Assembly: GCA_902585415.1 (NCBI GenBank)
Contig: CACIDN010000007.1
Span: 1 to 64,000, forward strand
Direction of reading: 5' to 3'
DNA length: 64,000 nt
Source: an uncultured Pelagibacteraceae bacterium
GTDB taxonomy: Bacteria; Pseudomonadota; Alphaproteobacteria; Pelagibacterales; Pelagibacteraceae
Part shown: positions 1 to 64,000 of the stretch, piece after piece
Position numbering within the stretch: the first letter of the stretch is position 1
How the letters are laid out: the number at the start of each line of letters is the position of its first letter
Program-made: the position numbers and the translations under genes
Notes under the pieces: model-generated
The model's input: the letters and a program-made list of their open reading frames with translations, nothing else
Databases searched by the model: none
Told to the model about the DNA's origin: nothing

Positions 1-1998
1 ATCTGATCGAATGTAACCAAAACCTATATACAGAGTATCGCTATGGGCATTGTCACTTTGATTTCTTTCATAGATAGTCATTATAGAAAAACCATTATCG
101 GTTATTAAATCAAATCCAATATTTGCTATTAAATTTTTAGAATCTTGATCAATTGATTTTGTATATTCTGTAGTTTCCGATAGGTAACGATAAGTAGCGT
201 CTGAAGATGGACTGAAATCTACCCCAATCTCTAATCCACCATTTGGTTTAAAAGTAAAAGTATTAAAATTTAAGATATCACTTATTGTAAAACCAGTAGA
301 TATCATTCCAGTTTCAATTGTTTGAGTTTTGTAAACTAAAGCAGCAGGACCTTTTTCTCTATATTTGGACAATTCTGTATAGCTTAAATCAATTCTTAAA
401 TTAGGAGTAATATTAAAATTTTCTTTTTTATATGTTGATAAATAGTTAAGTGAGCCAAATATTTGTGAACCATCTCTCTCTCCTGTTCTAGTGCTTCCTC
501 CCCCTTTTCTAAGATGATCAGTCTTCAATGTGCTTATTCCAAGAATACCTTCAGTAAATTTTTTATCATTATGAGAAAAAGTTCCATAAAGAGATAAACT
601 AAAAGACTCAGTATCTAAATTAGTTCCAGATGTACCTACATCAACATCATCATTACCAAATCTAAGGGCATAACCATATAATTTATTTTTGCTTATCTTT
701 TTATCCATTCCAAGTGTAATGCCCTTGGTATTAATTTTTTTAGATGATGAAGAAGATGTATCACCTGTTTTGCCAAAACTCACACTACCTTCACTCCAAA
801 ATGACCAGCTGTCAGACAACTTGTTTAAAGTATTATTTGATTTTTCCGATATTGGAATAACTTTTGCTAAAGATGCTATTGTTTTATTTGGAAAGTTAAA
901 TTTAATGTTTTGATTACTTAATTGATCGCTTGTTCTATGTCTTCTTAACCAATACATACGGTTAAGAACTGGGGTACTTGCTTGAATAGCAATTTGCTTT
1001 GCTGTTGCAGTTTGAGACTCGATTGAGCTTAAAATATCTTTACCCTCATCAGTAGTAGTTATTGGATCATCACAAGCACCATCGATTATGCTCCAATTAC
1101 AAGTTAAATCAAATTCATAAACTTCTGCATCCACATCAATTACAAACATTTTACTTCCATTAGAATTAAATGCTGTTTCTCTTCCACTTCCTAAGCCGCT
1201 GTAGTTAGATAAATCAAGAGTTCCTTCAAGTGATAGAGTGGCGATATCAAAAGCTGTTGTTAATTTATACTGCCTAATTGTATTATCTCCCCCGCTTTCT
1301 CCACCGGAACTTAAATACATTTTAGTGCCGTCGTAATTAAAGACAATTCCGTCTATATAACCGATAGTAGAACTTAGGTCTTCAGTATTAATATGAGTAA
1401 CTCCTGTTTCAATAACAAATGGGGTATCAAGTGTGTATTCATTTATTTCACCAGGAGTATCATCATTTTTTCCGTTTCCAGTAACAAACATTTTAGTTCC
1501 ATCATTATTAAACGCAACTGAGGTCGGTCTTTTTTCTTGAAGGTTTGTATCATAACCTTGACCTGGTTTATAAGTAGTACTTGCAGTATCAATGTCATAT
1601 GGTGTAGTCAACGTCCATTCAATAATAGTTTTATGATGATCAGCAATAAACATTTTTGTACCATCGTTATTGAATACAACTTGCATAGCTCCATGAATTT
1701 CAGTTAATGAACCAGTATATGTACCTACATCTAAGCTGGTACGTAAGGTTGCAGTAGAAATATTGTAAGCTGCTGTTAAATCATACTCATAAACCTTATC
1801 TCCTGTTGCTCCTGCTCTCATCGATGATGTATACATTTTGGTTCCATCGTTATTAAAAGTTAATGCCATTGTTTGGTAGTCACCAGTTACATTTTCAACT
1901 GCCTTGCTTCGTACAAGAGTTGGCTCTGCTATAGCTTTAAAATAAAATGAGGTGGTAAAGATTAAAGTAAAATAAAATAACTTTATGATCTTATTCAT
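1..1998 (-). CDS. Autotransporter outer-membrane protein with repeat (propeller-like) passenger, 3' end outside window
   Basis: The reading frame is open from an ATG at 1998 to the window edge, giving 666 residues without a stop. Residues 1-24 form a signal peptide ending AIA. The passenger (about 25-315) has five copies of an FNNDGTKM-type motif, starting near residues 48, 109, 163, 220 and 277, so the repeat is 54-61 residues long and resembles YVTN/beta-propeller surface proteins. Two cysteines (C300, C309) close that region. A linker is followed from about 395 by Gly- and aromatic-rich alternating strands ending in YIGFGYIRSD, as in an autotransporter beta-barrel close to its C-terminus. 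The passenger is probably displayed on the cell surface. Its ligand is unknown, and the repeat fold is inferred from pattern only. Confidence 0.8.
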   Translation of the reverse strand, partial: MNKIIKLFYFTLIFTTSFYFKAIAEPTLVRSKAVENVTGDYQTMALTFNNDGTKMYTSSMRAGATGDKVYEYDLTAAYNISTATLRTSLDVGTYTGSLTEIHGAMQVVFNNDGTKMFIADHHKTIIEWTLTTPYDIDTASTTYKPGQGYDTNLQEKRPTSVAFNNDGTKMFVTGNGKNDDTPGEINEYTLDTPFVIETGVTHINTEDLSSTIGYIDGIVFNYDGTKMYLSSGGESGGDNTIRQYKLTTAFDIATLSLEGTLDLSNYSGLGSGRETAFNSNGSKMFVIDVDAEVYEFDLTCNWSIIDGACDDPITTTDEGKDILSSIESQTATAKQIAIQASTPVLNRMYWLRRHRTSDQLSNQNIKFNFPNKTIASLAKVIPISEKSNNTLNKLSDSWSFWSEGSVSFGKTGDTSSSSSKKINTKGITLGMDKKISKNKLYGYALRFGNDDVDVGTSGTNLDTESFSLSLYGTFSHNDKKFTEGILGISTLKTDHLRKGGGSTRTGERDGSQIFGSLNYLSTYKKENFNITPNLRIDLSYTELSKYREKGPAALVYKTQTIETGMISTGFTISDILNFNTFTFKPNGGLEIGVDFSPSSDATYRYLSETTEYTKSIDQDSKNLIANIGFDLITDNGFSIMTIYERNQSDNAHSDTLYIGFGYIRSD

Positions 1999-2025
1999 CA
2001 TAATTTGTGAAGTTCAAAAGAATAA

Positions 2026-2679
2026 TTAAGTTTTTACTCCAGCGCTATAAACATCATAAATATCATTATCGATTAATGCGTTAAAAGATATTGATCTTCT
2101 TTCCTCATTGGTCCCATTAAAAGGATAAACTGTATGTAATAAGTAATTTGGAAAGAAGTAAAAATCTCCAACCTTTGGTTCAATGTTATATATAGCTTGG
2201 CTTAAAAACATTCTTGTTCCATGAACTAGGTTAAGATTACCATTATTATTATAATTTTTAGTGTCTTGTTTTAACTTTCCAAATGTTTTGGGAACTTTTA
2301 AATATCCAACTCCTGAAATGTGACCACCGTGAACATGTAAAGGATTATATTCATTATCAAATTGTCTAACTATCCATGAACTAAGCATATTAAATTTAGT
2401 AATTTTTTTTTTGCGCCCAAGAGATTGGTGTATCCAAGCAGCAGCAGAATTTGCTAAAAAGTTTCCCCAACCACTTTCATCCATAAATTTTTGCTCAAGT
2501 CTAAACTCTTGTTTTACATTTCCTGCTAAGTGAGCTCCAAAGTCAAGTTCTTTTGACTTACTTTCATCTGCAACTGTTTCATCTACATATTTGTTTAATT
2601 TTTCAACAATCTCACTCGGTATAGTGACTTTTGCTATTGATGGTCCAAAAGGTCTGAGAATAGTTACATTATTTTCCAT
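2026..2679 (-). CDS. Putative 2OG-Fe(II) oxygenase (PF13759/TIGR02466-like)
   Basis: The 217-residue protein fits a family of 2-oxoglutarate/iron(II) oxygenases common in marine bacteria and cyanophages. The first half of the active site is NPLHVHGGHISGVGYL (H115, H117, H120) and the second is FPNYLLHTVYPF (H182), followed by ERRSISFN, where R194/R195 would bind 2-oxoglutarate. Which N-terminal histidine is the metal ligand cannot be fixed by eye. There is no signal peptide, so it is cytoplasmic. The substrate is unknown. It lies between the autotransporter and alternative oxidase genes on the same strand, with gaps of about 30-40 bases, so co-transcription is possible but unproven. Confidence 0.75.
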   Translation of the reverse strand: MENNVTILRPFGPSIAKVTIPSEIVEKLNKYVDETVADESKSKELDFGAHLAGNVKQEFRLEQKFMDESGWGNFLANSAAAWIHQSLGRKKKITKFNMLSSWIVRQFDNEYNPLHVHGGHISGVGYLKVPKTFGKLKQDTKNYNNNGNLNLVHGTRMFLSQAIYNIEPKVGDFYFFPNYLLHTVYPFNGTNEERRSISFNALIDNDIYDVYSAGVKT

Positions 2680-2717
2680 AAATAAATATTTAAATAATGA
2701 ATATATAAAAAAAATAT

Positions 2718-3380
2718 TTATTCTCTACTTAAATCTTTGGAGCTGATATTTTCTTCTTTTTTAGGGTATTTTTTTTCGTTAATAATATTTGCAAAACTAT
2801 GATTTACATCACGGTGTCCAGCTTCATCATCACGTATAACTCTTACTACATCTTTTAATGTAGCATGCAAAGGTAGGTTCCAATAATTTATTGCAACTTC
2901 TGGAGCTGGCTCATCTTTTATTTTGCCAGTTTCTAATTCGTGTAAATATTCTGTGTAACTTCTAACTGCCTCTTCCTCAAAATAACCAACAATTCTATGA
3001 GCAGTTCTTTGAGATACCAAATAAATGATAGCGTATGTAACAATAAAAATAAATTGAGCCATTAAAATAATAACTCTTTCTATCCATGTTGGTTTTGCAA
3101 CATTAATAAAGGTCATTAGATGCATTCTTTCATTCTCTGCCTCATCTAAAAGAATTTTAATCCAACCTCTGTCATCTTCCATTTTTCTTAAAGATTTTAA
3201 GTGAATTAGCATTCCAGCTACCATTCCGGGTACCGCAGCAACTGTTTCTAAAACAACGGCTCTATGACCGTATCTTTTTTTAAAAAAAGTATCAGCTAGA
3301 AATCTTAAAAACTTTGTAAAACCTAAAGCAACCTTATCACTAAAGTTATTTGGTTTATAATGTTTATCTAAATCGCTCAT
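2718..3380 (-). CDS. aox: Alternative oxidase (cyanide-insensitive ubiquinol oxidase)
   Basis: The 220-residue membrane-bound di-iron oxidase transfers electrons from ubiquinol straight to oxygen without pumping protons. The diagnostic motifs occur in order: LETVAAVPGM (E45), DEAENERMH (E84, H87), YFEEEAVRSY (E135-E137) and RDDEAGHRDVNH (E186, H189). Together they supply the four Glu and two His ligands. Two hydrophobic stretches, around 46-60 and 103-122, match the interfacial helices of the family. The length is that of bacterial AOX, without the long N-terminus of mitochondrial forms. A role in relieving over-reduction or oxidative stress is inferred from the family and from the nearby peroxiredoxin. 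Confidence 0.93.
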   Translation of the reverse strand: MSDLDKHYKPNNFSDKVALGFTKFLRFLADTFFKKRYGHRAVVLETVAAVPGMVAGMLIHLKSLRKMEDDRGWIKILLDEAENERMHLMTFINVAKPTWIERVIILMAQFIFIVTYAIIYLVSQRTAHRIVGYFEEEAVRSYTEYLHELETGKIKDEPAPEVAINYWNLPLHATLKDVVRVIRDDEAGHRDVNHSFANIINEKKYPKKEENISSKDLSRE

Positions 3381-3457
3381 AGGTCTTATTTAGTTATTTT
3401 TTAAAAAAAACCAATGGGTCTAAATAGTCAGTTATTAAGCTTATATTCTCTGATTAT

Positions 3458-4111
3458 TTATATCTTTTGATTGATTGCTATTGAGAGTTTTCTAGGAAAA
3501 CTTCCTTCATCAAAGTAATCGATACTTAAATTTTTAAATCCTTTTACTAATTTTTTAATTTTTTCATCTGAAAAGTAATGTACAATATATTTATTCATTT
3601 CGTATAAATCTTCACCTCGATGTAAACCTTTTTTATAATCTCCATCTGAGTGGTTTCTAACTGTATAGATATTTAATGAGCCTTTATTTAAAACTCTACA
3701 GACTTCATTATTCAAATTTTCTAATTCGGAATATGTAAAAGCCATACAATAAAGCATATGTGAGTAACAGCCTTCAAAATTATTATCTTTAAAATTTAAT
3801 TTTTGTCTTAAGTCATGTGTTTGAACTTCTATTAAATCACTTAAACCTAAGGTGTTTGACTTATTTTTAATTATTTCAATTGCAGTTGGGCTGTAATCTA
3901 GTGCAGTTACTTTAATAGAATTTTTGGCAAAAAAAATTGTGTCTCTTCCTAGTCCTGCACCAAGTTCAATGATGTGTTTTACGTCGTTTTTTTTAAAATT
4001 TTCTAAAGCTATTTTTGCAGAGTGACTTGGTTCAGAACCAAACATCTCAGGCTTACTTGAGAAACTTTTTTCCCAATGCTGAGATTGTTCGATTAAAATC
4101 TTATTGTCCAA
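3458..4111 (-). CDS. Class I SAM-dependent methyltransferase
   Basis: This 217-residue protein has a Rossmann-type methyltransferase core: motif I IIELGAGLG (48-55), the acidic end of strand 2 at LDYS (D72) and a later GCYSHMLYC segment that would be motif IV. The overall pattern resembles the TehB/thiopurine-methyltransferase group, but the substrate cannot be read from sequence. The best start is a TTG at 4111, because the stop of the peroxiredoxin gene lies one base upstream and no ATG fits better. That tight spacing suggests translational coupling to the peroxiredoxin. Confidence 0.75.
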   Translation of the reverse strand: MDNKILIEQSQHWEKSFSSKPEMFGSEPSHSAKIALENFKKNDVKHIIELGAGLGRDTIFFAKNSIKVTALDYSPTAIEIIKNKSNTLGLSDLIEVQTHDLRQKLNFKDNNFEGCYSHMLYCMAFTYSELENLNNEVCRVLNKGSLNIYTVRNHSDGDYKKGLHRGEDLYEMNKYIVHYFSDEKIKKLVKGFKNLSIDYFDEGSFPRKLSIAINQKI

Positions 4112-4112
4112 C

Positions 4113-4775
4113 CTACTTCGATGGATCTGGTACTTTTCTTAAATAAGGTTTGACTGCATTCCAACCATCAGGAAACAATTTTTTAGCTTCATCATCTTTC
4201 ACTGCTGGAACGATGATAACTTCTTCACCTTTATTCCAATCAGCTGGTGTTGCAACTTTATGTTTTGCAGTTAGCTGCATTGAGTCTATTGATCTCAATA
4301 ATTCCATAAAGTTTCTTCCTGTTGCCATTGGATAAGTTAAGAACAAACCAATTCTTTTATCTGGTCTAATTATAAAAACTGTTCTAACTGTTTGGTTATC
4401 AACTGCAGTTCTACCCATTGAAGTAGTTCCTGCATCACCCTCTAACATATTATAAAGTTTTGCAATTTTTAGATCCTCGTCCGCAATTATCGGATAATCA
4501 GGTTTCATTCCTGTTACATCTTTAATGTCATCCAGCCATTTAACGTGATCTGCAACTGGGTCTACACTTAAACCAATAACTTTGACGTTTCTTTTGTCAA
4601 ACTCAGGTTTCATTCTAGCTAAAGATCCAAGTTCAGTTGTACAAACTGGAGTAAAATCTTTTGGATGCGAAAATAAAACACCCCAACTATCCCCTAACCA
4701 CTCGTGAAATGATATATCACCAATAGTTGTTTTAGCCTTAAAGTCAGGTGCTAAGCTATTTATTTTTAAAGTCAT
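4113..4775 (-). CDS. 1-Cys peroxiredoxin (Prx6 type)
   Basis: The 220-residue AhpC/TSA-fold peroxidase carries the peroxidatic motif FTPVCTTELG with C45. It is the only cysteine in the protein, so this is a 1-Cys enzyme that needs an outside thiol to be reduced. The C-terminal half (VDNQTVRTVFIIRPDKRIG, then LLRSIDSMQLT and ATPADWNKGEEVIIVP) is the extended arm typical of Prx6-like proteins. A good Shine-Dalgarno, AAGGAG, lies 6-11 bases upstream of the ATG. It probably detoxifies hydrogen peroxide or lipid peroxides in the cytoplasm and is followed closely by a methyltransferase gene. Confidence 0.92.
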   Translation of the reverse strand: MTLKINSLAPDFKAKTTIGDISFHEWLGDSWGVLFSHPKDFTPVCTTELGSLARMKPEFDKRNVKVIGLSVDPVADHVKWLDDIKDVTGMKPDYPIIADEDLKIAKLYNMLEGDAGTTSMGRTAVDNQTVRTVFIIRPDKRIGLFLTYPMATGRNFMELLRSIDSMQLTAKHKVATPADWNKGEEVIIVPAVKDDEAKKLFPDGWNAVKPYLRKVPDPSK

Positions 4776-4850
4776 TTAACTCTCCTTTTTATAAACAAAT
4801 TATATGCAAGATTGATTTGCTATGCAATTTTTTATACAGTGATTATTAAT

Positions 4851-5549
4851 ATGATATTTGAGCAATTATTTGATACTAAATCTTCAACCTACACGTACAT
4901 ACTATCAAGCGGTAAAGGAAGAGAAGCTTTAATTATAGATCCAGTTTTAGAACATACAGATCAATACATAAATCTATTAAATAAATTAGAATTAAAATTA
5001 GTAAAAGTAATTGATACACATATTCATGCAGATCACATTACGGGTTTAAATGAGTTAAGTAAAAGAACGAGCTGCACTAAAATTATGGGAGATAATTCAA
5101 AGTCTGAAGTTGTTGACTTAAGAGTTAAAGAAGATGAGAACGTCAAAATTGATAATATTAATTTAAAAGTGATGTACACACCTGGTCATACAGATTGTTC
5201 TTACAGTTATTTAATGAATGATAGAGTTTTTACAGGTGATACCCTTTTAATTAACGGAACTGGCAGAACCGATTTTCAAAATGGTAATTCTAGACAACAG
5301 TATGACTCTATATTTAATAAATTATTGAAATTACCAGAAAACACGATGGTATTTCCTGCACATGACTATAATGGTAAAAAACATTCTACAATCGGATCAG
5401 AAAGAAAAAATAATCCAAGGTTACAGGTTAATTCTGTTGACCAATACGTAGAAATAATGAATAACCTTAAACTTGCTAACCCTAAAATGATGGATGTAGC
5501 TGTTCCAGCTAATCTGAAGGGTTTAACTTTAAATCAAGTTAAAGCATAA
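4851..5549 (+). CDS. ETHE1-like persulfide dioxygenase (metallo-beta-lactamase fold)
   Basis: I place the start at the ATG at 4851 (MIFEQLFD), because ETHE1/GloB-like proteins begin this way. A longer in-frame TTG start at 4812 adds 13 unconserved residues. The 232-residue product has THIHADH (H57, H59, D61, H62), H113 in TPGHTD, D130 in FTGD, the ETHE1 signature GRTDFQ and H171 in PAHDY, which together give the mononuclear iron site. The expected reaction is oxidation of glutathione persulfide to sulfite. It sits just upstream of cysE and the cysteine synthase gene on the same strand, which supports a role in sulfur metabolism over glyoxalase II activity. Confidence 0.85.
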   Translation: MIFEQLFDTKSSTYTYILSSGKGREALIIDPVLEHTDQYINLLNKLELKLVKVIDTHIHADHITGLNELSKRTSCTKIMGDNSKSEVVDLRVKEDENVKIDNINLKVMYTPGHTDCSYSYLMNDRVFTGDTLLINGTGRTDFQNGNSRQQYDSIFNKLLKLPENTMVFPAHDYNGKKHSTIGSERKNNPRLQVNSVDQYVEIMNNLKLANPKMMDVAVPANLKGLTLNQVKA

Positions 5550-5564
5550 AAAACTGTAATTAAC

Positions 5565-6146
5565 ATGAATGAATTTTTAGATTCTATAATTAAAAGAGAT
5601 CCAGCTGCTAAATCAAAGATAAGCGTGGTATTAACTTATCCTGGAGCAAAAGCTGTTTTCTTTCATAGAATTGCAAATTTTTTTGCAATTGCAAAATTTA
5701 ATTTAATTGCAAGAATAATTTCACAGTTTTCAAGGTTCTTAACAGGAATTGAAATTCATCCTAATGCAAAAATTGGAAAAAATTTATTTATAGATCATGG
5801 TATGGGGGTAGTTATCGGAGAAACTTCAGACATAGGTGATAACGTAACTATTTATCATATGGTAACGTTAGGAGGAATTTCTCCAAGTATAAATTCAGAT
5901 GATCAAAGAAATACAAAACGACATCCAACATTAATGGATAATGTAGTTATCGGATCTGGTGCACAGATATTAGGAGCTGTTGTTGTTGGTAAGAATGCAA
6001 AGATTGGTGCTAACGCTGTTGTTACAAAAGATGTTGAAGAGAATGCTGTAATGGTTGGTATACCAGCTAAAAATGTTGGAGAGGTTTCTACAGAAGACGA
6101 AAACTTTAAACCATATGGAATAACTCAAGATAGTGACAAAAATTAA
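5565..6146 (+). CDS. cysE: Serine O-acetyltransferase
   Basis: CysE acetylates serine with acetyl-CoA to make O-acetylserine, the first step of cysteine synthesis. The 193-residue protein is the short form: a helical start (about 1-60), then left-handed beta-helix hexapeptide repeats such as [31 protein letters not shown] and [15 protein letters not shown]. The catalytic Asp-His pair is D77-H78. It ends one base before the ATG of the cysteine synthase gene and starts 15 bases after the ETHE1-like gene, so the three look like an operon. Confidence 0.92.
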
Positions 6147-7148
6147 ATGAACAAACCTCAAAATAATTTTATTGAAGGTATTGGAAATACGCCTCTAGTT
6201 AAATTAAGAGCTGCATCTGAGATAACTGGATGTAATATTTATGGTAAGGCAGAATATTTAAATCCTGGTGGATCAGTAAAGGATAGAGCGGCACTTGCAC
6301 TAATCAGAGATGCAGAAGAAAAAAAATTAATATCAAAAGGCGGAACAATAGTTGAAGGAACTGCTGGGAATACTGGAATTGGTTTATGTTTAATTGGAAA
6401 TTCTATTGGGTATAAAACAATTATTGTTATGAATGAAGATCAAACCCAAGAAAAAAAAGATATGCTTAGAAATATGGGTGCTGATTTAAGGTTGGTTCCA
6501 CCAAAACCTTATAAAGATGATGGTAATTTTGTAAAAGTAGCAGCTAAATTAGCAGATGACTTGAAAAGCTCTAATAACCATGGTGTAGTTTGGGCTAACC
6601 AATTTGATAATACTGCAAATTCAAAAGGTCATTATGAAACAACTGGACCAGAAATCTGGACGCAAACAGATGGAGAGGTAGATGGATTTGTTTGTTCATC
6701 CGGTACTGGAGGGACTATTAGTGGAGTAAGTAGTTTTCTAAAAGAAAAAAATAAAGATATAAAAATATTTTTAGCAGATCCTGACGGTTCTTCACTTTTT
6801 GATCATATTGAAAATGGTGAATTAAAATCTTCAGGAAGTTCAATTACTGAAGGAATAGGATCAAGTAGAGTGACTGCTAATTTTGCAAAAGCTAAAATTG
6901 ATGGTGCTTTTAAAGTAACTGATAAAGAAGCTTTGCCAGTTCTATATGACTTGATTCAAAATGAAGGTTTAAGTTTAGGAACTAGTTGTGCAATAAATGT
7001 TACAGGAGCTATTAAACTAGGTAAAAAATTAGGACCAGGTAAAACTATTGTCACAATACTTTGTGATCGATCTGATAAATACAACTCTAAGCTGTTTAAT
7101 AAAAAGTTTTTACAAGAAAAAGGTCTTCCTGTTCCTAGTTGGATCTAA
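6147..7148 (+). CDS. cysK: PLP-dependent cysteine synthase
   Basis: The 333-residue type II PLP enzyme would make cysteine from O-acetylserine and sulfide. The PLP lysine is K45 in NPGGSVKDRA, and the phosphate-binding loop is SSGTGGTISG. The substrate loop reads EGTAGNTG rather than the usual TSGNTG. As I recall, this variant is typical of a branch close to fungal cysteine synthase 2. The C-terminal tail (CDRSDKYNSKLF, ending in PVPSWI) also belongs to that branch. The ATG directly follows the cysE stop, which fits a cysteine synthase complex. I am sure of the fold and the PLP site, less sure of the exact substrate. Confidence 0.88.
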   Translation: MNKPQNNFIEGIGNTPLVKLRAASEITGCNIYGKAEYLNPGGSVKDRAALALIRDAEEKKLISKGGTIVEGTAGNTGIGLCLIGNSIGYKTIIVMNEDQTQEKKDMLRNMGADLRLVPPKPYKDDGNFVKVAAKLADDLKSSNNHGVVWANQFDNTANSKGHYETTGPEIWTQTDGEVDGFVCSSGTGGTISGVSSFLKEKNKDIKIFLADPDGSSLFDHIENGELKSSGSSITEGIGSSRVTANFAKAKIDGAFKVTDKEALPVLYDLIQNEGLSLGTSCAINVTGAIKLGKKLGPGKTIVTILCDRSDKYNSKLFNKKFLQEKGLPVPSWI

Positions 7149-7228
7149 AAAACGCATTCCTCATTTGTAATAAAACCTTTACCTTAATGAATTATATTAA
7201 CTAAAATTAAATAAATGAAAGGATAATT

Positions 7229-7510
7229 ATGAAAAACTATTTAGCAACACACATATTTAAATCTGAAGAGATGAAGAAAAAATTTATGGATTTTGTTACT
7301 TCAACTCCACACGAAGATCTTAAAAAAGGTGTAACAGGTTCAAAAGCAAGATGCTTAGTTACTATGGTAGGTGCGGGTGACTCTATGAAAGTATTTTGTA
7401 GATGGGAAGCAGAAAGTAAAGAGGCCATCATAGATCAACTTGGTGACATGAACAGTATGTTTACTACTGATCCAGAGGAATGTGGAAACATCATGGACTT
7501 CAGAAACTAA
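7229..7510 (+). CDS. Conserved small protein of unknown function
   Basis: I do not recognise this 93-residue soluble protein with certainty. It has no signal peptide or membrane segment. The alternating beta/alpha pattern (MKNYLATHIF, a helix at 11-25, then CLVTMVGAGDSMKVFCRWEAES and a helix with AIIDQLG) resembles a small ferredoxin-like alpha/beta barrel, as in the DUF3303 and DUF4242 groups. The GDSMKVFCRWEA segment is the most conserved-looking part. AAAGGA six bases upstream supports the ATG. The DUF1330 gene follows 17 bases after the stop, and that family has a similar fold. Confidence 0.7.
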   Translation: MKNYLATHIFKSEEMKKKFMDFVTSTPHEDLKKGVTGSKARCLVTMVGAGDSMKVFCRWEAESKEAIIDQLGDMNSMFTTDPEECGNIMDFRN

Positions 7511-7527
7511 GTAAAAAAAGATTTAAA

Positions 7528-7815
7528 ATGCCTGGTTATGTAATAGCTCAAATTAATATGACCAACAAAGAAGGTTTTAAAGTTTATGCAGAACAAGTTC
7601 CTGAAACTATAAAACAATTCGGTGGTAAGTATATTGTAAGAGCCGGTGAGTATACATCTATGGAAGGTAAATGGGATTATACTCGGAATGTAATTATTGA
7701 ATTTCCTACTTACGAAAAAGCATTGGATTGGTATAACTCAGATTTATACAAGCCCGTTAAAGAACTTCGCCAAAAAAATTCTGAGGGTAATATAATTATA
7801 ATTAAGGGTGTTTAG
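7528..7815 (+). CDS. DUF1330 family protein
   Basis: I take the ATG at 7528 (MPGYVIAQINM) as the start because DUF1330 proteins begin with such a strand. The longer frame from 7480 overlaps the previous gene and adds unrelated residues. The 95-residue product has the family features YAEQVPETIKQFGGKYIVRAG, then a conserved ARNVIIEF-like segment (TRNVIIEFPT) and a WYNSDLYKPVKELRQ helix. It has a dimeric ferredoxin-like fold. The biochemical role of the family is unknown. Its stop codon shares one base with the next GTG start. Confidence 0.85.
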   Translation: MPGYVIAQINMTNKEGFKVYAEQVPETIKQFGGKYIVRAGEYTSMEGKWDYTRNVIIEFPTYEKALDWYNSDLYKPVKELRQKNSEGNIIIIKGV

Positions 7816-8036
7816 TGATTTCAAAAAAATACTCTCAATTACTTTTTACATTGATTGTAGGATTTTTTACAAGTCTTATTATGACTTTATTAATTACTTA
7901 TATTAACACTGGGCTAGACGAATTATATGTAAAACGATTTTTGAAAGCTTGGTCTGTAAGCTTACCAATTGCAATTATTACAGTGTTAAGTCTAGCCCCA
8001 GTTGTTAAAAGATTTGTAGATAAAATTACTTCTTAG
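7815..8036 (+). CDS. DUF2798 small membrane protein
   Basis: The 73-residue protein starts with GTG, whose G is the last base of the previous stop codon, so it is very likely coupled to the DUF1330 gene. It has two hydrophobic helices, about 8-30 and 46-66. The family signature between them is RFLKAWSVSLPIAI. DUF2798 proteins are found beside small oxidoreductase-like genes in proteobacteria, but their function is unknown. The 3' end overlaps the convergent gene on the other strand by 11 bases. Confidence 0.8.
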   Translation: MISKKYSQLLFTLIVGFFTSLIMTLLITYINTGLDELYVKRFLKAWSVSLPIAIITVLSLAPVVKRFVDKITS

Positions 8037-8553
8037 AACTTTCTTTATAATTAGACATCCATTTTCTAAAAACTTTTATTGCATCATTCATTTCTTTTGT
8101 TTTATGGGGGTGCTTTTTCGCACGTCCTAGCATAGTTGCAATTACATTAACTTGATATTTTATAGGTCTGTTTTTAATCGTATCAACAGTATACAAGGCT
8201 TTTTCTTTATTTTTAAATCCTAATCCATGGGTTGTAGTTTTAGGATTATAATCTGAAAATAGAGATAAATTTATTGGTTTTATAGTTTTACTAATTTTTA
8301 GAGTATCAATAAATTTAAATAAAGTATTGGTATTAACTTTATTCAAAACTTTTTTTGTTTTACCATCAAAATCAATAAAATTTATTTTAAAACCTTTTTT
8401 ATCTATTTTTGTAATTAATTTGACGTGTCTTTTGTGAAATTTTTTTATATGCTTTTGATAAACATATTTAATATCTAAGTAATCTTTTAATTTATAATTT
8501 GGGGACGCAATTAATAGAATTCTACTTTTGTTTTTATACTTAGTTAAATCCAT
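8026..8553 (-). CDS. DUF4174-like domain fused to an unrecognised C-terminal domain
   Basis: Residues 2-88 read like a DUF4174 domain: YKNKSRILLIASPN near the start, a helix containing YQKHIKKFHKRHVKLIT, then FIDFDGKTKKVL and a final LFKFIDTL. This thioredoxin-like family of unknown function is seen in algae and bacteria. Residues 105-170 form a separate basic segment with THGLGFKNKEKAL, RPIKYQVNVIATMLGRAKKH and a final amphipathic helix. I cannot assign this second part, and the two-domain arrangement is unusual. The protein is strongly basic. The stop lies three bases before the SRAP gene's stop-side boundary region, so the two genes on this strand are probably co-transcribed. Confidence 0.6.
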   Translation of the reverse strand: MDLTKYKNKSRILLIASPNYKLKDYLDIKYVYQKHIKKFHKRHVKLITKIDKKGFKINFIDFDGKTKKVLNKVNTNTLFKFIDTLKISKTIKPINLSLFSDYNPKTTTHGLGFKNKEKALYTVDTIKNRPIKYQVNVIATMLGRAKKHPHKTKEMNDAIKVFRKWMSNYKESSKK

Positions 8554-8555
8554 TA

Positions 8556-9179
8556 TTAATTTAACTTACTAATCAATGATAGATAATTGTTTGTAGGTTT
8601 ATTAACTTCTTTAGATATCTCATAAAAATTTAAAGGTATTTTCTTAATCTGGCTCAAGTATTTTTTGCCATCCTTTTTAAGATCTAAATAATTGTCTATT
8701 TCATTATTATCTAGAATTACTGGCTGTCTATGATGTATATCCATGACATTTTGACTAGCTTCTTCAGTAATTAAACAAAATTCATTGTTTTCAAAAATTC
8801 CTGCAACATATAAAGGTTTTTTGTCTTCTCTTGTAAAATAAAACGGAGTTTTGTTTTCCTTAGATCGTTTCCACTCATAAAATCCATCCATTACAGCAAC
8901 ACATCTTGTTGTTTTTATAAGTTTTTTGAAAGAGACTTTTTCATCAATTGTTTCTACTCTTGCATTTATTAAAGGTCTAAAATCCTTTTGTTTTGCCCAC
9001 GATGGCACTATTCCCCACTTCACTAATTCTAAAGTCTTACCATTTGAATATGATTTTATAATTGGTAATGCTTGACTTGGGTGTGCGTTAAAGTTTTCGT
9101 TATCTTTAACTGTTGTCGATGATTTTACAATTTTTACAGTTTTTTCAACTGGTTTTGTTATAACGTATCTACCACACAT
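8556..9179 (-). CDS. yedK: SRAP-family abasic-site DNA crosslinking protein (YedK/HMCES)
   Basis: The protein starts MCGRY, so removal of Met exposes the catalytic C2 that forms a thiazolidine crosslink with abasic sites in single-stranded DNA. The other conserved residues are visible: N72 in LINARVET, E102 in GFYEWKR and H149 in DIHHRQP, where the usual IHDRMP has become IHHRQP. It is 207 residues long, close to the normal length. It sits directly downstream of the photolyase gene (3-base gap), which makes a DNA-damage pair. Confidence 0.92.
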   Translation of the reverse strand: MCGRYVITKPVEKTVKIVKSSTTVKDNENFNAHPSQALPIIKSYSNGKTLELVKWGIVPSWAKQKDFRPLINARVETIDEKVSFKKLIKTTRCVAVMDGFYEWKRSKENKTPFYFTREDKKPLYVAGIFENNEFCLITEEASQNVMDIHHRQPVILDNNEIDNYLDLKKDGKKYLSQIKKIPLNFYEISKEVNKPTNNYLSLISKLN

Positions 9180-9182
9180 AAA

Positions 9183-10640
9183 TTATCTTCTTGAAGATAA
9201 ACTAGCATGTTTAATCAAAATCTGGCTAGATAAAAGTTTGGCCTCTTTAGATTTTTTAACTTTCCATATTTTATCTTTTGCTATTTTAGTAGCTTTATTA
9301 TTTTCAATAATTGGTAAAGGATAGTTTTTGCCTAACTCAATACTAATACTTTTCTGATCAATGTAAGTCATTTTCCATGGCTCATGTATAAGTTTACCTT
9401 GAACATTTTTTAATTCTGGAACCCACTTTCTAATAAAATTCCCGTCTGGATCCTGATCTATGGACTGTTTTATTGGATTGTAAATCCGAATAGAATTGAT
9501 ACCGGTAGTTCCTGACTGCATTTGAAACTGTGAATAATGTATCCCTGGCTCATAATCTGTAAATAATTTAGCCATATGTTTTGATGTTTTTTTCCAATCT
9601 AGCCATAATTGATATGAAGAAAATGAGACAAGCATTGCACGCATTCTAAAATTTATCCAACCATTGACTTTTAAATATCTCATACACGCATCGATAAAAG
9701 GATAACCTGTGTTTCCGTTTTTCCAAGCATCATAATAATAAGGATTAAAATCATCTTCCCTTAAACCATCAAAAGCGCTATTTAAATTTTTAAATTCTAT
9801 TTCTGGTTCATCATACAACTTCTGAATAAAATGACAGTGCCATGAAAGTCTACTTTTGAAAGCTATTAAAGATTTTTTTTTGACAATAGAAATATCTTCA
9901 TTTAATTTTTTTTTTGTAGCCCTATATATTTCTCTTAATGAGATATTACCGTAAGTTATGTGTGGACTAAGCCTTGAACAAGATTTTTCACCGGTAATTG
10001 GCGAAGACATTTCCTTTTGATAATTATCGGATCTTTCATCTAAAAAGGAATTTAACAATTTTATTGCAATTGTCCTTCCTCCTTCTTGAATTAATTTATC
10101 ATCTATAAAATTTGTAGATATTACACAATTTTTATTTTGATCATGATCTATAATGAAATTACAATTTACCTTTTTTTCTAAAACTGGCTGGTTAATAAAT
10201 TTATTCCAGTTATATGACCAACGATATCTATCTCTTTTACCTAGTTGTATTCCGAATTGATTAAATAAATACCACTGAATATTGCACTCTTTGAAAAATT
10301 TTGAAATTTTTCCGTCAATTTTGTTAAGATAATTATTTTTAAATACATGATGTGAATAAACTTCACTTATATTAAATTTTTTTGAAATATTTTTTAAAAT
10401 ATCTATAGTATTCCCATAATAAATACTTAGTTTTGAATTATATTTGTTTTTTAAACTTTGGTTTAAATCTTTAAGTGAATCCTTGCAAAATTTTGTGTGA
10501 AAAGAACTAGACGTTTCGATTTTGTAATAATCTTCATCAAAAATGAAAATTGGTAAGACATTACCATTTTTTGATGCTTCTATGAAAGCTTCATTATCCT
10601 CTAATCTCAGGTCGAATCTAAACCAAACGATTTTATTCAC
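9183..10640 (-). CDS. Cryptochrome/photolyase family protein
   Basis: The 485-residue flavoprotein has the N-terminal Rossmann antenna domain (MNKIVWFRFDLRLEDNEAF) and the C-terminal FAD domain. The latter includes SRLSPHITYGNIS, TGYPFIDACMRYLKVNGWINFRMRAM and YNPIKQSIDQDPDGNFIRKW. It should use blue light and reduced FAD to repair UV pyrimidine dimers. Where typical class I CPD enzymes have an NWQWAASTG-type segment, this one reads YSQFQMQSGTTGIN, so it belongs to another proteobacterial branch and the lesion type (CPD or 6-4) or a signalling role cannot be decided here. It lies next to the SRAP gene. Confidence 0.88.
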   Translation of the reverse strand: MNKIVWFRFDLRLEDNEAFIEASKNGNVLPIFIFDEDYYKIETSSSFHTKFCKDSLKDLNQSLKNKYNSKLSIYYGNTIDILKNISKKFNISEVYSHHVFKNNYLNKIDGKISKFFKECNIQWYLFNQFGIQLGKRDRYRWSYNWNKFINQPVLEKKVNCNFIIDHDQNKNCVISTNFIDDKLIQEGGRTIAIKLLNSFLDERSDNYQKEMSSPITGEKSCSRLSPHITYGNISLREIYRATKKKLNEDISIVKKKSLIAFKSRLSWHCHFIQKLYDEPEIEFKNLNSAFDGLREDDFNPYYYDAWKNGNTGYPFIDACMRYLKVNGWINFRMRAMLVSFSSYQLWLDWKKTSKHMAKLFTDYEPGIHYSQFQMQSGTTGINSIRIYNPIKQSIDQDPDGNFIRKWVPELKNVQGKLIHEPWKMTYIDQKSISIELGKNYPLPIIENNKATKIAKDKIWKVKKSKEAKLLSSQILIKHASLSSRR

Positions 10641-10656
10641 CCAAAACTCTAAATAT

Positions 10657-10800
10657 TTAAAAGCCCATTCTAGACCAGTTTAAACGGTCTTGGTTTTTAC
10701 TCTCAAATTTTTTTATTTCTTGCTTAGAAGGTTTTTTAAATACGAATAAAGCTATTGGTATTAAAGCTAATGATATAAGTGATAAAGAACAAATACTCAT
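10657..10800 (-). CDS. Possible 47-residue single-pass membrane microprotein
   Basis: A small frame with an ATG at 10800 and a TAA at 10657 fills most of the 224-base gap upstream of the photolyase gene. It encodes one hydrophobic helix (about residues 3-21, CSLSLISLALIPIALFVF) and then a basic, polar tail (KKPSKQEIKKFESKNQDRLN) ending WSRMGF. The composition is protein-like, with a positive cytosolic tail after the membrane helix. There is no clear Shine-Dalgarno. I do not recognise a family. It could be real or the remnant of a larger transporter. Confidence 0.35.
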   Translation of the reverse strand: MSICSLSLISLALIPIALFVFKKPSKQEIKKFESKNQDRLNWSRMGF

Positions 10801-10864
10801 AAGTCTTTTATAAGTAATGAAATTAGATATTCAATAATTTTATATGAGATGTATTGTCCTAATT

Positions 10865-11200
10865 TTAATTAGTTTTGCCAAGTAAATTTACCAAAATTAC
10901 CCCAATAATAATTAAAACGATCCCTGCTAAACCATATGCGTTGGGCATTTGACCATACTTAATTACACCAAATAATGTAACGGCTGTTATTGTCAATCCT
11001 CCATATGTTGCATATGTAAAGCCAACTGGGATTATCATCATAGCTTTTGCTAGAAAAAATATACAAAGAAGTATGGTGACCATGCACATAATAGTTGGAC
11101 CAATGTTAGTAAAACCATTTGTGGTTTTAAGAAATCCGTTAGAAGTTATGCCAAGAACGACTGCTAAAAGCAAATACACATATCCAATTAAATTACTCAT
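10865..11200 (-). CDS. SMR-fold small membrane protein lacking the essential acidic residue
   Basis: The 111 residues and four hydrophobic helices match the small multidrug resistance (EmrE/Gdx) superfamily: GFLKTTNGFTNIGPTI after helix 1, IPVGFTYATYGGLTITAV in helix 3 (the GxxYAxWxGxG region) and AGIVLIIIGVILVNLL in helix 4. However, the position of the catalytic glutamate (E14 in EmrE) is V14 or G17 here depending on the alignment, and the whole protein contains no Asp or Glu. Drug/proton antiport of the EmrE type is therefore unlikely, and the substrate is unknown. Its start is two bases after the end of the AhpD-like gene's coding strand neighbour, so the two are probably co-transcribed. 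Confidence 0.8.
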   Translation of the reverse strand: MSNLIGYVYLLLAVVLGITSNGFLKTTNGFTNIGPTIMCMVTILLCIFFLAKAMMIIPVGFTYATYGGLTITAVTLFGVIKYGQMPNAYGLAGIVLIIIGVILVNLLGKTN

Positions 11201-11201
11201 A

Positions 11202-11594
11202 TTATTTATAAATTTTATCTACTTCTACTTGATAAGCTTCAACCAATTTATTATTTTGATTAGCTATACCAACAACGTCAATCATTTCCTTTATCATTTG
11301 ATCTGATGCGCCTTTCTTTTTAGCAGCAAATGTATGTGATCTTGTGCAATATCCACAGCTGTTAGTAATTGAAACAGCTACATAGATTAACTCTTTTGTG
11401 ACAGAGTCTAAAGCTCCATCTTTCATAATTGCTTTAAGACTATTCCAAGTTCTTTCAAGCAATGCAGGATTATGTGCAATTGATCTCCAAAAATTTGGTA
11501 TTTTAGATATTTTTCTTGTCTTTTTTATTTCACTAAAAATTTTTTTGACCTTGCCTTTGGCTCTCTTTTCATTAATTGGTTTAAAAATTTCCAT
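11202..11594 (-). CDS. Carboxymuconolactone decarboxylase/AhpD-family protein
   Basis: The 130-residue all-helical protein has the AhpD-type redox centre SCGYCTRSH (C80, C83, H87) preceded by the conserved ELIYVAVSITN helix. Members act as small alkylhydroperoxidases or thiol-disulfide partners. The exact role of this one is unknown. The N-terminal KVKKIFSEIKKTRKISKIPNF segment matches the uncharacterised peroxidase-related branch. A reasonable AGGAGG lies just before the ATG. The SMR-like gene follows after one base. Confidence 0.85.
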   Translation of the reverse strand: MEIFKPINEKRAKGKVKKIFSEIKKTRKISKIPNFWRSIAHNPALLERTWNSLKAIMKDGALDSVTKELIYVAVSITNSCGYCTRSHTFAAKKKGASDQMIKEMIDVVGIANQNNKLVEAYQVEVDKIYK

Positions 11595-11669
11595 ATTCCT
11601 CCTATTTAGTTGTTATTCTAATTTAGTTATTTACATAAATAAATATTTAAATTAATAGATAATTGTTTG

Positions 11670-12548
11670 ATGAGCGCTAAAAAGATAGTAATCACTGGTG
11701 GAGCAGGATTTGTCGGAACAAATCTTGTTAAATATTTTTTAGAAAAAACAAAATTGAATATAATTTCAATTGACAATTATAGCTCTAGCACTAAAAGAAA
11801 TCATATCAAAAGTTCAAGAGTAAGATATATAAAGGCACATACAAAAAATATTAGTTCAGTCATAAATCCAAAACAAATTCACTCTATTTTTCATTTTGGA
11901 GAATTTGCTAGAATTTATCAAAGTTTTTTACAGATGGATAAATGTATAGAGTCAAATACTATTGGAACTAACGCAGTAATAAATTTTTGTTTAAAAAATA
12001 AAATAAAATTAATTTATAGTGCTACATCTGCCTCTCTTGGTAATAAGGGGAAAGATAAAAATTTATCACCTTACGCTTTTACAAAAGCAAAAAATTTAGA
12101 AATCTTAGAAAACATGAAAAAATGGTTTAATTTAAAATACGAAATAATTTATTTTTACAATGTTTATGGACCTAATCAAATTGGTAAAGGAAGTATGGCA
12201 ACAGTTATTGGAATTTTTGAAGATTTTTATAAAAGAAACAAGCCTCTTCCTGTTGTAAGACCCGGAACTCAGTCGAGAAGATTCACTCACATTGATGATA
12301 CAATAAAAATTTGTTTTATGGCTTGGAAGAAAAATCTTTGTAGACACTATAGTATTTCTCACAAGGAAAGTTTTTCAATCACTAAAGTTGCAAAAATGTT
12401 TAAAAGGAAAATCAAATACTTACCAAGAAGAGCCGGAGAAAGATATGCATCTGCGCTTACAAATATGTATCTTTCTAACAAAGTCTATAAACACTTTGGT
12501 AAAATCAAGTTGAGAGATTATATAAAAGATTTTATTAAAAGTAATTAA
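11670..12548 (+). CDS. NAD-dependent nucleotide-sugar epimerase/dehydratase
   Basis: This extended short-chain dehydrogenase has 292 residues when started at the ATG at 11670; a TTG one codon earlier is unlikely. The NAD-binding motif is ITGGAGFVGTNL near the N-terminus, with an acidic IDNYSS loop after strand 2. The catalytic pair is in SPYAFTKAKNLE (YxxxK), preceded by a Ser/Thr-rich YSATSAS strand. The NVYGPNQ segment and the RRFTHIDDT segment are those of UDP-glucose 4-epimerase relatives. It probably makes a sugar for lipopolysaccharide or another glycan. No other glycan gene is adjacent, so the substrate is open. The last four bases overlap the convergent phosphatase gene. Confidence 0.85.
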   Translation: MSAKKIVITGGAGFVGTNLVKYFLEKTKLNIISIDNYSSSTKRNHIKSSRVRYIKAHTKNISSVINPKQIHSIFHFGEFARIYQSFLQMDKCIESNTIGTNAVINFCLKNKIKLIYSATSASLGNKGKDKNLSPYAFTKAKNLEILENMKKWFNLKYEIIYFYNVYGPNQIGKGSMATVIGIFEDFYKRNKPLPVVRPGTQSRRFTHIDDTIKICFMAWKKNLCRHYSISHKESFSITKVAKMFKRKIKYLPRRAGERYASALTNMYLSNKVYKHFGKIKLRDYIKDFIKSN

Positions 12549-13330
12549 TTAAGTGGTTTTAACATCTTAAGCATTTGTTTGTGAATTAGTTTACTTGAAG
12601 ATATTAAAACATTTCCACTTTTAAAATTTTCTTTGTTTTCCCAATTAGTTACGTTTCCACCTGATGCTTTTATTATTGGAATTAAAGGATAAATATCCCA
12701 TATTTTATTTCCGCTTTGAAACACTGTATCAATTTTACCTTCACAAAAATGTGAGTAACTTAAAGCATCCATACAAGGAAACTGTATTCTAGGTAGTAAT
12801 TTTTTAACTTTTTTAAGTTTATCTAAACTATACTGACCGTGGAAATCCCCTGATATTTTTGCATGTTTAAATTTTTTTAGATTTGAGCATCTTAACTTTT
12901 TTTTTTTGTTTCCATTAAAAACAAAAGCACTTTTTCTATCCAGATTAATATAAAATTTATTTAAAATAGGAAAATTTGCTAGTCCCATAATTGGTTTATT
13001 CTTATAACAAAATGCAATTAAATTACTCCATGATGGATATCCAATTACAAATGATCTAGTTCCATCAATTGGATCTATAACCCAAGAATAATCACTTATT
13101 TTATTTTTTAATCCAAATTCTTCACCAATAATTGAGTGTTGGGGAAATTTTTTACTTATTTTAGTTCTAATAAATTTTTCAAATTTTTTATCTGCAATCG
13201 TAACTGGATCGTAATTAGAATCGCTTCCTTTATTCTTAGCTTTAAAATTTTTGTTTAATTTTAACTTATAAAATTTGTTTAAATCTCTAGCTAAAGAAAT
13301 AAGAAAATTATAAATATCTTTGTTTTTCAT
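12545..13330 (-). CDS. Inositol monophosphatase family phosphatase (HisN-like)
   Basis: The 261-residue Mg-dependent phosphatase has the family motifs DPVTIADKKFE, IIGEEFG (metal-binding Glu pair), WVIDPIDGTRSFVIGYP (motif A) and the distal KIWDIYPLIPIIKASGG (motif B). The RSFVIGYPSW stretch after DGT is that of the HisN histidinol-phosphatase branch rather than SuhB. It would then act on histidinol phosphate in histidine synthesis, but myo-inositol or sugar phosphates remain possible. No his genes are nearby. Confidence 0.82.
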   Translation of the reverse strand: MKNKDIYNFLISLARDLNKFYKLKLNKNFKAKNKGSDSNYDPVTIADKKFEKFIRTKISKKFPQHSIIGEEFGLKNKISDYSWVIDPIDGTRSFVIGYPSWSNLIAFCYKNKPIMGLANFPILNKFYINLDRKSAFVFNGNKKKKLRCSNLKKFKHAKISGDFHGQYSLDKLKKVKKLLPRIQFPCMDALSYSHFCEGKIDTVFQSGNKIWDIYPLIPIIKASGGNVTNWENKENFKSGNVLISSSKLIHKQMLKMLKPLN

Positions 13331-13415
13331 TTATTTTTACTCTTATAGATGAGCTTATTACTATTTAATTTTACTTGATAAAAGTAAATTTTTTGAGATA
13401 TCTAGGAATATTGGT

Positions 13416-14516
13416 ATGAAAATTGAATTAGAACAAAATAACAAAGTATTTGTTTTTGAAGGTTCAAATAAATGGGAGTTACACCCTATTTGGCTTAGAG
13501 AAAGAGTAAGTGAGAAAGAACACTTAGATAAAAATACCGAGCAACGTCTTTTTGATCCATCGTTTTTAAAAGATATAAAAATTAACAAAGTAAATATTAT
13601 AGATAAGCTTTTGGATATTGAATTTAGTGATGGTGTAAAATCAAAAATTGAAATTGATAAAATAGAAAAAGAATTTAATTCAGATACCTTTTTAAAAGAT
13701 CTAATAAAACCAGTTTTATGGGACTCTCACCTTAAAGATATAAAAAATTTTAAATTTAAAGATAATTTTTTTGAAAGTGATGAGATGTTAGAACTTTTAA
13801 AATCATTTTACAAAAATGGTTTTGTAGTAATTTCTAACCTTCCAACAAAAGATAATTTTATTGTTAAATTTGCAAATTCAATAGGAAGTATTAGAAGGAC
13901 TAATTTTGGGGAATATTTTAATGTTAAGTCTAAACCTAATCCAAATGACTTAGCATATACACCTTTACCTTTATCACCTCACACAGATAACCCATATAGA
14001 AAACCTATACCTAACATTCAATTATTACATTGTATTGAAAATGAGGTAAGTGGAGGATATTCAACTTTAGTAGATGGGTTTTCAGTTGCAGAAAGTTTAA
14101 AGAAAAATCATCCTAATTATTTTAAAATTCTTACAGAAGTAAAAGTAAAATTTAGATTTGTTGATAAAGATGTTGTGTTGGAAAATGTAGGCCAACTTAT
14201 TGAAATAGACGAAGATAACAAAGTTAAACAAGTAAGATTTAGTTCGAGATTAGATTTCGTGCCTGCTTTAGATAAAGAGAGACTGGATTTATACTATCAA
14301 GCAAGAAATAAAATATCAGAAATATATAATTCAGATAAGTTTTTAATTAAATTCAAGTTAATGCCAGGTGATTTATTGATGATGGATAATTACAGGCTCT
14401 TACACGGTAGAACAGAATTCAATCCAAATGAAGGAAATAGATTTTTACAAGGTTGTTATATAGATTATGACTCCTCGGAAGGTAAACTTAGACATTTACT
14501 TAGAAAATTTATTTAA
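13416..14516 (+). CDS. Gamma-butyrobetaine hydroxylase-like 2OG-Fe(II) dioxygenase (TauD/TfdA fold)
   Basis: The 366-residue protein has the two-domain build of gamma-butyrobetaine hydroxylase: an N-terminal DUF971 domain (about 1-90, with LHPIWLRERV) and a TauD domain (about 110-366). The iron ligands are H189 and D191 in SPHTDNPYR and H330 in NYRLLHGRTEF, with R343 to bind 2-oxoglutarate. The zinc-binding cysteines that follow WLRDN in typical members are absent (RERVSEKEHLDKN). A carnitine-related or trimethylated-amine substrate is possible for a marine bacterium but is not shown by the sequence. A methyltransferase gene follows 16 bases downstream. Confidence 0.85.
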   Translation: MKIELEQNNKVFVFEGSNKWELHPIWLRERVSEKEHLDKNTEQRLFDPSFLKDIKINKVNIIDKLLDIEFSDGVKSKIEIDKIEKEFNSDTFLKDLIKPVLWDSHLKDIKNFKFKDNFFESDEMLELLKSFYKNGFVVISNLPTKDNFIVKFANSIGSIRRTNFGEYFNVKSKPNPNDLAYTPLPLSPHTDNPYRKPIPNIQLLHCIENEVSGGYSTLVDGFSVAESLKKNHPNYFKILTEVKVKFRFVDKDVVLENVGQLIEIDEDNKVKQVRFSSRLDFVPALDKERLDLYYQARNKISEIYNSDKFLIKFKLMPGDLLMMDNYRLLHGRTEFNPNEGNRFLQGCYIDYDSSEGKLRHLLRKFI

Positions 14517-14532
14517 TTAAATTATCAATCCA

Positions 14533-15162
14533 ATGGCTCAAAAAGATATAGGAAATAAAGTTCCATTACATACTCTAAAGAAAACAGAGGATGTGATGAA
14601 GTTTTATGACGAATGGGGTAAAGAAAACAAATACGACAAAGATATGTCTGACTGGAATTACACTGGTCCAAAAGAAACATCTGAGGTTTTTAATAAATAT
14701 GCAAATGATAAAGAAATCAAAATTTACGATGCTGGTTGTGGTACAGGGTTAGTTGGGGTTGAATTAAAAAAATATGGTTTTAAAAACTTTTATGGCGCAG
14801 ATCTTTCACAAAATCTTTTAGATTTAGTTCCAAATGGTCTTTATCATTTATTAGAGAAAGCTGATCTTAATAAAAAAATAAATCATGAAGATAATAAATT
14901 TGATGCAGTGATGTGTGTTGGTACATTTACTTATGCTCATGTTAAACCACCTGCTTTAGATGAGTTTGTAAGAATTACTAAAAACAAAGGTTTAATATGT
15001 TTTACAATTAATGAAGGTATCCATGAAGAATATGGTTTTGATAAAAAATTAAAAGAATTGAGTGGAAATAATAAATGTAAAAAATTAGAGTTTTTTAAAT
15101 CTCAATATCTTGCTAGTAAAGAAGTGAATGCCTGGCTTGGATTATATGAGGTAATGAAATAA
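14533..15162 (+). CDS. Class I SAM-dependent methyltransferase
   Basis: The 209-residue protein has motif I IYDAGCGTGLVG (64-75), an acidic D in YGADLS (about 90-95) and motif IV in FDAVMCVGTFTYAHV. The N-terminal segment (VMKFYDEWGKENKYDKDMSDWNY-like, read in parts) resembles the WBSCR27 group of small-molecule methyltransferases. The substrate is unknown. It follows the gamma-butyrobetaine-hydroxylase-like gene on the same strand, which hints at a shared small-molecule pathway. Confidence 0.8.
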   Translation: MAQKDIGNKVPLHTLKKTEDVMKFYDEWGKENKYDKDMSDWNYTGPKETSEVFNKYANDKEIKIYDAGCGTGLVGVELKKYGFKNFYGADLSQNLLDLVPNGLYHLLEKADLNKKINHEDNKFDAVMCVGTFTYAHVKPPALDEFVRITKNKGLICFTINEGIHEEYGFDKKLKELSGNNKCKKLEFFKSQYLASKEVNAWLGLYEVMK

Positions 15163-15164
15163 TT

Positions 15165-16184
15165 TTATAATTTTCTAAATGCCATGCTCTTACTTAAATA
15201 GGCATTTTTGTTATAGTACATTTCAAGTCCATAATTTTTAGCTACTTCTTTTAAATCTTCTCTTATGTATTTTGGATAAAAAGGTTCATGTGTAGAATAT
15301 GGAAAAAATTCTAAGAGTGGATTTAACTTAGGATTATCATCAATTTGTAAAGAGTCTGTTAAGACAAAGATACCATCTTTTTTTAACACTCTTGAAATTT
15401 CTGAAAAAACCTGTTTTCTTATTTCAGTCGGTATTTCATGAAACATATATGTAGATGTAAGGACATCAAAAGACTCGTTCTCAAATGGTAATTCTTCACC
15501 TTTGCAGTTAACATATTTAATATCTTTAAACTTTTTTAATTTTTGTTTTGCAACATTAAGGTATTCTTCTGATAGATCTGAGCAAGTAATCTCTGTATCT
15601 TTAAGATTTAATTTATAACTTTCAATGATTTCCCCTGTTCCCGTTCCTATATCCAGTAATTTTATATTTCCTTTACTCGAATTTAAATAATTAATTAGAG
15701 GTATCATAGAAAATCTTCTCATAGTAGCTGCACAACCAGTGAAGAGAGTTTCTACCTGAAATTCATAAAGTCTCGCTGACTTTTCACTTAAATATCCATC
15801 CGTTTGATAGTGGAAATTTCTTAAATAATATTTTGGTAAGTCTTTTTTTTTAGTTTCTACCTCAGCAAATTTACCTGAGGCTCTTCTTTTGTCTATCTTT
15901 GGTAAGTCTACAAAAAAATCAAAACTTCCTTTTGCTGCACCTAGTAAAGCCTTTAATGGTGTTTTTGGTATTTTATAGAATTTTGAGTTAATTAATTTCC
16001 TTTCCTCATTTAAAAGCTTCATCATTTCAAAAAACATTTTTTTGCCTGAAGGCATCTTTCCATAAAATGATGGAGGGTTAGTTTTGTCTATTTTTATTGG
16101 AGTAGAGTATTTAAAAGAAATTATATAATGCGCAGAGTACCAAAGAAATTTTGTTGACTGATTAAAAAAGTAACCTATAGACAT
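15165..16184 (-). CDS. Two-part SAM-dependent methyltransferase (UbiE-like C-terminal domain)
   Basis: The 339-residue protein has an N-terminal region of about 170 residues with the segment RNFHYQTDGYLSEKSARLY (122-140). This occurs in a set of cyanobacterial and proteobacterial methyltransferases of unknown substrate. The C-terminal Rossmann domain has motif I KLLDIGTGTGEI (175-186), the acidic CSDLSEEYL loop and the FDVLTSTYMFHEIP motif IV of the UbiE/COQ5 class. There is no signal peptide. It converges with the preceding methyltransferase gene, with a 2-base gap, and is followed by ccdA in the opposite direction of reading. Confidence 0.8.
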   Translation of the reverse strand: MSIGYFFNQSTKFLWYSAHYIISFKYSTPIKIDKTNPPSFYGKMPSGKKMFFEMMKLLNEERKLINSKFYKIPKTPLKALLGAAKGSFDFFVDLPKIDKRRASGKFAEVETKKKDLPKYYLRNFHYQTDGYLSEKSARLYEFQVETLFTGCAATMRRFSMIPLINYLNSSKGNIKLLDIGTGTGEIIESYKLNLKDTEITCSDLSEEYLNVAKQKLKKFKDIKYVNCKGEELPFENESFDVLTSTYMFHEIPTEIRKQVFSEISRVLKKDGIFVLTDSLQIDDNPKLNPLLEFFPYSTHEPFYPKYIREDLKEVAKNYGLEMYYNKNAYLSKSMAFRKL

Positions 16185-16211
16185 CTTTATATTTTACACC
16201 AAAAAATTATT

Positions 16212-16919
16212 TTAACCAAGCTTTTGTAGGAAAGGTAATGCCTCTAATAAATAATAACCGACAGCTTGTAATTGGTTTGTAATTATTAGAATTCCTGTAA
16301 TTAAAAGAATAATCCCACCTGATTTTGAAATAATATTCATATTATTTTTTAGATTTTTAGATACTGACATAAACTTTTGAATTAGAAAACCAGACAAGAT
16401 AAAAGGAATTGCTAGACCAAGAGAGTAGAATGTTAAAAGCAAAATACCTTTGGTTAATGTGCTTTCTAGTGCAGCTAGAGCTAATATTGATCCAAGGATT
16501 GGTCCAATGCATGGCGTCCACCCAAAACCAAAAGCTGCTCCTACTAAAACTGGGTATAATTTATTTGATCTTCTTTCAGTTTGAAATCTTTTTTCAATAT
16601 TTAAAAATTTAAAATTAAAAAAACCTAAAAGTTGTAATGAAAATAATATTATTATTGCACCTGATACAATTCTTAACTCGAAAGAATTAGAAAGCACAAA
16701 ATTACCTATTAAAGTGCTCGTTGCTCCAAATGCAATAAATACTACTGAAAAACCTATAGTAAAGAGTGATGTTGGAATTATGTTTACCCGTTTACTCTCT
16801 AATAATTCATTTAAAGTACTGCCAGAAACATAAGAAATGTATCCAGGAATAAGTGGTAAAACACAAGGTGACAGAAAACTAATAAAGCCAGCAAAAAAAG
16901 CTAATAATAATTGTGCCAT
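16212..16919 (-). CDS. ccdA: Cytochrome c biogenesis/thiol-disulfide transmembrane protein CcdA
   Basis: The 235-residue protein has six hydrophobic helices and the two membrane-embedded cysteines of the family: C19 in FLSPCVLPLIPGY and C137 in GFGWTPCIGP. It carries reducing power from cytoplasmic thioredoxin to the periplasm, for cytochrome c maturation or other thiol proteins. The duplicated structure (helices 1-3 and 4-6) is typical of the short DsbD/CcdA form. A 41-residue membrane microprotein is encoded just upstream on the same strand. Confidence 0.93.
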   Translation of the reverse strand: MAQLLLAFFAGFISFLSPCVLPLIPGYISYVSGSTLNELLESKRVNIIPTSLFTIGFSVVFIAFGATSTLIGNFVLSNSFELRIVSGAIIILFSLQLLGFFNFKFLNIEKRFQTERRSNKLYPVLVGAAFGFGWTPCIGPILGSILALAALESTLTKGILLLTFYSLGLAIPFILSGFLIQKFMSVSKNLKNNMNIISKSGGIILLITGILIITNQLQAVGYYLLEALPFLQKLG

Positions 16920-16934
16920 TTATAATTTTTAATT

Positions 16935-17060
16935 TTAAAAAGGTGAAAAAATTACAATTAATAGCAAGATAATCCATATGACGCCGTAATAAAGTGGCAT
17001 CATGTTCCTCCAAGAAAATAAAATATTAGCAGCCTTTTTAATTTGTTTTTTTGATTTCAT
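16935..17060 (-). CDS. 41-residue single-pass membrane microprotein
   Basis: This short frame sits between the aldehyde dehydrogenase (stop at 17062) and ccdA (start at 16919). It has an ATG at 17060 with AAAGGA four bases upstream, a good Shine-Dalgarno for this genome. The product has a basic start (MKSKKQIKKAANILFSWRNM), then one membrane helix (about 22-40, PLYYGVIWIILLLIVIF) and ends SPF. The positive-inside pattern suggests a cytoplasmic N-terminus. I do not recognise a family. The position between two genes of the same strand suggests a translated member of the operon. Confidence 0.6.
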   Translation of the reverse strand: MKSKKQIKKAANILFSWRNMMPLYYGVIWIILLLIVIFSPF

Positions 17061-17075
17061 GTTATCCTTTTATTC
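17055..17075 (-). promoter_or_regulatory. Shine-Dalgarno and start of the 41-residue microprotein
   Basis: On the minus strand the end of the aldehyde dehydrogenase gene contains AAAGGATAACATG. AAGGA lies four bases before the ATG at 17060, and the upstream stop codon TAA overlaps this spacer. This is the main reason to treat the short frame as translated. Confidence 0.55.
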
Positions 17076-18519
17076 CTAAATGGGTATATTTAACATTTAA
17101 ATAATCTTTAATGGCCATTGAACCGCCTTCTCTACCATAACCTGCCTGTTTTATACCGCCAAATGGTGCTTCAGCAATTGCGACCAAAGGTGTATTAACT
17201 GCAACTGTTCCTGTTTCCATTAACTCAGATGCCCTATGTGCTCTTTCCATTGAATTCGTGCAAATATAACTAGATAATCCAAGTTCATGATTGTTTGCTC
17301 TTTCGATTACTTCATCGAATTCTTTAAATGATAACATTGGGACTAAAGGTCCAAACGGTTCTACTTTCATAATTTTAAAATCATCTTTTACATTATCAAA
17401 AATAGTTGGTTCATAGAAATATCCTTTATTAAATCCTTGTGGTCTCTTTCCACCTAATAAAACTTTTGCTCCCTCTTTTTTTGTAGTTTCAACTAAGTCT
17501 TCAATTTCATTTAGTCTTTTCTTTGTAGTTAGTGGGCCTAACTGAACTGTTGGATCCATGCCATCGCCTATCTTTAATTTCTTAGTTTTTTCAACAAATA
17601 AATTTACAAATTCATCCTTTTTGCTTTCCTGAATATAAAATCTATTAGGTGATATACAAACTTGTCCATTATTTCTAAATTTTGCAGCAATTGCCATATC
17701 AGCTGCTTTTTTAATATCAGCATCATCAAAAACTATAAATGGTGAATGTCCACTTAGTTCCATAGTTACTCTTTGAACTTTATCTGCAGCTTGTTTTAAA
17801 ATTAATTTACCAACTCTAGATGATCCTGTTATAGATATTTTTTTAACTATATCTGATGCTATTAATTGTTGTGCAATGCTTGGAGGGTCTCCTGATAATA
17901 AATTAACAACTCCAGGAGGTACTCCACACTCTCTACAAATTTCAACTTGTTCCATTACAACACCTGGTGTTATGACATCAGGTTTAACGATTACTGAACA
18001 ACCTGCTGCAAGGGCTGTAGAAATTTTTCTAGCTGATAAAACTAAAGGAAAATTCCAAGGAACTAAAGCTGCAACTACTCCTACTGGCTGATAATAAACG
18101 TGAACTCTTGTATCTTCAAATCTACTTTCAACGGTTTGACCATAAATTCTTTTTGTTTCTTCTGCATTCCATTCATAAATATCTGCAGCACCGTTCACTT
18201 CACCTTTTGCTTCAGCAAACGGTTTGCCAACTTCAAGCGTCATCCATTTTGCAAGTATATCTTGCTTTTCCCTCAACTTGTCTGCAATACGTCTTAAAAC
18301 ATATGCTCTTTGCCAAGGTGGAGTTTTTTTCCAAACTTCTAATCCTTTTTCAGCAGACCTTAAAGCTTTCTCAACATCTTCTGGTGAAGCCTTTGAAGCA
18401 TGTCCAATAATTTCTTCATTTGCAGGATTTAAAACTTCGTATGTTTCGCCATTAGATGATTGATGCCATTTACCATCAGTGAATTGTCCGTATTTTTCGT
18501 ACATATTCCAATCTAGCAT
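17062..18519 (-). CDS. NAD(P)-dependent aldehyde dehydrogenase (succinate-semialdehyde dehydrogenase-like)
   Basis: The 485-residue ALDH has the normal length. Catalytic residues are N156 in VPWNFP, K179 in IVKPDVITP, E254 in MELSGHSP and C288 in GQVCISP. ELSGHSP in place of the usual ELGGKSP and KPDVITPG in place of KPAEETP mark a divergent branch near GabD and other semialdehyde dehydrogenases. The substrate cannot be fixed. It is divergent from the GYD-domain gene across an 88-base gap, and the 41-residue membrane protein gene follows at once on the same strand. Confidence 0.88.
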   Translation of the reverse strand: MLDWNMYEKYGQFTDGKWHQSSNGETYEVLNPANEEIIGHASKASPEDVEKALRSAEKGLEVWKKTPPWQRAYVLRRIADKLREKQDILAKWMTLEVGKPFAEAKGEVNGAADIYEWNAEETKRIYGQTVESRFEDTRVHVYYQPVGVVAALVPWNFPLVLSARKISTALAAGCSVIVKPDVITPGVVMEQVEICRECGVPPGVVNLLSGDPPSIAQQLIASDIVKKISITGSSRVGKLILKQAADKVQRVTMELSGHSPFIVFDDADIKKAADMAIAAKFRNNGQVCISPNRFYIQESKKDEFVNLFVEKTKKLKIGDGMDPTVQLGPLTTKKRLNEIEDLVETTKKEGAKVLLGGKRPQGFNKGYFYEPTIFDNVKDDFKIMKVEPFGPLVPMLSFKEFDEVIERANNHELGLSSYICTNSMERAHRASELMETGTVAVNTPLVAIAEAPFGGIKQAGYGREGGSMAIKDYLNVKYTHLGIKG

Positions 18520-18598
18520 GACCTTTTGAAGTGTCTAGTGTGCAAATAAATCATATAAACAAAAAATCAATATTCGTACTATAATGATTTTATAAAAA

Positions 18599-18604
18599 AG
18601 GAGG
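18599..18604 (+). promoter_or_regulatory. Strong Shine-Dalgarno of the GYD gene
   Basis: AGGAGG lies three bases before the ATG at 18608 and is one of the strongest ribosome binding sites in the window. A TATAAT-like -10 hexamer at 18580-18585 precedes it, with no obvious -35 at the right distance. Confidence 0.55.
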
Positions 18605-18607
18605 ATT

Positions 18608-18931
18608 ATGGCTAAATTTTATGTTATGGGAAATTACTCAGCACAAGCTTTTCAGGGATTTGTTAAAGATCCAGGACAAGATAGAGGAAAAGCAGTTGAG
18701 GCAATTTCACAAGCAATGGGTGGAAAGGTTCACTCATTTGATATTGTAAGAGGCCCTGTCGATTTCGTAGCAGTAGTAGAAGCTGATAGTTTCACAAATG
18801 TTGCGGCAATTAAACTTGCTGTAGAAGCTAGTGGATCTATAAGCAACATGACTATTTGCGAGGCTATTGACATTAAATCAGCTGCAGAAATGGCAGGAAA
18901 AGTAGCTTCAGTTTATAAACCTGCAGGCTAA
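18608..18931 (+). CDS. GYD-domain protein
   Basis: The 107-residue protein has a GYD domain, a ferredoxin-like fold of unknown function: MAKFYVMGNYSAQAFQGF at the start, the central helix RGKAVEAISQAMGGKV, FDIVRGPVDFVAVVEAD and a final NMTICEAIDI strand. Such proteins are often strongly expressed and found near oxidoreductase genes. The strong ribosome binding site supports high translation here. It is alone on its strand between two aldehyde-related minus-strand blocks. Confidence 0.85.
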   Translation: MAKFYVMGNYSAQAFQGFVKDPGQDRGKAVEAISQAMGGKVHSFDIVRGPVDFVAVVEADSFTNVAAIKLAVEASGSISNMTICEAIDIKSAAEMAGKVASVYKPAG

Positions 18932-18938
18932 ACTTTTA

Positions 18939-18971
18939 TTTAATCCTCTGTTGTGCGGACAGAGGATTAAA
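18939..18971. terminator. Perfect 12-bp hairpin between convergent GYD and DsrE-like genes
   Basis: TTTAATCCTCTG (18939-18950) pairs perfectly with CAGAGGATTAAA (18960-18971) around a 9-base loop. It lies 8 bases after the GYD stop and 15 bases before the stop of the DsrE-like gene, where a shared terminator would be expected. Neither strand has a proper run of T after the stem, so it is a weak intrinsic terminator at best. Confidence 0.5.
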
Positions 18972-18985
18972 AACCCTGACTTAAT

Positions 18986-19363
18986 TTAAAGTGTGATTAC
19001 TTGGTCAGGTGGATTAGGACCAAGAGCTGTATATAATTGAGGAAAACAACCAGCAACAACACCATCAACTAGACCTTTTGCTTTAACTTCCCCACTACCA
19101 CATTGCTCAAAAGTACCTTCTGCTAATTCTCTTCTAACAGCACATTGATCGCAAACCATAAGAAGCATTTTCTTCTCTTTTGCGATTTTAGCTAAACGCT
19201 CTCCTACTGGATTACCTTTTTGAAGACACATAATATTATCATCGAAGAAAAACATTCCAACAACACTAACTAAATGAGAATTATCCTCTAGCTGAGGTAA
19301 TATCATAGTGCCTAATTGAAAAGTACTTGCCATATTACTTTTAAAAACGTACGCGATTTTCAT
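18986..19363 (-). CDS. Cysteine-rich DsrE/DsrF-like (SaoD-type) protein
   Basis: The 125-residue protein has the start of a DsrE fold (MKIAYVFKSNMASTFQLGTM) and the segment VVGMFFFDDNIMCLQKGNPVGERL. Five cysteines stand out: C46, C71 and C74 in VCDQCAVRREL, C88 and C106. DsrE relatives carry sulfur as persulfides or take part in thiol chemistry, but the function of this branch is unknown. AAGGAG is well placed before the ATG at 19363. A 32-bp palindrome begins 23 bases upstream of the ATG and probably controls this gene alone. Confidence 0.75.
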   Translation of the reverse strand: MKIAYVFKSNMASTFQLGTMILPQLEDNSHLVSVVGMFFFDDNIMCLQKGNPVGERLAKIAKEKKMLLMVCDQCAVRRELAEGTFEQCGSGEVKAKGLVDGVVAGCFPQLYTALGPNPPDQVITL

Positions 19364-19385
19364 AAATAAACTCCTTAATTGTTAA

Positions 19386-19417
19386 ATGTTATATTATAAC
19401 ATGTTATAACATAACAT
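19386..19417. promoter_or_regulatory. 32-bp palindrome upstream of the DsrE-like gene, probable operator
   Basis: The centre TTATAACATGTTATAA (19394-19409) is a perfect 16-bp palindrome. The arms ATGTTAT and ATAACAT extend it symmetrically to 32 bp with only one mismatched pair. It lies 23 bases upstream of the ATG of the DsrE-like gene, where a dimeric repressor or activator would bind over the promoter. The half-site GTTATAAC also occurs in AGTTATAACT just upstream of the ExaC-type aldehyde dehydrogenase gene. The regulator is unknown. Confidence 0.6.
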
Positions 19418-19478
19418 ATTTCAAAAAGGTAATAAGTCAAGTTTCATATTATCTTTAACTAAAATATTTATTATTAGA

Positions 19479-19829
19479 TTAATTTTTTTTGTCGTTGTCT
19501 ACGACTAAACAAATTTCTGATTTTGTCAGGAATCTTCGACCTGTTCCATTGTCTAAAGAAAACATTCCACCAATACCTTGAACAGCATCAATAGTTAAAT
19601 CAGTGTGTTTCCATTTTTCATATTGATCATCATTCATATAAAAAGGAACACCACCAATTTCTCCAAGTTTAACATCGCTATTACCTACTAAATATTCTTT
19701 TCTAGGATAGCACATTGGAGCACTGCCATCACAACATCCACCTGATTGATGAAATAAAAGCTCATCGCCGTGTTGAGCTTTAATATCTTCAAGAAGTTTT
19801 AATGCAGATTCTGTTGCTTTAACTTTCAT
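19479..19829 (-). CDS. DUF779 family protein
   Basis: I choose the ATG at 19829 (MKVKATESALKLL) because the longer frame from 19862 starts inside the GC-rich hairpin. The 116-residue product has the DUF779 signature HQSGGCCDGSAPMCYP with three cysteines, then GVPFYMNDDQYEKW and a C-terminal GTGRRFLTKSEIC. The family is nearly always encoded beside acetaldehyde-type aldehyde dehydrogenases, as here. The biochemical role is unknown, but cysteines and His suggest metal or redox function. Confidence 0.9.
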   Translation of the reverse strand: MKVKATESALKLLEDIKAQHGDELLFHQSGGCCDGSAPMCYPRKEYLVGNSDVKLGEIGGVPFYMNDDQYEKWKHTDLTIDAVQGIGGMFSLDNGTGRRFLTKSEICLVVDNDKKN

Positions 19830-19836
19830 ATAAATT

Positions 19837-19862
19837 ATGGCCCGTGATTCCTCACGGGCCAT
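19837..19862. other. GC-rich perfect 11-bp hairpin between aldehyde dehydrogenase and DUF779 genes
   Basis: ATGGCCCGTGA (19837-19847) pairs with TCACGGGCCAT (19852-19862) around the loop TTCC. This is the most GC-rich structure seen in any spacer of the window. On the transcribed (minus) strand it lies just after the aldehyde dehydrogenase stop and eight bases before the DUF779 start, with no T-run behind it. An RNA processing or stability element, or an attenuating hairpin that sets the ratio of the two proteins, seems more likely than a full terminator. Confidence 0.6.
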
Positions 19863-19879
19863 TATATATTAATTATTGT

Positions 19880-21421
19880 TTAAAAGAAGCCTAATTTCTT
19901 TTCACTGTAAGACACGTGTAAGTTCTTCACTTGTCTGTAGTGGTTAAGCATCATTTTATGTGTTTCTCTTCCGATACCAGATTGTTTGTATCCACCGAAA
20001 GCAGCATGAGCTGGATATGCGTGATAGCAGTTTGTCCAAACTCTACCAGCTTGGATTTCTCTACCCATTCTAAACGCACGATTACCATTTCTAGTCCATA
20101 CTCCTGCACCTAAACCATAAAGAGTGTCATTAGCAATTTCTAATGCTTCTTTCTCATCTTTAAATTTAGTTACAGAAACAACAGGTCCAAAAATTTCTTC
20201 TTGGAATATTCTCATGTCATTTTTACCTTCGAAAATAGTTGGCTCAATGTAGTTTCCTTTTTCTAAACCACTATTGATTTTAGCAACATTTCCACCACAT
20301 AGAACTTTGGCACCTTCTTTCTTACCTAGGTCTAGATAAGATTTGATTTTTTCCATTTGTTCTAATGAAGCTTGCGCACCAATCATTGTTTCCATTTTTA
20401 AAGGATTGTCTTGTTTAACTGCTTTAGTTCTTGCAACAGCTCTTTCCATGAACTTGTCATAGATAGACTCTTGAACTAATGCTCTACTTGGACAAGTACA
20501 AACTTCTCCTTGGTTTAATGTAAACATCGCAAAACCTTCTAGACATTTGTCGAAGAAGTCATCGTCTTTATCCATAACGTCTTCAAAATAAATGTTAGGA
20601 GATTTACCACCTAATTCTAGAGTAATTGGAATTAAGTTTTGTGATGCGTATTGCATTATCAATCTACCAGTTGTTGTTTCACCAGTGAAAGCAACTTTTC
20701 TTATTCTTTTAGAAGATGCTAAAGGTTTACCAGCTTCTAAACCAAAACCGCTTACAATATTAACTACACCTGGAGGCAATATATCACCAATAAGTTCCAT
20801 CAATACCATGATCGAAGCTGGAGTTTGCTCTGCAGGTTTTAATACCACACAGTTACCAGCAGCCAATGCTGGAGCAAGTTTCCAAGTTGCCATTAGTAAA
20901 GGGAAGTTCCAAGGTATAATTTGTCCAACTACACCTAGTGGCTCAGGTATATGGTAAGAGTATTCACCGCTGCTAATTTCAGCAATTGAACCTTCTTCAG
21001 CTCTAATTACACCTGCAAAATATCTCCAGTGGTCGATCACTAAAGGTAAGTCTGCAGCCATACATTCTCTGATTGGCTTACCATTATCTAAACACTCTGC
21101 TACAGCTAATGTGTTTAAGTTTTTCTCTATCGCATCAGCTACTTTAAGTAACATGTTAGATCTTTCCGTTATTGAAGTTTTACCCCAAGATGGGAAAGCT
21201 GCGTGAGCTGCATCTAATGCTGCATCCACGTCTTTTTCATTTGATCTTGCAATTGAACAGATCTTCTCATTTGAAATAGGAGAAGTATTATCAAAATACT
21301 TACCTGATTTAGGCTCTACAAATTTACCATTGATGTAGTTTCCATACTTTGCTTTAAATGGAAATTTAACCTTTAAATGAGATGTATCTAGAACAGAAGA
21401 CAATTTCATTTCTGCACTCAT
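19880..21421 (-). CDS. Acetaldehyde-type aldehyde dehydrogenase (ExaC/AldB group)
   Basis: The 513-residue NAD-dependent enzyme has all catalytic residues: N172 in IPWNFP, K195 in [10 protein letters not shown]269 in LELGGKSPN and C308 in GEVCTCPS. The ITLELGG and [19 protein letters not shown] segments are those of the ExaC/AldB branch, which oxidises acetaldehyde and other short aldehydes to acids. A clear GGAGG precedes the ATG. The DUF779 gene follows on the same strand, separated by the GC-rich hairpin. AGTTATAACT at 21434-21443 lies just upstream and shares a half-site with the DsrE-gene palindrome. Confidence 0.92.
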
Positions 21422-21433
21422 TTTTCCTCCATT

Positions 21434-21477
21434 AGTTATAACTTTTATGACTTTCTTAAATTTTTATATAAAGTCAT
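21434..21477. promoter_or_regulatory. Palindrome and inverted repeat upstream of the ExaC-type aldehyde dehydrogenase gene
   Basis: AGTTATAACT (21434-21443) is a perfect 10-bp palindrome 12 bases upstream of the ATG. Next to it ATGACTTT (21447-21454) and AAAGTCAT (21470-21477) form an 8-bp inverted repeat with a 15-base spacer. Both could be operators. The first shares GTTATAAC with the DsrE-gene palindrome. Confidence 0.4.
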
Positions 21478-21542
21478 TTTGTACAATGCTTAATTAAAAC
21501 TCTTTTTGGACGGTATGTAAATATTCAATTATATTTTCAATC

Positions 21543-22403
21543 TTAGGTTGATGTATTTTTTCTTGTTGCGAGATAAACACCAAAAGATGCGACTAAAAAA
21601 CCAAATATGTCCAAATTTGACAATTCCTCATTCAAAAAAATCCAAGCAATAATTGCTGTTGTGGCTGGGATTAGAAAAAATATTGTTACAGTTTTGCTCG
21701 CTGAATTATTTTTTATTAAATACATTAAAATTGTAAAAGCCCCAAAAGATACTAAAAAAATTTGATGGCTCATTGCAATCAGAAAAGTTTTATTAAAATT
21801 AATAAATGCCTCTGCAAAAAAAATAACAATTAAAATATGAAATATACATCCCCCAGCCGCTTGATACATGTTGCTCACTGGTAGCGGTGCATTTCCACCA
21901 AACCTCTTTTGTAAAAGAGTTGCAGATGTAATAGATGCTAAGGCTATAAATGATGCTAAGATACCAATTGATGGTAAAGCATCTCCTAAATCAAGTCCTA
22001 AGACAATTGCTGCTCCACTAAAACCTAATATCACACCTACCCACTGTCTCCATCCAACTTTTTCATTTAATATTGGTCCAGCTAATGCATTTGTAAGTAC
22101 TGGTTGCATTGTTACTATAAGTGCAGTTATCCCTGTGGGTACTCCAAGCGAAACAGAGTAAAAAACACCACCTAAATAAATTCCGTGAAACAACACTCCA
22201 CTTAAAATTGAATTAGATAATTCTCTTTTTTCTAACTTTAGTGAAATTTTTTTGTATTTAGCATACATCAAAAATCCAATTGCAACTAAAAAAAATCTAA
22301 AAGCTAAGGCAGAGAATGGATCACTATTATCAACTATTGGTTTAGTCGTAACAAAAGCTGATGACCATAAAAAAATAAATACGAATGATAAACTATTTTT
22401 CAT
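21543..22403 (-). CDS. DMT-superfamily (EamA) permease
   Basis: The 286-residue membrane protein has about ten hydrophobic helices in two EamA repeats. Recognisable pieces are FLWSSAFVTTKPIV in helix 1, DPFSALAFRFFLVAIGF in helix 2 and GEVFLNEELS-like FLNEELSNLDIFGFLVASFGVYL near the C-terminus. Members export metabolites such as amino acids. The substrate is unknown. A second, diverged EamA gene follows 69 bases upstream on the same strand, and the parS-like palindrome lies between the two. Confidence 0.88.
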   Translation of the reverse strand: MKNSLSFVFIFLWSSAFVTTKPIVDNSDPFSALAFRFFLVAIGFLMYAKYKKISLKLEKRELSNSILSGVLFHGIYLGGVFYSVSLGVPTGITALIVTMQPVLTNALAGPILNEKVGWRQWVGVILGFSGAAIVLGLDLGDALPSIGILASFIALASITSATLLQKRFGGNAPLPVSNMYQAAGGCIFHILIVIFFAEAFINFNKTFLIAMSHQIFLVSFGAFTILMYLIKNNSASKTVTIFFLIPATTAIIAWIFLNEELSNLDIFGFLVASFGVYLATRKNTST

Positions 22404-22421
22404 TTTAGTAAGTTATATTAA

Positions 22422-22433
22422 TTTCACGTGAAA
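22422..22433. promoter_or_regulatory. parS-like palindrome
   Basis: TTTCACGTGAAA is a perfect 12-bp palindrome, extended by one more consensus base to TTTCACGTGAAAC. Compared with the 16-bp ParB-binding parS consensus (TGTTTCACGTGAAACA), 13 positions agree; the differences are in the outermost bases. It lies in the 69-base spacer between two EamA genes, 19 bases upstream of one start codon. A chromosome segregation site is the best guess, while an ordinary operator for the transporter gene is the alternative. Confidence 0.5.
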
Positions 22434-22472
22434 CCATAAAAAAACCTAAAGTTGAATCGTATTTCAAATTAA

Positions 22473-23366
22473 TTAAACTTTAATAGGAACTCTTTTAGTA
22501 GATTGTTTTACAAGATATATTCCAAGGATAATTGCAACTAAGGCTATAATTACTTTATCTGTAATAATTTCTCCTAAAAAAATGTACCCCAAAACAACTC
22601 CAAAAATAGGAATTAAATAAGCTACTTGAGACTGAAATACTAACCCATTTTCTTTTAAAACTTTAAATCTTAAAACCCAAGCCAAGCCAGTTGTGATTAA
22701 GCCTAAGTAAATTATTGAAATAAGCGAGCTCACTGATGGATTATAATTCCATGGTTTTTCTAAAAAAAAACATATTGGTAATAGAATTATTGTAGCCCAT
22801 ATTAAAATAGAAACTGTAACATTCTCGTTTTTTTTCTTGCTTATTTTTAGTGTTAAAATACCTCCAATAACGTAGCCTAGGGAACCCATTAATATACAAA
22901 ATGCTGAAACGATGTTGTTTTCATTGATCAAAAAATCATCGGAAAATAGATAAACTATACCTGCAAAACCAACAGAAACACCAATAATTTTTAAGAGATT
23001 TATTTTCTCATTTTTAATGAACAAGTGAGCTAGTAGTGTTGAGGTCAAAGGTGAAGTTGACATTAATATTGCTGCTAAATTACTTTGAATTTGTTTCACT
23101 CCATAAGCAATTAAAAAAAACGGTAATACAAGATTTACAAAACCAATTGATGCAAACCAAATCCAGTCTTTTGAAAATGCTTCGATTTTTATATTTTTAA
23201 TACTACATAAAATAAGTAAGGGAATTGAGCCTAGAAAAACTCTAATAAAAGCAATGGTTATTGGTCCAAAAGATTCTGTTGCAATTTTTATATTAAAAAA
23301 AGCTGAAGCCCAAATTAAGGCTAAAAAAACAAGTAAAGAATAGTCAATTAAATTAGGTTGTCTCAT
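22473..23366 (-). CDS. DMT-superfamily (EamA) permease
   Basis: The 297-residue protein has ten hydrophobic helices in two EamA repeats: FLALIWASAFFNIKIATESFG at the start (read in two parts), ITIAFIRVFLGSIPLL in helix 2 and a C-terminal ILGIYLVKQSTKR. It has little similarity by eye to the neighbouring EamA protein, so the two are not a recent duplication. The ATG at 23366 overlaps the stop of the YbaK gene by four bases, which implies coupled translation. The substrate is unknown. Confidence 0.88.
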   Translation of the reverse strand: MRQPNLIDYSLLVFLALIWASAFFNIKIATESFGPITIAFIRVFLGSIPLLILCSIKNIKIEAFSKDWIWFASIGFVNLVLPFFLIAYGVKQIQSNLAAILMSTSPLTSTLLAHLFIKNEKINLLKIIGVSVGFAGIVYLFSDDFLINENNIVSAFCILMGSLGYVIGGILTLKISKKKNENVTVSILIWATIILLPICFFLEKPWNYNPSVSSLISIIYLGLITTGLAWVLRFKVLKENGLVFQSQVAYLIPIFGVVLGYIFLGEIITDKVIIALVAIILGIYLVKQSTKRVPIKV

Positions 23367-23845
23367 TCTGAAATATCCAAAGTTTTACCATTAGTGATTT
23401 TTAAAAGATCTAAATTACTTATTTTAAAAATACTATTTGGGTGGCCTGCGGCAGCAAAAACATCTTTAAATCTATCAAATGTTTTATCAACTAAAACATC
23501 AATTTTTTTTAAATGACCTACTGGTGAAACACCTCCGATGCTAAAACCTGTGTTTTCTTTAACTTGTTCTGCATCAGCCATACAAACATCTTTTTTTGAA
23601 ATAATTTTTTTTAATTTATTTAATGAGCATTTCTTGTCGCCAGGTATCAAACATAAAATAAATCCATCATCGGCTTTTAAAAGTAAACTTTTAACTATTG
23701 CCCCAATTTCACAATTAAGTGCATTTGCAGCATCTTTTGCTGTTCTTGCTGTGCTTTCCAAAATCATAATTTTAATATTGTCATTAAATTCATTAAGAAC
23801 CTTTTGAACTCTAATCACTGCTTCACTGGCTAAAATTGAATTCAT
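23363..23845 (-). CDS. YbaK/EbsC-family aminoacyl-tRNA deacylase
   Basis: The 160-residue protein belongs to the YbaK/ProX-like editing family, which removes wrongly attached amino acids from tRNA, for example Cys or Ala on tRNA-Pro. The conserved lysine is K52 in EIGAIVKSLLLKADD. FSIGGVSPVGH and the C-terminal FAAAGHPNSIFKI are family hallmarks. The stop overlaps the start of the downstream EamA gene. The glnA promoter region is on its other side in a divergent arrangement. Confidence 0.9.
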   Translation of the reverse strand: MNSILASEAVIRVQKVLNEFNDNIKIMILESTARTAKDAANALNCEIGAIVKSLLLKADDGFILCLIPGDKKCSLNKLKKIISKKDVCMADAEQVKENTGFSIGGVSPVGHLKKIDVLVDKTFDRFKDVFAAAGHPNSIFKISNLDLLKITNGKTLDISE

Positions 23846-23890
23846 TTACAACCCTTGATTGTTTGCAAAAAAGTAATTTCTCATGTTTAA

Positions 23891-23913
23891 TCCTATGTTT
23901 AAATGACATAGGA
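23891..23913. promoter_or_regulatory. Hairpin in the glnA upstream region
   Basis: TCCTATG (23891-23897) and CATAGGA (23907-23913) are perfectly complementary around a nine-base loop, in the 139-base spacer between ybaK and glnA, about 70 bases before the glnA ATG. It could be an operator or a leader hairpin. I see no sigma-54 promoter and no sequence I can match to a known glutamine riboswitch. Confidence 0.35.
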
Positions 23914-23984
23914 GATATTAATTTATATCAGGATTAAGTTATAATTATTTTTGATACTAATCCAGAAAATTTGGAGATTACAAT

Positions 23985-25391
23985 ATGAGCGCAAATAACG
24001 TACTTAAAACAATTAAAGATAAGGAAATAGAATACGTGGATCTGAGATTTACAGATCCAAGAGGAAAACTTCAACACGTTACTATGGATGCTAAAGTAGT
24101 AGACGGGGACATGTTAGATGAAGGAATATTTTTTGATGGTTCGTCAATAGCTGGCTGGAAGGCTATTAATGAATCTGACATGATTTTGAAACCAGATTTA
24201 TCAAGAGCAATAGTCGACCCTTTTACGTCTCATAACACTTTAAATATTTTTTGTGATATTTTAGATGCAATAAAGAAAGATCCTTATGAAAGAGACCCGA
24301 GAGGAACAGCAAAAAAAGCTGAGGAATACCTAAAAAAATCAGGTATAGGCGATAAGGCGTTTTTTGGTCCAGAAGCAGAATTTTTTGTATTTGATGACGT
24401 TAAATTTAAAAACGACATGAATGAAACAGGTTTTAAAATAGATAGTATTGAGGGACCTTACAATACAGGTAAAAACTACGACAACGGTAACATGGGTCAT
24501 AGACCTGGTATCAAAGGTGGATATTTTCCAGTACCACCAGTTGACAGTGCTCAAGATATGAGAAGTGAATATTTAAAAGCTATGAAAGACATGGGTATTA
24601 AAGTTGAAAAACACCACCATGAAGTAGCACCAAGCCAACATGAATTAGGTATGTACTTTGGAACACTTGTAGATCAAGCAGATAATTTGCAACTTTATAA
24701 GTATGCCGTTCACATGGTATCTCACTCATTTGGTAAAACAGCTACGTTTATGCCTAAACCAGTTAAAGGTGATAATGGTTCTGGAATGCACGTACACCAA
24801 TCTATATGGAAAGGTGATAAGGCATTATTTTCAGGGGATAAATATGCAGGACTATCGGATCTCGCTTTAAATTATATTGGTGGAATATTAAAACACGCTA
24901 AAGCAATCAACGCATTTTCTAACGCAACAACTAATAGTTATAAAAGATTAATTCCTGGATTTGAAGCGCCAGTGTTATTAGCTTATTCTGCTAGAAATAG
25001 ATCAGCTTCATGCAGAATACCAATAACATTAAGTAAAAAAGCTGCAAGATGTGAAATCAGATTTGGTGATGCTGCTGGAAATCCTTACTTAACTTTTGCT
25101 GCTATGTTAATGGCAGGTCTAGATGGAATTAAAAATAAAATTGATCCTGGTAAATCTTTTGATAAAGATCTTTATGCATTATCAGAGGAAGAAGTAAGTA
25201 AAATCCCAACTGTGTGTGGTTCGTTAAGAGAAGCTATGGAGAGTTTAGATAAAGATAGAAAATTCTTAACAGAAGGTGGTGTTTTCACTGATGACCAAAT
25301 TGATGCATACATTTCATTGAAAATGGAAGAAGTTCATAATTTTGAACATACTCCACATCCAATTGAATTTGAAATGTATTATAGCTGTTAA
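23985..25391 (+). CDS. glnA: Glutamine synthetase type I
   Basis: The 468-residue enzyme makes glutamine from glutamate, ammonia and ATP. The length and motifs are those of bacterial [11 protein letters not shown] (51-58), [23 protein letters not shown] (210-220), [27 protein letters not shown] and [13 protein letters not shown]. The adenylylation tyrosine falls at the canonical number, Y397 in [12 protein letters not shown], so activity is likely controlled by covalent modification. GGAG lies close before the ATG. The usual upstream glnB partner is not present here. Confidence 0.97.
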
Positions 25392-25397
25392 TTTTGA

Positions 25398-25727
25398 TTA
25401 TATTTTAAAAGACTCGCCGCATCCACAACGTTCAGTTTCGTTTGGATTGTTAAATACGAATGAGGATGAAAATTCTTCTACTTTGTAATCCATTTCTGTT
25501 CCTAGAAGATACATTACTGCACTTGGATCTATGAAGACCTTAACACCTTTGTCTTCTATTAGTTCATCATTTGGTTGCTGAGTTTTAGCATATTCCATTA
25601 TGTAAGACATTCCGGCACAACCACCACTTTTTACACCAATCCTTACACCTAATGAATCTGTATTTTTCGAGAGTATTTCCTTAATTCTGTCAGCTGCTTT
25701 ATCACTTAATTTAATTACTTGTGTCAT
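25398..25727 (-). CDS. sufA: A-type iron-sulfur carrier protein SufA/ErpA-like
   Basis: I choose the ATG at 25727 (MTQVIKLSDKAADRI); the frame continues 20 codons upstream into the SufT-like gene, without conserved residues. The 109-residue HesB/IscA protein carries the three ligand cysteines in GGCAGMSY and the C-terminal CGCGESF. It accepts iron-sulfur clusters from SufBCD and passes them to target proteins. It is the last gene of the suf operon, overlapping the preceding gene by four bases. Confidence 0.92.
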   Translation of the reverse strand: MTQVIKLSDKAADRIKEILSKNTDSLGVRIGVKSGGCAGMSYIMEYAKTQQPNDELIEDKGVKVFIDPSAVMYLLGTEMDYKVEEFSSSFVFNNPNETERCGCGESFKI

Positions 25728-26023
25728 AGATTTAGTTCTAATTTTCCTGCCTCTGTAATCATTGATTTGTCCCAAGGTGGATCCCAAACCAACTCTAAGT
25801 TTACTTTTTTTACATCCTTAACTTCTTTAACTGTATTTTCAACTTCCATCGGTAAGCTCTCTGCTACTGGACAGTTAGGAGTAGTAAGTGTCATTTTTAC
25901 ATCTACATTATTATTATCATCCACTTTAACATCGTATATTAAACCAAGATCATATATATTTACTGGTATTTCAGGATCATAGATTTTTTTAATCTCCCCT
26001 ATAATTTTTTCTTTAAGTTCCAT
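25724..26023 (-). CDS. sufT: SufT/MIP18-like (DUF59) iron-sulfur assembly factor
   Basis: The 99-residue protein is a DUF59 domain: KIYDPEIPVNIYDLGLIYDV near the N-terminus and the conserved TTPNCPVAESLP loop with its cysteine, then VWDPPWDKSMITEAGK. Such proteins help mature iron-sulfur proteins. The gene lies between sufU and sufA, a usual place in alphaproteobacterial suf operons, and overlaps sufA by four bases. Confidence 0.9.
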   Translation of the reverse strand: MELKEKIIGEIKKIYDPEIPVNIYDLGLIYDVKVDDNNNVDVKMTLTTPNCPVAESLPMEVENTVKEVKDVKKVNLELVWDPPWDKSMITEAGKLELNL

Positions 26024-26025
26024 AA

Positions 26026-26496
26026 TTATATAAATTTCTCACTATCATTTTCATCTTTTTTATAGTCCATAGCTGATGCTAAAGCATGCCAAGCTATTGT
26101 AGCACATTTTACTCTCATTGGGTATTGTTTAACCCCTGAAAGTGACATTAGTTTAGTTTTTTCGTCCTCCTTGATTAATTGAGATTTTAATTCAGGACTT
26201 TGTTTAATCATATCTAAAAAATCATTTAAGATTTCTTTTACCTCGGGATTTTTTTTATCTTTCATTAATTCAGTCATTATTGATGCTGACGCCATTGAAA
26301 TTGCACAGCCATGCCCTTCAAAAGATATATCTTCAATTTCTTTATTTTCATTTAACTTTAAATAAACATGAACTTTATCACCACATAAAGGATTGTAGCC
26401 CTCAGCATCTTTATTAAAGTTTTCAAACTTACCTAAATTCCTTGGGTTCTTTCCGTGATCTAAAATTATTTCTTGATAAAGTTCTTTTAAGTCCAT
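26026..26496 (-). CDS. sufU: SufU, NifU-like sulfur acceptor for SufS
   Basis: The 156-residue protein has the SufU pattern C38 and D40 in YNPLCGDKV, C64 in FEGHGCAISMAS and C131 in VKCATIAWH. In studied homologues these hold a zinc ion and receive sulfur from SufS. The segment between C64 and C131 is longer than in IscU, as expected for SufU. It follows sufS with a two-base gap, making a cognate pair. Confidence 0.93.
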   Translation of the reverse strand: MDLKELYQEIILDHGKNPRNLGKFENFNKDAEGYNPLCGDKVHVYLKLNENKEIEDISFEGHGCAISMASASIMTELMKDKKNPEVKEILNDFLDMIKQSPELKSQLIKEDEKTKLMSLSGVKQYPMRVKCATIAWHALASAMDYKKDENDSEKFI

Positions 26497-26498
26497 AG

Positions 26499-27713
26499 TT
26501 AGCTAAATATTTTTTTGCACTTATTTAAAGACTCATTAAGTTGATCTAAATCCTCTTTAGTATTGTATACTCCTAATGAGGCTCTTGCGGTTGCTGATAA
26601 ACCAAGTTTCTCATGCAAAATCTGACAACAATGGTGGCCAGCTCTAATTGCAACACCATCTTCATCAAGAATAGTTGCAATGTCATGAGGATGAACACCG
26701 TCTAAAGTAAATGATAATACTGAACCTTTATCTTTAGGGTTTCCAATAAGTTTTACAGAGTTATTTTTTCTTAACACTTCCTCACCATAAACAGTTAGTT
26801 CTCTTTCATGTTTTTCTATGTTTTCAATTCCAATTTTATTTATAAACTTAATAGACTCTCCAAATGCAATAACTTGAGCAGTTGCCATTGTTCCAGCTTC
26901 ATATTTGTTTGGTAATTCCCCAAATGTAATTCCTTCTTTTTTAACTTCTCTAATCATGCCACCACCACCTTGATATGGAGGTAATTCTTCTAACCATTTT
27001 TTCTTCGCATAAAGAATACCTAATCCTGTAGGTCCATACATTTTGTGACATGAGATTGCATAAAAATCACAATCAAGATGTTGCATATCAAGCTTTAAAT
27101 GAGGTGCTCCTTGACAGCCATCAATTAACACTGGAATATTTTTTGAGTGTGCTAATTTTGTAATTTCTTTTACAGGCAATATTGCGCCAGTTACATTAGA
27201 TAAATGAGTTATAGCAATAATTTTTGTTTTATCAGTAATATTTTTTTCAATTGTTTCTAAAGTTACATCTCCATTTTCATCCATTTCTGCAAATTTAATT
27301 TTAACACCTTTTGATTTTCTTAAATAATGCCAAGGAACATAGTTTGAGTGATGTTCTAATTCTGTAAGAAGAACTTCATCACCCTCTTTTAAATATTTTT
27401 GACCAAATGTATTAGCAACCAAATTGATTGCCTCTGTCGCGCCTTTAGTAAAAACTATTTCATTCTTATCTTTTGCATTAATATATTTTTGAACTAAAAT
27501 TCTTGTATTTTCATATAAATTAGTAGCTGCAACAGCTAAATAATGAATACTTCGTCCTACATTTGAGAATTCTTTAGTATAGAAATCATATATTCTATCT
27601 ACAACTACTTGAGGTTTTTGTGAAGAATTTGCACTGTCTAAGTATACAAGATCATTATTTTGTATTTTATTATTAAAGATAGGAAATTCTTTTTTAATAT
27701 CTTTTAAGCTCAT
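26499..27713 (-). CDS. sufS: Cysteine desulfurase SufS
   Basis: The 404-residue PLP enzyme removes sulfur from cysteine for iron-sulfur cluster assembly. The PLP lysine is K224 in SCHKMYGPTGLG. The catalytic cysteine is C362 in RAGHHCCQ, in a position and short loop typical of the group II SufS class. ELEHHSNYVPW and the ANSSQKP segment near the N-terminus are family features. The start overlaps the sufD stop by four bases. Confidence 0.96.
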   Translation of the reverse strand: MSLKDIKKEFPIFNNKIQNNDLVYLDSANSSQKPQVVVDRIYDFYTKEFSNVGRSIHYLAVAATNLYENTRILVQKYINAKDKNEIVFTKGATEAINLVANTFGQKYLKEGDEVLLTELEHHSNYVPWHYLRKSKGVKIKFAEMDENGDVTLETIEKNITDKTKIIAITHLSNVTGAILPVKEITKLAHSKNIPVLIDGCQGAPHLKLDMQHLDCDFYAISCHKMYGPTGLGILYAKKKWLEELPPYQGGGGMIREVKKEGITFGELPNKYEAGTMATAQVIAFGESIKFINKIGIENIEKHERELTVYGEEVLRKNNSVKLIGNPKDKGSVLSFTLDGVHPHDIATILDEDGVAIRAGHHCCQILHEKLGLSATARASLGVYNTKEDLDQLNESLNKCKKIFS

Positions 27714-28957
27714 TCTTTAACTCCCAACAAATTCTTAATTAAATTTTTAATCTCTTCGTCCGTTATTTTTTCGATGACGTCTAATAGAAAACCGTTAATT
27801 AGAAGTTTTTTTGCCTCTTTATAATTTAATCCTCTAGACATTAGATAAAATATTGAGTTCTCATCTAAACTTCCTGATGAGGATCCGTGAGAACATTTAA
27901 CATCATCAGCATAAATCTCTAATTCAGGTTTTGCATTAAACTCTGAATTTTCACTTAAAAGTATTGCGTTACTTAACTGATAACCGTCTGTTTTTTGAGC
28001 CTCAGAACTTACAAAAATTTTTCCCTGGTAAACTGCTTTAGATTTCTTCTCTAATACACTTTTTACTAGTTGATAACTTTTAGTATTTTCTACTAAATGA
28101 TTGATATTTGATTTTATTTCATGATGATTTTCATCATCTAAATCAAAAATTCCATTTACAAACGCTGAAGAATGCTGTCCTAGAAGATCGCAGTTAATTT
28201 CATTTTTGAAAAATTTTGATCCACTTGATAATATAAAAGTTTCAGAAATACTGTTAACCTGTTGCTTAACATTGTTATAAGAATATTTAACATTATTATT
28301 AATTGATTTATCTATTTTATAGTTTTTTAATATTGATGACTTATCTATTTCAAAATTGTAATAAATATTAAGAAAGTTTTTCTCCGAATTGTCTTTAAAA
28401 ATATCAATAAGTCTTAAACATGCATTTTCATTTAACTTGAAATCAATTCTCAAATTAGTATTTTTAAATTGTGTATTTTTATTTGTCGAATGATAAATAA
28501 CTAAAGGCTTTTTTAAACTATAATTTTTTTTAATAATAATTTTGCAGAATTTATTGGAAAAAGCGTTATTCAGGTTAATTAGTGAATTTATATTTTCTCT
28601 AATATTTTCTTCACCCTGTTCGACTAAAACTTCAATTTTATCTTGATCTTCAAACTTAAAATCAATTTTTTCAATTTTTCCATCGACTATAATAATTTTA
28701 TTATGCTCTAACTCACTTATTAATTCAATTTTATCAATCTGATTTTCTTTTTTATAGTCGTTGTAAAAAGTTAATTCACCAATATTGCTTTGAATTATTT
28801 GATTTAGATCAGAAAATTTCCAGTTTTCTAACTTTCTATTAGGAAATCCTTGCTTAAGAAATTCTTTAAAGTTAGTCTCCTTAAACTTTTTTTCCTGGTC
28901 AGAATATGAGAAATCTTTTAAATTTTTTTCAAAGTCTATTTTTAATTGCTCTTCCAT
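27710..28957 (-). CDS. sufD: SufD subunit of the SufBCD scaffold
   Basis: The 415-residue protein is less conserved than SufB but has the C-terminal SufB/D core. Its segments CDLLGQHSSAFVNGIF, KAVYQGKIFVSSEAQKTDGYQ and DDVKCSHGSSSGSLDENSIFYL carry the beta-helix turns and the His residue (CSHG) needed for cluster building. It forms a SufBC2D complex with its neighbours. The order sufB-sufC-sufD-sufS is the standard one, and the start is next to the sufC stop. Confidence 0.94.
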   Translation of the reverse strand: MEEQLKIDFEKNLKDFSYSDQEKKFKETNFKEFLKQGFPNRKLENWKFSDLNQIIQSNIGELTFYNDYKKENQIDKIELISELEHNKIIIVDGKIEKIDFKFEDQDKIEVLVEQGEENIRENINSLINLNNAFSNKFCKIIIKKNYSLKKPLVIYHSTNKNTQFKNTNLRIDFKLNENACLRLIDIFKDNSEKNFLNIYYNFEIDKSSILKNYKIDKSINNNVKYSYNNVKQQVNSISETFILSSGSKFFKNEINCDLLGQHSSAFVNGIFDLDDENHHEIKSNINHLVENTKSYQLVKSVLEKKSKAVYQGKIFVSSEAQKTDGYQLSNAILLSENSEFNAKPELEIYADDVKCSHGSSSGSLDENSIFYLMSRGLNYKEAKKLLINGFLLDVIEKITDEEIKNLIKNLLGVKE

Positions 28958-29692
28958 TTAATTAATGTTTTCGTATCCTTTCTTCTCTAGCTCGAGTGCT
29001 AGTTCTGGTCCACCAGATTTAATTATTTTTCCATTCATTAAGACATGAACAAAATCAGGTTTGATGTATTCAAGTAATCTTTGATAGTGAGTAATAATTA
29101 AGAAAGAGTTGTTTTTTTTTCTTAATGCATTAACACCATCTGCAACAGTTTTAAGAGCATCGATATCCAGGCCTGAGTCTGTTTCATCTAAAATTGAAAG
29201 TTTCGGATTTAAAATAGACATTTGAAGAATTTCATTTTTCTTTTTTTCTCCACCAGAAAAACCAACATTAAGTTGTCTACCTAATTTTTCTTCATCAAAT
29301 TTAAGTTCTTTTGCTTTTTCTTTAACAAGTTTTAAAAATTGTATTGCATCTAGTTCTTTTTCTCCTCTTGCCTTTTTTATTGCATTTAATGAAGTTTTTA
29401 AAAAAACATTTGTATTAACTCCTGGTATCTCTAATGGATATTGAAATGCTAGGAAAATTCCTTTGTGTGCACGTTCTTCAGTTTCTAGTGAAAATAAATC
29501 AATATTTTCAAACAAAACTTCTCCTTTTACATCGTATCCTTTTTTTCCAGATAAAATGTTAGACAACGTACTTTTGCCAGAACCATTAGGGCCCATTATT
29601 GCGTGAACTTCACCAGGATTAATTTCTAATTTAAAGTCTTGCAAAATAGATTTGTTTTCAATTTTTGCGCTTAGATTACTAATTTTTAACAT
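28958..29692 (-). CDS. sufC: SufC ATPase of the SufBCD scaffold
   Basis: The 244-residue ABC-type ATPase has the Walker A IMGPNGSGKSTLSN, the signature FSGGEKKKNEILQ and the Walker B LSILDETDSGLDIDAL, in which SDIL-type DETDSGLD is typical of SufC. ATP hydrolysis drives structural change in SufB-SufD during cluster assembly. It has no membrane partner, so it is not a transporter. Its stop lies next to the sufD start and its start overlaps the sufB stop. Confidence 0.97.
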   Translation of the reverse strand: MLKISNLSAKIENKSILQDFKLEINPGEVHAIMGPNGSGKSTLSNILSGKKGYDVKGEVLFENIDLFSLETEERAHKGIFLAFQYPLEIPGVNTNVFLKTSLNAIKKARGEKELDAIQFLKLVKEKAKELKFDEEKLGRQLNVGFSGGEKKKNEILQMSILNPKLSILDETDSGLDIDALKTVADGVNALRKKNNSFLIITHYQRLLEYIKPDFVHVLMNGKIIKSGGPELALELEKKGYENIN

Positions 29693-31128
29693 TAGCCAAC
29701 ACTTCCCTCTAGGCTAATCCCGACTAGTTTTTGAGCTTCGACTGCAAATTCCATTGGCAACTGTTGTAATACTTCTTTACAAAAACCATTTACAATTAAT
29801 CCAACCGCCTCCTCAGGATTTAATCCTCTCTGCTGACAATAGTGTAATTGTTCCTCACTAATTTTTGATGTTGTTGCTTCATGAGCAATATTAGAGTCTG
29901 AATTTTTATTTTTAATATATGGTACTGTGTGTGCTCCACATTTATTGCCCATTAATAATGAGTCGCACTGTGTGAAATTATTTGAATTTGTAGCTTTTGG
30001 AGAAATATCCACTAAACCTCTATAAGTCATATCTGAAAAACCAGCACTAATTCCTTTTGAAATAATTTTACTCTTTGTATTTTTTCCAAGGTGAATCATT
30101 TTTGTGCCTGTGTCTGCTTTTTGATGATTATTAGTTATAGCTATTGAATAAAACTCACCTATTGAATTATCACCTTTTAAAATACAGCTTGGATATTTCC
30201 AAGTGATTGCAGATCCAGTTTCAACTTGTGTCCATGAAATTTTAGAATTTTTACCTTTGCACAGGCCTCTTTTTGTAACAAAATTATATATCCCGCCTTT
30301 GCCGTCTTTGTCTCCTGGATACCAATTTTGTACGGTAGAATATTTTATTTCTGCATCATCTAATGCTATTAGTTCTACATTAGCAGCGTGTAATTGATTC
30401 TCATCTCTCATGGGAGCAGTACATCCCTCCAAATAACTTACATAACTTCCTTTGTCAGCAATAATTAAAGTTCTCTCAAATTGACCTGTGTCTGATGCAT
30501 TAATTCTAAAATATGTTGATAATTCCATAGGACATCTTACACCTGGTGGTATATAAACAAACGATCCGTCAGTAAAAACCGCTGAATTAAGTGTTGCAAA
30601 AAAATGATCTGTTAATGGTATCACTGTACCTAAATATTTTTTTACCAATTCTGGATGTTTTTGCACAGCTTCAGAAATTGAACAAAATATTATTCCTTGC
30701 TTTGTTAAAGTTTCTTTAAAAGTTGTGGCTACAGACACTGAGTCAAAAACTGCGTCAACAGCTATCCCATTTAATCTTTTTTGCTCATTTAGTGGAATAC
30801 CTAACTTTTGATAAGTTTCAAGCAACTTTGGATCTAATTCATCAAGACTTTTCGGTTTATCTTTAAAGCTTTTTGGAGCTGAATAATAATATAGATCTTG
30901 ATAGTCTATTTTTGGATATTTTGGTTTTTGCCAATCTGGTTCCTTTAAAACTTTTAGCCTCTCAAAAGCTTTGAGTCTCCAATCTAAAAGCCACTTAGGT
31001 TCTTTTTTGATATTAGAAATAAATTTTATAACTTCCTCATTTAAACCTTTAGGGGCTTTAAAGCTTTCTATGTCAGTTGAAAAACCATATTTATAATCTT
31101 TTAAATCCTCTATCTGTTTATCTCTCAT
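29692..31128 (-). CDS. sufB: SufB subunit of the SufBCD scaffold
   Basis: The 478-residue protein is highly conserved: [40 protein letters not shown], the C-terminal CGAHTVPYI and [16 protein letters not shown] segments, ending near [12 protein letters not shown]. It holds the sulfur acceptor and cluster site of the scaffold. The long N-terminal region (about 1-110) with WRLKAFERL is the usual SufB head. It starts right after the stop of the regulator gene, so it is transcribed from the same IscR-box promoter. Confidence 0.97.
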
Positions 31129-31551
31129 TTATAGTCTTGCCTCTCTATGCTTTAATAGGTCAATTAGTTTTTTACTTTCAAAAAAACTATTAATATGAAT
31201 ATCTAACTCATCCCAAAAATTATGTGTGATACATTTAGTGCTTTTACCGTTACAAGATTTCTTAGAGTCTTTTTTACATCCTATTGTTTTAACTTTTTGA
31301 TCCAATGCTAATAGTATATCCGAAATTTTTAATTCTTTTGGGCTTTTGACAAGTATGTAACCACCGTTTATTCCTCTAACACTTTTTACAATATTATTTT
31401 TTTTTAGTTTTAGAAAAATTTGCTCTAAGTAAAGTAAGGATATCCCTTGTCTTAATGAAATATCTCTTAAACTGACTGCGTTATCACATGAAAAAACAGC
31501 CATGTCTGCTAGTGCCATTACAGCATATCTTGATTTAGTATTTAGCTTCAT
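31129..31551 (-). CDS. iscR: Rrf2-family IscR-like iron-sulfur regulator
   Basis: The 140-residue regulator has a winged-helix domain starting MKLNTKSRYAVMALADMA, then ISLLYLEQIFLKLKKNNIV and SVRGINGGY, close to E. coli IscR. The cluster ligands are present as C92, C100, C107 and H110, with spacing a few residues longer than in E. coli (C92, C98, C104, H107). The C-terminal tail is shorter. It probably senses [2Fe-2S] status and represses its own operon through the box at 31577-31601. Confidence 0.92.
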   Translation of the reverse strand: MKLNTKSRYAVMALADMAVFSCDNAVSLRDISLRQGISLLYLEQIFLKLKKNNIVKSVRGINGGYILVKSPKELKISDILLALDQKVKTIGCKKDSKKSCNGKSTKCITHNFWDELDIHINSFFESKKLIDLLKHREARL

Positions 31552-31576
31552 AATTGTTATTTTATGGGACTTATAT

Positions 31577-31601
31577 ATACCCGACTAAAATAGTCAAGTT
31601 T
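31577..31601 (-). promoter_or_regulatory. IscR type-1 box overlapping the suf promoter
   Basis: On the minus strand the site reads CTTGACTATTTTAGTCGGG followed by TAT. As I recall the E. coli IscR type-1 consensus (25 bp with core TGACT-N5-AGTC), every position but one agrees. TTGACT can serve as the -35 hexamer, with TATATA-rich sequence downstream as -10, so a bound regulator would block RNA polymerase. The ATG of the iscR-like gene lies 26 bases further on. This predicts autoregulation of the whole suf operon. Confidence 0.8.
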
Positions 31602-31659
31602 TTGAAATTAAAAAGACTCGCATTTTGTCGCTTCATTATGATAAATAAAGTTTTTTTGT

Positions 31660-31709
31660 GAGAATAATTATTATTAACAAAACTTTTTTTGAGAATAATT
31701 ATCATTAAC
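31660..31709. promoter_or_regulatory. Tandem Fur-like boxes upstream of the hydrolase gene
   Basis: Two nearly identical 19-bp elements, at 31660-31678 and 31691-31709, differ at one base and are spaced 31 bases apart, about three helical turns. The second, GAGAATAATTATCATTAAC, matches the classical 19-bp Fur consensus at 15 positions. The T-rich DNA in front of them is also repeated, so the whole unit looks like a tandem duplication of about 31-33 bp. The second copy ends four bases before the ATG of the hydrolase gene. Iron control is likely; the actual regulator (Fur, Irr or another) is inferred. Confidence 0.5.
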
Positions 31710-31713
31710 AAAT

Positions 31714-32370
31714 ATGGAAAATAAAATTGTAGAAATATTTATTCCTGGACCTGCTGGTAGATTAGAGGCAAAGTATTATAAAAATCAAAAAATTACTTCT
31801 CCAATTGCTTTAGTACTTCAACCTCATCCTCAATATGGTGGTACAATGAATAACAAAGTAGTAGTTGAAACGTTTCATGCATTTATGGATAATGGATTTT
31901 CAGTATGTAGGGTAAATTTTAGAGGTGTTGGAAAAAGTGATGGAGAATTTGATAACGGTCAAGGTGAACTTGCTGATGCTGCTGCTGCACTTGATTGGAT
32001 AGAGAGAGAAAATTTTGATAATTCTCAATGCTGGGTTGCTGGTTTTTCTTTTGGTTCATTGATATCAATGCAATTACTTATGAGAAGACCAGAAATAAAC
32101 AGATTTATTTCAATATCTCCTCAACCAAATGTATATGATTTTTCTTTTCTTTCACCTTGTCCAACATCGGGATTGATGATTTATGGAAAAAAAGATGAAC
32201 TTGTTCCTGTTAATAATATAAATGAACTTAATAAGCGCTTGTCTTCACAGAAAGGTATAAAGGTTGATTTCCATTCAATAGCTGATGCTAATCATTTTTT
32301 TGCTAAATCTGAAAATAGTTTAAGAAAAGTTTTAGATAAATATATTCAAAAGGAATCAGCTTTATTTTAA
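31714..32370 (+). CDS. Alpha/beta hydrolase
   Basis: The 218-residue serine hydrolase has the nucleophile motif VAGFSFGS (S112), an acid at D161 (GKKDELVP) and H194 (ADANHFF), completing the triad. The N-terminal PGPAGRLEAKYY and QPHPQYGGTMNNKVV segments place it in the YpfH-like/DUF family of small hydrolases (COG2945) of unknown substrate. There is no signal peptide. A tandem repeat with Fur-like boxes abuts the ATG and leaves no room for a Shine-Dalgarno, so it may be leaderless or depend on an unusual start. Confidence 0.88.
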   Translation: MENKIVEIFIPGPAGRLEAKYYKNQKITSPIALVLQPHPQYGGTMNNKVVVETFHAFMDNGFSVCRVNFRGVGKSDGEFDNGQGELADAAAALDWIERENFDNSQCWVAGFSFGSLISMQLLMRRPEINRFISISPQPNVYDFSFLSPCPTSGLMIYGKKDELVPVNNINELNKRLSSQKGIKVDFHSIADANHFFAKSENSLRKVLDKYIQKESALF

Positions 32371-33494
32371 AAGTTTTTTACTAATATACCACCTGTCGAA
32401 GGTAATTTGCATCCTGTTGTATTTGGAAATGATATAGGGAGTTTTAAAAAAGAGCGAATAGCTAAAAACGCAAAAGCTTGGGACTCGACAAAATCACCGT
32501 CAACTCCGTAATCCTCTATAACTTCAAATTTAATTTTATTACGACTATGATTTTTAATTCTATTAATTAGTGTTTGATTTTTTCTACCACCACCGCATAA
32601 AATCACTTTAGAAATTCTTTGTTTAGATTTTTCGATTTCATTTAATAATTTTGATACGATAATATTTGCTGTAAAATCAGTAATTGTCGAAGCACCATCT
32701 TCTAGATCAAGTCCTCTTAAAAAATTTATTTCAAAGTCATTAACATCGAATGAATTGATGTTTTTATCTGTAATATTTTCAAAATCTTCTAAAGCTTGAT
32801 TAAGTGTTAATTCATTTGTTTTGCCACTGCTTGCTGTTTCTCCATTTTTATCGTAATTACCTTTTTTGTTTCTTCTCATCCATTCATCAATTAAACAGTT
32901 TCCAGGACCAATGTCTTTGCTTATTAAATTTTCTTCTTTGAAATCTTTAATTAAAGTAAAATTTGATATTCCGCCAATATTTAAAATACAAACTGGAAGA
33001 TGAATTTTTTTTTCTTTAACGATTATCTGATGAAAGATTGGTGATAAAGGAGCGCCTTCCCCACCTTTTAATAAATCATTTTGTCTAAAATTATAAATAA
33101 CTTTTTTTTTTGATAGTTGAGATAACAAACTTCCATTACCAAGTTGTTTTGAATATTTATTTTTTGGACTATGTAATATTGTTTGCCCGTGAAAACCAAT
33201 TAAATCTATTTCAAAATCTTTGGTTTTTGAAAAGTTTGAAACAACATTTGAGTGAAATAAGGTAATTTTTCTCTCTAAATCATTAATTTCTAAACGAAAT
33301 TTTTTTACATCATCAATTTTATTAATATTTTTTTTTAATCTGTAAATATTTTGCGAGATTTCGTCTGAATATTCAAAGTATTTATTAATCAAAACTTTGT
33401 AATAACCTTCACCATCGGATTTGATTACCGAAGCATCGACACCGTCTCCAGAAGTGCCGCTCATTAAGCCTAAACAATTTATATATTTTTTCAC
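32367..33494 (-). CDS. anmK: Anhydro-N-acetylmuramic acid kinase
   Basis: The 375-residue kinase phosphorylates and opens anhydro-MurNAc from peptidoglycan recycling to give MurNAc-6-phosphate. It starts with the phosphate loop GLMSGTSGDGVDAS, then IGFHGQTILHSP and a long NIGGISNFTLI segment, with DIGPGNCLIDEWM and a C-terminal LCGGGRKNQTL. The length matches the family. No murQ is adjacent. It is divergent from tyrS, a neighbour relation that recurs in alphaproteobacteria. The four last bases overlap the hydrolase gene. Confidence 0.95.
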   Translation of the reverse strand: MKKYINCLGLMSGTSGDGVDASVIKSDGEGYYKVLINKYFEYSDEISQNIYRLKKNINKIDDVKKFRLEINDLERKITLFHSNVVSNFSKTKDFEIDLIGFHGQTILHSPKNKYSKQLGNGSLLSQLSKKKVIYNFRQNDLLKGGEGAPLSPIFHQIIVKEKKIHLPVCILNIGGISNFTLIKDFKEENLISKDIGPGNCLIDEWMRRNKKGNYDKNGETASSGKTNELTLNQALEDFENITDKNINSFDVNDFEINFLRGLDLEDGASTITDFTANIIVSKLLNEIEKSKQRISKVILCGGGRKNQTLINRIKNHSRNKIKFEVIEDYGVDGDFVESQAFAFLAIRSFLKLPISFPNTTGCKLPSTGGILVKNF

Positions 33495-33553
33495 AATTTA
33501 TTTTTCAATCAAATTAAAATAAGTATATTGATTTATTAGTAATAATTTAAAAA

Positions 33554-34789
33554 ATGAAAAATTCATTTATATCTGAGTTTAAAGAAAGAGAGTATTTTAA
33601 TCAATGCACTAATTCTGGTGAACTTGATAATTTGATGAAAAAACAAAAAATCAATGCATACATTGGTTTTGATTGTACAGCTCAAAGTTTGCACGTAGGC
33701 AGCTTGTTACAAATAATGTGTTTAAGAATGCTTCAAAGATACGGACATAGACCAATCGTGTTGCTTGGCGGTGGTACCACTATGATTGGAGATCCATCTG
33801 GTAAAGAGGAAACAAGAAAAATTTTATCTACTAAAGAAATTAATAAAAACATTAAAAATATAAAAAAAGTTTTTGATATTTTTTTAGATAAAAAAAATAA
33901 TAAAACAAGACCAATATTTGTAAATAATTTGAAATGGCTTGGAAAATTAAATTACATTAAATTTTTAAGAGAAATTGGTAAACATTTTACGATAAATAAA
34001 ATGTTAAGTTTTGATAGTATCAAATTAAGATTAGAGAGAGAACAATCTTTAAGTTACATGGAATTTAATTATATGATTTTACAAGCTTATGATTTTTTAG
34101 AATTAAACAACAAAAATAATTGTGTTCTTCAGATAGGTGGTTCAGATCAATGGGGAAATATTATTAATGGTGTTGACTTAATAAAAAGAAACTCTGGTAA
34201 AAAAACTTTTGGTTTAACTACACCTTTGATCACCTTAGCGTCAGGATCAAAAATGGGAAAAACCGAAAGGGGTGCCATTTGGTTAGATAAAAGTTTATTA
34301 TCTCCGTATGATTATTGGCAATTTTGGAGAAATACAGATGATCGTGATGTTATAAGATTTTTAAAGATGTTTACTGATAAAGATATCTCAGAAATTGATA
34401 TAATGAAAAACAAAAATATTAATGAATTAAAAATCTTATTGGCTAATGAAACTACCTCAATGTTACATGGCAAAGCTGCTGCAAAAAATGCTGCTAAGAC
34501 TGCAGAAAAGACATTTAGTGCAGGATCTTTTGGTGATGAACTGCCAGTTATAAAGCTAAAAAAAAAGGAAATTGATATCGGAATTAACATTATTGATGTC
34601 GTGATTAGGTCAAATCTGTTAAAATCAAAAAGTGAGGTTAGAAGGGCTATAAAAAATCTTGGAATAAAAGTTAATAATAACACTATTGATAAAGAAAATT
34701 CTAATATTACTTTTGATGATTTTAAAGATAATATATTAAAATTATCACACGGCAAAAAAAATCACGTTTTATTTAAAATTACTAGTTAG
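33554..34789 (+). CDS. tyrS: Tyrosyl-tRNA synthetase
   Basis: The 411-residue class I synthetase has the HIGH-type motif QSLHVGSLL (about 45-53), the tyrosine pocket segment GGSDQWGNIINGVDL, and KMGKT (in GSKMGKTERGAIW) as the KMSKS equivalent. The C-terminal part (about 345-405) is an S4 RNA-binding domain, with RRAIKNLGIKVNN. This is the long bacterial TyrRS-type with C-terminal S4. The last eight bases overlap the convergent AsmA-like gene. Confidence 0.97.
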   Translation: MKNSFISEFKEREYFNQCTNSGELDNLMKKQKINAYIGFDCTAQSLHVGSLLQIMCLRMLQRYGHRPIVLLGGGTTMIGDPSGKEETRKILSTKEINKNIKNIKKVFDIFLDKKNNKTRPIFVNNLKWLGKLNYIKFLREIGKHFTINKMLSFDSIKLRLEREQSLSYMEFNYMILQAYDFLELNNKNNCVLQIGGSDQWGNIINGVDLIKRNSGKKTFGLTTPLITLASGSKMGKTERGAIWLDKSLLSPYDYWQFWRNTDDRDVIRFLKMFTDKDISEIDIMKNKNINELKILLANETTSMLHGKAAAKNAAKTAEKTFSAGSFGDELPVIKLKKKEIDIGINIIDVVIRSNLLKSKSEVRRAIKNLGIKVNNNTIDKENSNITFDDFKDNILKLSHGKKNHVLFKITS

Positions 34790-36983
34790 CTTTTTTTATC
34801 TTTTCCAAAGTTCTAGTAATAAATCTTGGTGTTAACGTTTTAATTGGATTGACGCTAGTTTTTAAATCCTTGGGATATCCCTTGATTTTAAAACTTACTC
34901 CAAAAACTCCTTCTCCTGCCTTTTTTCCAACTAATATATCACCTAACAAAGGTATTGAACCTATTACTTTATTTATAGTAGTAGCTGGAACTAAGGTTCC
35001 TCTTAAACTTATTAATCCATCTTTTTGAACGTAACCATCCATTAAAACTGAAATTGAGGGACCAAGTGAGTAAATCTCATCAATTGTCATTAATCCTTTA
35101 TCTTTATTAAACTTCATTTCAAATTCATTAAATCTTATTCCTTCACCAGATAATAAATCTGCAATACCTTGTAACGAGGCTAAAGTTAATAATTTAGTAA
35201 GCGCGGGTACTTCATTTAATTTAAAGTCATATAATTTTAGATTTGATTTAGTTTTTTTATCTTTTGAAACTGAGTAGAAGTCTAATACACCCCCATCAAA
35301 ACCTTTTATAAATTTATACTTTTTTACAAAAGGCTTGGCTTGATTTGTGAAAATTGTTGTAATTTTTTCTTTGTTCTGGTTTGTTCTAATTGAGACCTTA
35401 AATTCATCATCATTAGAAAAATTAGATAATAAATTTAAATCGAAAATTTCGTTATTTTTTATAGTTAAGTTCGTTTTTAAAGATGTAAGATAGTCTTCAT
35501 TATTTAAATAGGCTGTATCAATATTAACTAATATATTGCTATTTAAATTATCAAATAAATCAAAAAAATTACTATCATTTTTTGAAAATAAAATTTCATC
35601 TAGTAGTTTGGCACCGTCAAAAATTTTGCTATTTATAAAATATTTATTTTTATCTTTTTTAATATTTAATTTAGTTAGTTTATCATTATTGTTAAAAACA
35701 CTAACTTTTATATTATCTATACTTTTAATTTTTTTATTTTTATTAATTTTTATATTTTGAATATCTATAAAATTTTTATTATGAACAAATTTTATTTTGT
35801 CTAAATTTATATTTTTAGAAGGTGAATATTTTCCCTTTAATTCTAAAACGCTTTTATCATCTTTATTTTTTGTATAGTTTAAAATCTTAAAATTTATTGC
35901 AGAATTAATAAGTTCAAAATTTAAATTATAAAAAAAATCTTTTTTTATTTTTTTTAATGAATAGTTGGCATTATCTATGTCACCATTTATATTTATTTTA
36001 GATTTTCCATTAACTTCAAAATCTCCATTACTATAATCAATTGTAATAGAATTATTTTCAAATTTTATATCTTTTTTATATCCTGGAAAAAAACGTTTAA
36101 ATATGTCACTCGAATACTTAAATTTTTCTAAAACTAATTTTGATTGAAAATTTATATCTGAAAATTTGATCTTTTTACTTAATTTGAAAGAAAATTTGTT
36201 ATTTGTGGAAATAGTTAATTCTTCATTTAAAATACTCTTGATGTTATTATTTGAAAACAAAGTAAATTTATTTAAATCTATTTCACTTTTTTGGTTCGAA
36301 ATATCTCCTTCAAAATTATAGCTATTTTGATTGTCAATAATTTTTATCTGATTAGATTTTATTTTAATTGATTGATAGAGTGAAGAGAGATTATATAATA
36401 AATACTCATTTTCTCTAATCAAAAAACTTAAATTTATATTTTCAACTATATTATTGTCTATTAATTCTATTTTTAAATCTTCAATATTTCCATCAATCAA
36501 ATAATTACTCTTAATACTACCATCTTTGTTAAAAGTTATTTTGGTCTCTATGTCTATAAAACCATCTTTTACAATCTTATTTAAAATAAATAATTGTGGA
36601 TTATCTTTATAAGCTCTTATAAATACAATTAAATTTTGAATTTTATTTTTTTGAGTTAAAATTTTTACTTCTTCTAAATTCATTTTTTTTGAAAAAAAAT
36701 TTCTCAGTGGTAGATTTGTACTGATACTTTCAATTTTAATTTCTTTATTTTTAAAAAAAACTTTCGGGTTATTAGTTTTTAATTCAAAATTGAAATTATT
36801 AATATTTAGAAAAATTTTTATTTCCTTAAGATTTATTTCTAGATTTTTATCCTTTTCAGAAATTTTTTCACTAATAAGGTTATTAAATTTATTAGTGCTG
36901 ATACCGTAAATGCTTAAATACATAAAAAAAATTATAAAAAGTAATATTAATAATAATGTTATTTGTATAATTCTTTTAACCAT
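34782..36983 (-). CDS. AsmA/YhdP-like envelope protein
   Basis: The 733-residue protein has one N-terminal membrane anchor (about 4-28) and a long periplasmic region of alternating short strands, low in complexity and rich in Asn, Lys and Ile. Its C-terminus (about 590-730) has the AsmA-like signature LASLQGIADLLSGEGIRF, then YVQKDGLISLRGTLVPA and GVFGVSFKIKGYP. Relatives form bridge-like proteins implicated in phospholipid transport to the outer membrane. It overlaps the prfB stop by eight bases, but shared transcription with prfB is only likely. Confidence 0.85.
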   Translation of the reverse strand: MVKRIIQITLLLILLFIIFFMYLSIYGISTNKFNNLISEKISEKDKNLEINLKEIKIFLNINNFNFELKTNNPKVFFKNKEIKIESISTNLPLRNFFSKKMNLEEVKILTQKNKIQNLIVFIRAYKDNPQLFILNKIVKDGFIDIETKITFNKDGSIKSNYLIDGNIEDLKIELIDNNIVENINLSFLIRENEYLLYNLSSLYQSIKIKSNQIKIIDNQNSYNFEGDISNQKSEIDLNKFTLFSNNNIKSILNEELTISTNNKFSFKLSKKIKFSDINFQSKLVLEKFKYSSDIFKRFFPGYKKDIKFENNSITIDYSNGDFEVNGKSKININGDIDNANYSLKKIKKDFFYNLNFELINSAINFKILNYTKNKDDKSVLELKGKYSPSKNINLDKIKFVHNKNFIDIQNIKINKNKKIKSIDNIKVSVFNNNDKLTKLNIKKDKNKYFINSKIFDGAKLLDEILFSKNDSNFFDLFDNLNSNILVNIDTAYLNNEDYLTSLKTNLTIKNNEIFDLNLLSNFSNDDEFKVSIRTNQNKEKITTIFTNQAKPFVKKYKFIKGFDGGVLDFYSVSKDKKTKSNLKLYDFKLNEVPALTKLLTLASLQGIADLLSGEGIRFNEFEMKFNKDKGLMTIDEIYSLGPSISVLMDGYVQKDGLISLRGTLVPATTINKVIGSIPLLGDILVGKKAGEGVFGVSFKIKGYPKDLKTSVNPIKTLTPRFITRTLEKIKKAN

Positions 36984-38074
36984 TTAAATTGAATAAAGAG
37001 CTTTCCAAAAAGCTATCTATTTCTCCATTTAAAACTTTATCTGGATCACTTGTCTCAAAGTTTGTTCTATTATCTTTTACTAATCTATAAGGATGTAAAA
37101 CGTAAGATCTAATTTGGTGCCCCCATCCAATATCTTTTTTTTGATTTTTTACATCTGTGCTTTCTTTCTCTCTTTTCTCAAGTTCGTAATTATACAATCT
37201 TGCTTTTAACATTTGCATGCATGTTTCTTTATTTTTGTGTTGCGATCTATCATTTTGGCATTGCACAACTATTTTTGTTGGAATATGTGTAATTCTTACC
37301 GCACTATCTGTTGTATTAACGTGTTGTCCTCCTGCTCCACTAGATCGATAAGTGTCTACTCTCAAATCTTTTTCTTGTATATCTATATCAATGCTATCGT
37401 CAACCACCGGATAAACCCATACACTCGCAAAACTTGTATGTCTTCTCGCTCCAGAGTCAAATGGAGAAATTCTTACTAAACGATGTATTCCAGATTCATT
37501 TTTTAACCAACCAAAAGCATAATCACCGTTTATTTTAAGTGTTGTTGATTTTATTCCAGCTTCATCTCCTTTATGCTCAGTAATAATGGTATTTTTAAAT
37601 TTACGGTTATTAGACCATTTCATATACATTCTTCTGAGCATATCAGCCCAATCTTGACTTTCTGTGCCACCTGCACCTGCATGTATCTCAACAAAACAAT
37701 CGCTGCTATCACTTTCTTTTGACAAGAAACACTTAATTTCGTTTTTTTGAACTTGCGAATTTAATAATTCTATATTCTTAATAATTTCTTGAGTTAGTTT
37801 AGAATTATTCTCTTCTGTAGCTAATTTAAAAAACTCATTTAATTCTTTGCTATCTTTAACAGAATTTTCATATGAATTAACAAGATCCTCTAATTTTTTT
37901 TTCTCTTTTAGAATATTTAGAGCATTATTTTGATCTTTCCAGAAATTTTCTTTAAGAATTAAACTCTGAAATTGATCCAGTTTTGATTTAATATTATTTT
38001 TTTCAAAGATACTCCTGTATTCTTTGATTTATTTTTTTTATCGAATTTAAATTGTTTAAGAAAATTTCACTCAT
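36976..38074 (-). CDS. prfB: Peptide chain release factor 2, decoded by programmed +1 frameshift
   Basis: The gene is in two frames. Codons 1-23 run from the ATG at 38074 to the CTT at 38006, followed by an in-frame TGA. A +1 shift that skips one base continues at 38004 and runs to the stop at 36976, giving 365 residues, the normal length of RF2. The anticodon-like SPF tripeptide is at 203-205 and the peptidyl-hydrolysis motif GGQ at 248-250 (RSSGAGGQHVN). Together they recognise UGA/UAA and release the chain. The ATG overlaps the stop of the PBP1a gene (TAATG), so translation is probably coupled to it. Confidence 0.95.
38003..38017 (-). promoter_or_regulatory. RF2 +1 frameshift site
   Basis: On the minus strand the site reads CAGGAGTATCTTTGA: a Shine-Dalgarno-like AGGAG, then TAT, the slippery CTT and the TGA stop. 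This is the layout of the classical E. coli RF2 site (AGGGGG, TAT, CTT, TGA), with the same three-base spacing. After the shift the frame continues GAA AAA AAT, encoding EKN. RF2 itself would terminate at this TGA, so it regulates its own synthesis. Confidence 0.93.
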
Positions 38075-40416
38075 TAATAAAATTTTAATATATTATTCTT
38101 ATTAAATCTATTATTTTTTTTTAAATTAACATCAAAATTTTCTTTAATTTTTTCTGTTTTAAAAGACTCAATTAAAGTTTTTTTTGACGAAAAACTAACT
38201 TTTTGACCTGTTTTAGAATCAATAACCATCATAGTTATATTCTCTGGAACTTTAAATGGTCTTGTATTTTCTTTTTTTATGGCTTTGGTAATAAAAGATT
38301 TAAATATCGGCATAGCGGTTTTAGCACCAGTTTCGAATTTTCCTAAAGTTTTTGGTTCATCGTAACCTAGGTACACTCCGACTACTAAATTAGAAGTAAA
38401 TCCAATAAACCATGTATCGGTATTTTTATTGGTAGTTCCAGTTTTGCCTGCAATATCTAAATTTAAGTCTTTTAATTTTTTTGCTGTGCCTCTTTTCGTG
38501 GCACCTTCTAAAATTGAAGCTATTTGATAAGCAGTTTGTGGAGAGAAAATTTGTTTAAAATTATCTTTTATTTTTGGAACTTCATTACTTAAAAATGATA
38601 TATTTTTGCAATTTTCACAATATCTATCTTCAGTTTTAAATATAGTGTTACCCTCGCTATCTTGTATTCGATCAATTAGTTTTGGATTTACAAGTTTTCC
38701 TCCATTTACAAAAGAACAATAAGCTGATGTCAATTTCAAAAGTGTTGTTTCTGCAGATCCTAAAGAGATTGATAAAAGTTCATTTGGATTCTCGTAAATA
38801 CCTAATTTTTTGGACAAATTGACAATTTTATTTAAACCTAAGTCCTGTGAAATTCTTACAGTCATTAAGTTTCTAGATTTTTCAAGACCTTCTCTTAATG
38901 TTGATTTTCCATAAAATTTTTTACCATAATTTTCTGGTTTCCACATTTTCAGATCTGTTCCTTGTTTTAAAACTAAGGGTGCATCTAAAATTAAAGTTGA
39001 AGGAGAATATCCATTTTCTAAAGCAAGAGCGTATATAAATGGTTTGAAAGCCGAACCAGGTTGTCTTAATGCTTGCGTAGCTCTATTAAACTCACTTTTT
39101 TTAAAACTAAAGCCACCACTTAAAGCCAAAACTCTTCCTGTGAATGGATCCATGACAACAATAGCTCCATTTACTTTTGGCAGCTGTTTTAAATCAAATA
39201 ATTTATTTTCATTTTGTTTCACGTATATTAAGTCACCAATTTTTAATTTATTTATGAATTCGGAAGATTTAAACCATCTGTAATTTTTTAAATTAATTTT
39301 TCCAAATTTATTTTTTTCTGTTTCAATTTCTATATTTGGAAAATCAACTTTTATTACTTTTGCAATTTCCCAATTAATTTTTTTTTCTAGATTATTAATA
39401 GTTGAGGTTTTCCAGTCTTGATTTGAAAGACTTATGTTTTTTATTGGTCCGCGCCACTCTTTTCTTTTATCATAATCTTCTATTCCATCTCTAAGTACGT
39501 CGGAGGCTATTTCCTGTAAGTTTAAATTTAAAGGTGTTTTAATATTTAAACCTTCTTTATAAACTTTATCATATCCTAGCTTCTTTATTATATCTTTTCT
39601 AACTTCCTCAACATAATATCTAGAGTCTTCTAAAAATATTTTCTTTCTTTTTTTTAGTGAAATTTTTTTGTTTTTTAATTCCTCAAATTCTTTTTCACTA
39701 ATATATTTATTTTCAAAAAGATTTTTTATAACTAAATCTCTTCGAAATTTAGCAATTTTTTTGTTTTTGTAGGGGTTATATCGACTTGGAGCTTTTGGTA
39801 ATGCCGCTAATAATGCGGCCTCTTGATAATTTAATTCGTCAATGGATTTGTCAAAATACTCTAAACTAGCAGCTGCAATTCCATAAGATCCTTGGCCTAA
39901 ATATATTTGGTTTAGATACAACTCTAATATTCTGTCTTTCGATAAACTTCTTTCAATTCTAAATGCTAAAATTGCCTCTTTTAATTTTCTTTGTAAACTT
40001 ATTTCATTTGTTAAAAGGAAATTTTTAGCAACTTGTTGAGTAATTGTGGACGCACCTTCGAGCCTTTTAGAATTTAAAATATTTGAGATATTTTTAACAA
40101 CGGCCCTGAGAACTCCTTTTGCATCTATACCAGGATGATCAAAAAAATTTTTATCTTCTGCAGATAAAAAAGAATTAATGACTATTTCTGGTATAGAATT
40201 ATATGGAATAAATATTCGCTTTTCAGATGAAAACTCTTGAATTAATTCTCCACTACCAGAGTAAATTTTGCTTGAAACTGGAGCTTTATAGTTTTTTAAA
40301 TATTTGTAATCTGGTAAATTATTAGAAAAGGCCCATAATAATGATACAACCATTAAGAAAACCAATAAAACGGCAGAACTTAATAAGACTAAAATTTTTT
40401 TTAATAAAACGTTCAT
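38074..40416 (-). CDS. mrcA: Penicillin-binding protein 1A (bifunctional transglycosylase/transpeptidase)
   Basis: The 780-residue class A PBP has an N-terminal membrane anchor (about 8-30), a glycosyltransferase domain with EDKNFFDHPGIDAKG, STITQQVAKNFLLT and a YLNQIYLGQGSYG segment, and a transpeptidase domain with the active-site serine in RQPGSAFKPF, the SRN-type KSRNLMTVR and KTGTT. It polymerises and crosslinks peptidoglycan. A lipoprotein-like partner is not encoded here. The stop overlaps the prfB ATG, and rne starts 82 bases away in the other direction. Confidence 0.95.
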   Translation of the reverse strand: MNVLLKKILVLLSSAVLLVFLMVVSLLWAFSNNLPDYKYLKNYKAPVSSKIYSGSGELIQEFSSEKRIFIPYNSIPEIVINSFLSAEDKNFFDHPGIDAKGVLRAVVKNISNILNSKRLEGASTITQQVAKNFLLTNEISLQRKLKEAILAFRIERSLSKDRILELYLNQIYLGQGSYGIAAASLEYFDKSIDELNYQEAALLAALPKAPSRYNPYKNKKIAKFRRDLVIKNLFENKYISEKEFEELKNKKISLKKRKKIFLEDSRYYVEEVRKDIIKKLGYDKVYKEGLNIKTPLNLNLQEIASDVLRDGIEDYDKRKEWRGPIKNISLSNQDWKTSTINNLEKKINWEIAKVIKVDFPNIEIETEKNKFGKINLKNYRWFKSSEFINKLKIGDLIYVKQNENKLFDLKQLPKVNGAIVVMDPFTGRVLALSGGFSFKKSEFNRATQALRQPGSAFKPFIYALALENGYSPSTLILDAPLVLKQGTDLKMWKPENYGKKFYGKSTLREGLEKSRNLMTVRISQDLGLNKIVNLSKKLGIYENPNELLSISLGSAETTLLKLTSAYCSFVNGGKLVNPKLIDRIQDSEGNTIFKTEDRYCENCKNISFLSNEVPKIKDNFKQIFSPQTAYQIASILEGATKRGTAKKLKDLNLDIAGKTGTTNKNTDTWFIGFTSNLVVGVYLGYDEPKTLGKFETGAKTAMPIFKSFITKAIKKENTRPFKVPENITMMVIDSKTGQKVSFSSKKTLIESFKTEKIKENFDVNLKKNNRFNKNNILKFY

Positions 40417-40498
40417 TTTAGTTTAATTTAATTGATGAATTTGTTAAAGTTAAGGCATCAGAATTTAAAAAAATAATGAAAAAAATAAATCAAATGTT

Positions 40499-42268
40499 AT
40501 GGAAAAGAATTTATACATCGATGCATCGCATCCAGATGAAACGAGAGTTGTACTTAAAGAGAATGGTAATATTGAAGATTATGAGTACGAGACTGTCAAA
40601 AACAACCTAATTAAGAACAACATTTACTTAGGAAAAGTCAGTAGAGTTGAGCCTTCGCTACAAGCGGCATTTATAGATTTTGGTAGAGAAAGGCACGGGT
40701 TTTTATCGTTTAATGATATTCAGTCAGATTATTACCAAATACCATCGAGTGATTTAGATATTATTAAAAAAGAAGAGGAAAAACTAAGATTAGAACTTGC
40801 TAAAAAAAGTGAAGAAGATGATATCACAGTTAAAGAAAACGAATTATCACCTAGTGAAAATAATCAAAATAATAAGGAAAAAATAGAAACTGAAAACCAA
40901 AATATTGACGAAAAAAATATTAAACATAAAATTCCTTCAAAAAGATATAAGATACAAGAGGTCATCAAACCTAATCAAGTTATATTAGTCCAAGTTCTTA
41001 AGGATGAAAGAGGTTTGAAGGGTGCTGCTCTAACTACATTTATATCAATTGCAGGAAAGTATATTGTTTTAATGCCTAACACACCAAAAGGCGGTGGGAT
41101 ATCCAGAAAAATTTTTAATTTTGGGGAAAGAAGAAAAATTAGATCAATTCTTAACGAAATTAAAATTCCAAAGGAAATGGGTTTAATAGTGAGAACAGCG
41201 GGTTCAAATAAAACAAAAAATGATATTGACTATGACTTATCTAGTTTAATAGATAGTTGGAATAAAATTAAAGAAAATGCCATGAATTCAATTGCACCTT
41301 CATTAGTGCACCAAGAGAGTGATATTATAAAACGTACATTGAGAGATATTTATGATGATGAAACGAAAAATATCATAATCCAAGGTAATGAAGGTTATCA
41401 AAAAGCAAAAAATTTTATGAAAATATTGATGCCAAAAAGTGTAAAAAAAATAAAAAAATACAGAGAGAGACAGCCTTTATTTATCAAAGAAAGAATAGAG
41501 GAAAAATTAAATGAAATTTATGACACACAAGTAAAACTTAATTCTGGTGGCTACTTAGTAATAAATCCAACTGAAGCTTTGGTATCTATAGATATAAATT
41601 CAGGCAAATCAATAAAACAGAAAAACGTCGAAAGCACTGCTTTAGATACAAATTTAGAAGCTGCAGAAGAAATAGCAAGACAAATTAAAATTAGAGATTT
41701 ATCTGGATTAATAATTATAGACTTTATAGATATGATGAGTTTTGGAAATAGAAAACAAGTTGAGAGGAAACTAAAGGAAAGATGTAGGAAAGATAGAGCT
41801 AGAGTCCAGATCGGTAGAATTAGCAGCTTTGGTTTGTTAGAAATGTCAAGACAGAGACTAAGAGAAAGTAGTGTTCAATGGAGTATTTCACTAACAAATC
41901 AGTCATTTGCTCAAAAAATAATAAAATTAATTGAGGTAAAATCAATTAATTCAAAAGCAAAAATAGTTAATGTTAATATTCCAGAAAAAATTAAAAATTT
42001 TGTTCTAGATAGTTTTCAGAAAGATTTACAATATTTAGAAAAAAAATATAAAATTAAAATAAATCTTTTAGGTAATAAATTATTATTAGTTCCTGAATAT
42101 GAGATATTTTTTGAAAATAAAAGCAAAAAGGTTTTAGATAAGACTGAACATAAGGTAGAAATTAAAAAGATTTTATTTGATAACAAGAGTAAAACAAACA
42201 ATGTAATTAAATTTGTTAAAAAAAATTTTAAGAAAAAAAAATATTTAAAAAAAAGAAAAATTAAATAA
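40499..42268 (+). CDS. rne: Ribonuclease E/G family endoribonuclease without the zinc-link CPxC motif
   Basis: The 589-residue protein has the alphaproteobacterial RNase E start MEKNLYIDASHPDETRVV, an S1 domain (from about 37; NNIYLGKVSRVEPSLQAAF) interrupted by an acidic, low-complexity insert (about 93-145), and the catalytic segments ALVSIDINSGKS and LIIIDFIDMM with their aspartates. The end is a short basic tail (KKNFKKKKYLKK). Where E. coli RNase E has the CPxC zinc link that holds dimers together, the sequence is RESSVQWSISLTNQS, and the only cysteine (LKERCRKD) lies before it. It probably processes mRNA and rRNA. It lacks a degradosome scaffold of the usual length. Confidence 0.9.
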   Translation: MEKNLYIDASHPDETRVVLKENGNIEDYEYETVKNNLIKNNIYLGKVSRVEPSLQAAFIDFGRERHGFLSFNDIQSDYYQIPSSDLDIIKKEEEKLRLELAKKSEEDDITVKENELSPSENNQNNKEKIETENQNIDEKNIKHKIPSKRYKIQEVIKPNQVILVQVLKDERGLKGAALTTFISIAGKYIVLMPNTPKGGGISRKIFNFGERRKIRSILNEIKIPKEMGLIVRTAGSNKTKNDIDYDLSSLIDSWNKIKENAMNSIAPSLVHQESDIIKRTLRDIYDDETKNIIIQGNEGYQKAKNFMKILMPKSVKKIKKYRERQPLFIKERIEEKLNEIYDTQVKLNSGGYLVINPTEALVSIDINSGKSIKQKNVESTALDTNLEAAEEIARQIKIRDLSGLIIIDFIDMMSFGNRKQVERKLKERCRKDRARVQIGRISSFGLLEMSRQRLRESSVQWSISLTNQSFAQKIIKLIEVKSINSKAKIVNVNIPEKIKNFVLDSFQKDLQYLEKKYKIKINLLGNKLLLVPEYEIFFENKSKKVLDKTEHKVEIKKILFDNKSKTNNVIKFVKKNFKKKKYLKKRKIK

Positions 42269-43034
42269 TTCCTTTTTTTGTAGTTGATGGTAAACCAATT
42301 AAATTTTTTTTTATTCTACCTGATAGATATGATTTTCTACCGGCCATAACTGCGTATTTCATTGCCATTGCCATTTCAATTGGTTTTTTTGCTTGTGCAA
42401 TAGCAGTATTAATTAAAACTCCATCACAACCTAGTTCCATCGCAATAGTAGCATCTGATGCCTCTCCTATTCCAGCATCAATTATCAGTGGTAATTTAGT
42501 TTGGTGACGAATTATTTTTATATTTGTATAATTTTGTATTCCCAGTCCTGAACCAATTGGTGCAGCTAAGGGCATTATTGCAACAGCGCCTACATTTTCC
42601 AATCTCTTTGCCATTAAAGGATCATCATTACAATAAACCATAACTTGAAAACCCTCTTTAGTTAATACTTCAGTTGATTTCAAAGTTTCTACCATATCAG
42701 GTAGTAAGCTTTTTTTATCACCAAGAACTTCAAGCTTAACTAATCTCCATCCTCCAATTTCACGTGCCAACCTTAAAGTTCTTAAGGCCTCATCTGAGGA
42801 AAAACATCCTGCAGTATTTGGAAGATAAGTTATTTTTTTAGGATCAATATAATCCATTAGTAAAGGTTTCTTTTTATCAGATATATTTACTCTTCTAACT
42901 GCAACAGTCACTATATCAGCATCTGAAGCCTTAATAGCTTTTGAGCATTCTAAAAAATTTCTATATTTTCCAGTTCCAACAATTAATCGAGAATTAAATT
43001 TTTTGGATGAAATTTTAAAAAAATCTTTTTTCAT
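42261..43034 (-). CDS. thiG: Thiazole synthase ThiG
   Basis: The 257-residue TIM-barrel enzyme makes the thiazole phosphate of thiamine from deoxyxylulose phosphate, dehydroglycine and ThiS thiocarboxylate. Visible motifs are RLIVGTGKYRNF near the N-terminus, ADIVTVAVRR, the active-site lysine in RLVKLEVLGD, and phosphate-binding AIMPLAAPIGSGLGI and PLIIDAGIGEASDAT. It abuts thiS upstream and the convergent rne downstream (overlap of eight bases). Confidence 0.96.
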   Translation of the reverse strand: MKKDFFKISSKKFNSRLIVGTGKYRNFLECSKAIKASDADIVTVAVRRVNISDKKKPLLMDYIDPKKITYLPNTAGCFSSDEALRTLRLAREIGGWRLVKLEVLGDKKSLLPDMVETLKSTEVLTKEGFQVMVYCNDDPLMAKRLENVGAVAIMPLAAPIGSGLGIQNYTNIKIIRHQTKLPLIIDAGIGEASDATIAMELGCDGVLINTAIAQAKKPIEMAMAMKYAVMAGRKSYLSGRIKKNLIGLPSTTKKGII

Positions 43035-43252
43035 TAGCCTCCACCTATAAAGTGTACTATTTCAATTCTGTCATCATTTTTAAGAAATATTCTATTGATT
43101 TTTTTTTTATTAATAATCTCTTTGTTAATTTCAATGGCAATTTTATTTGTTTGTAATTTGTTTTTTTTAATAACTTTATAAACTGAGGTTCCTGTTGGCA
43201 AAAAAATAGGTTTTCCATTTAATTTAATTTTGATTTTTTTAATTTTTTTCAT
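43034..43252 (-). CDS. thiS: Sulfur carrier protein ThiS
   Basis: The 72-residue ubiquitin-like protein ends in the GGG tail (HFIGGG) that is activated as a thiocarboxylate for thiazole synthesis. The core has KLNGKPIFLPTGTSVYKVI and IAIEINKEII. It is slightly longer at the basic N-terminus than usual. The stop overlaps the thiG start by one base, so the two are coupled. The ATG lies only 12 bases from the divergent aroQ start. Confidence 0.94.
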   Translation of the reverse strand: MKKIKKIKIKLNGKPIFLPTGTSVYKVIKKNKLQTNKIAIEINKEIINKKKINRIFLKNDDRIEIVHFIGGG

Positions 43253-43264
43253 TATGTATAGTTA

Positions 43265-43714
43265 ATGTTTTTAAAAATTCTTTTTATAAATGGCCCAAAT
43301 ATTAATCTATTAGGTGAAAGAGAACAATCACAATATGGCTCAATTACGTATAGCGAGCTTGAGGATCTTTGCACAAAAAAATCAATCGAACTGGGTATAA
43401 AACTTGAGTTTGTACAAACTAATATCGAAGGTGAAATAGTCACATTGATCCAAAAAGCTAAAAAAAATCATGATGGATTAATTATAAATGCAGCTGGCTT
43501 TACCCACACATCTGTCGCAATTAGAGATGCTCTTCAAATATTAAACAAACCTAAAATAGAATTACACATATCAAATATCTATAAAAGGGAAGAATTTAGA
43601 AAAAAATCATTGATTAGTGAAGTTGTTAATGGTGGTATATTTGGATTAGGGAGTAATGGTTATATTTTGGCCATAATGGCAATACATAAAATTATAAAAA
43701 ATGAAAATAAATAA
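43265..43714 (+). CDS. aroQ: Type II 3-dehydroquinate dehydratase
   Basis: The 149-residue shikimate-pathway enzyme has LFINGPNINLLGERE near the N-terminus, YGSITYSEL with the catalytic tyrosine, IINAAGFTHTSVAIRDAL and ELHISNIYKREEFR. It forms a dodecamer in homologues. The start is MFLKILFINGPN. The stop overlaps the accB ATG by 14 bases, so it is the first gene of an aroQ-accB-accC operon. Confidence 0.95.
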   Translation: MFLKILFINGPNINLLGEREQSQYGSITYSELEDLCTKKSIELGIKLEFVQTNIEGEIVTLIQKAKKNHDGLIINAAGFTHTSVAIRDALQILNKPKIELHISNIYKREEFRKKSLISEVVNGGIFGLGSNGYILAIMAIHKIIKNENK

Positions 43715-44108
43715 AAAACTAATTAAAGAATTAGTAGATTGTTTAGAGGAAAATAAACTTTCAGAATTGGAATATTCAGAAAAAGATATTAAGATTAAAG
43801 TTGCCAAACATTCACTAAAAGAAAATAGTAAAATTGAGGTAGTGCAAAATACCAAAGATGATGAAAAAATAAACGGCACTGAGATAAAGTCTCCTATAAT
43901 TGGTACTGCTTATTTAGCTCCTGAGCCAGGAGCAAAAAAATTTGTTGATATTGGAAAGAAAATTAAAAAAGGTGATACGGTAATGATTGTTGAGGCTATG
44001 AAAACTATGAATCATGTGCCTTCAACTAAAGACGGTATAGTAAAAAAAATTATTGTCGATGATGGTCAGCCAGTGGAATATGGTCAAACTCTTGTTATAC
44101 TAGAGTAG
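43701..44108 (+). CDS. accB: Biotin carboxyl carrier protein of acetyl-CoA carboxylase
   Basis: The 135-residue protein has an N-terminal helical and linker part (1-55) and the biotinyl domain (about 60-135). The biotin lysine is K101 in VEAMKTMNHV. The IKSPIIGTAYLAPEPGAKKFV segment holds the thumb-like protruding strand typical of AccB. It carries carboxyl groups between AccC and AccA/AccD in fatty acid synthesis. The accC ATG follows directly after the stop. Confidence 0.95.
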   Translation: MKINKKLIKELVDCLEENKLSELEYSEKDIKIKVAKHSLKENSKIEVVQNTKDDEKINGTEIKSPIIGTAYLAPEPGAKKFVDIGKKIKKGDTVMIVEAMKTMNHVPSTKDGIVKKIIVDDGQPVEYGQTLVILE

Positions 44109-45446
44109 ATGTTTAAAAAAATTCTTATTGCAAATAGAGGTGAAATTGCTGTTAGAATTATTCGAGCTTGTAAAGAATGGGGTATTCAGACAGTCGCTAT
44201 ACATTCAGATGTAGATAAAGAAAGTATGCACGTAAAACTAGCTGACGAGAGCCTTTGTGTTGGATCAAGACAACCAGTTGATAGCTACTTGAATATCCCT
44301 TCTATATTATCTGCAATCGAGGTTACGAATTCGGATGCTGTTCATCCTGGCTATGGTTTTTTATCTGAGAATTATAATTTTGCAAAAATATTAAAAGACA
44401 ACGATATTAAGTTTATTGGTCCATCTCCTGAAATAATAAAAATGATGGGCGATAAAATCAAGGCTAAGCATACAGCAAAAAAATATGGAATACCAGTAAT
44501 TGAGGGATCAGAGGCAGGTGTATTTAATTTAGATATGGGAAAAAATATAGCAAAACAAATAGGATATCCCATTTTAATAAAAGCTGCAGGTGGAGGTGGC
44601 GGTAGAGGTATGAAAGTTGTTAAATCAGAAGAAGAATTCGATAATTTATTCTTAACAGCAAAATCAGAGGCTAAGAAATTTTTTGCAAATGATGAAGTAT
44701 ATATAGAAAAATTTTTTGAAAATCCAAGACATATAGAGGTTCAAGTATTATCTGGTAAAAATAGAACAGTTCATTTACATGAAAGAGATTGTTCTGTTCA
44801 AAGACGGCATCAAAAACTAATCGAGGAAACTCCTAGTCCAGTTTTAACTGAAAACTCAAGAAATGACTTATTTGATAAAACAGTAAAAATGGTCTCACAA
44901 ATTGGATACGAGGGTGCAGGAACAGTCGAATATATTTACGAAAATGGAAAATTTTATTTTTTAGAAATGAATACAAGAGTTCAGGTAGAACATCCCGTAT
45001 CAGAAATGGTAACAGGGATTGATATTGTTAAAGAGCAAATATGGATTGCTTACTCAGGAGATACAGCATTGAAACAGTCAGATATTAATCCTAGAGGACA
45101 TGCCATAGAATGTAGAATAAATGCGGAAGATCCTAGTAAAAATTTTCAGCCTTCTCCCGGCTTGATTGGAATGTGTCATCAGCCTTCTGGTTTCAGAACT
45201 AGAGTAGATGGTTCTATTTACCAGGGGTATAGAGTAACTCCATATTATGACAGTTTGATTTGTAAACTTATATGTCATGGTAGAAATAGAACCGAAGCAA
45301 TACAAAGAACTTTAAGATCTCTTGATGAGTTTGTTATTGAAGGAATAACAACAACTATTGATCTTCATAAATCACTTTTAAAACACGAAAAATTTATAAA
45401 TTCAGACTTTAATGTAACCTGGCTTGATAAAGATCAAGTAGTTTAA
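44109..45446 (+). CDS. accC: Biotin carboxylase of acetyl-CoA carboxylase
   Basis: The 445-residue ATP-grasp enzyme carboxylates biotin on AccB with bicarbonate. It begins KKILIANRGEIAVRIIRAC; the ATP-binding loop is KAAGGGGGRGMKVV, followed by EKFFENPRHIEVQVL, CSVQRRHQKLIEE and FYFLEMNTRVQVEHPVSE. The length is that of a single-domain AccC, not a fused carboxylase. The last four bases overlap the convergent DUF2155 gene. Confidence 0.96.
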   Translation: MFKKILIANRGEIAVRIIRACKEWGIQTVAIHSDVDKESMHVKLADESLCVGSRQPVDSYLNIPSILSAIEVTNSDAVHPGYGFLSENYNFAKILKDNDIKFIGPSPEIIKMMGDKIKAKHTAKKYGIPVIEGSEAGVFNLDMGKNIAKQIGYPILIKAAGGGGGRGMKVVKSEEEFDNLFLTAKSEAKKFFANDEVYIEKFFENPRHIEVQVLSGKNRTVHLHERDCSVQRRHQKLIEETPSPVLTENSRNDLFDKTVKMVSQIGYEGAGTVEYIYENGKFYFLEMNTRVQVEHPVSEMVTGIDIVKEQIWIAYSGDTALKQSDINPRGHAIECRINAEDPSKNFQPSPGLIGMCHQPSGFRTRVDGSIYQGYRVTPYYDSLICKLICHGRNRTEAIQRTLRSLDEFVIEGITTTIDLHKSLLKHEKFINSDFNVTWLDKDQVV

Positions 45447-45847
45447 TAGCATTTTAATATCCATAAATCATATACTGGATGATCAAAAGCTTGTATTGAA
45501 GGGCTTGAGGAAAAAGTCCAACCATTGAATATGAATACTTCATTATTATTTTTATTATTTAGATCTCTGACCTGCAAGTACGAGGTTATTTCTGGATTAT
45601 CATCAAATTTTGAATTTTGACATTTAAGCACTTTAAGAGCAAGATTTTTAAAAATGTAATCTTCTCCAACTTTAACATTTAGTAATTTATTTTTAGAACT
45701 TAATTTATCTAAAATTTTTATATCTACATTTTTTCCTATATCAATTTGATCACCTATACTTGATGTAAATATAAAAAAGTGAGATAATAAAATAACTAGA
45801 AAGTAAAAAAAATTATTCTTTCCAAGATTTATATTTCTTGTATTCAT
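45443..45847 (-). CDS. DUF2155 protein, probably periplasmic
   Basis: The 134-residue protein has an N-terminal signal peptide or anchor (about 12-32) and the DUF2155 core: KALALKVLKC-like LALKVLKCQNS, then SYLQVRD and the C-terminal signature FNGWTFSSSPSIQAFDHPVYDLWILKC. DUF2155 is nearly confined to alphaproteobacteria and is encoded near complex I-related genes, as here. The two cysteines (KC and C-terminal KCY) may form a disulfide. The start overlaps the NDUFA12-like gene by 35 bases. Confidence 0.85.
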   Translation of the reverse strand: MNTRNINLGKNNFFYFLVILLSHFFIFTSSIGDQIDIGKNVDIKILDKLSSKNKLLNVKVGEDYIFKNLALKVLKCQNSKFDDNPEITSYLQVRDLNNKNNNEVFIFNGWTFSSSPSIQAFDHPVYDLWILKCY

Positions 45848-46175
45848 TTTTATTATCTTTATTAGGATGAAAAGCTTTTGGAGTCCCAGTTTGATTGGGA
45901 ATATTTTTTTTTTGCCAATTAAACTTTTCTTTTAATTCCTGATCATGTTCAATCTTATTTTTTAAATAATGTATCCAAGAATACCATTCGTTTGGTATTT
46001 TTGTCGCGTCCACCTCACCATTATAAATTACCCACCTTTTTCCAGACTTATTTTCATAATATTTATTACCAAAATAATCTTTACCTTTAAATTTTCCGAA
46101 AAGTAAAGTGTAAATTCTGGTACCAAGTGTTTGATGATTCCACCATGTGAAAGTTTGTTTTAAAAATGTCAACAT
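45813..46175 (-). CDS. NDUFA12-like NADH:ubiquinone oxidoreductase 17.2 kDa subunit
   Basis: The 120-residue protein matches the accessory complex I subunit that alphaproteobacteria share with mitochondria: LGTRIYTLLFGKFKGKDYFGN, then YYENKSGKRWVIYNGEVDAT and KIPNEWYSWIHYL. It has no membrane helix. It probably stabilises complex I, although the nuo genes are not in this window. The gene overlaps DUF2155 downstream by 35 bases, and the two families are often neighbours. Confidence 0.92.
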   Translation of the reverse strand: MLTFLKQTFTWWNHQTLGTRIYTLLFGKFKGKDYFGNKYYENKSGKRWVIYNGEVDATKIPNEWYSWIHYLKNKIEHDQELKEKFNWQKKNIPNQTGTPKAFHPNKDNKNEYKKYKSWKE

Positions 46176-46278
46176 ATTTTTTTAATAAAATTTTCAATTT
46201 TAAATTGAAAAAATTAGATTAGACTAAAAATGAAATTTGTATATACATAATTTGTAGATTCTAAAATTTTTAAAAACT

Positions 46279-47100
46279 ATGTCTAAATATTTAATAGAAA
46301 CATATTATACCTGTTCTTTTAAAGTAAAACATTTTTTAGACAAAATTGACCAAAAAGAACTAAATAATTTAGAGAAAAGAGATGATGGTGAATTTGAAAT
46401 AATAGATATTAAAATTGATAATAGAAAAACTAAAAGCCTTGATAAAAATACAGAAAATAACAGCAATGTAAATATTTCAGATGTCAAAATAGAAAAAAAT
46501 AATAAAAAATTAGAAAATAACAATTCAAATTTTGTAAAAAAAATTGACGAGGCTTTAAATGAAAGATTTAGTATGCCTGATAGACGTAAGGGATATATTC
46601 AAAAAGCAACTATAGGAGACCACAAAGTTTATTTACATACAGGAGAGTACGAAGATGGGAAAATCGGGGAAATTTTTATAGACACAAGTAAAGAAGGTGA
46701 ATTAGTTAAAGCATTGATGAATAATTTTGCTATAGCCATATCATTAGGTTTACAATACGGGGTTCCTCTTGATGAGTTTGTAAATGCTTACGTTGACACA
46801 AAATTTGAGCCTTCCGGCAAGGTGTATGGAAATGATAGAATTATGTCTGCGACATCAATACTTGACTATATATTTAGGGAATTAGCTATATCTTATTTAA
46901 GTAGAGAGGATTTAGCTCACACCCCTTCTATCGGTAAATCTGAAAATTTAAATGAAAATGATAATGGTTCTCTTGAAGAGAATAATCAGCTTATTAAAAT
47001 TGTTAAAGATATGACAAGTAAGGGTTTTGTTAGAAGTGACTATAAAAGAAAGCTGGTAGATCTCTCAGATATAAGAATTAATCTTAAAGGCAAAAAATAA
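46279..47100 (+). CDS. Stand-alone TSCPD-domain protein (NrdJ C-terminal homolog)
   Basis: The 273-residue protein has a C-terminal half that reads like the end of vitamin-B12-dependent ribonucleotide reductase: [19 protein letters not shown], then [35 protein letters not shown] and [19 protein letters not shown]. The catalytic barrel of NrdJ is absent. The N-terminal 90 residues ([19 protein letters not shown], then [17 protein letters not shown]) are a separate conserved domain followed by a low-complexity linker. The role is unknown; it may regulate or partner with a reductase encoded elsewhere. Confidence 0.8.
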
Positions 47101-48888
47101 TTATTTTTTTTTTAAAATGTTTATATTTAATTCTTTTAATTGACTGTCCTCTACATGTGACGGAGCGTTCATCATTAAATCTTGTGCATTTTGATTTAAA
47201 GGAAACATAGTAACTTCTCTTATATTTTTTTCATTTGCTAATAACATTACAATTCTGTCAATTCCAGGTGCAATGCCGCCGTGAGGAGGAGCTCCATAAT
47301 TTAATGCATTAATCATTCCTCTAAATTTATCCTCGATACTTTTTTTGTCATATCCAACTACGGCAAATAGTTTATACATCAAATCAGGTATATGATTTCT
47401 TATTGCTCCAGATGATAATTCAATTCCATTACAAACTATATCATATTGAAATGCTTTAATATCTAATGGCTTATTAAGGTTTAACTTACTTAAATCACCT
47501 TGTGGCATTGAAAAAGGGTTATGACTGAATTTAAATTTTCCATTATTTTCATCAATTTCGTACATTGGATAGTCAACAATCCAACAAAAAGCAAATAAGT
47601 TTTCATCGATTAAATCTAAATATTTTGCTAATTTATCTCTTGTTGAAGATAATAATTTCTCTACTTCTTTCTTTTTGCCACAAGCAAAGAAAATACTGTC
47701 TCCAATTTCAGCGTTACTAATTTTCATTATCTCTTGGCACGCATCAGATGAAAAAAATTTTCCAACAGGACCTTTGCCAGAAAATTTACCATTTTCTTTT
47801 TCAAAGGTAAAATATGCCAGTCCATTATATCCCTCATCTTTAGACCACTTATCTAAGTTATCGAAAAAACTTCTAGGTTTATTACTTGTTTTTTTTGTAA
47901 TTATTGCTCTAACTATCGATCCTTGATTTACTAGTTTTTTAAAAATTTCAAACTGGACATCATCTCTAGTAAAAATTCTTGTTAGATCGCATATTACAAG
48001 TGGATTTCTTAAATCAGGTTTGTCTGTTCCATATTTAAGCATAGAGTCAAAAAAAGTTATTCTAGGAAATGTTACATTTTGAATTCTTTTTTTTGAAAAT
48101 TTTTTAAATACTTTGTTTAATAATCTTTCTACAACATCAAATATATCTTCTTGATTTACAAATGACATTTCAATGTCTAGTTGATAAAACTCTCCAGGGC
48201 TTCTATCAGCTCTAGCATCTTCATCTCTAAAACATGGGGCAATTTGAAAATACTTATCAAATCCAGACACCATAATTAGTTGCTTAAATTGCTGAGGTGC
48301 CTGTGGAAGTGCATAAAACTTACCGGGATTAAGTCTACTGGGAACTAAAAAATCTCTAGCCCCTTCGGGACTTGATGATGTTAATATTGGAGTTTGGTAT
48401 TCTAAAAATCCAAAATTTTCCATTTCTTTTCTTATATAAGATATTACTTTTGACCTTAAATTTATATTTTTGTGAATTTTATTTCTTCTTAGATCTAAAA
48501 ATCTATATTTTAGTCTGATCTCTTCAGAATATTCCTGATCTGTAAATACTGGAAGAGGTAATTCTTTAGTTTCACCTAAAATTTGAAAATTTTTAATTTT
48601 AATCTCAATCTCACCGGAATTTAGTTCCTTGTTTATAGTGTCTAAATCTCTTTTAACAACTTGGCCCTCAAATTGTACAACTGTCTCGAGAGGGATTTTC
48701 TCAATTTTTTTAAATAAATTATTTTTATTATCAACCACACATTGAGTGACTCCGTAATTATCTCTTAAATCAACAAACAAAAGATTGCCATGATCTCTCT
48801 TTTTATTTATCCAGCCAGATAGCAAAACATTTTCACCGCTATTTTTTAAAGTTAGCTCACCACAAGTATGAGTTCTATAAGCTTTCAA
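47101..48888 (-). CDS. aspS: Aspartyl-tRNA synthetase
   Basis: The 595-residue class II synthetase has the N-terminal OB fold (SGWINKKRDHGNLLFVDLRD), motif 2 FRDEDARADRSPGEFYQLD, the bacterial GAD insertion (about 290-420) and motif 3 GIAPGIDRIVMLL. It charges tRNA-Asp and, where the Gat amidotransferase is present, may also charge tRNA-Asn; that cannot be read here. The start overlaps the hda-like gene by 14 bases. Confidence 0.97.
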   Translation of the reverse strand: MKAYRTHTCGELTLKNSGENVLLSGWINKKRDHGNLLFVDLRDNYGVTQCVVDNKNNLFKKIEKIPLETVVQFEGQVVKRDLDTINKELNSGEIEIKIKNFQILGETKELPLPVFTDQEYSEEIRLKYRFLDLRRNKIHKNINLRSKVISYIRKEMENFGFLEYQTPILTSSSPEGARDFLVPSRLNPGKFYALPQAPQQFKQLIMVSGFDKYFQIAPCFRDEDARADRSPGEFYQLDIEMSFVNQEDIFDVVERLLNKVFKKFSKKRIQNVTFPRITFFDSMLKYGTDKPDLRNPLVICDLTRIFTRDDVQFEIFKKLVNQGSIVRAIITKKTSNKPRSFFDNLDKWSKDEGYNGLAYFTFEKENGKFSGKGPVGKFFSSDACQEIMKISNAEIGDSIFFACGKKKEVEKLLSSTRDKLAKYLDLIDENLFAFCWIVDYPMYEIDENNGKFKFSHNPFSMPQGDLSKLNLNKPLDIKAFQYDIVCNGIELSSGAIRNHIPDLMYKLFAVVGYDKKSIEDKFRGMINALNYGAPPHGGIAPGIDRIVMLLANEKNIREVTMFPLNQNAQDLMMNAPSHVEDSQLKELNINILKKK

Positions 48889-49564
48889 TCTTACCCTCTA
48901 AAATTTCTTTTATTATTTTCATATTAATAGGTTTTTTTTTTTTTAAACTAATTTCATTAATTGTACACACAAATTCTCTAATTTTAAGATAAGACCTTGT
49001 TATTCTTTTTGAAATATAATCTACCAATTTTGACTCTATAGTAATTTGATAATCAGCTAAATTTTTGGCAATAAGAGCTTTTATTAAAATATCATCAGGT
49101 TTTTGAATTTCTGCATATAAACAATTTTTTAGTCTAGATTTTAAATCGTCAAGTTTAAAATTAAGGTCATTTAAGGAAATATTTGATGTCAATATCAAAA
49201 ATTTGTTATATTTCTCGATAATATCAATAAATGAATAAAATAAAGTTTCGTCTAAATCATTACTAATATTATCTATTATAATATTTTCATTAAATCTTAA
49301 TTCTTCTAAATCATAACTTTTTAAATCCTTTAAATTAATTTTTAATCCATTGTGTTTTTCTAAAAATATTTCAACTAGATGTGTTTTTCCAGAATATCTT
49401 TCCCCATAAATATTTATTATCTTTTTTTCCCATCTGGGCCAACTTAGAAGCAATTTGTAAGCGTAAAAATTGCTCTCACTAACAAAAAAATCATTTTTAT
49501 TAAAACTTTTATTTAATTCAAAATTAAATAATTGTTGTCTTAGATCATTTACTTTATTTTCCAT
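48875..49564 (-). CDS. hdaA: HdaA-like DnaA-related ATPase
   Basis: The 229-residue protein is a shortened DnaA-like AAA+ protein. The P-loop is NIYGERYSGKTH (G54-T61), the Walker B segment is NIIIDNIS, and SRLKNCLYAEIQKPDD (sensor/arginine-finger region) and IRVREFVC-like IREFVCTINEIS complete it. The N-terminal QLFNFEL (about 11-17) is a degenerate form of the QLSLPL clamp-binding motif of Hda. It probably converts DnaA-ATP to DnaA-ADP with the beta clamp and so limits replication initiation. The neighbours DUF2066 and purMN are typical for hda. Confidence 0.88.
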   Translation of the reverse strand: MENKVNDLRQQLFNFELNKSFNKNDFFVSESNFYAYKLLLSWPRWEKKIINIYGERYSGKTHLVEIFLEKHNGLKINLKDLKSYDLEELRFNENIIIDNISNDLDETLFYSFIDIIEKYNKFLILTSNISLNDLNFKLDDLKSRLKNCLYAEIQKPDDILIKALIAKNLADYQITIESKLVDYISKRITRSYLKIREFVCTINEISLKKKKPINMKIIKEILEGKIESL

Positions 49565-50625
49565 GTTTCATTTTCCGTATCTATATCTATATCATTTTCC
49601 TCCATTATTTTTAAAAACTGCTTAGGACTTCCATTAAAAATTATTTTGTAATTTATATTTTTGTTTGTAATATTTGTTATGTAATAATCATATATTAAAT
49701 CAACTTTATCCATGTCGTTTTCAAAATTTACTATTTTTAAAGTATCCTTAGGATCTATCTGTAAATTAATGGGCAACTTTAATGATGTATTTATCAAATT
49801 ATTACTTTTCCATAAATCTTCTAAATTTGTTTTTGTTTTAAGTATCAAATTATTTAGTTTCTTTTGATCGCTTAGATCTATGTCAGTATATTTGTGGTTT
49901 ATAATTTTTAAATTTTTATCAAAATAAAACTTTGAAAGTATTCGTAATTCTTGTTTATTTTTAAAAAAAATTGAAATTATATAATCATTTAGACCATACT
50001 TCTTAATAATTTCATCAAATTTAAAATTTTCAATATTTTCTTTGTTCTTGTTAATAATTTCAAGACTCTCTAAATCTTCATCTATTAAAATATAATTTAT
50101 TAAAAAAAATTTTTCATTTATATTATTCCAATTTTCGTAAAAAGGATTTTTTTTGTATAAAAAAATCTGATGCGTATCGTTGTCTATAAAAATCAAAATT
50201 GTAAGAAAGTCTTTATTCCTTTTTAATGACGGAAAAATATTTTTTTTTTCAAAGAAATTTAATGTTTTTGTTTTATTAAAATTAACATTAAACTTTGCTA
50301 TATATTTTCTGTTTAAAAAACTTTCATTTTTAATTTCGAATGAGTCTACCAAATACTTAATTTCGTTAAGTTTTGTATATGTTATTTTTTGTATATCTTT
50401 AGTTATTATTACTGTTGCAGAAAATTCATTAAATGCTTTCAAGATAGCTTTATTAATTACTTTTTCCTTATTAAAACTAGTATTAAATGGTTCAGAAATT
50501 TCTATGTCTTCTATTTTAAAAATTTTGGATTGTGCGTTGGTTATTATAATAAAAGAAAAAAATAAAGTGGATAAATAAACAATTGTAAAAGATACAATTT
50601 TAAAAAATTTTTTTTTAGTATACAT
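49549..50625 (-). CDS. DUF2066-like secreted protein
   Basis: The 358-residue protein has an N-terminal signal peptide or anchor (about 9-32). After it the segment KEKVINKAILKAFNEFSATVI and the following FEIKNESFLNRKYIAKFNVNF read like DUF2066, which is encoded beside hda and purMN in many proteobacteria, as here. The rest is low-complexity Asn/Lys/Ile sequence. Function is unknown. The ATG lies only 11 bases from the divergent purM start, and the stop overlaps hdaA by 16 bases. Confidence 0.75.
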   Translation of the reverse strand: MYTKKKFFKIVSFTIVYLSTLFFSFIIITNAQSKIFKIEDIEISEPFNTSFNKEKVINKAILKAFNEFSATVIITKDIQKITYTKLNEIKYLVDSFEIKNESFLNRKYIAKFNVNFNKTKTLNFFEKKNIFPSLKRNKDFLTILIFIDNDTHQIFLYKKNPFYENWNNINEKFFLINYILIDEDLESLEIINKNKENIENFKFDEIIKKYGLNDYIISIFFKNKQELRILSKFYFDKNLKIINHKYTDIDLSDQKKLNNLILKTKTNLEDLWKSNNLINTSLKLPINLQIDPKDTLKIVNFENDMDKVDLIYDYYITNITNKNINYKIIFNGSPKQFLKIMEENDIDIDTENETWKIK

Positions 50626-50636
50626 ATTTTAAATAT

Positions 50637-51665
50637 ATGAAAAAATATAAATTTACATATGAAAATAGTGGAGTAAATATAAATGCAGCTGAAAATTTTG
50701 TAAAATATATAGCGAATTTAAATAAAAAAAAAAAATCTATCATAAATAACAATAATATTGGTAGCTTCGCGTCTGTGACAGAAATTCCTAAAAAATTGAA
50801 AAAACCTTTGCTAGTTACAAGTACTGACGGAGTTGGTACCAAAATTGAAATAGCAAATAAACTTAAAAAATTTGATACTATCGGAATAGACTTAGTTGCA
50901 ATGTGTGTTAATGATATCTTAGTCCTGGGAGCAAAACCAATTTTATTTTTAGATTATATATCAATAGATAAAATTAATTTAGCCAAACTTAAAAAAATTA
51001 TTAATGGCATTAAAAAGGGATGTGAAATTAGTGGATGCAGTTTGGTCGGAGGAGAAACAGCAGAGATGCCAGGAACATATTCAAAAAATAAATTTGATAT
51101 CGCGGGTTTTTCTTTAGGAATTGTCGAGTCAAAAAAAAAATTAATAAAAAATAAAATTAAAGAACATGATATCATTATGGCAGTACCTTCAAATGGTCTT
51201 CATTCGAATGGTTATTCTATGGTAAGAAATATATTAAATAAAAATTGTATTGATATTAATAAAAATAAATTCTTAAAAAAAGAATTATTAAAACCAACAA
51301 AAATTTATGTAAAAGAAATTTTAAGATTATTAGAGAAAAAATTAATACATGGATGTGCTCATATAACAGGAGGAGGTTTGCCTGGAAATTTAATTAGAAT
51401 TATTCCAAATAATATTTGTGCGAAAATTTTTTTAAATAAAATTAAAGTAAAACCAATCTTTAAATGGTTAAAAAGAAAAGGTGTAAGTGACTATCAGATG
51501 CTTAGAACTTTTAATTGTGGTATTGGTTTTTGTTTTGTAACAAAAAAAAAAAACATTGAGGAAGTAAAAAAATACTTTAGCAAAGAATTTGCACCTTATG
51601 AAATTGGTCAATTTATTAAAAATAAAAAAAAGAAAATATTATTTAATGAAAAAATCAAATGGTAA
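50637..51665 (+). CDS. purM: Phosphoribosylaminoimidazole synthetase PurM
   Basis: The 342-residue enzyme makes 5-aminoimidazole ribotide in purine synthesis. It has LVTSTDGVGTKIEIA, IGIDLVAMCVNDILV, GGETAEMPGTY and the C-terminal HITGGGLPGNLIRI, a good match to PurM. The ATG is only 11 bases from the start of the divergent DUF2066 gene. It overlaps the purN ATG by 20 bases. Confidence 0.95.
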   Translation: MKKYKFTYENSGVNINAAENFVKYIANLNKKKKSIINNNNIGSFASVTEIPKKLKKPLLVTSTDGVGTKIEIANKLKKFDTIGIDLVAMCVNDILVLGAKPILFLDYISIDKINLAKLKKIINGIKKGCEISGCSLVGGETAEMPGTYSKNKFDIAGFSLGIVESKKKLIKNKIKEHDIIMAVPSNGLHSNGYSMVRNILNKNCIDINKNKFLKKELLKPTKIYVKEILRLLEKKLIHGCAHITGGGLPGNLIRIIPNNICAKIFLNKIKVKPIFKWLKRKGVSDYQMLRTFNCGIGFCFVTKKKNIEEVKKYFSKEFAPYEIGQFIKNKKKKILFNEKIKW

Positions 51666-52230
51666 ACTAAACTATAATATCGCTATTTTTATATCAGGTA
51701 GGGGGTCCAATCTTAAATCTATTATTAAATCATCATTAAAAAAAAAAACTCTGTACAAAGTAAAAATAGTAATTTCAAATAGAAAAAAAGCAGAAGGTTT
51801 GTTATTTGCAAAAAAAATGGGAATTAAAAATTATTTTTTTGATTTTACTAAATCTAAGAAAATTGGGGGAAGGGTTTTAAATTTATTAAAAAAAAATAGT
51901 ATTAAATTAGTATGTTTGGCCGGTTTTATGAGGATATTACCTTCATATTTCATAAAATCATTTAATGGAAAAATCATAAATATTCATCCATCTTTACTTC
52001 CCAAATACAAAGGTCTTAACACTCACGAAAAAGTGATATTAAATAATGAAATATATACTGGCTGCACTGTCCACTATGTAAATAAGTTTTTAGATTCAGG
52101 TAAAATTATTGCTCAAAGAAAAGTTCGTATCACAAAAAAAGACACAGTAAAATCTATCGAAAAAAAAGTTTTAAAAATAGAACACAAAGTTTATCCCAAA
52201 GCAATAGATAAAGTTTTATCTAATCTTTAA
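51646..52230 (+). CDS. purN: Phosphoribosylglycinamide formyltransferase PurN
   Basis: I choose the ATG at 51646; the frame also extends back into purM from a TTG at 51589, without conserved residues. The 194-residue enzyme transfers formyl from 10-formyl-THF to GAR. It has AIFISGRGSNLKSII, VCLAGFMRILP, the catalytic NIHPSLLPKYKGLNTHEK and CTVHYVNKFLDSGKII. It overlaps purM by 20 bases and converges on ndk with an 11-base overlap. Confidence 0.94.
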   Translation: MKKSNGKLNYNIAIFISGRGSNLKSIIKSSLKKKTLYKVKIVISNRKKAEGLLFAKKMGIKNYFFDFTKSKKIGGRVLNLLKKNSIKLVCLAGFMRILPSYFIKSFNGKIINIHPSLLPKYKGLNTHEKVILNNEIYTGCTVHYVNKFLDSGKIIAQRKVRITKKDTVKSIEKKVLKIEHKVYPKAIDKVLSNL

Positions 52231-52621
52231 AAAAAAAACTAATCTCTTTCTCTGCATTTTCTTTGCTGTCTGAGCCATGCACAGAGTTCTTGTCAATCGA
52301 AATTCCGAATATTTTCCTGATTGTTCCTGACGCAGCTTCTATCGGGTTGGTTGCTCCCATAATTTTTCTATTATCTAAAATTGCATTGTCTTTTTCAAGA
52401 ACCATAACTAAAATTACTCCAGATGACAGATAATTACACAAATCGTTGTAAAAAGGCTTAGCTTCATGAACTTTGTAAAATAGTTCAGCGTCCTTCTTGT
52501 CTAGTTTTACTTTTTTTTCTTTAACGATTTGAAAATTATTCTCAATAAATACACTTTTAATTTTTTCCTCAAGATTTCTTTCCATGGCGTCTGGCTTAAT
52601 TATTGATAAGGTTTGTTCCAT
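52220..52621 (-). CDS. ndk: Nucleoside diphosphate kinase
   Basis: The 133-residue enzyme balances nucleoside triphosphates by a phospho-histidine intermediate. The catalytic histidine is H115 in NSVHGSDSKENA. LSIIKPDAMERN at the start and GATNPIEAASGTIR are standard. The sequence is slightly shorter than the common 140 residues. It is encoded directly downstream of pepA on the same strand, with its ATG beside the pepA stop. Confidence 0.96.
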   Translation of the reverse strand: MEQTLSIIKPDAMERNLEEKIKSVFIENNFQIVKEKKVKLDKKDAELFYKVHEAKPFYNDLCNYLSSGVILVMVLEKDNAILDNRKIMGATNPIEAASGTIRKIFGISIDKNSVHGSDSKENAEKEISFFFKD

Positions 52622-54088
52622 TTATTCGTAATTATCCTCTACAAATTTATCCAATAGTCTAACGCCATACCCAGTCGCACCGCTCGAATTTAATGAACCT
52701 GCATACTTTGAAAAAGCCATACCTGCGATGTCTAAATGTGCCCAAGGTGTTTTATTGATTATAAATCTTTGTAAAAATTGAGCAGCCGTTGTCGATCCAG
52801 CTCCACCGACATAGTTAATATTTTGCATATCAGCATTTTTAGAATTAATTAATTTGTCATAGTTTTCATGTAAAGGTAATCTCCATACTTTTTCATCAAC
52901 TTTTTTTCCTGCATCAAAAAGCTTTTTAGACAAATTATCATTGTTAGAGAATAAACCTGCATATTCTGAACCTAAGGCTACAACAATAGCACCTGTCAAG
53001 GTAGCTAAGTCGATTATAAAATTTGGTTTAAATTTTTTTTCTGTAAATGTAATTGCATCTGCTAAAACCAGTCTTCCTTCAGCATCAGTGTTTAAAACTT
53101 CAATTGTTTTTCCACTGAAAGACTTTACAATATCACCTGGTCTCTGAGCGTTACCGCTTACCATATTTTCAACCAGACCAACTACTCCAACCGCGTTAAC
53201 TTTGGCTTTTCTTAAAGCTAAACATTTTAAAAGCCCTACAACTACAGCTGATCCTGCCATATCGTAAGTCATATCTTCCATAAATCTCGCTGGTTTTAAA
53301 GATATGCCACCAGTATCAAAACAAACACCCTTACCGACAAATGCTAATGGTTTTTTCTGTTTTTTATTTCCCTTCCACTCCATAGTTACAATGTATGAGC
53401 CTCTAGAACTTCCTTGTCCAACACCAAGTAATGCATTACATTTCATTTTTTTTAACTTTTTTGTATTGTAAACAGTGATTTTTAAACCTATTTTTTTTAA
53501 TTGTGTCAAACGTTTTGCATACTCATCTGGATGTAATATGTTACCAGGTTCAGACACAAGATCTTTGGTGTAATTAACTCCTTTTTCAATTGCACTCAAA
53601 TTTTTAATTAAGTTTAAATCTACTTTTTTACGTGTTAATATATTAATATTTAATATCTCATAATTTTTTTTTGTTAAGTATTTGTCAAAAGAATAAGATT
53701 TTAATTTCATACCATGAACAAATTCAAGCAAACATTTATTTATATTTGGATCTTCAATTGTATCGCCAAAAATGTAAACTTTATTTAGATTTTCCTTTTT
53801 AAAAAATTCAAATAATTTAGCTCCATTTTTTTCATAAGAATTTTTATTATTTTTTATAGAATAAATAATTATTTTTTGATTATGACTAATATCAAATGAA
53901 AAAATTTCTTTTTTTTTATTTTGATTTTTTAAGTTTTTTTTTAATAAATTTCTTTCTGAAGAATTAAGTAAACTATTGATATTTTTTATTTCAGAGTTCT
54001 TATCCGCAAAAAGTAAAATTGATCCTGATAGACTATTTAATTTTGCAGATTTTAAGTATTTTTCTTTAACAATCATATTTTTATTCAA
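52622..54088 (-). CDS. pepA: Leucyl aminopeptidase PepA
   Basis: The 488-residue M17 metallopeptidase removes N-terminal residues from peptides. The catalytic domain shows VGKGVCFDTGGISLKPA, DMTYDMAGSAVV, NTDAEGRLVLADA (metal ligands) and ATLTGAIVVALG. The N-terminal domain (1-160) is divergent and rich in Lys and Asn. Hexameric, cytoplasmic in homologues; some PepA proteins also bind DNA. The lptF start is 42 bases away on the other strand, the usual arrangement in proteobacteria. Confidence 0.96.
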   Translation of the reverse strand: MNKNMIVKEKYLKSAKLNSLSGSILLFADKNSEIKNINSLLNSSERNLLKKNLKNQNKKKEIFSFDISHNQKIIIYSIKNNKNSYEKNGAKLFEFFKKENLNKVYIFGDTIEDPNINKCLLEFVHGMKLKSYSFDKYLTKKNYEILNINILTRKKVDLNLIKNLSAIEKGVNYTKDLVSEPGNILHPDEYAKRLTQLKKIGLKITVYNTKKLKKMKCNALLGVGQGSSRGSYIVTMEWKGNKKQKKPLAFVGKGVCFDTGGISLKPARFMEDMTYDMAGSAVVVGLLKCLALRKAKVNAVGVVGLVENMVSGNAQRPGDIVKSFSGKTIEVLNTDAEGRLVLADAITFTEKKFKPNFIIDLATLTGAIVVALGSEYAGLFSNNDNLSKKLFDAGKKVDEKVWRLPLHENYDKLINSKNADMQNINYVGGAGSTTAAQFLQRFIINKTPWAHLDIAGMAFSKYAGSLNSSGATGYGVRLLDKFVEDNYE

Positions 54089-54130
54089 TTTTCTATCAAA
54101 ACGTGTATATGATTATTCCAAAAAATTTCA

Positions 54131-55267
54131 ATGAAAAAAATAATTTATCTGAATTTTTTAAAAGAAACTTCAATGTTTTTTTTAATTTCTAGCTTTGCTG
54201 TGACAATAATAGTTTGGGTTATACAGGCTGTAAATTACTTGGAATTTGTTACAGAGGATGGACACAGTTTTAAAATTTACTTTTATTATACTCTTCTAAG
54301 TCTACCAAAAATATTCAACAAACTATTACCTTTTATGTTTTTCTTTTCGATTTTTTTTAACCTATTAAAGTACGAAGAACAGAATCAGACACTAATTTTT
54401 TGGACTAATGGAATTAGTAAAATTAAATTTTTAAATGTAATATTAATATACTCTATAATTTTTTTAATAGTAAATTTTTTATTCAGTACGTTTATAGTTC
54501 CTAATTCACAAGATAAAGCTAGATCTTATATAAGAAAATCAAATATTGATTATTTACCTTTTTTGATAAAACCAAAAAAATTTATAGATACTGTAGAACA
54601 ACTAACAATATACTCAGACAAGAGAGAGAATGAAATATTAGAAAATATTTTAATTAAAGACAAATTTTCTTTAGAGAAATCAAAAATAATTTATGCAAAA
54701 AAAGGCTATTTTACAATTATTGAAGAAACAAATTTTTTAGTACTTAAAGATGGGAAAATTTTAAATATTAATAAAGATAAAACAAATTCATTCGACTTTA
54801 AACAAACCCAAATTAATTTGTCAAATTACGGAACAAAAACTACAACTACACCAAAAATACAAGAGACGAATACACTAGATCTATTAAATTGTTTAGCTAA
54901 ATCAAATAATATTTTTCAAGATAAAGCTGATAAAAAATCTGATAAATTTAAATGTGATCGAGATGAAGTATTTAAAAATGAAATTTTTAAGGAATTATCT
55001 TCAAGAATATTTAAACCATTTTACTTACCTTTATTGGCATTAATTGGAGGTTTATTGTTAATAAAATCAAAAAATTCTCAAGGATATACTAATTTCAAAC
55101 TAAAAATATTTACTATTGCAATTTCTTTTATATCCATTTCTGAAATCTCTGCAAAATTTTACTCAACAAATTTAAAGGAAAGCTCGTTAATTTTTTTGAT
55201 ACCTTTATTTGCATTTATTTTTTTCTACTATTATTTTTATAAAAAATCAAAGAGCCAAATGTCATGA
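54131..55267 (+). CDS. lptF: LPS export permease LptF
   Basis: The 378-residue YjgP/YjgQ protein has three N-terminal and three C-terminal membrane helices around a periplasmic beta-jellyroll (about 135-270). Typical pieces are VTIIVWVIQAVNYLEF, LPKIFNKLLPFMFFFSI and the C-terminal SSRIFKPFYLPLLALIGGLL. With LptG and LptB it pulls lipopolysaccharide out of the inner membrane. The low-complexity internal linker is common in this genome. The stop overlaps the lptG start by four bases. Confidence 0.93.
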   Translation: MKKIIYLNFLKETSMFFLISSFAVTIIVWVIQAVNYLEFVTEDGHSFKIYFYYTLLSLPKIFNKLLPFMFFFSIFFNLLKYEEQNQTLIFWTNGISKIKFLNVILIYSIIFLIVNFLFSTFIVPNSQDKARSYIRKSNIDYLPFLIKPKKFIDTVEQLTIYSDKRENEILENILIKDKFSLEKSKIIYAKKGYFTIIEETNFLVLKDGKILNINKDKTNSFDFKQTQINLSNYGTKTTTTPKIQETNTLDLLNCLAKSNNIFQDKADKKSDKFKCDRDEVFKNEIFKELSSRIFKPFYLPLLALIGGLLLIKSKNSQGYTNFKLKIFTIAISFISISEISAKFYSTNLKESSLIFLIPLFAFIFFYYYFYKKSKSQMS

Positions 55268-56346
55268 TTTTGCAAACCTATCAAATATATTTGAGTAAGA
55301 TTTTTTTAACCACCCTGTTAAAAACATTTTTTATTTTTTTTTCTTTAGCTTTTATACTTAACATTTTTGAAGAGGTAAATTTTTTTAAAGAATTTGAAAT
55401 ATCAATCACATTACCAATTTTTTTAACCTTTTTGAATATACCATCTATTATATTTGAAATATTTCCTTTTATTTTTTTAATTACTTCTCAATTCGCGTTT
55501 ATAAAACTTATTGAGCAAAATGAAATTATTGTTTTGAAAAATTTAGGCTTAGATAATCTAAAAATAATTAAAATTTTATCAATCCTAAGTTTTTGTTTAG
55601 GAATTTTCATAATCACAATTTATTATAACTTAGCCTCGAATTTAAAATTCTCTTATCTGAATTTAAAAAATACCTACGCTAAAGATAATAAATATTTAGC
55701 TGTTATTACCGAAAATGGTATTTGGATCAAAGACCAAGTCAACGACTTAGTAAATATAATTAACGCAAATAAACTAGAGGACAAAATTTTATATAATGTA
55801 GATATAATTCAATTTGATAAAGATTTTAATTTTAAAAGTAGTATTGTGACAGACAAAGTTTTAATTCAAAATAAATCATGGCTTATAAGCGAGGCAATAA
55901 TATCAGATGATAAAGGAAAATTAAAAAAAATTAATAACTATGTTTTAAAAACAAATTTAAACTACAACGACATAAACTCACTATACTCTAATCTTTCATC
56001 ATTAAACATTTTTGAGCTTAATAATTTAAGAAAAAAATACGACTCTATTAATTATTCATCTACTGAGGTAAATTCAGCTATCCAAAAGTTAATTTCATTC
56101 CCATTTTATTTAATGATTATGACAATTTTAGCCTCTATAATAATGATTAATATCAAATACAATAAATCTAAAATATTTCATTTAATTTTTGGAGTGCTAA
56201 TTTCGGTAATAATTTATTATTTGAGTTTCTTTTTTGAAGAATTAGGTAAAAATGAAAGGTTACCGTTATCTTTATCAATTTGGATGCCATTAATAATAAT
56301 TTTTTTAATATCAACAATAAATCTTGTTAAAATTAATGAAAAATAA
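55264..56346 (+). CDS. lptG: LPS export permease LptG
   Basis: The 360-residue partner of LptF has the same six-helix plan with a periplasmic domain (about 110-250). It starts YQIYLSKIFLTTLLKTFF, and IPSIIFEIFPFIFLITSQF and ISFPFYLMIMTILASIIM are family-like segments. Position behind lptF and before lptD supports the assignment over a second LptF. The stop overlaps lptD by 11 bases. Confidence 0.92.
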   Translation: MILQTYQIYLSKIFLTTLLKTFFIFFSLAFILNIFEEVNFFKEFEISITLPIFLTFLNIPSIIFEIFPFIFLITSQFAFIKLIEQNEIIVLKNLGLDNLKIIKILSILSFCLGIFIITIYYNLASNLKFSYLNLKNTYAKDNKYLAVITENGIWIKDQVNDLVNIINANKLEDKILYNVDIIQFDKDFNFKSSIVTDKVLIQNKSWLISEAIISDDKGKLKKINNYVLKTNLNYNDINSLYSNLSSLNIFELNNLRKKYDSINYSSTEVNSAIQKLISFPFYLMIMTILASIIMINIKYNKSKIFHLIFGVLISVIIYYLSFFFEELGKNERLPLSLSIWMPLIIIFLISTINLVKINEK

Positions 56347-58702
56347 ATTTTATAAAATATTTATATTTGTTTTAATAAATTTAGTGTTTTTTCAAAAGGC
56401 TTTTTCTGAAGAAATTAATTTTGAAGCCAACATAGTTGAATTGTTAGATAAGGATAAAAAAATAATTGCAAAAAATAACGTAAAAATTTTAACGGAAAAT
56501 GAAATAATTACTGCAGATGAATTGGTATATTTTAAAGATGAGGGAATAGCTGAAGTTAAAGGAAATATTGTTCTAAAAACTTTAGACAATAATATAATTA
56601 TTTACAGCGATAGATTGACATACAAAAAAAAGATTGAGGAAATTTTAGTTAATGAAAATGTTTTAATGAAATATAATAATTATTATGAACTTAATACAAA
56701 TAAAGCAAAATATAGTAGGCTAGAAAATAAAATTACGATTGATGATACTTCTACCGTAAAAGATAAATTTGGTAACAAGGTTTCAGCTAAAAAATCAGTT
56801 TTTTTAATAAGTCAAAAATTATTAAAAATAAAATCAGTAAAAATGCAAGATAATGAGGAAAATACTTACTCTTTTGATAATGCCATTATTAATTTTAAGA
56901 CCAACGAATTAGTTGGTGATGAAATAAAAATAGATTTTTCAAAAAGTAGTTTTGGAAATGAACAGAATGATCCGAGACTTAGAGGAAATTATATTTATAA
57001 AGATCAAAATACAATAACTGTAAAAAAAGGAGTTTTTACAACTTGTAAAATGAATGATGATTGTCCTCCTTGGCAATTAAAAGCTGGTGAAATAAAACAT
57101 GATAAATTAAAGAAAACTATATATTATAAAAATGCTTGGTTAGAAATCTACGACAAGCCAGTATTTTATTTTCCAAAATTTTTTCATCCAGATCCATCAG
57201 TAAAGAGACAATCAGGTTTTTTGACTCCACAAATTAATAGCTCGAGTTCACATGGTGACTCTTTGTCAATTCCATATTATAAAGTCATTTCTGATAATAA
57301 AGATTTTACATTTACTCCAAGAATATATACAGACAACAAAAGTTTATTTCAAAATGAATATAGGCAAGTTAACAATAACTCATCACATATTGCTGATTTC
57401 AGCATTATTAGAGATAATAGTAATTCAAAATCACATTTTTTTTCAAATTCATTAGCAAAAATTAATTTAGCAAATTTTGTTGACAGTGAAGTAGAAATTA
57501 ATATTGAAACAACTTCTAATAACAGTTATCTTAAGTCTCACAAAATTAAGTCGGAAATTACAAACAACAATTCTCTTTTAAATTCATTTCTAAAATTAAG
57601 AGCGAATAAAGAAGACTTATCATTTGAGACAAAATTTGAGGTTTATGAAGATTTAACAGTTGATAAAGATAGCGATAAATATCAATATCTTTTACCTGGA
57701 TTCGAGTTATCAAAAAATTTTAATAACAACTTAAATTTAGTTACAAATGGGTACAACAAAAATTATAACACTAATGTTTTTGAAAAAGTTATAATCAATG
57801 ATTTAAAATTCTCATCCACACCAAAAATTAACTCCAATGGTTTTGTTAACAATTTTAATTTATTATTTAAGAACGTAACCTCAGACGCTAAAAATTCGAA
57901 AGATTATAATAATAGTTTCAGATCTCAAAATTTCGGTTCTATCTTTTATGATATATCTTATCCAATGAGAAGTATTAAAAATAATTATAAAAATTTATTA
58001 ACTGGAAAAGCAATGATAATGTATAGTCCAAATAAAAATAAAAATGTTCAAAATCTTGATAGAAAATTAAATATCTCAAATATTTATTCTATTAATAGAT
58101 TGGGTCTGAGTGACAGTGTTGAGGGCGGCCAGTCTTTAACTTTGGGCTTAGACTATGACCTAATAAACAAAAATAATAATAGTATTTTATCAGGTGGATT
58201 GGCTTCTGTATTAAGAGATAGAAATGAGACACTCCCAACAAAATCAACTATAAACAATAAGCTGTCAGATATAGTTGGATCTTTGAGTCTCAAACCTAAA
58301 AAAAATTTTAATTTAAATTATAATTTTTCACTAGATAATAATATGGAGTCGACTAATTACAATTTTTTAAGTACAGATTTAACAGTAAATAAATTTGTGA
58401 CAACCTTTGAATATATGCAAGAAGATGATGAGATTGGAAATGAAAATTATTACTCAGGAGAAATGAAATTTTTATTTAATGAGAATAACTCATTGAAATA
58501 CAGAACTAGAAGAAATAAGAAGACAGATTTAACTGAATACTATAATTTAATTTATGAATACAAAAATGACTGTTTAACAGCTGCTATTAAATATAATAAA
58601 GATTATTATTCAGACAAAGATTTAAAACCAAATGAGGAAATATTCTTTTCTATTTCAATTATTCCTCTTTCAACTTTTAATTCTCCTAGTAAAAGAAAAT
58701 GA
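56336..58702 (+). CDS. lptD: LPS-assembly protein LptD
   Basis: I start at the ATG at 56336 (MKNKFYKIFIFVLIN), which opens with a signal peptide ending near AFSEE; a TTG four codons earlier is less likely. The 788-residue product has an OstA N-terminal jellyroll (about 27-200) and a long outer-membrane barrel with FFHPDPSVKRQSGFLTPQI. It inserts LPS into the outer leaflet. Only three cysteines are visible: C237 and C243 (TTCKMNDDCPPW) and one in NDCLTAA near the C-terminus, where E. coli has a CC pair, so only a single interdomain disulfide is possible. lptE is not in this window. Confidence 0.92.
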   Translation: MKNKFYKIFIFVLINLVFFQKAFSEEINFEANIVELLDKDKKIIAKNNVKILTENEIITADELVYFKDEGIAEVKGNIVLKTLDNNIIIYSDRLTYKKKIEEILVNENVLMKYNNYYELNTNKAKYSRLENKITIDDTSTVKDKFGNKVSAKKSVFLISQKLLKIKSVKMQDNEENTYSFDNAIINFKTNELVGDEIKIDFSKSSFGNEQNDPRLRGNYIYKDQNTITVKKGVFTTCKMNDDCPPWQLKAGEIKHDKLKKTIYYKNAWLEIYDKPVFYFPKFFHPDPSVKRQSGFLTPQINSSSSHGDSLSIPYYKVISDNKDFTFTPRIYTDNKSLFQNEYRQVNNNSSHIADFSIIRDNSNSKSHFFSNSLAKINLANFVDSEVEINIETTSNNSYLKSHKIKSEITNNNSLLNSFLKLRANKEDLSFETKFEVYEDLTVDKDSDKYQYLLPGFELSKNFNNNLNLVTNGYNKNYNTNVFEKVIINDLKFSSTPKINSNGFVNNFNLLFKNVTSDAKNSKDYNNSFRSQNFGSIFYDISYPMRSIKNNYKNLLTGKAMIMYSPNKNKNVQNLDRKLNISNIYSINRLGLSDSVEGGQSLTLGLDYDLINKNNNSILSGGLASVLRDRNETLPTKSTINNKLSDIVGSLSLKPKKNFNLNYNFSLDNNMESTNYNFLSTDLTVNKFVTTFEYMQEDDEIGNENYYSGEMKFLFNENNSLKYRTRRNKKTDLTEYYNLIYEYKNDCLTAAIKYNKDYYSDKDLKPNEEIFFSISIIPLSTFNSPSKRK

Positions 58703-59631
58703 TAAATAAAATTTTTTTTATTATTTTGATACTACTTAATTTCATTACAAACTTTTCAGTGTCAAAATCTGAAATTTTTATTAAAGCTAAGGTTAATAAT
58801 GAAATAATTACAAATTTAGATGTAAAAAATGAAAAAAAATATTTAATAGCTTTAAATCCTAAGCTTAAAAATTTAGCTGATAATAAATTAGAACGTTATG
58901 CGATAGACTCCATTATCAATGAGAAAGTTAAAAAGATCGAAATTGAAAAGTTTTTTGAAATATTTGAGGATGAAGTTGTTATAAGTAGTGTCCTAAAAGA
59001 TTTATACTCAAACATTGGCATTAGCGATTTAAATGAATTTACAAACTACTTAATAAACAATGGTGTTAATATAAATCAAGTAAAAGAAAAAATTTCAATA
59101 GAAATTGCTTGGAATGAATATATAGTTAAAAAATTTAGCTATGCTATCAAAATTGACGAAAATAAAATTAGAGAAAAATTAGATAGTATTGACAAAAATA
59201 ATATAGTTGAAAATTTTTTATTATCAGAAATTATATTTGCACTAACTTCAAAAGATAAATTAGAAAATAAGTATAAATTAATTAAGAACAGTATACATGA
59301 CATTGGTTTTGAGGAAAGTGCTAAAATATTTAGTTTATCAAAAAGCAAAAGTAATGGTGGTAATGTAGGTTGGGTTTATAAATCTCAATTATCAAAAAAG
59401 ATAGCAGATAAGATTGAAAAATTAGAAATTGGACAATTCACAGATCCAATACCTACACAGGGAGGATTTATGATACTAAAAGTATCAGATAAAAAAAATG
59501 AAAAATTTAAAATAGACCGAAATAAACAACTTAGGAATGCAATAAATTATGAAAAAAACCGTCAGTTAACTAGATACTCCACACTTCAATATAAAAGAAT
59601 TTACAACAAAGCTGCTATTAATGAGTTCTAA
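58699..59631 (+). CDS. surA: SurA-like periplasmic chaperone/PPIase
   Basis: The 310-residue protein has an N-terminal signal segment (about 3-24), a SurA N-domain (IKAKVNNEIITNLDV to about 150) and one parvulin domain (about 170-270, with SLSKSKSNGGNVGWV and IPTQGGFMILKVSD). E. coli SurA has two parvulin domains, so this is a short form. It escorts outer-membrane proteins such as LptD. The gene order lptD-surA-pdxA-rsmA is conserved in proteobacteria and supports the name. It overlaps pdxA by 11 bases. Confidence 0.9.
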   Translation: MINKIFFIILILLNFITNFSVSKSEIFIKAKVNNEIITNLDVKNEKKYLIALNPKLKNLADNKLERYAIDSIINEKVKKIEIEKFFEIFEDEVVISSVLKDLYSNIGISDLNEFTNYLINNGVNINQVKEKISIEIAWNEYIVKKFSYAIKIDENKIREKLDSIDKNNIVENFLLSEIIFALTSKDKLENKYKLIKNSIHDIGFEESAKIFSLSKSKSNGGNVGWVYKSQLSKKIADKIEKLEIGQFTDPIPTQGGFMILKVSDKKNEKFKIDRNKQLRNAINYEKNRQLTRYSTLQYKRIYNKAAINEF

Positions 59632-60592
59632 AAGTCCAATTCTAATAATTAATGGAGAGCCCCATAGTATATTTATAGAGCTGTTAATTAAATCTTTAAA
59701 AAAATTAAAAAATTTAAATAGGCCAATTATTTTAATATGCTCTAATGACATTTTAAAAAAACATTCAAAAAAATTTAATTTTAAATTTAAAATTAACATT
59801 GTTAATGAAAATTATTCTAATATAAAAAAAAAAAAAATTAATCTTATTAATGTAGATTATAACAGGTTTAATTTTTCTAACAAAAAAATTTCTTCATATA
59901 CAAATACTTATATACAAAAATCGTTTGATATAGCACTGAACTTGACAAAAAAGAAAAATATTAATTGCATTTTAAATGGACCAATTTCAAAGAGAACTTT
60001 TTTAAAAGGAAAGTTTAGAGGGATAACCGAATATCTAGCAAAAAAAACGAGGACCAAAAATCCGGTAATGCTAATTTATAATAAATATTTAAGTGTAAGT
60101 CCTCTTACAACCCACATTCCAATAAATAAAGTAGATAGAGAGATAAAAAAAAATATTATAATTAATAAAATAATGAAAATAGATAACTTTTACAAAAATA
60201 TTTTAAAAAAACGAGCTAAGATTGCAGTTACTGGATTGAATCCCCATTGTGAAAGCTTTGAAAAAAGAAATAAAGAAAAAAACGAAATTGTGCCTGCTAT
60301 TAAATTTCTTAAAAAAAAAAAAATCGATGTGAATGGTCCATTTCCAGCTGACACAATTTTTTTAAGAAATAATTTAAAAAAATTTAATGTAATATTTGGC
60401 ATGTACCACGATCAAGTTTTGGGTCCAATGAAAACTCTTTTTGGTTTTAATGCAATCAACATAACATTAGGATTGCCATTTATTAGGGTGTCACCAGATC
60501 ACGGACCAAATATAAAAATGTTAGGTAAGAACCTATCTGATGCATCTAGTTTAATAGACTCTTTAAAATTTTTAGAAAAATATGCTAATTAA
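59621..60592 (+). CDS. pdxA: 4-hydroxythreonine-4-phosphate dehydrogenase PdxA
   Basis: The 323-residue enzyme oxidises 4-hydroxythreonine phosphate in the long pathway to pyridoxal phosphate. It has ILIINGEPHSIFIELLIKSL at the start, the substrate segment NGPISKRTF, MLIYNKYLSVSPLTTHIPI, AVTGLNPHCES and FGMYHDQVLGPMK with metal-binding His residues. The length is normal. It lies between surA and rsmA in the usual order, overlapping both. Confidence 0.94.
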   Translation: MSSKSPILIINGEPHSIFIELLIKSLKKLKNLNRPIILICSNDILKKHSKKFNFKFKINIVNENYSNIKKKKINLINVDYNRFNFSNKKISSYTNTYIQKSFDIALNLTKKKNINCILNGPISKRTFLKGKFRGITEYLAKKTRTKNPVMLIYNKYLSVSPLTTHIPINKVDREIKKNIIINKIMKIDNFYKNILKKRAKIAVTGLNPHCESFEKRNKEKNEIVPAIKFLKKKKIDVNGPFPADTIFLRNNLKKFNVIFGMYHDQVLGPMKTLFGFNAINITLGLPFIRVSPDHGPNIKMLGKNLSDASSLIDSLKFLEKYAN

Positions 60593-61364
60593 ACCTAAAA
60601 AAAAATTAGGTCAAAATTTTTTAACAAATGAGAAAATTTTAGATAAAATAGTAAAGTTGGGTGATATTACTGGTAAAGATAATATACTTGAAATTGGGCC
60701 TGGGACTGGAAATTTAACTAAATACTTAATTAAAGCTAAACCTAAATCAATAATAGTAATAGAAAAAGACTCCGATTTAATAAATCATTTAAATTTAAAA
60801 TTTAAAGATACTGTAAAAGTTATAAACAGAGATGTGCTAAGTTTACCTGAAAATTTTTTTATAAAAAAATTTAAGGTTTTTGGGAACTTGCCGTACAATA
60901 TATCCACTAAAATACTTTCAAATTGGTGTCTAAGTAAAAATATAAGATTTGAAAAACTTATTTTAATGTTTCAAAAAGAGGTAGCAGACAGAATTATTGC
61001 TGAAGAAAATACAAAAAATTACAGTCGTATTACAGTTCTCTCTAATTGGAAATTCGATATAAGAAAAAAAATTGATATTTATCCAGATAATTTTTATCCA
61101 GTACCAAAAGTTCAAAGTTCTGTGTTAGAATTTATTCCAAAACAAAAAATTCATAAAATTAGAGATCCTCGGAATTTAGAACATGTAACTAGAGTGTTAT
61201 TTAATCAAAGAAGAAAGATGATAAAAAAAAACTTCTTTAAATTATTTAATAATTTCGATGAAATACTAAAAATTGCAGATATTAAATTGACTGACAGGCC
61301 TCAGAATATAAGTGTGAAAAAATTTTTAGATTTAGTGATTGAATATGAAAAAAATCTAAATTAA
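60582..61364 (+). CDS. rsmA: 16S rRNA dimethyladenosine transferase RsmA (KsgA)
   Basis: The 260-residue methyltransferase dimethylates two adenines near the 3' end of 16S rRNA. It starts [17 protein letters not shown], has [15 protein letters not shown] (motif I), [10 protein letters not shown] and [14 protein letters not shown] with the NLPY catalytic motif. The helical C-terminal domain has [17 protein letters not shown]. It overlaps pdxA by 11 bases and converges on gmk with a nine-base overlap. Confidence 0.96.
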
Positions 61365-61985
61365 TTTTTGAATATAGTTTTCAATATATAATTTATTATA
61401 TTTATATTTTTTATTTTTTATTTCTTTATTTATAATATTCATAATTTTACGATAACATTTTTGGAGATTATCATTCACAACGACATAATTATATTTTTTC
61501 CAATGTAAAATATCTTTGTCGAATTGCTTCATTCTCTCCTCTACTATCAGTTTATCTTTCATATCTCGGTTTGATAATCTTTGAAATAAAACTTTTTTGC
61601 TAGGTGGCAGAATAAAAAAAGTAATTAATTTAAAATTAAGTTTTTGAGATTTAATTTGTTCTGTGCCTTGCCAATCTATATCAAACAAAACGTTTTTACC
61701 ATTGCTTAATTTTATAATAACTTGCTCTTTGGTTGTGCCATATAAGTTTTTAAATACCCTCGCGTACTCTAAGAATTTATTATTTTTAATTAGGTTTTTA
61801 AATTTTTTCTCTTTAACAAAAAAGTAATCTATACCATCTACTTCATTCTCTCTAGGCTTTCTAGTTGTGTGTGAAATTGAAGTATAAAAATTATTTTTTT
61901 TTGATAATAATTTGACTAGTGTGGTTTTGCCAGCTCCAGATGGAGAAGAGAGAACAACCATAATCCCCCTTTTGTTTAAGGACAT
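61356..61985 (-). CDS. gmk: Guanylate kinase
   Basis: The 209-residue kinase makes GDP from GMP. The P-loop is [13 protein letters not shown] (about 13-25), followed by [16 protein letters not shown] (GMP-binding), [17 protein letters not shown] and [11 protein letters not shown]. The length is normal. Its ATG lies eight bases from the acpP stop. Confidence 0.95.
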
Positions 61986-61993
61986 CTAAATAA

Positions 61994-62233
61994 TTAGTTA
62001 CTTTTAGTCTCAATAAATTTAATAGCGTCACCAACAGTAAGAATTTTTTCTGCTTCGCTATCAGAAATTTCTGATCCAAATTCCTCTTCAAAAGCCATAA
62101 CAAGTTCTACGGTATCTAAGCTATCAGCTCCTAGATCATCAATAAAACTCGAGTCATCCGTAACTTTACTTTCATCTATACCTAGATGATCTGCAACAAT
62201 TTTTTTTACTTTATTTGATATATCTTCTGCCAT
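61994..62233 (-). CDS. acpP: Acyl carrier protein
   Basis: The 79-residue acidic protein carries acyl chains on phosphopantetheine at S38 in [13 protein letters not shown]. The overall pattern is that of bacterial AcpP, highly acidic and helical. It is the third gene of a fabD-fabG-acpP row on the minus strand, the usual order of fatty acid genes. Confidence 0.97.
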
Positions 62234-62280
62234 TTTGATCCTTTGTTTGATTTTTCTTAATAATTAAAATAGAAGTTTTG

Positions 62281-63018
62281 TCAACCTAAATACATACCTC
62301 CATTAACATGGACTGTTTCGCCCGTTATGTAATCAGCTAAATCCGAAGATAAGAAAATAACAACATTTGCAACATCAGATGGATTTCCAAGTCTATTTGA
62401 GGGTATTTTGGAAACAATTATTTCTTTAAATTTAGGGTCAATTTTGTCAGTCATATTTGTTTGAATGAACCCAGGTGAGACACAATTTATATTTATATTT
62501 TTTTTAGCATACTCAATTGCCAAGCTTTTAGTAAATCCTATGATTCCAGACTTTGATGCAGCGTAGTTAGACTGACCAATATTTCCAGTGTGGCCTACAA
62601 CTGATGTTATATTTATAATTTTACCATATTTGTTTTTTATCATTCTTTTTATTGAGTATTTGCATAGTAAAAATGTAGAGGTTAAATTTAAATCTAGTAC
62701 ATCTTTCCATTCATCATGTGACATTCTTAAAGATATGTTGTCTCTAGTTATGCCTGCATTATTAATTAAAATATCTGGACCCCCGTCTAAAGTTTTTGAG
62801 CAATCTTCTACAAATTTTTCAATTTCTTTATGACACGAAATATCAAATTTTCTTGTATTTATATTTTGAAATTTTTTTTTTAAGTTATTTAACTTTTCAT
62901 CGTTTGTACCTGTTGCTAAAACATTTGCTCCGTACTTTACAAAAATTTCTGTAATAGCACTTCCAATGCCACCAGTTGAACCTGTTATGATTACTTTTTT
63001 ATCTTTTAAACTATCCAT
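62281..63018 (-). CDS. fabG: 3-oxoacyl-ACP reductase FabG
   Basis: The 245-residue short-chain dehydrogenase reduces 3-oxoacyl-ACP with NADPH. It has the cofactor loop TGSTGGIGSA, NNAGITRDN and the catalytic residues S139, Y152 and K156 in NYAASKSG. The C-terminal ITGETVHVNGGMYLG is typical of FabG. It overlaps fabD by eight bases and is followed by acpP. Confidence 0.96.
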   Translation of the reverse strand: MDSLKDKKVIITGSTGGIGSAITEIFVKYGANVLATGTNDEKLNNLKKKFQNINTRKFDISCHKEIEKFVEDCSKTLDGGPDILINNAGITRDNISLRMSHDEWKDVLDLNLTSTFLLCKYSIKRMIKNKYGKIINITSVVGHTGNIGQSNYAASKSGIIGFTKSLAIEYAKKNININCVSPGFIQTNMTDKIDPKFKEIIVSKIPSNRLGNPSDVANVVIFLSSDLADYITGETVHVNGGMYLG

Positions 63019-63943
63019 TTAAATTTATTTCTTTTATATCAACTATATTATTAATTGATTTAATATTCACATTTTTATCAATTCTTTTTATAAGACTAGA
63101 AAGTACTTTTCCAGGACCAATTTCAACGAAATTATTTGTTCCGTTATTTATCATATATTTTACACTCTCCACCCACCTGACTTTCCCCTCAATTTGTGAG
63201 ATAAGCATATTTTTGATGTCTTTTTCTGAAGAAGATGGTTTTGCACTATAGTTATGAATTATGGGCTTAGAAATTTTATTTATTTTTAAATTATTAATTA
63301 CGTCTGACATAAGTTCAGTTGCTTTTTTCATTAATACACAATGAAATGGTGCACTGACGTTTAAATCTAAATTTTTAATTTTATATTTATTTAAATCTTC
63401 TGAAAATTTATTTAAATTACTTTTCAGTCCACTAACAACAACTTGCTGAGGTGAATTATCATTTGCTATAAAACACTCGTATTTTTTTATATTTTCCTTA
63501 AGTATATCATCAATAACTTTTAAATCAGATCCTAATACCGCCATCATTCCACCTTGTTTATTTGGAACTGCCTGTTGCATAAACTGGCCCCTTTTTTTTA
63601 AGGCAACCAAAACTTCTTCAAAATTTAAAATATCGAAACAGCACAATGCCGAATATTCACCAAGAGAATGTCCAGCTGCAAATTGCGCATTGTTAAATTC
63701 TAAACCATATTCCTCTTTAGCAAGTTTAAAAATTGAATAACTGACTAAAAATATTGCTGGTTGAGCATTTTCTGTTAAATTCAATTGTTCCTGAGGACCT
63801 TCAAATATTATTTTAGAAATTGCCAAATCTAGTATTTTATCTGCATCTGAAAATATATTTTTAACCAAATTGAAACTTTGGAAAAGCTCCTTAGCCATTG
63901 CAATTTTTTGTGATCCCTGACCTGGAAAAACTATTGAAAACAT
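63011..63943 (-). CDS. fabD: Malonyl-CoA-ACP transacylase FabD
   Basis: The 310-residue enzyme loads malonyl groups onto ACP. It has VFPGQGSQKIAMAKEL at the start, the serine nucleophile S93 in AAGHSLGEYSAL, VSAPFHC with the catalytic histidine and VEIGPGKVLSSLIKRI at the C-terminus. It is the first of the fabD-fabG-acpP set. The 57 bases between its ATG and the window edge hold only AT-rich DNA, perhaps its promoter. Confidence 0.96.
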   Translation of the reverse strand: MFSIVFPGQGSQKIAMAKELFQSFNLVKNIFSDADKILDLAISKIIFEGPQEQLNLTENAQPAIFLVSYSIFKLAKEEYGLEFNNAQFAAGHSLGEYSALCCFDILNFEEVLVALKKRGQFMQQAVPNKQGGMMAVLGSDLKVIDDILKENIKKYECFIANDNSPQQVVVSGLKSNLNKFSEDLNKYKIKNLDLNVSAPFHCVLMKKATELMSDVINNLKINKISKPIIHNYSAKPSSSEKDIKNMLISQIEGKVRWVESVKYMINNGTNNFVEIGPGKVLSSLIKRIDKNVNIKSINNIVDIKEINLNG

Positions 63944-64000
63944 TTAATTTTTAATATTATGTCTTGTAATAAAACTATTATAATAGTATATCAATTTTTT

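Follow-up and report, generated by a model that had tools for sequence, protein, structure and literature searches.

The 32-bp palindrome at positions 19386–19417 of the window, the whole 64,000-nucleotide stretch of DNA analysed here, is very probably a tandem operator for Zur, through which the gene for a DsrE-family protein would be repressed until zinc becomes scarce. A Zur operator is a known kind of element, here in an unusually symmetric tandem form, and no report of a Zur-regulated DsrE gene was found in the literature searched, with most subscription journals outside its scope. The original prediction also took the palindrome for the operator of the DsrE gene, and the site does look regulatory and is kept in related strains. 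In place of the ArsR- or TetR-type regulator that had been suggested, however, we propose Zur, a zinc sensor of the Fur family.

The palindrome and its two boxes

The features discussed below are the following (a strand is given where one applies; the scores and matches are those of the window sequence).

19386–19417: near-perfect palindrome of 32 bp, formed by two abutting predicted Zur boxes as a tandem operator (from the sequence, a palindrome scan and box searches)
19387–19401: predicted Zur box 1, TGTTATATTATAACA, core GTTA-TATTA-TAAC; an exact match to the 7-1-7 consensus, with the core motif as in PMC4176598
19402–19416: predicted Zur box 2, TGTTATAACATAACA; differs from the consensus at one position and is spaced 15 bp from box 1
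18986–19363, minus strand: DsrE-family gene (NF040913, SaoD/DsrE family), 125 residues; 197.9 bits against a cut-off of 152
19371–19376, minus strand: Shine-Dalgarno-like AAGGAG, 7 nt before the ATG of the DsrE gene (from the sequence)
19413–19440, minus strand: candidate sigma-70 promoter TTGACT-16-TATGTT, 9/12, weak; its –10 element overlaps the end of box 2

The palindrome, ATGTTATATTATAACATGTTATAACATAACAT, has 15 of its 16 pairs matched and a perfect core of 16 bp, just as first described. It was also said to be the largest symmetric site of the window. A scan of all 64 kb finds it to be the sole loop-free 32-bp palindrome with no more than one mismatched pair, and not one arose in 20 simulations of the window under a first-order Markov model. 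Both of its boxes contain a GTTA-N5-TAAC core. Its reported position just upstream of a DsrE-like gene is likewise correct, with 22 bp between the palindrome and the ATG of a gene whose product scores over the NF040913 cut-off. The site is conserved in related strains, the DsrE box being exact in 9 of 9 loci from close relatives. The closest relative from the genus search (G379, locus L021), with a 99% identical DsrE protein, has both boxes in exact form and a palindrome with every pair matched.

The candidate promoter of the window is at chance level on its own (2 found, 2.4 expected). In three loci with the xthA–znuA context (L026, L027 and L029), TTGACA and TATGAT are separated by a 17-bp spacer that the box fills, which is the placement expected of a repressor site. 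The DsrE promoters of 20 genus genomes have either one box or two, set 5 (overlapping), 15 or 21 bp apart. At znuC/znuA, 28 of the 29 loci examined have a further box spaced 18 bp from the exact copy. Downstream in the window, where the GYD and DsrE genes converge, a hairpin with no clear T-run on either strand lies between them at 18937–18973.

The box and a Zur-like gene in the host genome

The host assembly comprises 1.04 Mb and is 82% complete. Allowing one mismatch at most, TGTTATANTATAACA occurs in it at three places, namely both boxes of the palindrome and one site between znuC and znuA; only two loci therefore carry such a box, the upstream region of DsrE and the znuC/znuA intergenic region. 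The latter also has a copy with two mismatches, 16 bp from the better one. Across the assembly, a scan allowing two mismatches gives chance-level results (16 sites, where the reversed control has 19), so we give no interpretation to such sites outside znuCA.

Three Fur-family genes are present in the assembly, two of them on contig C2. The Zur-like gene is on another contig than the window and directly follows znuC–znuB, with znuA divergent; these neighbours are recognised as ZnuA by PF01297, as ZnuB by PF00950 and, for ZnuC, as an ABC ATPase. The protein has a Fur-family domain (PF01475, over cut-off), and of the NCBIfam models the one for Zur, NF008646, scores highest with it, at 67.5 bits and below the cut-off of 167. 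Its only solved relatives at E values up to 0.001 are the Fur-family structure 7dh7 and 4mtd, the Zur of E. coli. Its two CxxC motifs align with Cys103, Cys106, Cys143 and Cys146 of 4mtd, the structural Cys4 zinc site, described as such for E. coli Zur in PMC4219657 (this and the other papers cited here are drawn on from excerpts of their text). Three of the four residues of the E. coli sensory site (His77, Cys88, His96 and Glu111) also align, with Asn in place of His96 near a gap; sensory ligands are described as differing in position among Zur proteins (PMC6103462). The SAR11 Zur-like protein encoded at L013:4398–4784 has an extra cysteine near the Asn that aligns with His96.

The box and zur across the genus

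Of the 399 genomes in a genus set, 209 contain TGTTATAWTATAACA, the box in its exact form, and 2 contain its reversed control. When 30 of the box loci were examined, they gave 31 sites, of which 29 lie between znuC and znuA, one at DsrE and one before a His-rich frame. This last is a second exact box in its locus (L059:2664–2678); the open frame that it precedes, of at least 105 residues, has by eye a signal-peptide-like start and has no Pfam match, and Zur may regulate it too in SAR11.

Of the 399 genomes, 265 have a homologue of the Zur-like gene. It is present in 202 of the 209 genomes that have the box, compared with 63 of the 190 that do not, the match between box and zur thus being broken by 7 box genomes and by those 63 zur genomes. 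In published work znuA was reported in 50% of SAR11 genomes, always with an adjoining Fur-family gene (PMC4771312). An exact search with a 17-bp form of the box in 61 genomes returned four sites, two at DsrE, one at znuC/znuA and one at COG0523/DUF1636. In another family of the order, the exact 17-bp box is found between divergent genes for a COG0523 GTPase and DUF1636 (L010:465–1940). The sequences themselves establish the predicted boxes, the zur gene, the restriction of the box to znuCA and DsrE in the host genome at one mismatch, and the conservation of the site.

The box travels with the DsrE gene

The DsrE gene is accessory in the genus, being present in 21 of 399 genomes. In 20 of its promoters there the best box has no mismatch (14 cases), one (5) or two (1). 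The 20 loci represent four contexts: five follow ExaC–DUF779 as in the window, six stand between an xthA-like gene and znuA, one immediately follows zur, and eight lie beside an RbsD/FucU-family gene; two of the four contexts thus adjoin zur or znuA. More contexts, that of L074 for example, occur among the named DsrE loci (the best 80 of 158, whose single-cell and metagenome titles may be misassigned).

Comparison of these contexts indicates that the box belongs to DsrE and not to the neighbours in the window. Of 36 ExaC–DUF779 loci, 30 were examined, and a box with at most one mismatch was found in 0 of the 28 that lack DsrE and in both of the two that have it. One genome (G034) has matches to the ExaC, DUF779, GYD and second ALDH proteins at 96–98%, and has neither DsrE nor the box. 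In 58 of the 80 named loci, such a box lies upstream of 40 of 57 DsrE genes, compared with 13 of 476 other upstream regions, all 13 being those of znuA or znuC. The zur gene is found in 17 of the 21 DsrE genomes, and the four without it are 71–86% complete; across the genus the association of DsrE with zur is not significant (p = 0.16). In two named loci, L116 and L136, the DsrE frame is broken early, after 21 and 32 residues respectively, by decay or sequencing error.

Neighbouring frames in the window showed some features of their own. Upstream of ExaC, seven of nine close relatives (L065–L070, including L068, and L073) have the ExaC frame open for some 53–54 residues further towards the N terminus, and these extra residues, rich in lysine and serine, stand in place of the upstream sequence of the window. 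A hairpin with GGCCCGTGA arms, at 19834–19865 between ExaC and DUF779, covers the upstream ATG of DUF779 (19862). The true start of DUF779 is probably a later Met, since the alignment of 28 of 36 relatives begins no earlier than residue 10–12.

Alternative explanations

The original prediction went further, in that a half-site recurring before the nearby ExaC gene, GTTATAAC, was thought to place DsrE and ExaC under one regulator. The recurrence is genuine to the extent that AGTTATAACT is present at 21434–21443, just before the ExaC start. The window contains GTTATAAC 3 times, however, where 1.37 copies would be expected, and a count of 3 is reached in 17 of 100 shuffles, so that its recurrence is not notable. 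The copy of AGTTATAACT before ExaC is without the TG...CA ends of the box. Only 2 of 9 close relatives retain it, although at the same loci each of the nine has an exact DsrE box; the half-site looks unrelated to that box. With the half-site poorly kept, its recurrence at chance level and no box in the 28 ExaC–DUF779 loci that lack DsrE, we dropped co-regulation of ExaC, and see virtually no likelihood of a single regulator acting through GTTATAAC.

A different protein might nevertheless use the operator, either one of the other two Fur-family regulators, those encoded on contig C2, or an unknown dimeric repressor. Fur-family boxes in general are AT-rich inverted repeats, and the genome does contain two further Fur-family genes. 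Against this, the box lies between znuC and znuA in 29 of the 30 genus loci examined, zur accompanies it in 202 of 209 genomes, and it has the core of Caulobacter Zur sites (PMC4176598) and the 7-1-7 symmetry of the Sinorhizobium Zur box (PMC7029138), all of which makes another regulator quite improbable. A long symmetric site, beside a gene that occurs in several genomic contexts, could also suggest an RNA element (an attenuator or terminator hairpin) or a recombination site rather than a repressor operator. Yet the conserved unit is the 15-bp box, which occurs singly or in repeats whose spacing varies, and not a 32-bp hairpin; the divergent znuC/znuA promoter has the same box, and a terminator scan of 18950–19500 found no terminators. 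The hairpin or terminator reading was dropped given the empty scan and the conserved box, and we regard an RNA or recombination function as extremely improbable.

With Zur as the preferred regulator, the following mechanism can be envisaged. Zur, whose gene follows znuC and znuB on a different contig of this genome, would when zinc is sufficient sit as Zn-Zur dimers on both abutting boxes over the DsrE promoter, blocking transcription. When zinc is scarce Zur would be released, and the DsrE protein would be made along with the ZnuABC zinc importer. Binding of Zur at the palindrome, repression and the response to zinc are what we infer from the sequence comparisons.

The DsrE-family protein

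The protein scores 117.5 bits with the SaoD model NF040732, under the cut-off of 169. In an alignment of 30 sequences (the window protein and 29 from the 80 named loci, picked for diversity) Cys71, Cys74, Cys88 and Cys106 are invariant. Its AlphaFold model is a confident DsrE fold (pLDDT 91), for which a fold search matched YchN, DsrE, MTH1491 and chain A of TusBCD with Z scores of 10.9–11.2 and rmsd values of 3.3–3.8 over 107–112 residues. When the DsrE alignment was compared by sequence with solved structures, nothing was found at E values up to 0.1. With E values up to 10, DsrE (2hy5) ranks third at 0.83, a weak match in which Cys71 aligns with DsrE Cys78, which we take to be the sulfur-carrying cysteine.

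What might such a protein do for a cell short of zinc? Its thiols could possibly handle zinc, transfer sulfur or replace a zinc-dependent step. Because of the COG0523 neighbours described below, zinc handling is perhaps the role to be preferred, though tentatively. Most likely, we infer, its thiols serve the cell's response to zinc starvation, and it may either handle zinc together with COG0523 zinc-chaperone GTPases or cover a sulfur-transfer step while zinc is short.

DsrE relatives in other lineages

Of 158 DsrE loci found, the best 80 were compared: a box with at most two mismatches lies within 120 bp in 50 of them and is absent in 30; of the boxless loci one (L090) is titled Pelagibacterales and the rest bear other names. 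Zinc-linked gene kinds occur within 5 kb in 31 of these best 80 of 158 loci, comprising 11 SAR11 znu loci and 20 others, a raw count that has no random-window baseline, for which 4 of the 10 reference proteins were drawn from these same loci, and in which three positives (L116, L125 and L134) rest on one weaker match each. In 15 of the 20 others a COG0523-type GTPase, of the zinc-chaperone type, is near DsrE; HisI, DUF1636, DUF1826, WD40 and ZnuC-like genes are also among the neighbours.

A search for the exact GTTA-N5-TAAC core in 17 named loci out of the 80, most of them richer in GC and from other lineages, found none. When the best 7-1-7 palindromes were sought in 31 of the 80, TGCAATAnTATTGCA, TGTAATAnTATTACA and TGCAACTTAGTTGCA stood out in nine, each alone being weakly unusual (shuffle fractions of 0.05–0.16), and 13 of the 31 had no such palindrome with at least six matched pairs. 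Lineage-specific Zur boxes may exist in these other lineages, and we offer this as a lead.

On balance, and by a narrow preference, we suggest that the DsrE family of NF040913 is a widespread and unrecognised arm of the zinc-starvation response: a four-cysteine DsrE fold, under Zur in marine alphaproteobacteria and linked with COG0523 in other phyla, that would move zinc or sulfur between thiols under zinc shortage, and that in SAR11 would form a small mobile cassette with its own Zur operator. Trace-metal uptake in SAR11 is described as cut back, with high-affinity zinc uptake the exception (PMC4771312). For a SAR11-like genome, in an assembly that is 82% complete, znuCA and DsrE now make up a predicted two-locus Zur regulon. 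An uncharacterised DsrE family is tied to zinc limitation, and a family that NCBIfam names only 'SaoD/DsrE family protein' acquires a testable role.

Comparison with known systems

Caulobacter Zur sites have a GTTA-N5-TAAC core (PMC4176598), and the Sinorhizobium Zur box is a 15-bp inverted repeat of the 7-1-7 type (PMC7029138). The boxes described here share with these alphaproteobacterial ones, as far as the excerpts go, the 7-1-7 symmetry, the core and the znu targets, but differ in that they abut at 15 bp, producing the 32-bp palindrome, and in that their target is a DsrE-family gene. At znuABC in E. coli, two cooperating Zur dimers are reported to bind (PMC4219657), and the two boxes of the palindrome would similarly take two dimers of a protein whose four structural-zinc cysteines align with those of 4mtd. 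In contrast, Asp49 and Arg52, which link the dimers in E. coli, are here Phe and Gln, and His96 is Asn. Since the dimer-linker residues are not retained, cooperativity, if any, must arise otherwise.

Finally, the DsrE protein resembles the DsrE/TusD/YchN sulfur-transfer family (2hy5, 2d1p and 1jx7) in its predicted fold and in the alignment of Cys71 with DsrE Cys78 (E 0.83). It differs from them in having three further invariant cysteines (74, 88 and 106), a promoter with predicted Zur boxes and, at some loci, adjoining zinc genes. Zur-linked clusters in which COG0523 genes accompany HisI paralogues, WD40 proteins and, according to a figure legend, DUF1826 are described in PMC2770081. The word DsrE occurs 0 times in the available text of that paper, whereas COG0523, HisI, WD40, DUF1826 and ZnuC-like genes are also found near DsrE outside SAR11.
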